A DNA stretch of 21,916 nt from a virus. Made by a program: the position numbers and the translations under genes. This document shows positions 1-21,916 of the stretch, in pieces. Every line of letters starts with the position of its first letter. Positions within the stretch are counted from its first letter, which is position 1. The stretch covers positions 1-21,916 of IMG/VR virus record IMGVR_UViG_3300018083_000121. The stretch is one strand, 5' to 3'. The notes under the pieces were generated by a model. That model ran no database searches. It saw nothing but the letters and a program-made list of their open reading frames with translations, and had not been told where the DNA came from.

Positions 1-85
1 CTCATACAGAGACTTTTTAGGGGTGTTCCACCACTAGGCCTCCCCCTAGGTAGAATATTCTTCCACAACCCGTTGGAGTTCCGTT
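1..85. other. Leader upstream of the terminase genes
   Basis: This short stretch holds no convincing gene. It has a small inverted repeat, CTAGG at 34-38 and CCTAG at 45-49, around a six-base pyrimidine loop, followed by an AT-rich patch around 51-62. In HK97-like phages the cohesive-end (cos) site usually lies just upstream of the small terminase gene, so packaging-site function is possible, but nothing here proves it. A GGAG at 75-78 serves as the ribosome binding site of the next gene. Confidence 0.3.
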
Positions 86-316
86 ATGCGCCGGAAACGT
101 CTTCCGCTCGAGTACATGCTGACTGTGATGAACGATCCTGATGCGGACGTAACCCGGCGTGACCTGATGGCCATTCGGGCGGCACCGTATTGTCACCGCC
201 GGTTGATCGACGATCCGGTGGGCAAGAAGCAGCAGAGATCCGAGGCTGCGGCGAATGTGGGTGGTGCGGGCACCGGGTGGTCGCGCGACCTGGATTTTGA
301 GGCGCCACCGAACTGA
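86..316 (+). CDS. Putative terminase small subunit (short)
   Basis: This 76-residue protein begins at an ATG seven bases after a GGAG. The N-terminal half (PLEYMLTVMNDPDAD, then a basic stretch ending VGKKQQ) resembles short proteins that sit directly before the large terminase in phages of Hyphomicrobiales and are sometimes called small terminase subunits. Such a protein would bind the packaging site and hand DNA to the large subunit. The stop overlaps the next start (TGATG), which suggests translational coupling. It is about half the usual small-subunit length and shows no clear helix-turn-helix, so the assignment rests mainly on position. I am confident it is a gene, but less so of its role. 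Confidence 0.65.
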   Translation: MRRKRLPLEYMLTVMNDPDADVTRRDLMAIRAAPYCHRRLIDDPVGKKQQRSEAAANVGGAGTGWSRDLDFEAPPN

Positions 317-1992
317 TGCTGTCGCGAATTTGGGATACGAGCTGCCCGGACTGGGAGGCTCGTATCCTGGACGGGCGATCGCTGGTCCCGGAGCTTCCCC
401 TGTTCCCGGCCGAGGCCGCCAAGGCGCTGCGCGTGTTCAAGCGGTTAAGGCTGCCTGACGTGATCGGGACGCCGACGCTGGGCGAGGTGTGCGGCGAGTG
501 GTTTTACCCGATCGTGGCGGCGCTGTTCGGCTCCTACGATCCTTCCACGAACACTCGGCATATCTCCGAGGTGTTCCAGCTCATACCGAAGGGCAATTCC
601 AAGTCGAGCAACGGCGGCGCGGTGATGGTTACGGCGATCATCTGCAACCGCCGGCCGGAAGCCGAATACCTGTTTGTGGCGCCGACCATGGAGGTGGCCG
701 GCATTGCCTACAAGCAGGCCAAGGGCACGATCCGGCTCGACCCGGAACTCAGCAAATTGTTTCACGTGCAAGACCATCTGCGGCGGATCACGCACCGGCA
801 GTCCGGTGCGACCTTGATGATCAAGGCGGCGGACACCGACGTGATCACCGGCAGCAAAGCCTGCGGCACGATGATCGACGAGACCCACGTGTTTGCCGCC
901 AAGAGCAAGGCTGCGGAGATATTCCTGGAGTTGCGCGGTGCGCTGACCAAGCGGCCGGACGGGTTCCTGTTTCAGACCACGACGCAGAGCAAGCAGACGC
1001 CGTCGGGCGTGTTCGCCTCCGAACTGGCGATGGCGCGGGCGGTGCGTGACGGCAAGACGCAGATGCCGTTGCTGCCGGTGCTGTACGAATTGCCCGACCG
1101 GCTGGCCAAGGATGGCGGCTGGAAAGAGCGGAAATACTGGCCGCTGGTCAATCCGAACCTCGGCCGTTCGACCAACGAGGACTTCCTGGCGCGCGAGGTG
1201 GTGCGGGCCGAGGCCGACGGGCCGGCGGCGGTGGCGCTGATTGCGTCGCAGCATTTCAATGTCCAGATCGGCATGAGCCTGCGCGCCGACGGCTGGGCCG
1301 GTGCGAACTACTGGCAGCGCGGCGCCGAGGCGGGCTTGACGCTCGATGAGGTGCTGCAGCGCAGCGAGAATGTGGTGGTCGGCATCGACGGCGGCGGGCT
1401 CGACGATCTGTTGGGCATTGCCGTGGTCGGCCGCGAGCGCGGCAGCAAGCATTATCTGGCCTGGACGCACGCGCTGATTTCGCCGGAAGGGCTGGAACGG
1501 CGCAAGGCCAACACCGGGTTTTATGATCGCTTCAAGGCCGACGCTGACCTGACCGTGGTCGAAGAATTGCCGGACGACATTTCCTACGTGATCGACGTGG
1601 TCGACAAGGTGAAGCTTTCCGGCAAGTTGGCCGGCGTCGGCGTTGACGCGATCGGCATCGGCGGCATCGTCGATGCGCTGGCCAAGATCGATGTGACGCA
1701 GGAAAACGAATTGTTGGCCGGTGTGCGGCAGGGCATTTCGTTGATGGGGGCGATCAAGACCGTCGAGCGCAAGCTGGTTGACGGCTCGTTCAAGCACGGC
1801 GGCCAGGCGCTGATGACGTGGTGCGTCGGCAACGCGCGGATCGTGCCGACGCCGACCGGGATGCGGATCGCGCGCGACGATAGCGGCTTCGGCAAGATCG
1901 ACCCGCTGATGGCGCTGTTCAACGCCGTTGCATTGATGGCGCTCAACCCCGGCGTCAAGCGCAAGCCGGAATATCAGTTGTTCTTTGCCTGA
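316..1992 (+). CDS. terL: Terminase large subunit (packaging ATPase and nuclease)
   Basis: This 558-residue protein is the DNA-packaging motor of the Terminase_1 (HK97/P27-like) type. It docks on the portal, drives DNA into the prohead with ATP and cuts the concatemer. The N-terminal ATPase shows a Walker A-like PKGNSKS (about 91-97), a Walker B MIDET (about 186-190, D188 and E189) and a coupling motif TTTQS (about 221-225). The C-terminal RNase H-like nuclease shows its acidic residues in VVGIDGG (D358), GVGVDAIG (D444) and KIDPLMA (D529). Full length and all key motifs are present, so it appears intact. The start overlaps the preceding stop by one base. The gene is followed after 13 bases by the fused protease-capsid gene. 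Confidence 0.95.
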   Translation: MLSRIWDTSCPDWEARILDGRSLVPELPLFPAEAAKALRVFKRLRLPDVIGTPTLGEVCGEWFYPIVAALFGSYDPSTNTRHISEVFQLIPKGNSKSSNGGAVMVTAIICNRRPEAEYLFVAPTMEVAGIAYKQAKGTIRLDPELSKLFHVQDHLRRITHRQSGATLMIKAADTDVITGSKACGTMIDETHVFAAKSKAAEIFLELRGALTKRPDGFLFQTTTQSKQTPSGVFASELAMARAVRDGKTQMPLLPVLYELPDRLAKDGGWKERKYWPLVNPNLGRSTNEDFLAREVVRAEADGPAAVALIASQHFNVQIGMSLRADGWAGANYWQRGAEAGLTLDEVLQRSENVVVGIDGGGLDDLLGIAVVGRERGSKHYLAWTHALISPEGLERRKANTGFYDRFKADADLTVVEELPDDISYVIDVVDKVKLSGKLAGVGVDAIGIGGIVDALAKIDVTQENELLAGVRQGISLMGAIKTVERKLVDGSFKHGGQALMTWCVGNARIVPTPTGMRIARDDSGFGKIDPLMALFNAVALMALNPGVKRKPEYQLFFA

Positions 1993-2005
1993 AGGGATTA
2001 CGGTG

Positions 2006-4048
2006 ATGCTGAACCGGGCCTATTCGATACTCAACGTCAAGGCGGTCGATGCCGCGCGGCGAATAATCACCGGCATTGCTACTACGCCGTCGCCGGATCG
2101 GATGGGCGATGTCGTCGAGCCGCTCGGCGTCCAGTTCAAAAACCCGATGCCGCTGCTGCACCAGCATCGGCACGACGCGCCGGTCGGCACCGTGACGTTC
2201 GACAAGCCGACCAAGAACGGCATCACCTTCACCGCGAAGATCGCGCAGGTCGATGCACCCCCGATGTTGAAGGAACGGACTGACACTGCCTGGGTCGAAC
2301 TCGAGCAGGGCCTGGTGCGAGGTGTCTCGATCGGGTTCAAGCCGCTGGAATATTCGCGGATGGACGACGGCGGTCTGCGCTTCGTCCGCAGCGAAGTCAT
2401 TGAAATGTCGTTGGTGACGATCCCGGCGAACGCCGACGCCACCATTCTGACCATCAAGTCTCTCGATCTCGCGCAGCTGGCCGCGTCCGGCCTGTCGCTG
2501 AACGGCGATCGCCACACCATTCCGGCGTCTCGGAAAGCGTCAACCGTTGTGAAGGCCAAGGAGGGCCTCATCATGAAAAAGACATTTGCCGATCAAATCA
2601 GCGCGTTCGAAGCGACACGCGCCGCCAAGGTTGCGGAGATGGACACAGTTATGGACGCCGTCGCCGAGAAGGGCCTGACGCTCGACACCGAGCAGAAGGA
2701 AAAATACGACGACCTCGATACCGAGGTGAAAGAGATCGACGAGCATCTGGTGCGGCTGCGTGCTTCGGAAAAACGCAACATGGAACAAGCGCGCAGCATT
2801 GATGGCACGACGCAGCGCGCAGCAACTGGATCGCGTGGCTCGCAGGTCATCGCGGTGCGGCCGGCGATGAAGAAGGGCGTTGGATTCATCCGGCTGTTCG
2901 GCGCCCGTTACCTGGCCAAGCAGAACGGCGTCCATCCGACCGAGATAGCGCGGTCGAAGGGATGGGGCGACGACATCGAACAGGTGCTGCGGATGCCGAT
3001 GGAAGTTGTGGAACGTGCCGCGGTGGCGGTCGGCACCACGACCGACGCGACCTGGGCCGGGCCGCTGGTGACGCTGCAGAACCTGACCAACGAGTTCATC
3101 GAACTGCTTTATGCGGCGTCGGTGCTCAACCGCATTCCGGGGCTGACGCGGGTGCCGTTCAACATCAAGGTGCCGCGCGAGATAACGGCGGCGACGGCCG
3201 GTTGGGTCGGCGAGGGCAAGCCCAAGCCGGTCAGTGCGATGGCGTTCGACAGCGTGACGCTGAACTTCAACAAGCTCGCCGGCATCGTTCCGATCACGCA
3301 GGAACTGATGCGCTTTTCGTCGCCGGCGGCGGAAGACGTGATCCGCAACTCGCTGGTTCATGCCATCACCAAGCTGGTCGATACCACCTTCCTTGATCCG
3401 GCGGTGGCGGCAGTGACCGGCGTTTCGCCGGCCTCGGTCACCAACGGGGTGACGGCAATTCCATCAACGGGTGGCACGCCGGAAGCTCTGCGCGCAGACC
3501 TCTATACGCTGCTCGCAACTTATGCGGCCGCGAACCAGTCAACCGATGGATTGGTGTTGGTGATGCGTTCGTCGCTGGCTCTCGGCATTGGCATGACTCG
3601 CAACGCTTTCAGCGCCAAGGAATTCCCGGACATGACCAAGGACGGCGGCACGCTGGAAGGCATTCCGGTGGTTGCCTCGCAAGTCGTCCCGACCGGGATG
3701 GTGATTGCGATCAACGCGCCGTGCATCCTGCTTGCGGACGACGGCGGCGTTAACTTCGACGTTTCGACCGAAGCGTCGTTGCAGATGGACGGCGCGCCGG
3801 GTGTGCCGGATGCAACCACCGTCATGGTCTCGCTCTGGCAGGCCAACATGGTGGGCATCAGGGCGGAGCGGTTCATCACCTGGCTGAAGGCACGCACCGG
3901 GTCGGTGCAGTATCTGTCGGGGGTCACCATCACTCCGAGCTTCGACGAGGCGGCGGTGATGGCGCGGCTGCGTGACGAAGAAGAAGCAAACCGGCGGGCG
4001 CAGCAACCGAACCGGATTTCAGAGCAGCGTCCAACGGTCGAACGCTAG
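2006..4048 (+). CDS. Fused prohead protease and HK97-type major capsid protein
   Basis: One 680-residue frame carries two head proteins usually encoded separately. Residues 1 to about 165 are an HK97-family prohead protease: the likely catalytic histidine lies in LLHQHRHDAPVG, the serine in VRGVSIGF, and the conserved EMSLVTIPAN strand follows. From about residue 190 comes the capsid protein, with a charged coiled-coil scaffolding (delta) region and then the HK97 fold (AGWVGEGKPKPVS, LAGIVPITQELM). The protease would remove the delta region during maturation. I chose ATG 2006, ten bases after GAAGG. GTG 2003 and TTG 1985 are also open in frame. A strong internal ribosome binding site and ATG at 2573 could also yield free 491-residue capsid protein. 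Confidence 0.93.
   Translation: MLNRAYSILNVKAVDAARRIITGIATTPSPDRMGDVVEPLGVQFKNPMPLLHQHRHDAPVGTVTFDKPTKNGITFTAKIAQVDAPPMLKERTDTAWVELEQGLVRGVSIGFKPLEYSRMDDGGLRFVRSEVIEMSLVTIPANADATILTIKSLDLAQLAASGLSLNGDRHTIPASRKASTVVKAKEGLIMKKTFADQISAFEATRAAKVAEMDTVMDAVAEKGLTLDTEQKEKYDDLDTEVKEIDEHLVRLRASEKRNMEQARSIDGTTQRAATGSRGSQVIAVRPAMKKGVGFIRLFGARYLAKQNGVHPTEIARSKGWGDDIEQVLRMPMEVVERAAVAVGTTTDATWAGPLVTLQNLTNEFIELLYAASVLNRIPGLTRVPFNIKVPREITAATAGWVGEGKPKPVSAMAFDSVTLNFNKLAGIVPITQELMRFSSPAAEDVIRNSLVHAITKLVDTTFLDPAVAAVTGVSPASVTNGVTAIPSTGGTPEALRADLYTLLATYAAANQSTDGLVLVMRSSLALGIGMTRNAFSAKEFPDMTKDGGTLEGIPVVASQVVPTGMVIAINAPCILLADDGGVNFDVSTEASLQMDGAPGVPDATTVMVSLWQANMVGIRAERFITWLKARTGSVQYLSGVTITPSFDEAAVMARLRDEEEANRRAQQPNRISEQRPTVER
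2558..2575 (+). promoter_or_regulatory. Internal ribosome binding site and start within the protease-capsid fusion
   Basis: AAGGAGGG at 2558-2565 lies seven bases before an in-frame ATG at 2573, which begins MKKTFADQ, the typical first residues of a capsid delta domain. It is one of the strongest Shine-Dalgarno sequences in the window and falls exactly at the domain joint. I infer that it allows separate translation of capsid protein in excess over the fusion. Chance cannot be excluded from sequence alone. Confidence 0.6.
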
Positions 4049-4065
4049 CAACCGGTAAACAGATG

Positions 4066-4097
4066 CCCGTCGGCCCAGCAAAGGGCCGACGGGTTTT
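4066..4097 (+). terminator. Rho-independent-type terminator after the capsid gene
   Basis: A perfect 11-base-pair stem, CCCGTCGGCCC (4066-4076) with GGGCCGACGGG (4083-4093), encloses a six-base loop (AGCAAA) and is followed by TTTT (4094-4097). It begins 18 bases after the capsid stop and ends 20 bases before the next start. The T run is short, so partial termination or 3' end protection of capsid mRNA is likelier than a complete stop, because essential head and tail genes follow with no obvious promoter between. Confidence 0.85.
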
Positions 4098-4117
4098 CGT
4101 CGTTCAAGGAGGTTGTG

Positions 4118-4318
4118 ATGGTGAAAGTAAAGGCGCTGCAGCGCGTCTATTACGCTGGCAAGGAATATGCGCGGGGCGACGAATTTGACGCCACCGATAG
4201 GCACGCCCTGCAACTCGGCGCGATCCGCAAGGTCATGAAGGCCGAGACCGCACCGCTGCAAGAACCCGATCAGCCAAAAGGCCGGCATAAGCGCCGCGAC
4301 ATGAAGGCCGAGGACTGA
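4118..4318 (+). CDS. Small conserved head-region protein, function unknown
   Basis: This is a 66-residue protein whose N-terminal half (VKALQRVYYAGKEYARGDEF) has the look of a small beta-rich family often found between capsid and portal or connector genes, with the pattern VKAL-x-x-VYY-x-GK-x-Y-x-x-GDEF. The C-terminal third is charged and rich in Lys, Arg and Asp (KGRHKRRDMKAED), probably disordered. ATG 4118 lies five bases after a full AAGGAGG (4106-4112). A GTG at 4115 is too close to that site. It is the first gene after the capsid terminator and is separated from the portal by four bases. A minor head or head-decoration role is a guess from position. Confidence 0.75.
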   Translation: MVKVKALQRVYYAGKEYARGDEFDATDRHALQLGAIRKVMKAETAPLQEPDQPKGRHKRRDMKAED

Positions 4319-4322
4319 CGCG

Positions 4323-5720
4323 ATGCGTCTGCTCGGCTTCGATATCACCCGGACCAAGGCGGCGCCTGGACCGGGTGCCTGGACCAGCACGTCCGGCGGA
4401 TGGTGGCCTGTCGTGCGCGAGCCGTTCACTGGCGCCTGGCAGCGCAACATGGAGTTGAGCACCGAGAGCGTGGCGGCGTTTCATGCCGACTTTGCCTGCA
4501 AGACATTGATCGCGCGCGACATCGGCAAGCTGCGCGTCAAACTGGTTGAGAAGGATGATGATGACATTTGGAGCGAGGTGATCAACTCGGCATTTTCGCC
4601 CGTGCTTCGCAGGCCTAATAATTATCAGACCCATAACCAATTCTGGGAATGCTGGGTGCTGTCCAAGCTCGCCCGCGGCAATACCTACGTTTTGAAGGAG
4701 CGCGACAATCGCCAGGTGGTGATCGCGCTGCATGTGCTCGATCCGACGCGGGTCAAGCCATTGGTGGCGGACGACGGCGAGGTGTTCTACCAGTTGAGCG
4801 ATGACAATCTTGCGGGCATCGGGGACATCACCGTGCCGGCGCGCGAGATCATCCACGACCGCATGAATTGCCTCTACCATCCGCTGTGCGGAACGCCGCC
4901 GGTGTTTGCCTCGGGCCTGGCCTCGATGCTCGGTCTCAACGCACAGAAGGCCTCGGCGCTGTTGTTCCAGAACAATTCGGCGCCGGGCGGCATTCTCACC
5001 GCGCCGGGCGAGATTTCTAACGATCAGATCAAACGGCTCAAGGACGATTGGGAGCGCGACTTTTCCGGCCGCAACCTCGGCCGTATCGCGGTGCTCGGCG
5101 ACGGGCTGAAGTTCGAAAAGATGGTGATGACCAACGTCGAAGGGCAAATGATCGAGCAGCTCAAGTGGTCGGCCGAGGTGGTTTGCAGCGTTTACCACGT
5201 GCCGCCGTACAAGGTCGGCGTCGGTGCGCTGCCGTCCTACAACAACGTGCAGGCGCTCAACGTCGAATATTACGCGCAGGCGCTGCAGTCGCAGATCGAG
5301 GAGATCGAGGAACTGCTTGACCACGCGCTCGGTATCGGCTGGGGCGTCGGGCTTGGCACCGAGTTCGACACCGAGAACCTGTTGCGCATGGACAGCGTGA
5401 CGCAGATCACCGCGATCCGCGACGCAGTCGGCGCGGGCGTCATGTCGCCGAACGAGGGCCGCGCCAAGCTCGACCTGAAACCCGCCGAGGGCGGCGAGTC
5501 GCCCTATCTGCAGCAGCAGAACTATTCGCTCGCCGCATTGGCCAAGCGTGACGCGCAGGATGATCCGTTTGCAACCGCGGCACCGCCGCAACCACCAAGC
5601 GACCAACCGCAAGACAGCGAACAAGACGACGAGCCGCCTGACGACGACTACTCCGACAACGCGGTAGCCTTCATCGAAGACCTACATCGCAAGTCCGCTG
5701 AAAGGTTCAGCTATGCTTGA
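4323..5720 (+). CDS. Portal protein (HK97 family)
   Basis: This 465-residue protein should form the dodecameric ring at one capsid vertex through which DNA enters and leaves and to which terminase and connector dock. Family hallmarks include ESVAAFHADFACKTLI near the N terminus, a middle section with HVLDPTRVKP and MNCLYHPLCGTPPV, the NNSAPGGILTAPG segment, and a crown region with VYHVPPYKVGVG and SYNNVQALNVEYY. The last 60 residues are rich in Pro, Gln, Asp and Glu and probably disordered. Its position after the capsid gene is unusual, because portal normally lies between terminase and protease. The final eight bases overlap the next gene. Confidence 0.93.
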   Translation: MRLLGFDITRTKAAPGPGAWTSTSGGWWPVVREPFTGAWQRNMELSTESVAAFHADFACKTLIARDIGKLRVKLVEKDDDDIWSEVINSAFSPVLRRPNNYQTHNQFWECWVLSKLARGNTYVLKERDNRQVVIALHVLDPTRVKPLVADDGEVFYQLSDDNLAGIGDITVPAREIIHDRMNCLYHPLCGTPPVFASGLASMLGLNAQKASALLFQNNSAPGGILTAPGEISNDQIKRLKDDWERDFSGRNLGRIAVLGDGLKFEKMVMTNVEGQMIEQLKWSAEVVCSVYHVPPYKVGVGALPSYNNVQALNVEYYAQALQSQIEEIEELLDHALGIGWGVGLGTEFDTENLLRMDSVTQITAIRDAVGAGVMSPNEGRAKLDLKPAEGGESPYLQQQNYSLAALAKRDAQDDPFATAAPPQPPSDQPQDSEQDDEPPDDDYSDNAVAFIEDLHRKSAERFSYA

Positions 5721-6219
5721 CGTTGGCAAGATGGTCGATGCTGTGCTCGACACGATCGATAAGCCGTTGCGCGCAATGCATGAGCGCATCAAGGCGGTCG
5801 AGGCCCCCGCGCTACCACCCGATCTGCTCGAGCAGATCAAAAGCGCCGAGGCGGCATTGCGTGAGCCGATGCCGCCGCCTAATGAAACTGCGCCGCCGAT
5901 CGTGCCGGCTGTTCGTGGCGAGCCGACGCGCCGTGTCACCGCCGCCATCATCACGCGCAGCGGCGAACTGGCGTTGTCTTATTCTGACGGCACCAGCGAG
6001 CGGCTCGGCACGGTGATCGGGCCACCGGGCGAGAAGGGCGCGCCGGGCGACCGCGGCGTTGACGGCATCGGCATCAAGGGCGACGACGGGCCGCCGGGCC
6101 GCGACGGTGTTGGCGTGGTTGCAGCTGCGATCAACCGCGCCGGCGAATTGTTGCTGACCATGTCGGATGGATCGGTGCTGACGCCTGGCCGCGTCACCGC
6201 GGCGGCCAAGAAGCCATGA
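5713..6219 (+). CDS. Collagen-like protein, putative head or neck fibre 1
   Basis: This 168-residue protein has three visible parts. Residues 1-50 are a helical, possibly coiled-coil segment, followed by a Pro-rich linker. Residues 103-134 are Gly-X-Y repeats ([13 protein letters not shown] and onward), expected to form a collagen-like trimer. Two related short beta segments flank the collagen part: [20 protein letters not shown] (about 80-99) and [20 protein letters not shown] (about 140-159). The start lies inside the end of the portal gene, and the stop overlaps the next start (ATGA). Collagen-like proteins are common phage fibres, and the place between portal and connector suggests a head or neck attachment. 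No enzymatic motif is seen. Confidence 0.8.
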
Positions 6220-7613
6220 ACGAGCAACTGCGGTTTTTGCGCAAGGCGGTCGAGGGCAAGGGCCGCGCCGACCAGGTTGCGGTGTTTAGCGACAGCGGCA
6301 CGATCGCCGGCAGCGAAGACCTAATCCTCGACAGCAAGGGCAAGCTGCTCAATCTGCGCAAAGCTGTGGTCACGGAAGCGCCGCAGGACGGCAAACTTTA
6401 TGGTCGACGCGATTCTGGCTGGCAGGAGGTTAAAGGCGGCACCGGCATCATCGGCGGCGGTGGTGGTGGCGAGGACGGCGAGGGCGGCGACGGCACGCAA
6501 GGCCCGCCTGGGCCGCAGGGCCCGCGCGGGCCGCAAGGTCCGCCGGGACCGGAAGGCCCGGAAGGGCCGGAAGGAATACAAGGCCCGCCGGGTGCCGACA
6601 GCACTGTGCCGGGGCCGCAAGGGCCGCAAGGCATCCAGGGCGGCAGCGGGCCGGCCGGGCCGCAGGGGCCGGCGGGCGAGCCGGGCCAAAGCTTCACCAC
6701 GTTTGAGTATATGTTTTCATCCACCACGTTCCAACCGCCGACCGGCAGCGAGATACGCTTCAATAACTCGATAGCTACGCTCGTCACCGCCATCTACGTG
6801 ATGAACGTGTCCGCGATCGGCCGTGACAACAGCAACGCATTCACCCTGGTCGATGCCGGCAACAGGTTCTTTGTTCAGGACAAGGACGACGCCACCAAAT
6901 GGGTGTCGTTCGACGCCACCGGGCCGGGTATAGCTCACTCCAATTACTATGAGTTTCCCTGCACATGGCGAGCCAGCGGCCCGGCGGCGCTGGCGCAGCA
7001 GCGCGTTCTCTTCAACATCGCGGTCACCGTAGCCAAGGTATCAGAAGCACCTAATGATGGATTGCAATATGCCCGCCAGAGCTTGGGTTGGGCCGAGGTC
7101 ACGCATCAGTCCTACGGCGGCGTGCAAAACTACATGTTCAACGCATCGGTGCTGCCGCCGCCGGCCGCGGGCGGGGTCCGGCTGAACCATGCGACGCAAA
7201 ATCTCGCCACCGCGATTTTCCTCAACTACATCACCAACGACACCAACGCGATCAACCTGAAAAATTACTTTCTGCAGCGCGTCAAGGTCGGCGACACGTT
7301 TTTTGTCCAAGACAAGGATGCGCCGACCAAGTGGCAGTTGTACGAGTTGATCGCGCCGTTCACCGACAACAGCACCTATGCGACGCTGCCGGTTGCGTGG
7401 CGCGCGGGGGCTTCGCCATTGACTGCGGCGCGGGTGATCATCTCGCGCGAAGGGGCATCGGCTAATTCGCCGGTCGGCGAGGCGCCAAACGACGGCGTCG
7501 CATATTCCCGTAAGAGCTTGGATTGGGCGCCGGCCTTCGTGCAGATGACGCAGGCGGCCTACACGGCGCTTGCCGTCAAAGACCCCAACACGCTCTACGT
7601 GATCGTCGGATAG
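6216..7613 (+). CDS. Collagen-like fibre with two tandem distal modules
   Basis: This 465-residue protein contains a perfect-looking Gly-X-Y tract at about residues 96-158, preceded by a Gly/Asp-rich linker. Downstream lie two related modules, about 164-295 and 305-440. Each begins with YMF, contains FFVQDKD followed by TKW, and ends in a short motif of the form EAP-x-DG-x-x-Y-x-R-x-x-x-x-W. A third copy of that short motif sits at about 54-71, before the collagen tract. This motif recurs in tail and head fibres of many phages, where it separates receptor-binding units. The C terminus ([22 protein letters not shown]) is also a common fibre ending. I infer a trimeric surface-binding fibre. Its receptor cannot be read from sequence. 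Confidence 0.85.
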
Positions 7614-7781
7614 ATGCTGCTGAACACGGCGGACAAGGTCTATGTCGGCAGCGCGCTAGCCGCCAAGGTCTATCTCGGCACGACGCAAGTGTGGCCGCCG
7701 AGCGTTCCTCCGCCAACGATCTATTCGTCGATGCAGTTCAACGCGATCTTTACGGCACTCCAGGTCGTCAGCACCCGGTAG
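7614..7781 (+). CDS. Short phage protein with paired KVY-x-G motifs
   Basis: This frame of 55 codons starts on the base directly after the preceding stop and ends six bases before the next gene, filling an otherwise empty gap. The product begins MLLNTADKVYVGS and continues KVYLGTTQVWPP. The paired KVY-x-G pattern ending in WPP is one I recognise from small or N-terminal segments of phage structural proteins in Hyphomicrobiales. The rest is Pro-rich, then a short hydrophobic tail (FNAIFTALQVV). No enzymatic or membrane signature is certain. It may be a fibre accessory protein or an adaptor for the collagen-like proteins on either side. No clear ribosome binding site is present, so expression would depend on coupling. 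Confidence 0.6.
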   Translation: MLLNTADKVYVGSALAAKVYLGTTQVWPPSVPPPTIYSSMQFNAIFTALQVVSTR

Positions 7782-7787
7782 GCTTTC

Positions 7788-8279
7788 ATGTCAGACAAAC
7801 CGCAAACCTTTGCAGACGCGATCGGCGTCTGCCTGGCCCTGTCGCAGCGTTGCCTTGCCGAGGTGCGCGCGTTGGCGCGGCTGCCTGGACCGCCGGGACC
7901 GCCAGGACCAGCGGGCCGCAATGCCATCGACCTCGATCTGTTCAAGGATTACATCAACCAGAGCATTGCCGCCATGCTCGGCGCGGCGTCGGTTGCCTCG
8001 CCGGACGGCGGACGCACGTTGCAATTGTTGCTTGGCGGCAAGGTGCTCGGCGAGGTCAAGACCGCAACCGTGCTCGATGCCGGCGTCTGGAAAGACGGCA
8101 CCGCCTATAGCAAAGGCGACGGCGTCACCTCGGGCGGTTCGTTCTGGATCGCGCAGAGCGAGACTGCAAGCCGGCCCGGCAAAAGTGACGAATGGCGGCT
8201 TGCGGTGAAACGCGGCAACGACGGCCGCGACTATCGCGCAGACGACAAGCGCGCCACCGAGCCGGTCAGGTTCAGCTAA
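7788..8279 (+). CDS. Collagen-like protein with carbohydrate-binding-like module
   Basis: This is a 163-residue protein. A helical N terminus (1-32) leads into a short Gly-X-Y stretch at 34-43 (GPPGPPGPAG), then a helix (DLFKDYINQSIAAML) and a beta-rich C terminus. Residues about 98-139 (GVWKDGTAYSKGDGV, then FWIAQ and EWRLAV) match the general pattern of the small aromatic-rich CBM5/12-type binding module, in which exposed Trp and Tyr residues contact sugars. A related pattern occurs in the fibre gene at 15871. The stop overlaps the next start (TAATG). I infer a third fibre or decoration protein with sugar-binding ability. The module identity is from pattern, not from a search. Confidence 0.78.
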   Translation: MSDKPQTFADAIGVCLALSQRCLAEVRALARLPGPPGPPGPAGRNAIDLDLFKDYINQSIAAMLGAASVASPDGGRTLQLLLGGKVLGEVKTATVLDAGVWKDGTAYSKGDGVTSGGSFWIAQSETASRPGKSDEWRLAVKRGNDGRDYRADDKRATEPVRFS

Positions 8280-8899
8280 TGCACTCGATCCTGGAAATTC
8301 TCGATGAAGATCCGGCGAGCGCAGGGCCGGACCTGGTCAGCCTCGACGACCTCAAGCTTGCGCTCGGCATCACCGGCACCGACGAGGACGCTGCCCTGCA
8401 GGCGGCGATTACACACCAGTCACGGCTTATTGCTGAGTATTGTGATCGCCGTTTTGGCCTGGCCGAGGCGCTGGAAACTTTCACATTTGACCGCGGCGAG
8501 ACGATGCCGACCCGGCAGGCACTGACGCTGTCGCTTTATCCGGTGGCCGATGTGATCGAGGTCTCGATCGCGGGCGCGGCTTTCATCGATTATGAATTCG
8601 ATCCGGCGACCGGCCGGTTGTGGACTGAGAACTGGTGGACCTCTTCAATCGTCGCCGTCAACTACAGCGGCGGCTACGATCTGCCGGAAGAGGCACCGGC
8701 GCGGTTGGCGCAGGCGGTGATCGAGGCGGTTAACGGCAGCCGGTTGTATGGCGACCGTGACCCGTCGATCCGCGAGGTGCAGCACGGCGACACCAGGATT
8801 GCATATTTCACGTCGTCGCTGGCGCAGACCTCGCCCGGCTATTTGTCGGAAACGGTGATCGACCTGATCAAACCATTCCGGCGGTTACATGCAGCTTGA
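8279..8899 (+). CDS. Head-tail connector protein (gp6-like)
   Basis: This 206-residue protein resembles the HK97 gp6 connector family, which forms a ring under the portal and bridges to the tail. Characteristic features are the N-terminal LDDLKLALGI followed by acidic residues, the helix ending SRLIAEYCDRRFG, a middle hydrophobic strand segment, and the C-terminal YSGGYDLPEEAPARLAQAV helix followed by GDRDPSIREV. The frame stays open to 8192, but the upstream part would overlap the previous gene and has no family character. ATG 8279, in the TAATG overlap, fits the domain start. The end overlaps the next gene by 11 bases, consistent with coupled synthesis of the head-completion proteins. Confidence 0.88.
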   Translation: MHSILEILDEDPASAGPDLVSLDDLKLALGITGTDEDAALQAAITHQSRLIAEYCDRRFGLAEALETFTFDRGETMPTRQALTLSLYPVADVIEVSIAGAAFIDYEFDPATGRLWTENWWTSSIVAVNYSGGYDLPEEAPARLAQAVIEAVNGSRLYGDRDPSIREVQHGDTRIAYFTSSLAQTSPGYLSETVIDLIKPFRRLHAA

Positions 8900-9224
8900 C
8901 TATAGCGCGCTGCTCTACAACCCGGTTTATGCCGAGATCGGCGTGACGGCGACGTTCAATGCGGTTGCCATCACCGTGATCGATGACACCAGGCCGGTCA
9001 CCAACCCGGCCGGCAGCGGCGAGGTGCGCAGCGTCGGGCCTGGCGCCTATGCCCGCATTCCGGAACTGACTGCAGCCGGCATAGCGCGTGACGCCTACAT
9101 CGATGCAAGCTTAAGTTTCAACGGCCGCAGTTGGATCGTTCGGTCATACGAGTTGCGCGGCAGTCCGAACGGCGAGGACGCCGGCGAGGTGCGGTTTCTA
9201 TTGAAGGCAGCCGACGTTGGCTGA
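8889..9224 (+). CDS. Putative head closure / head-tail joining protein
   Basis: This 111-residue protein is predicted to be mostly beta strand (ALLYNPVYAEIGVTATF, then FNGRSWIVRSYELRG). Its size and its place between the gp6-like connector and the tail terminator match the head-tail adaptor slot, where a small beta-barrel ring closes the portal channel after packaging. Direct family motifs are weak, so the role is by gene order. It starts inside the end of the connector gene and ends eight bases inside the next gene, whose TTG start lies within it. Confidence 0.68.
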   Translation: MQLDYSALLYNPVYAEIGVTATFNAVAITVIDDTRPVTNPAGSGEVRSVGPGAYARIPELTAAGIARDAYIDASLSFNGRSWIVRSYELRGSPNGEDAGEVRFLLKAADVG

Positions 9225-9672
9225 CGTTCGCGAGGAGATCCTGGCGCGACTGCACGCGATCCTGGCGACCATCCCCAACATCCGCACGGCGCTGCGCAAC
9301 AACCTGGTTACAGCTGAAGAACAATTGCCGGCGGCGGCGTTGTTCGATGGAGACGAGGATACCGACGACGCCAGCGATGCGTCGATGCGCCAACCGTACC
9401 GTCCAACCATGGTGACCATGACGCCGGAAATCGTACTGGGCGAGCAATCCAGCGAGGCAGGCTCAAACCTATCGACGCTGCGCCGCGAATTGATCAAGCG
9501 TGTGCTGACCGACACCGCGCTGAATGAAACGATCGTCAAGACCGGACGCCACGGGAACGGTGCGATCCGCTACCTCGGTTGCATAACTGATTTCGGCGAT
9601 GGCCGGCAACTTAACGGCGTGCTGTCTGCCCGGTTCTTGTTCAAGTACACGCTGAAACCCGACGAGCTTTAA
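9217..9672 (+). CDS. Putative tail terminator (tail completion) protein
   Basis: This is a 151-residue protein starting at a TTG nine bases after GAAGG (9203-9207). An ATG start in this frame would remove the conserved N terminus. Typical features are an N-terminal helix (REEILARLHAILATI), RN followed by the LPAAALFDGDED segment, the VTMTPEIVL strand, a helix LSTLRRELIKRVLTD, and a final barrel strand set ending SARFLFKYTLKP. This arrangement fits proteins that cap the tail tube and mate with the head-closure ring. The next gene, the tail tube protein, begins 16 bases later with its own AAAGGAG. Confidence 0.72.
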   Translation: MADVREEILARLHAILATIPNIRTALRNNLVTAEEQLPAAALFDGDEDTDDASDASMRQPYRPTMVTMTPEIVLGEQSSEAGSNLSTLRRELIKRVLTDTALNETIVKTGRHGNGAIRYLGCITDFGDGRQLNGVLSARFLFKYTLKPDEL

Positions 9673-9688
9673 AGGAGCATCCACCGCC

Positions 9689-10225
9689 ATGGCGACATCA
9701 CCGAGCGTCCAGAATTATCACATCGGAAAGGGCATCGTTACATTCAAGGAAGAGGGAAGCGCCGGCACGGCCGTCGATCTCGGCAATGCGCCGAGCTTCG
9801 TCTATACGCCGACGATCGAGAAGCTTGAACACTTTTCCAGCAGGGAAGGCGTGAAGACGAAAGACTTCACGGCAGTCACTCAGGTCGGCGCCACCATCAA
9901 GCTGACGCTGGACGAGATCACCGCCGAGAACTTGGCGATCTTCATGCTCGGCGAACTGGGCACGCCGGCCTCGGGCACCGTCGAAATATCCGCGCTGAAA
10001 AAGATCGAGTTCGTCGGTGAGTTGTCGGTCACAGGCAGCAACGACATCGGCCAGAAGGTCGATTGGACCGGCATGGTTTCGTTCGTGCCGTCCGGCGATT
10101 TCTCTTTTATCACCGACCAGGACGAGTTCAGCGTGATCGAGCTCGAGGCCGAGGTGATGAAGGACGACACCGACGGATCGTTCGGCAAGATCACCGTGAC
10201 CGATCCCGACTTTGTGGGGCCGTGA
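9689..10225 (+). CDS. Major tail tube protein
   Basis: This 178-residue protein should polymerise into stacked hexameric rings that form the tail tube. The sequence is beta-rich: an N-terminal YHIGKGIVTFKEE, a VDLGNAPSFVYTPTIEKLEH segment, the FTAVTQVGATIKLTLDEIT sheet, and a C-terminal FSFITDQDEFSVIELEAEV strand pair. Length and position, between tail terminator and assembly chaperones, are as expected. AAAGGAG at 9671-9677 precedes the ATG by eleven bases, a long spacing but the best site of this gene group. The gene is followed two bases later by the chaperone gene. Confidence 0.87.
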   Translation: MATSPSVQNYHIGKGIVTFKEEGSAGTAVDLGNAPSFVYTPTIEKLEHFSSREGVKTKDFTAVTQVGATIKLTLDEITAENLAIFMLGELGTPASGTVEISALKKIEFVGELSVTGSNDIGQKVDWTGMVSFVPSGDFSFITDQDEFSVIELEAEVMKDDTDGSFGKITVTDPDFVGP

Positions 10226-10227
10226 CA

Positions 10228-10689
10228 ATGGATCTGCTGGACATCGCGCCGGCCACCTCGGTCGAGCCGGTCAAGCTCGCCAACGGTCAGCGCCTGGTGG
10301 TGCGGGGATTGCACGCCAACGCTATCGCCGCCATCGTCTCGCGGTTTCCGGAAATGGTGTTGCTGCTCGGCGGCGGCGACAACCTGGTGCCGAAATTGGT
10401 CGCGCAGTGCGGCGTGGCGATCGGCCCGATCATCGCCGCCGGCTGCGATCACCTCGGCGACGAGAAGGCCGAACAGGTTGCTGCCGCGCTGCTGATCGAG
10501 GATCAGATCAAGTTGCTGACGGCCATTGTCGGGCTGACATTCCCAAACGGACTAGGGGCCGTCATGGACATGGTAACGGCAGCCATGACCGGCCCCAGCG
10601 CCAAGCCGATCGTGCGCGTCCGCTTGAAGAAATCGCCATCGGCATCACCGCACTCGTCCGGCGCGGATTTGCCGCCGACTATGCAATGA
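10228..10689 (+). CDS. Tail assembly chaperone, first frame (gpG-like, pre-tape measure)
   Basis: This is a 153-residue protein. ATG 10228 follows the tail tube stop by two bases. The frame extends upstream to 10063, but only as a shadow of the tail tube gene. Conserved-looking segments are LVVRGLHANAIAAIVSRFPEM, the Gly-rich turn LLGGGDN, AAGCDHLGD, and EDQIKLLTAIVGLTFP. These fit a pre-tape-measure family of Hyphomicrobiales phages. Such proteins coat the tape measure protein during tail assembly and are absent from the finished tail. The last 20 residues, after RLKK, are Ser/Pro-rich and resemble the disordered tails of this family. The stop overlaps a second short frame, the likely frameshift partner. 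Confidence 0.83.
   Translation: MDLLDIAPATSVEPVKLANGQRLVVRGLHANAIAAIVSRFPEMVLLLGGGDNLVPKLVAQCGVAIGPIIAAGCDHLGDEKAEQVAAALLIEDQIKLLTAIVGLTFPNGLGAVMDMVTAAMTGPSAKPIVRVRLKKSPSASPHSSGADLPPTMQ
10590..10689 (+). other. Probable -1 ribosomal frameshift region between tail chaperone frames
   Basis: Here two frames are open together. The -1 frame reads EIAIGITALVRRGF and continues into the second chaperone's ATG region with no break in protein-like character, whereas the 0 frame turns into Ser/Pro-rich sequence. Tailed phages of this type commonly join the two chaperone frames by -1 slippage. The best candidate slip site by eye is TTGAAGAAATC at 10624-10634, where two lysine codons can re-pair by wobble on GAA, but it is not a canonical heptamer. 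The exact site is uncertain. Confidence 0.45.
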
Positions 10690-10847
10690 GCCTGACGCCG
10701 CGGCAGATCGCGGCCTATCTGGATTTTAGCGCCAAGCTCGACAAGCTCGACCAGGCGACCCGCCTGCACATCGCTGCCGTGGGCGCGCAGAGCGACGGCG
10801 CCACCATCAACAAGATGCTGAAGGAATTGACCGAGCCATGGCGCTGA
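10686..10847 (+). CDS. Tail assembly chaperone, second frame (gpT-like)
   Basis: This is a short frame of 53 residues (MSLTPRQIAAYLDFSAKLDK and onward) whose ATG overlaps the stop of the first chaperone (ATGA). It is helical, Ala/Leu-rich and ends in KMLKELTEPWR. In size and order it matches the second frame found between the tail chaperone and tape measure in most siphoviruses. Homology-like sequence begins about 20 codons before this ATG, in the overlap with the first frame, so the functional product may be the frameshift fusion rather than this short protein alone. Re-initiation at the overlapping ATG remains an alternative. Confidence 0.7.
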   Translation: MSLTPRQIAAYLDFSAKLDKLDQATRLHIAAVGAQSDGATINKMLKELTEPWR

Positions 10848-11401
10848 GGGTGCGCATCACCACAGACAAGGTGAAACTGTCGCGGGCGTTCTTGGAAAAA
10901 ACGCGCCCGATCGCCACCGCCGCTGTCGCTGCTTTGAACAAGGTGAGCGAGGACGCGGTCGATGAAGGCCGCGACGACATCGGCGCCGCGGGGCCTGGCT
11001 TCAAGCATGCCAAATGGCAGTCGGGCTACAAATACCGGATCAAGGGCGCGACCAAGAACGGCGTGCCGTCGATGGAAGCGATCAGCTTCTTTTCGCATCG
11101 CTATGGCTTGGCCAGCGTGTTTCAGGAAGGCGCCACCATCAAGGGCAAGCCGCTGATGTGGATACCGACGAGGAAAGGCACGCCGCCGCCGGGCAAGTCC
11201 GGCAAGAAGCTCACATTTGGCACGATCAAAGGCGTGCCGCTGGCGTTCGACGCCGAGGACCACAACCGCAAGCGCAAGCCACTTTATATCGGCGTGCCGC
11301 GCGTCGTTATCCCGAAGAAATTCCACCTCAACGAAATCATCGAAGCCAACGCCGAGAAGATCGGCGAGGCGTTCCTTAAAGAATTCAAGGACAGCGACTG
11401 A
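10838..11401 (+). CDS. Conserved phage protein before the tape measure (DUF6441-like)
   Basis: This is a 187-residue protein. The N terminus is a basic, helical stretch (AFLEKTRPIATAAVAALNKV). The centre contains RYGLASVFQEGATIKG followed by PLMWIPTRKGTP, and later LYIGVPRVVIPKKFH. The pattern of a buried EGATI segment followed by a 'WIPT' strand and a Gly/Lys-rich loop resembles DUF6441-type proteins, which lie next to tail chaperone or tape measure genes in alphaproteobacterial phages. I recall no firm function, and a neck or tail completion role is possible. It overlaps the preceding frame by ten bases and the tape measure start by one (TGATG). Confidence 0.75.
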   Translation: MALRVRITTDKVKLSRAFLEKTRPIATAAVAALNKVSEDAVDEGRDDIGAAGPGFKHAKWQSGYKYRIKGATKNGVPSMEAISFFSHRYGLASVFQEGATIKGKPLMWIPTRKGTPPPGKSGKKLTFGTIKGVPLAFDAEDHNRKRKPLYIGVPRVVIPKKFHLNEIIEANAEKIGEAFLKEFKDSD

Positions 11402-13074
11402 TGGTTGCCAAGCTTTCGGCCAGGATCGAACTGGAAGGCGGCAAGGAGATCGAGCGGCAGCTTGAGAGCCTTAGCAAGTCAGCGCAAAAAGTATTTAGCG
11501 ATATTAATAAAGCTGCCAGCAAGGCTGGCGGCTTCGACAATCTCGATACTGGCGCGGTTGATAAAACCATCGCGAGCGCCAAGCTCGCTGGCGATGAAAT
11601 TGAAAAAGTAAAGAAACTACTGGGCGACACCGCAAAGCTGGAAAAGCTGGTGCAAGCTCTGTCGCTGGTTGATGGCCAATTCAACAAACTCGGCATCTCG
11701 GCCAGGGCCTTGCTGTTGGTGCTGGGGCCGGTCGGCGCCATCGTCACCGTGCTGTCGGTGGCGCTCGGCGTCGGGCTGGTCACCGCTCTGGTCAAGGCCG
11801 GCCAGGCGATCAGTGCCATCGACGCGGAGGCCATCAAGCTCGGCAGCACTTTCGAGAAGTTCAGCAAGGTGCGTGAGGGCTTGCTGCGGGCCGGCATTGT
11901 GCCCGAAAGCATCGCTCAAGGCCTTGAGCATCTGCAAAGCCAGATCGACAAGGTCACGATCGCGCGGGTGGAACTGGAAATCACCAAAGCGCAGAAAAAC
12001 ATCGCCGCCGGCTGGCCACCCACTTCAGCCGGCCTTGAGTTTCTGCGCCAGACGGCGCTGAAAGCCGGTGAGGCGGGCGAGGCGGCGCGCAGGGGCCTAG
12101 AGACGATCGGCCGGCCGATCACAGACAACGTGACACCGCTACTTGACGCAATGATCCGTTCGGCTGGCGGTGCCGCCAAAGCCATCCCGAATATTGCTGC
12201 TGAGCTGCAGGGCCTGGGCACAGCGGGCGAGCGCGCCCGTCTCGTCACCGGATTGATGGACGCGATCAAGGTCGAGTCCGGCAATGCGGTGACGGCAACG
12301 CGACCGCTGCTCGAGCTTCTGGAAAAGATGCCGCCTGGGCTGGAGCGCGACAAGGCGTCGGTTGATGCGTTCGGCAGCGCGTTGGGAACGCAAGTTGCGC
12401 AATTGCTCAATCTCGGCACATCGATCAGCGACATCATAACCAAGAGCCAAGGCATGGCGCAGAGCCAGGCCGACGCCGGCAACCGGATCGTGCAAGCCTT
12501 CAACACGGCGAAAGCGTCACTGACCGGGTTTGATCAACTCTGGGGTCAAATAGCGTCAAGCGGCGTTACGGCTCTCAGCGCGATCAACTCCTCGATGGAT
12601 ACCCTGATCACCAAGCTCGGCGAAGCGGTCAGGCTGATGGGGCAATTGTCTCCGGGCGGCGGTGGCGGCGGTGCTGCACCGGCGCTTGCCGGCGGCGGCT
12701 TGATGGGCGGGCGCGGCACCGGCACCTCGGACAGCAACTTGGCTTGGCTGTCGCGCGGCGAGCACGTTATGCCGGCCCGCGCAGTTCGGCAGCCGGGCGT
12801 TCTTTCACTGCTGGAGGCGCTGCGCCGATCCGGCGGCAACCTTTCCGGCGTGCTTGATCGCCTCGGCGGCTTTGCGCTCGGCGGCCTGGTCGGGCCTGTG
12901 CCGGCCTTCGCCGGCGGCGGCGTCAACAGCATGAGCCACATCACCATTGCGTTTCCCGGCGTGCCGCCAATCGGTGGGCTGCGTGCGCCCGGCTCGGTTG
13001 TCGATGAGTTGCGCAAGGCCGCGGGCCTTGCGCAAGTGCGATCCGGTGGTCGCAAGCCGTCGCGGTATTCCTGA
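11401..13074 (+). CDS. Tail tape measure protein (short)
   Basis: This 557-residue protein would set tail length and pass through the tube during DNA ejection. The N-terminal hundred residues are charged and coiled-coil-like. A strong hydrophobic segment (about 103-131, ALLLVLGPVGAIVTV and onward) is a likely membrane-active helix. The middle is long Ala/Leu-rich helix. The C terminus has the family signature: a Gly-rich linker, then ALAGGGLMGGRG, LAWLSRGEHVMPARAVRQPG and LLEALRR. At the usual ratio of about 0.15 nm per residue, the tail would be near 80 nm, at the short end for a siphovirus (inference). A patch around 11490-11610 is AT-richer than its surroundings. Confidence 0.87.
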   Translation: MVAKLSARIELEGGKEIERQLESLSKSAQKVFSDINKAASKAGGFDNLDTGAVDKTIASAKLAGDEIEKVKKLLGDTAKLEKLVQALSLVDGQFNKLGISARALLLVLGPVGAIVTVLSVALGVGLVTALVKAGQAISAIDAEAIKLGSTFEKFSKVREGLLRAGIVPESIAQGLEHLQSQIDKVTIARVELEITKAQKNIAAGWPPTSAGLEFLRQTALKAGEAGEAARRGLETIGRPITDNVTPLLDAMIRSAGGAAKAIPNIAAELQGLGTAGERARLVTGLMDAIKVESGNAVTATRPLLELLEKMPPGLERDKASVDAFGSALGTQVAQLLNLGTSISDIITKSQGMAQSQADAGNRIVQAFNTAKASLTGFDQLWGQIASSGVTALSAINSSMDTLITKLGEAVRLMGQLSPGGGGGGAAPALAGGGLMGGRGTGTSDSNLAWLSRGEHVMPARAVRQPGVLSLLEALRRSGGNLSGVLDRLGGFALGGLVGPVPAFAGGGVNSMSHITIAFPGVPPIGGLRAPGSVVDELRKAAGLAQVRSGGRKPSRYS

Positions 13075-13457
13075 TGCCGGCCTACACGCTGCTCGCTATC
13101 GACGGCATCGACTTCAGCCAATGGGCGGTGCGCTGCATCACCATGACGCTCGAGCCGATCGAGCAGGCGGCGGCGCTGGCGCGCGACTGCCGCGGGATGC
13201 TGGCGGATATTTCGCTGGCGCAGTTTCGGCAATACCGGGTCACGATTGAATGCACCGACCATGAGGCGCCGCAGCTGACCGGCATCTGGCCTGGCCAGGA
13301 CGTCACCATCACTTGCATTCCCGGCCTCGGCGTGCCGAACGACACAACCGGCCAACTGACCATCCTGGCCAAGGTCACTAGCTGGAACACCAGCCGCGAC
13401 GAGTGGGCCGCCGAGGTGGCGTGGCAACTTGAAGCCGAGCAAAGGGCGATCAGCTAG
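13074..13457 (+). CDS. Putative tail tip protein, small
   Basis: This is a 127-residue protein rich in beta strand (YTLLAIDGIDFSQWAVRCIT; QYRVTIECTDHEAP; VTITCIPGLGV; WAAEVAWQLEAEQ). It lies directly between the tape measure and the large hub-like protein, the place of distal-tail adaptors. I recognise the N-terminal pattern from uncharacterised tail proteins of Hyphomicrobiales phages but cannot attach a precise family. No catalytic motif is seen. The start overlaps the tape measure stop by one base, and the next gene begins immediately after its stop. Confidence 0.72.
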   Translation: MPAYTLLAIDGIDFSQWAVRCITMTLEPIEQAAALARDCRGMLADISLAQFRQYRVTIECTDHEAPQLTGIWPGQDVTITCIPGLGVPNDTTGQLTILAKVTSWNTSRDEWAAEVAWQLEAEQRAIS

Positions 13458-15485
13458 ATGCCAGCCGGCGAGCCGTATTTTGCCTGGATCGATGCCAGCG
13501 AAACGGCGTTCGGTCCCGAGCATTTGCGCTGGGATGAAAGCGTTTTCTCTTTCACATGCGAGCAGAGCGAAGGCGACCCGGCAAGCTTGACGGTGGTGGT
13601 CAGGCGCCCGCGCAATGTTAGCGGCGATCCGATTGGCCTGCTCGGTCCTGGCAGAAAGATATGGGCGTGGTTTGCGCTCGACTGCGGCGGCGGCGCTCTC
13701 TTCAAGTTTCGCGGGCGGTTGGTTGGCGTGCCAACGTCTATCTTTGAAGAACTGGTAACGCTTGAGTTCATCGCCCGGCCTTTCGATGTCGTGGCCCAGA
13801 AACAGGCGCTTGCCGAAAGCCTCAAGGTGCTGCCGTTCTACGACGAACTGGTGATCGATCCAGAGCAGCGCAACGATCCCGAGGTGGTGCTGGAAGGCTA
13901 CTCCAAGATCTGGCATTACGACCGCGAGACGCATGTGCTGACGGTGTCCGACGAGATCGTCGGCGAGGACGGCCTGGTCGAGTTCGACGGGGCGTCCGAA
14001 GCCGGCAAGGTTCTTTATGACGGCCTTGGCCTGACGCTAACATCGGGGCCGCTGGCGCGCGTCGATCTGTCTGCTGAGTTTTCCTGGACGCAACAAGCCT
14101 ACGGCACCGTCGATCTAACCGACTACCTGAAGAACAACTGGCCGGAAAATATTGAAGCCACCCAGGGCGAAACTTTTACTTCGTTCACATTGGATGCCGG
14201 GAGCTGGCCCAAGCCGGGCGCGGGTCTCGGCGATGGCTGGACGGTGTCGGAGGCAACTGCGTGGAATATGTTCGACACAGAGGTCTCAACGGTAACCGAG
14301 GGCGGTACGCTCAACGTCGATTGGTGGGACGGTGAAACGGTTAGCATCTCGTCAAGTTCTTCGGCTTCGTCAATGCGGATGCAACCTCCTGGCTCAATCC
14401 AGTTTCAGCCGATTGTGACTGCGGATGATTCGCAAGTCACTTATGCGACCGATGAGCTTGGCACCTATCCCGCCTCTGCTTCTTACAACTTCACTTCGGT
14501 GGCAGGCGTTCTGCCGTGCCATCATGTGCAGGCCACATTGCTGGCAGGCTACACGGCAGAGCGGCCTTGCACCGAACAGGTAACGATCTCGCTCGTCGCT
14601 GACGTGCAGCACATTCTGACGGACCCGGAGGACGGCGAGGCGCTGCGCCTTGATGGTATCAAGTCTGTTAATCTGAGCGAAGCAGGCAGCGACGGCGTCA
14701 TTCCGATTGGCGACCCAAGGCGGCGCTCGTACATTGCAACAGCGCGCGGTAACCAAAGCATCGAGCATTTGATTTCGCTTGCCCGCACGCATCTGCTGAA
14801 GCGTTCGCGCGTGGTGGAAATATCCTTCGCGCCAAAGCTTGAGCGCATGGCCGAAATCACCTTGCGCAAGAATGCCTTTATCATCGAGCCACGCATCGGT
14901 GAAGCGACCGGCAAGATTATTAGCTACACGCTTGCGCTGGACGGTGCAGACGGACGCATCAACTGCGAGGTCAAGATCGGCTGCGCCATCGGGCGGGCGG
15001 GTTCGCAGATCGCAACTGGCGGCGATCCGACCTATGCGGAGGAGGCCTATACCGGCGCTGACTATCAGCAATTCACCGGACGCATTGTTTTGTTCGATAG
15101 CTCGGTCGGCTATGCGCCACCCAACGCCAACCCTGATGATGACGGCATAAACTTCATGTCGGTGATCGCTGCTGAGGACGTGATCGACCAGCCGCTGGTG
15201 GTTGAGAACACGGCGGCTTTTCAGTGGGGGTTCATCCAACTCCATGCCTATACGGGCGGGTTTAATGGCATGATTACCGGGCCGGCTTATTTCCTGACCT
15301 ACGGCGCAGACTATGCGCAACAATTGCTGCAGGCCCGCAACCAAGCCGCCACGGATGCGCTGAAGCTCTGTGAGACAAAGGCGACCTTTAAGTTGAAATC
15401 CATGACGCGCGAGTTCGCCACGCCTTACGACATCCAGGTGACTGACGTGAAAATTCCGACCGGCTATGACCTGGAGGCGGTGTGA
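13458..15485 (+). CDS. Putative tail hub / tail-tip structural protein
   Basis: This is a 675-residue protein. The N-terminal part (EPYFAWIDASETAF, then FSFTCEQSEGDPASLTVVVRRP and LFKFRGRLVGVP) has the strand pattern of baseplate-hub or tail-associated proteins, with the first domain resembling a distal-tail fold. The middle includes LSAEFSWTQQAYGTVDLTDYL, and a later section has HLLKRSRVVEISFAP and GKIISYTLALDGADGRINCEV, typical of long hub proteins in alphaproteobacterial phages. It probably forms the tail tip plug to which fibres attach. No peptidase or lysozyme motif was seen. It starts at the base after the preceding stop and is full length with no sign of disruption. Confidence 0.75.
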   Translation: MPAGEPYFAWIDASETAFGPEHLRWDESVFSFTCEQSEGDPASLTVVVRRPRNVSGDPIGLLGPGRKIWAWFALDCGGGALFKFRGRLVGVPTSIFEELVTLEFIARPFDVVAQKQALAESLKVLPFYDELVIDPEQRNDPEVVLEGYSKIWHYDRETHVLTVSDEIVGEDGLVEFDGASEAGKVLYDGLGLTLTSGPLARVDLSAEFSWTQQAYGTVDLTDYLKNNWPENIEATQGETFTSFTLDAGSWPKPGAGLGDGWTVSEATAWNMFDTEVSTVTEGGTLNVDWWDGETVSISSSSSASSMRMQPPGSIQFQPIVTADDSQVTYATDELGTYPASASYNFTSVAGVLPCHHVQATLLAGYTAERPCTEQVTISLVADVQHILTDPEDGEALRLDGIKSVNLSEAGSDGVIPIGDPRRRSYIATARGNQSIEHLISLARTHLLKRSRVVEISFAPKLERMAEITLRKNAFIIEPRIGEATGKIISYTLALDGADGRINCEVKIGCAIGRAGSQIATGGDPTYAEEAYTGADYQQFTGRIVLFDSSVGYAPPNANPDDDGINFMSVIAAEDVIDQPLVVENTAAFQWGFIQLHAYTGGFNGMITGPAYFLTYGADYAQQLLQARNQAATDALKLCETKATFKLKSMTREFATPYDIQVTDVKIPTGYDLEAV

Positions 15486-15874
15486 TGGGGTTTGAAACCG
15501 TCGTCCGTCCGGTTGTCTTTCCCAATATTCGACCGGCAGCGCCGCGCGCGCTGCGCATCGAGGACGCGCCCGACAAAGGGATTGCCGTCATCAACGGCGG
15601 CAGCAATTCTGTGGTTGATCTTCCGTTTAGTTTTTCTAGCAACTGGTCAAAGCACCGCATGGTCGAGGTCAAGCGCGTGTATGACAAGGTGCGCGTTTAT
15701 TACGTCCTTCCGGATGGCACGATGGACAAAAGCAGATATTGGGAATTCGAGGTGTTGCGCTCGATTCAGTATCTGGAGAATGGCACCACCGCCATCGGCG
15801 CGCGGTTCGCGCCGTTCCAGGACCTTGCGAACGTAGAGGTCATCGATACAGGCCTGACCAGGTACAACAGATGA
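15485..15874 (+). CDS. Small tail-associated protein, unknown
   Basis: This is a 129-residue protein. ATG 15485 overlaps the preceding TGA and lies seven bases after GGAGG (15473-15477), so it is preferred to the GTG one codon earlier. The sequence contains NIRPAAPRALRIEDAP and then a likely strand-rich domain (VEVKRVYDKVRVYYVLPDG and WEFEVLRSIQYL). I cannot name a family with confidence. Its place between hub and fibres suggests a connector of the tail tip to fibre proteins. The stop overlaps the next start (ATGA). Confidence 0.65.
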   Translation: MGFETVVRPVVFPNIRPAAPRALRIEDAPDKGIAVINGGSNSVVDLPFSFSSNWSKHRMVEVKRVYDKVRVYYVLPDGTMDKSRYWEFEVLRSIQYLENGTTAIGARFAPFQDLANVEVIDTGLTRYNR

Positions 15875-16668
15875 CGACGATTGTTTACGTCACGACCGGG
15901 CCTTGGGGTGCTGGCACTGGCACGCCGAACTCTGCAGCGCAAGTTGATGGCAGTTTCTACAACCTCGATCAGCGTGTCGTCGGTTTGGTTGCTGATCTTG
16001 CTGAAGGCAAGCGCATCGATCATGTGACGTATAGCGCCAACTCGATGACGTTCCATTATACCGATGGCACGTCCCAGGTCATTCCGTTGCCGGTTGCGAC
16101 ACTGACGCTGAAGGGTGAGTGGATGAACTCCACTCCCTATGTGCGCGGCGACATGGTGACCTATTCGCCGCTCGGCATCTTCCAAGTGCTGCAGGACCAT
16201 GTGTCGCCACCAGCGCCGGCGCCGTTCGATCCTAACGCCGTCGATGGCAGCGGCAATCCGCTTTACAACCTGTTCATGCCGTTGCGCGACGTGAACTACG
16301 ACGCGGCGGTGTTCGTGCCGGGCTCGATCCAACGCGACGCCGACGAACTGCTATGGCAAGGCGTTGCCAACCGGGCGATGAAGCTGCCGCTCGGCAACGC
16401 CGACTGCTATGCTTATCTCGGCGCAGCCAACGGCGGTGCGGACGATGTCATCCTGTCTATACAAAAAAACAGCATCGAGGTCGGCACGATTACATTTGAT
16501 GCGGGCGGCACGGTCGATGCCGATGGCGGACAGCTTGGCGCATTCAGCATTCCGGCGCAGGCCGACTTTGTTGCAGGCGACCGCTACGCGCTGCGGGTAA
16601 CGCAATCAAACGATGCGGAGCCATCCGATCTGTCGGTGACGTTGCCATTCATCCGCATGGACATCTGA
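15871..16668 (+). CDS. Tail fibre-type protein with carbohydrate-binding-like segment
   Basis: This is a 265-residue protein. ATG 15871 in the ATGA overlap is the natural start; the frame is open upstream to 15739 only as a shadow of the previous gene. The N terminus (IVYVTTGPWGAGTGTPNSAA) resembles tail-attachment segments of phage fibres. Residues around 85-130 (GEWMNSTPYVRGDMV, then IFQVLQDHV and PNAVDG) have the aromatic Gly-Asp pattern of small carbohydrate-binding modules, similar in form to the module in the gene at 7788. The C-terminal half is beta-rich (CYAYLGAANGG, VGTITFDAGGTVD, ALRVTQSNDAEP), suggesting a jelly-roll. I infer a receptor-binding or fibre-base role. Confidence 0.72.
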   Translation: MTTIVYVTTGPWGAGTGTPNSAAQVDGSFYNLDQRVVGLVADLAEGKRIDHVTYSANSMTFHYTDGTSQVIPLPVATLTLKGEWMNSTPYVRGDMVTYSPLGIFQVLQDHVSPPAPAPFDPNAVDGSGNPLYNLFMPLRDVNYDAAVFVPGSIQRDADELLWQGVANRAMKLPLGNADCYAYLGAANGGADDVILSIQKNSIEVGTITFDAGGTVDADGGQLGAFSIPAQADFVAGDRYALRVTQSNDAEPSDLSVTLPFIRMDI

Positions 16669-17556
16669 ATGGTGATCGGCCCGATCCCATTCGACATGCT
16701 GATGCGGCCTGTCAAGTATGTCGAAGGCGGAGGCTTTCTTGTTGCCACGGCTCAGCGCGAGAATTTTTTCGTCCGCCCTGGCAGCCCTGCATCCGTATCG
16801 AAACTGTCATTGCCGGACACCGCATATGGGCCGCTCAACGCAGCCTATGCGACGACCTATCACGCGGGCGTTTATCTGCTGAGCGGCCACGTCAACAAGT
16901 CCGAGGGCGGCCAGGTCGCCGTCATCTACAGGTCGAGCGATGCGCAAACCTGGAAGATCGCATTCACGGGGCCGGGCGAAGGGGACGTTGAGTCGTTCAC
17001 GGGTGCCCTGGTGTGGAACAATGCAACGGCGGGAAAGCCGGGCGCGTTTCATGCTTCATATGTGAGCGGCACGCCAGACCCCGGCAATCCATTCGTGGCG
17101 AATGAATATGAAATTTCGTCGGCGGACGGCATACATTGGTCGAACCAAATCGATCTGGGTGTGGTGGACACGGAGGGCAGTGGCTATCGTTCGCCGTTTC
17201 CCGGCAAATATTGCGGGCATCATAGTTGCGTCGATGAATTCGGCCAGCATGTTCCGGACGGCTTCATGGGTGCGTCGGTACAACCCGTAATGCCGGCACC
17301 GGTTTTTTACAGCCAAGGTGTTGTTGTTAGGCCGACCAAGCCGTCCAACGAGATCAAGGTTATTTCTGGCGCAACGACAACGACTAAAACCGTGCCGGTG
17401 TTTGAGGAGGTTTGGTGTGTTGCGGCGATCGGCGGTGCTTGGCTCGCCGGTAGTGGATTTGATGAGGGGCTGGCCTATTCATCGGATGGCGGCAAGACTT
17501 GGCGCAAGATCGATATCGACGGCTATGCCGGCGTCAACATTTCCGGCAGTTCATAA
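16669..17556 (+). CDS. Sialidase-like beta-propeller tail protein with Asp-box motifs
   Basis: This is a 295-residue protein, likely a beta-propeller. Three Asp-box (BNR-type) motifs are visible: SSDAQTW at about 89-95, SSADGIHW at about 150-157 and SSDGGKTW at about 271-278, the last matching the consensus S-x-D-x-G-x-T-W closely. Such motifs mark sialidases, other glycan hydrolases and many non-enzymatic propellers. Clear arginine-triad sialidase residues are not obvious, so enzyme activity is unproven. The fibre-gene context suggests a surface-glycan binding or degrading role. The ATG lies directly after the previous stop, and the next gene follows after three bases. Confidence 0.72.
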   Translation: MVIGPIPFDMLMRPVKYVEGGGFLVATAQRENFFVRPGSPASVSKLSLPDTAYGPLNAAYATTYHAGVYLLSGHVNKSEGGQVAVIYRSSDAQTWKIAFTGPGEGDVESFTGALVWNNATAGKPGAFHASYVSGTPDPGNPFVANEYEISSADGIHWSNQIDLGVVDTEGSGYRSPFPGKYCGHHSCVDEFGQHVPDGFMGASVQPVMPAPVFYSQGVVVRPTKPSNEIKVISGATTTTKTVPVFEEVWCVAAIGGAWLAGSGFDEGLAYSSDGGKTWRKIDIDGYAGVNISGSS

Positions 17557-17559
17557 GCC

Positions 17560-18588
17560 ATGCTGGTCTGCAGCGTCGTCCAGCGCCCGCAGCGCCATGT
17601 TCTCGCAGCGAATATCATTGAGATTGCTGCAGCCATAGATAACCCAAGCTCGGGCACAATCTTCGTCACGCTGACTGACGATCCTGGCAACGCGCGCGAT
17701 CTGCTCGATGCGTTCCTCGGGCAGAAGATCGTTGAGGCAGCGAATGCGACTGACGTGGTCGATGCGCTGTCGGCTCACCCAGTCTTGCTGCTGGAGGACA
17801 TCAGCGCAGCGGTTGCTGTGCAGGATGCCACTATCAACGCGGTAACAGGCTGGGCGACTTTCGAGCCAGCAATGTCATCGAATGTCACGCTGTCAGGCGG
17901 CAACCTTATCGCCACCAATACCGCCAAGTCGCCAACCAACCAGGGCGCAAGCGTTGCCGCGCAGTATGCCAAGACAATCGGCAAGTATTATTTCGAGCCG
18001 ACGTTCATCACCTTTACCGGCGGCGACAATGTGGGCGTCGGCGTCGGCACCACAACATCGACCTATGGCGGTCTCGGCGGCTCGGCGACGACCGGCAATA
18101 ACGGACTGCATTCTGGTGGCATCTGGGCGAACGGAACAAACACCGGCGTCACGCTCGGCTTGTACGGCGACGGACAGGTCGCAGGGGTCGCCGTCGATCT
18201 GGACAACCGCAAGATATGGTTCAAGCGACTGCCGTCCGGCAACTGGAACAACAGCGGCACCGCCAACCCAGCTACCAATACCGGCGGCATAACAATTCCG
18301 GCTGGCGGGATGGTGCCGTTTGCTACGTTCGGCGGGGGTGGCGGTGCTGCGAACAATGTCGTGGCGGCCAATTTCGGGGCCTCGGCTTTCAGCGGCGCAG
18401 TGCCGTCCGGCTTTATCCCCGGCTGGCCGATTGGCCCGACTGCAGCGGTCACCGAGGCGGCATCGGCTACCGCAGCGCAGGACGGCGTGAAGGTGGTGGC
18501 GCGCAGCGGCATGGTCATCACCACGATGGTCAACTCGGACGGAACGGCGCGTCAGGCCAACGCCGATGGCACCATGGTCAATCTGTAG
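17560..18588 (+). CDS. Tail protein with inserted SPRY-like module
   Basis: This is a 342-residue protein. The N-terminal portion (about 1-100, RHVLAANIIEIAAAIDNP then TIFVTLTDDPGNARDLLDA) resembles a known tail protein family of Hyphomicrobiales phages. Residues about 108-289 are a SPRY/B30.2-like jelly-roll: NVTLSGGNL, GKYYFEP, VGVGTTTSTY, IWANGT, GDGQVAGVAVDLDNRKIWF, FATFGGG, and a final AVPSGF then GW. The C terminus (QDGVKVVARSGMVITTMVN and onward) then resumes a different, short sequence that seems to continue the N-terminal family. The same module recurs in the next gene. SPRY domains bind protein or glycan ligands, so receptor recognition is a reasonable inference. No enzymatic residues were identified. 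Confidence 0.78.
   Translation: MLVCSVVQRPQRHVLAANIIEIAAAIDNPSSGTIFVTLTDDPGNARDLLDAFLGQKIVEAANATDVVDALSAHPVLLLEDISAAVAVQDATINAVTGWATFEPAMSSNVTLSGGNLIATNTAKSPTNQGASVAAQYAKTIGKYYFEPTFITFTGGDNVGVGVGTTTSTYGGLGGSATTGNNGLHSGGIWANGTNTGVTLGLYGDGQVAGVAVDLDNRKIWFKRLPSGNWNNSGTANPATNTGGITIPAGGMVPFATFGGGGGAANNVVAANFGASAFSGAVPSGFIPGWPIGPTAAVTEAASATAAQDGVKVVARSGMVITTMVNSDGTARQANADGTMVNL
17881..18426 (+). repeat. SPRY-like module, copy 1
   Basis: This 182-codon segment runs from NVTLSGGNL to PSGFIPGW. It is related at protein level to the segment at 19824-20381: both share NVTLSGGNL, TGKYYFE or IGKYYFE, DLDNRK followed by WF, PATNTGG or PVTNTGG, a Gly-rich HFGGGG or TFGGGG strand, and AVPSGF. DNA identity is patchy, so the copies diverged after duplication or were acquired separately. 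Confidence 0.7.
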
Positions 18589-18596
18589 GAACGCGA

Positions 18597-20516
18597 ATGG
18601 CACTCAAATATCTATGGTCGGGGGCGACGGGGGCCGGCACAGGCGCCAACTGGGCCAATGCCTACACGACCCTCAATCCGATAACCGTGGCGGCCGGCGA
18701 TACGTTGTTCGTCGCGCACGATCATTCCGAACTGACGACCAACACCAACCCTGGAACTTGGAGCACCACTGTCAGCAACCCGAGCAAGGTCGTCTGCGTC
18801 AATCGCCTGGGCTCAGTGCCGCCGGTCTCGGCCGATCGGCGCGCGACTGCAGTGATCGCAACGTCTGGCGATACCAATCTCACCTTGACCGGGATCGTTC
18901 ACTACGACGGCATCATCTTTATCGCTGGCAACAGCACCGGCAGTCCGTTCATTCGACCCGGCACAGTTGTCGCCGGCTGGATTCGTTTTGATAATTGTTC
19001 GCTGCGGATCGGCTCATCGGGTGCCTCGGGCTACATCGACATCACCTATCAAAACGGAACCATTGTCGAATGGAACAACACGACAGTCTCCTTCGCCAAT
19101 GTCAGTCAGGGCCTGACATGGGAAGGGTCCAATAGGTTTGTCTGGCGCAATACGCCGTCGGCATTGCTCGGAACGATCCCGACCGTCCTGTTCAAGCCGA
19201 ATGTTACTTATGGAAGCGACATCGAGTGCATCGGCGTCGATCTGTCGGCTGCGGGCTCTGGCAAGACGATCTTCGGCACCATAGCCAATGGTCAGGTTTG
19301 TAAATACAGGCTGATCGACTGCAAGCTCGATGCTGCGGTAACCAGGAATGCTGCGCTTACCTTGTTTTCCAACAGTGTCGAGTTTGTGCGCTCGGGCGCC
19401 GCGGGGGTCAATTATCAAGTTTACCGTCAGCAGATGACCGGGACGCTTACCGAAGAGACATCGGTTGTGCGCACCACCGGCGGCGCATCGGACGGCACCA
19501 CGCCGCTGAGCTGGAAAATAGCCACGACCGCGAACGCCAACTATTCGGAACCGTTTGAATCGCCCCCGATTGCGATCTGGAACAACACCGTCGGCTCGGC
19601 CGTCACCGCGACGGTCGAGGGCATCTGGGGTGGCACCGCGCTGCCGAACGATGACGAGTGTTGGATCGACGTCGAGTTCCTGGGCAGCAGCTCCTCGCCG
19701 CAGGGCTCATTCGTCAACGACGGCAAGGCAAACCTGTTGGCGACGGCGGCGGCGCAGACTACCAGCAGCGCTGCGTGGGCGTTCGCGACGGCGACATCGG
19801 CATGGGATGCGGCAACCGTTGCCAACGTCACGCTATCCGGCGGCAATCTTGTCGTTACCAATACCAGCACGGCCGCTGAAACCGGCGCCCGGCTAGCGGC
19901 TGCGTTAGGCAAGACAACCGGCAAATACTATTTCGAGATTACCACCACGACCATGGTCGGCACCGCGGGCGGCAATGCCGGGTTCGGTGTGGCTACCACG
20001 GCTTCGACCTACACCGCCATGGGCAACAATGCGACGGCTGGCGCAGCGTTATATCCCGGCAACGGCAGTTGTTGGTCGAATGGAGTCAATCAAATAAATG
20101 GCATCGGGCCAATGTCGAGCGGCGACGTGTGCGGCATTGCTATCGACCTCGACAACCGCAAAGCCTGGTTCCGTAAAGGTGCGTCCGGTAACTGGCTAAA
20201 CGGAGTGATCGGCGTGCAGAACCCGGTGACCAATACCGGCGGCAACCCGATTCCGGCGGGCACCATCGCGCCGATTTGTCATTTCGGTGGTGGCGGCGCT
20301 ACCACCGGAAACGTTTGGACGGCAAACTTCGGCGCAACGGCTTTTGTTGGTGCGGTGCCGTCCGGGTTTACGTCTGGCTGGACATCGGTGCCGCCACCGG
20401 CGTTCAAGCTCGCGGCAACATTCACGCCGCAGCAGAAGGGCTGGATCTACGCCCGCGCGAAATGCGCCGCGGGGTTGAGCACGTTCTACATCGACCCGTT
20501 GGTCACGCTGACCTGA
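18597..20516 (+). CDS. Beta-rich tailspike-like protein with inserted SPRY-like module
   Basis: This is a 639-residue protein. ATG 18597 follows AGGA by six bases; an extension to 18216 would run through the previous gene. The N terminus (MALKYLWSGATGAGTGANW and AYTTLNPITVAAGDTLFVA) and the repeating short strands that follow (YDGIIFIAG, GWIRFDNCSL, YRLIDCKLD) suggest a right-handed beta-helix of the pectate-lyase or tailspike type. Residues about 380-390 (TTSSAAW) look like a C-terminal domain that is interrupted by a SPRY-like module (about 410-595) and resumes at FKLAATFTPQQKGWIYARAK and YIDPLVTLT. The beta-helix could bind or cleave a surface polysaccharide, but catalytic acids cannot be assigned. 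Confidence 0.78.
   Translation: MALKYLWSGATGAGTGANWANAYTTLNPITVAAGDTLFVAHDHSELTTNTNPGTWSTTVSNPSKVVCVNRLGSVPPVSADRRATAVIATSGDTNLTLTGIVHYDGIIFIAGNSTGSPFIRPGTVVAGWIRFDNCSLRIGSSGASGYIDITYQNGTIVEWNNTTVSFANVSQGLTWEGSNRFVWRNTPSALLGTIPTVLFKPNVTYGSDIECIGVDLSAAGSGKTIFGTIANGQVCKYRLIDCKLDAAVTRNAALTLFSNSVEFVRSGAAGVNYQVYRQQMTGTLTEETSVVRTTGGASDGTTPLSWKIATTANANYSEPFESPPIAIWNNTVGSAVTATVEGIWGGTALPNDDECWIDVEFLGSSSSPQGSFVNDGKANLLATAAAQTTSSAAWAFATATSAWDAATVANVTLSGGNLVVTNTSTAAETGARLAAALGKTTGKYYFEITTTTMVGTAGGNAGFGVATTASTYTAMGNNATAGAALYPGNGSCWSNGVNQINGIGPMSSGDVCGIAIDLDNRKAWFRKGASGNWLNGVIGVQNPVTNTGGNPIPAGTIAPICHFGGGGATTGNVWTANFGATAFVGAVPSGFTSGWTSVPPPAFKLAATFTPQQKGWIYARAKCAAGLSTFYIDPLVTLT
19824..20381 (+). repeat. SPRY-like module, copy 2
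   Basis: This 186-codon segment runs from NVTLSGGNL to PSGFTSGW and is the partner of the module at 17881-18426. It contains TGKYYFEI, the central CGIAIDLDNRKAWFRKG strand pair, PVTNTGG, and FGATAFVGAVPSGF. It is embedded inside the tailspike-like protein rather than standing at either end. Confidence 0.7.
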
Positions 20517-20536
20517 ATTCCAAATGGAGAATACCA

Positions 20537-21121
20537 ATGACTGAAGAAACCGCGCAGGCGCGCGAGTGCAATGATGCTTGCGTGATCCGGGGCAGCGGCC
20601 TCAGTGAGCAGGCCGAGGCACATGGCCGTTATGTGTTTGAATGCCGCGATGCCGACGGCAAGCTCAAATGGCGCGAGACGATCGACAATATCGTTTGCAC
20701 CGTCGGGAAGAACCTGATGCTGGACACAGCGCTGGCGGGTTCGGCCTATACCGTGGTCGGGCCTTTCATGGGTTTGATCTCGTCAGTGTCCTTCACCGCA
20801 GTTGCGGTGGGCGACACGATGACCTCGCACACTGGATGGCTGGAGGGGGGCGGTACCAACGCGCCTGCCTATTCCGGCAACCGCAAAACCGCAGTTTGGT
20901 CGGCAGCAACTGCAGGGTCGAAAACACTATCGGCGGCGCTGGTCTATGCGATCACCTCGAGCGGCACGATCAAGGGAGCATTCCTGGTGTATGGCACCGG
21001 GGCCTCGGCCACCAAGGACGACACGGGCGGCACGTTGTGGAGCGCTGGCACGTTTGCGACCGGCGACAAGGCCGTCGTCAATGGCGATTCGCTGAACGTT
21101 AGCTATTCCACGTCGCTGTAA
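20537..21121 (+). CDS. Conserved phage fibre-associated protein
   Basis: This is a 194-residue protein. ATG 20537 follows GGAGA by six bases; the frame is open upstream but overlaps the previous gene. The first 50 residues (GRYVFECRDADGKLKWRETIDN) precede a conserved block: VCTVGKNLMLDTAL, MGLISSVSFTAVAVGDTM, TSHTGWLEGG, and a C-terminal GTLWSAGTFATGDKAVVNGDSLNVSYS. I recognise this block from a widespread family of phage proteins close to tail fibre genes, with unknown exact function. Its repeated strand pattern suggests a beta-sandwich. The stop overlaps the next start (TAATG), linking it to the lysis genes. Confidence 0.8.
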   Translation: MTEETAQARECNDACVIRGSGLSEQAEAHGRYVFECRDADGKLKWRETIDNIVCTVGKNLMLDTALAGSAYTVVGPFMGLISSVSFTAVAVGDTMTSHTGWLEGGGTNAPAYSGNRKTAVWSAATAGSKTLSAALVYAITSSGTIKGAFLVYGTGASATKDDTGGTLWSAGTFATGDKAVVNGDSLNVSYSTSL

Positions 21122-21396
21122 TGAATCCTATCCAAGCGACCGGCCAGGCTGCGCGCGGCTTCATGGATGCGCTGAAGGGCGAGCCAATCGTGCTGGCGCT
21201 CTGTGTGATGAACGCGGCACTGATTGGTTTTGTTTATTACCAAAGTTCGATTTTCAACTCGCAGCGCTCCGACAACGTCAAGCTGTTCGTCCAGATGCAG
21301 GCCGAGGTGCAGAAGCTTCTGTCGCAATGCATTGTCCCGCCGCCGCCGGAGCGACGGTCGGACGGCGAAGCGGCGGCGCAGGATTTCCCGACATGA
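21121..21396 (+). CDS. Single-pass membrane protein before the endolysin, possible holin-like or spanin-like
   Basis: This is a 91-residue protein with one clear membrane segment at about 22-40 (PIVLALCVMNAALIGFVYY), a short N-terminal side, and a longer C-terminal domain that is helical (NVKLFVQMQAEVQKLLSQC) and then Pro/charged. One membrane helix plus a helical tail fits either a class III-type holin or an inner-membrane spanin. Classical holins usually have two or three segments, so I keep both options. No overlapping outer-membrane lipoprotein partner with a lipobox was found. It overlaps the endolysin start (ATGA), as expected for a lysis cassette. Confidence 0.65.
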   Translation: MNPIQATGQAARGFMDALKGEPIVLALCVMNAALIGFVYYQSSIFNSQRSDNVKLFVQMQAEVQKLLSQCIVPPPPERRSDGEAAAQDFPT

Positions 21397-21916
21397 ACGG
21401 CGACCTCAAGCTGACGGCGGCCGGCGCCAACCTGATCAAGCATTTCGAGAGCTGCATGAAGCGGATCGGGCCGGATCGCTATCAGGCCTATGTCTGTCCA
21501 GCCGGCGTGCTGACGATCGGATGGGGAACGACCCATGCCGATAAATACAAGTTCGGCCCAAGCACCATCTGGTCGATGGCCGACTGCGACGAGGCGTTTC
21601 TTGACAGCATGAAGCAATATGAAGCGGCGGTGCATCGCTTGGTCACGGTGTCGTTGCAGCCGTGGCAATACGATGCGCTGGTAAGCTTTTGTTACAACGT
21701 CGGCGCTGGCAACTTGCAGAAATCGACGCTGCTCAAGAAGCTCAACGCCGGCGACTACCAAGGCGCGGCGCTGGAATTCCATAAATGGAACCGCGGCGGC
21801 GGCAAGGTGCTGAATGGCCTGGTGCGGCGGCGGGCCAGCGAGGCGCTGCTGTTCCAGAACATCCCCGACGCGAACTATGACGGCGAGCCGGACGTGATCG
21901 AGCCGCTGGCCGAGCC
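21393..21916 (+). CDS. GH24 endolysin (lysozyme-type), 3' end cut by window
   Basis: About 174 residues are visible, with no stop before the window end. This is a T4-lysozyme/P1 Lyz-type muramidase that would cleave the glycan strands of peptidoglycan. The catalytic glutamate is E19 in KHFESC. The usual Asp is replaced by Cys (C35 in AYVCPAGVLTIGWGT), followed six residues later by T41, giving the E-C-T arrangement known from P1-type lysozymes. The E to C spacing is 16 residues, against about nine in T4, so a short insertion is present. Later helices (LQPWQYDALVSFCYNVG, LEFHKWN, GLVRRRASEALLF) are standard. No signal peptide or signal-anchor is seen, so it needs a holin. Confidence 0.88.
   Translation, partial: MNGDLKLTAAGANLIKHFESCMKRIGPDRYQAYVCPAGVLTIGWGTTHADKYKFGPSTIWSMADCDEAFLDSMKQYEAAVHRLVTVSLQPWQYDALVSFCYNVGAGNLQKSTLLKKLNAGDYQGAALEFHKWNRGGGKVLNGLVRRRASEALLFQNIPDANYDGEPDVIEPLAE

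Follow-up and report, generated by a model that had tools for sequence, protein, structure and literature searches.

In the tail-fibre region of a metagenomic fragment of a tailed phage, two adjoining genes, here called A and B, share a module that we regard, with good confidence, as an exchangeable lectin-like unit of the SPRY (B30.2) type, which probably binds the host surface and which was gained in a loop of the gene B protein and follows a linker in the gene A protein. The computational basis for this view covers homology and fold, the existence of both empty and filled sites, repeated change and exchange between scaffolds. The phages of this group thus seem to remodel the proteins with which they probably bind their hosts, by moving entire domains into and out of fixed positions.

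Genes A and B adjoin in a 21,916-base IMG/VR record, the whole of which is referred to as the window. The record also encodes a terminase, a fused protease-capsid protein, a portal, an adaptor, a tail tube, a tape measure, tail-end proteins and a lysozyme. Genes A and B are flanked by the tail genes on one side and the lysozyme gene on the other, and their products would be parts of the virion. Both genes with their parts, and the anchor gene introduced below, lie on the plus strand. Gene A (17560..18588, 342 aa) is an open reading frame with homologues that carry the module and others that do not. It consists of an N-terminal part (A_N, 17560..17850) that starts with MLVC, contains E-A-x-x-A-x-D repeats and is common to dozens of relatives, of module copy A (17851..18429, residues 98-290) and of one further repeat followed by a short tail ending in SDGTARQANADGTMVNL (A_C, 18430..18588), the tail being present in module-less relatives as well. 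For gene B, the open reading frame list gives a start at 18216 that overlaps gene A; the most likely start is the ATG at 18597, yielding a fibre-like protein of 639 aa (18597..20516). Its long strand-rich part and the first strands of a C-terminal domain (18597..19778) end at W394. They are followed by a stretch without counterpart in relatives, which is module copy B (19779..20402, residues 395-602; core at 19788-20378, residues 398-594), and by the last strands of the C-terminal domain (20403..20513), which begin with FKLAATFTPQQKGW.

A conserved gene further downstream (20585..21121, 74-80% identity among relatives) served as a module-independent anchor for sampling loci. Nearly all relatives are metagenomic contigs, just as the window itself is a metagenomic fragment. 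Searches against named phages with megablast and tblastn returned no close relative and only distant SPRY matches, and a single scan of genome contigs matched two contigs from metagenome-assembled genomes (MAGs), with no informative host. One copy of the anchor gene (locus L156) belongs to a Methanomicrobiales MAG, into which a phage contig was probably mis-binned. Elsewhere in the window, the protein encoded at 16669-17556 shows a weak BNR/Asp-box match and is found in some relatives only, at 23-29% identity; it therefore counts as another variable tail-end gene. Two collagen-like proteins with GPP repeats (6216-7613 and 7788-8279) are encoded a short distance behind the portal gene, and the second resembles, in its last part, the C-terminal end of the portal profiles phrog_1289 and phrog_2271. 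We rejected the idea that this frame is the split-off end of a portal: the protein is collagen-like, and the match probably reflects a small domain that some portal profiles contain as well.

The module comprises about 195 residues in both proteins. A local alignment of the gene A and gene B proteins scored 510, whereas the best of 200 shuffles reached 94, and the two copies share 53% identity over some 193 amino acids (tblastn, E 2e-49), while the N-terminal flanks show no similarity to each other (best BLASTP E 4.4). The initial annotation had described one SPRY-like module in two otherwise different neighbouring proteins, and this description holds; the limits it gave (17881, 18426 and 20381) are close to those found here, except that FKLAATFTPQQKGW begins at 20403. 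When the single sequences were compared with Pfam PF00622, they reached 18.1 and 21.8 bits and thus stayed below the gathering score of 26.3, which is a curator's cut-off and not a biological property. Profile searches retrieved the B30.2 domains of TRIM9 (E 1.1e-9) and TRIM67 (E 5.5e-9) as well as RanBP10 (E 7e-7), and the predicted fold superimposes on the SPRY domain of Ash2L with a Z score of 21.1 and an rmsd of 2.2 Å over 172 residues, Z scores for Ash2L, DDX1 and RanBP10 being 20-21 throughout and Foldseek TM scores against SPRY structures, normalized by target, reaching up to 0.82. The SPRY beta-sandwich fold and profile similarity to solved SPRY domains are both present, and the module is a divergent SPRY-fold domain that falls outside PF00622 by Pfam's rule. 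Both copies also match the first 195 positions of phrog_10080 (E 8e-17 and 3e-20), a profile of 667 positions without assigned function, the match being confined to its module part. Variation within the module is highest in loops and lowest in the core, in the WNNSGTANPATNTGG stretch and at the edges. Raised third-position (synonymous) identity at the module edges was looked for as a trace of recent recombination, and none was seen. SPRY domains are protein-interaction domains and are best known from eukaryotic immunity and signalling. Since the well-studied ones bind mostly proteins and peptides, a sugar ligand is not to be assumed here.

For gene B, the insertion view holds. Relatives align along the full length of the protein, apart from about 200 residues, with 56-61% identity to the module-less ones before the module and 81-89% identity in the C terminus behind it. 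Where the window reads ...QTTSSAAW-[AFATATSAWD...GWTSVPPPA]-FKLAATFTPQQKGW, its relative L004 reads ...QTSSSATW-GGSTTK-FKLNVTFTPQQKGW. Among 92 distinct scaffolds, 72 are empty (defined as fewer than 20 residues between the flank matches), ten carry SPRY and another ten a different insert. Empty relatives have a loop of some six residues, such as GGSTTK, at the site of the module, and all empty joints fall at one position (SAAW-[module]-FKL in the window, SATW-GGSTTK-FKL in relatives). In the AlphaFold2 model of the gene B protein (mean pLDDT 91.3, pTM 0.76), the long strand-rich part comes first, strands run up to residues 370-374 and resume at 602-632, and SPRY is located between them. We read SPRY in this model as a nested domain within the C-terminal strand domain, and strand order together with the empty relatives suggests that the strands on either side form one sandwich. 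The strand pattern tentatively points to a beta-helical fold for the preceding strand-rich part. None of the PDB matches except SPRY covers the scaffold well; the best match to a tailspike, 5w6h, is weak (probability 0.85, rmsd 17.7). The proposal in the initial annotation that the module interrupts another domain is borne out for gene B, by the 72 relatives of 92 that lack the insert at one clean joint and by the split strand domain of the model.

In the tree of gene B scaffolds, the window is the sole filled row within a supported (starred) clade of 22 rows, and its nearest rows are empty. The filled state needs eight changes, at least five of which are forced by starred branches, on a tree that is unrooted, so that the distinction between gain and loss rests on parsimony. 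The same loop also accepts unrelated cargo. The alternative insert (L134, L184, L186, L197, L200, L204, L206, L208, L209 and L222) has 67-72 residues and yielded no Pfam match (L184 and L134); by eye only, it resembles CBM5/12-like domains. This small domain (ARANSTAYxxGDxxKVASNxGRxFxCTTAGTSxxSEP...DGxxxxDGxAxF) is also found in two copies at the N terminus of some gene B proteins, and such N-terminal extensions were seen in L007, L023, L027, L032, L076 and L077. In L027, SPRY sits within the other insert, between SEP and GYATA, and in its sister on the tree, L134, the other insert stands alone and uninterrupted. One gene of L007 (6704-8605) contains two SPRY modules in tandem; the second is preceded by an apparent copy of the last strand of the scaffold (VLAANAVVASDGSSW). 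SPRY is one of several options for a single loop of the C-terminal strand domain, in which it was probably gained as a nested domain: empty, filled with SPRY, filled with an unrelated domain of about 70 residues, or filled with SPRY nested in that domain.

Gene A presents a different picture. Its relatives are of four kinds, which end in the short tail, in SPRY, in laminin-G-like or other domains, or, as in the window and L163, in SPRY followed by the short tail. In the module-less L004, L005, L011, L006, L160 and L167, the A_C tail directly follows the A_N repeats. SPRY is replaced by a laminin-G-like or another domain in L146, L147, L148, L154, L139, L145, L096 and L116; the laminin-G-like end of L146 was recognized with an E value of 2.5e-14, and L146-L148 and L154 carry a near-identical laminin-G end on differing N-terminal parts. 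The A_N repeats and the start of the tail were predicted with low confidence (pLDDT mostly below 50 in A_N, which is probably disordered). Because low-confidence linker repeats flank the module on both sides, no folded part is seen interrupted, and for gene A the insertion view is right in part only. It is equally likely that the module was inserted and that it once ended the gene and had the tail joined on behind it. In either case, SPRY follows a linker that elsewhere leads into SPRY, into a laminin-G-like or another domain, or into nothing at all. Versions without the module thus exist for both scaffolds, and the situation in which all homologues carry it at the same place and trees indicate old separate inheritance was not encountered.

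What the module does can be approached by analogy. Most likely, SPRY units would be added or exchanged at exposed sites of the fibre and would change or strengthen contact with the cell surface; the domain would bind a ligand there, and its gain would alter host recognition. As SPRY domains are protein-interaction domains, a structural or assembly role, in fibre folding or in contact with a virion protein, has to be weighed against receptor binding. We consider such a role unlikely: most scaffolds do without the module, which occurs in about 36 different flank clusters (a count that includes truncated open reading frames) and swaps with laminin-G-like and other domains.

The closest parallel is the evolved Dit of lactococcal skunaviruses with its CBM inserts, in which a binding module also resides inside a tail protein whose flanks align to insert-free relatives (PMC10688798, PMC6669499); the 72 empty gene B relatives, with the insert absent and the flanks aligned, exhibit just this pattern. 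As here, many alternative inserts are known for Dit, and the Dit inserts have been shown to aid adsorption (PMC10688798, PMC6669499), in one case by letting the phage adsorb to hosts that bear a particular exopolysaccharide (PMC10688798). The scaffold described here is strand-rich and fibre-like, and its insert is SPRY, a small domain or one within the other; as no Dit family or Dit structure was among the matches to gene B, we do not class it as an evolved Dit. Tail fibres and further parts of phage virions are reported to contain SPRY and laminin-G lectin domains (PMC7824862). Our case resembles the SPRY and laminin-G3 lectin domains of these jumbo phages in that SPRY is part of tail-fibre or virion proteins, as the products of genes A and B would be, and differs in that the passage concerned notes their presence, with no mention of sites left empty, of repeated gain or of nesting (PMC7824862). 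For phage receptor-binding proteins, homologous domains across otherwise unrelated adhesion proteins and exchange of C-terminal binding domains are on record (PMC10684548), and module shuffling in phage adhesion proteins is already known. SPRY is not mentioned in that work, and its passages on the subject do not describe a docking site within a loop or alternation between two genes (PMC10684548). New here are one site with different cargoes, nesting, and the alternation of genes A and B. Host binding by the module is likely.

Exchange between scaffolds is evident from a tree of 91 modules. Only starred groups were used, as the bootstrap had not settled completely and support is low for many inner branches. 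On this tree, the context (gene A, gene B or other) changes at least 21 times, and gene B alone accounts for eight changes. The swapping between scaffolds suggested at the outset is in line with this mixing of contexts. Transfer between A and B within this genome is not evident from the tree: the copies in the window do not form a pair, and copy A is joined instead with copy A of L163 (78% identity, support 100/100). Recent copying of the module between the two genes, in either direction, within the phage lineage might be favoured by the presence of both window copies in one starred clade of 14 rows, in which the position of copy B is not settled, and by same-genome pairs being on average closer than random (2 of 5000 permutations were as low). 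Yet the window pair is not notably close among such pairs; copy A is only about 53% identical to copy B, and seven rows are nearer to copy B, and ten nearer to copy A, than the two copies are to each other. A recent local duplication is therefore not supported, and recent copying between the two genes is distinctly improbable.

It is very unlikely, furthermore, that the gene B loop ancestrally carried the module and lost it over and over again. The change counts are independent of the root and hence allow for losses, but filled scaffolds are scattered among the 72 empty ones, the modules in the loop stem from several module clades, ten other scaffolds hold the unrelated domain in the same loop, and the agreement between module tree and scaffold tree that an ancestral module predicts is at odds with the present trees, which look discordant. 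An assembly chimera, conceivable in a 21.9 kb fragment of uncultured origin, can practically be dismissed, with reading frames intact at both joints, identical joints in independent contigs and the same gene A arrangement in L163, which comes from another sample.

Sampling through the downstream anchor gene uncovered a relation between the two genes. Of 28 distinct loci whose gene A terminates in a binding-type domain, 27 lack gene B, and all 23 loci with a short gene A possess it. The alternation recurs in ten independent pairs on the tree of the 675-residue tail protein (sign test, p ~0.002; the pair set adds loci fetched through genes A and B themselves). A binding-type domain on gene A and a gene B are combined in the window and L163, which are sisters on the tail-protein tree, and in L027. 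The short gene A tail ending ...MVNL goes with a gene B without N-terminal extension; other tails go with a gene B whose N terminus bears the small domain twice. Gene A may therefore encode an adaptor that either bears a binding domain itself or holds the gene B protein, and the tail retained in gene A of the window would fit this reading. It is quite conceivable, if somewhat short of probable, that the loop after W394 is a standing port for unrelated binding modules, even nested ones, and that genes A and B provide either/or adhesion, with the type of the gene A tail matching the N-terminal type of gene B.

The loci assembled here constitute a natural series of one fibre protein in which a loop is empty, filled with SPRY, filled with another domain or filled with one nested in the other. 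Such a series lets one ask what effect an added module has on adsorption and how far the loop of a folded fibre domain tolerates insertion. It also suggests that phages make frequent use of SPRY domains, and it yields a rule, open to testing, on which adhesion genes occur together.
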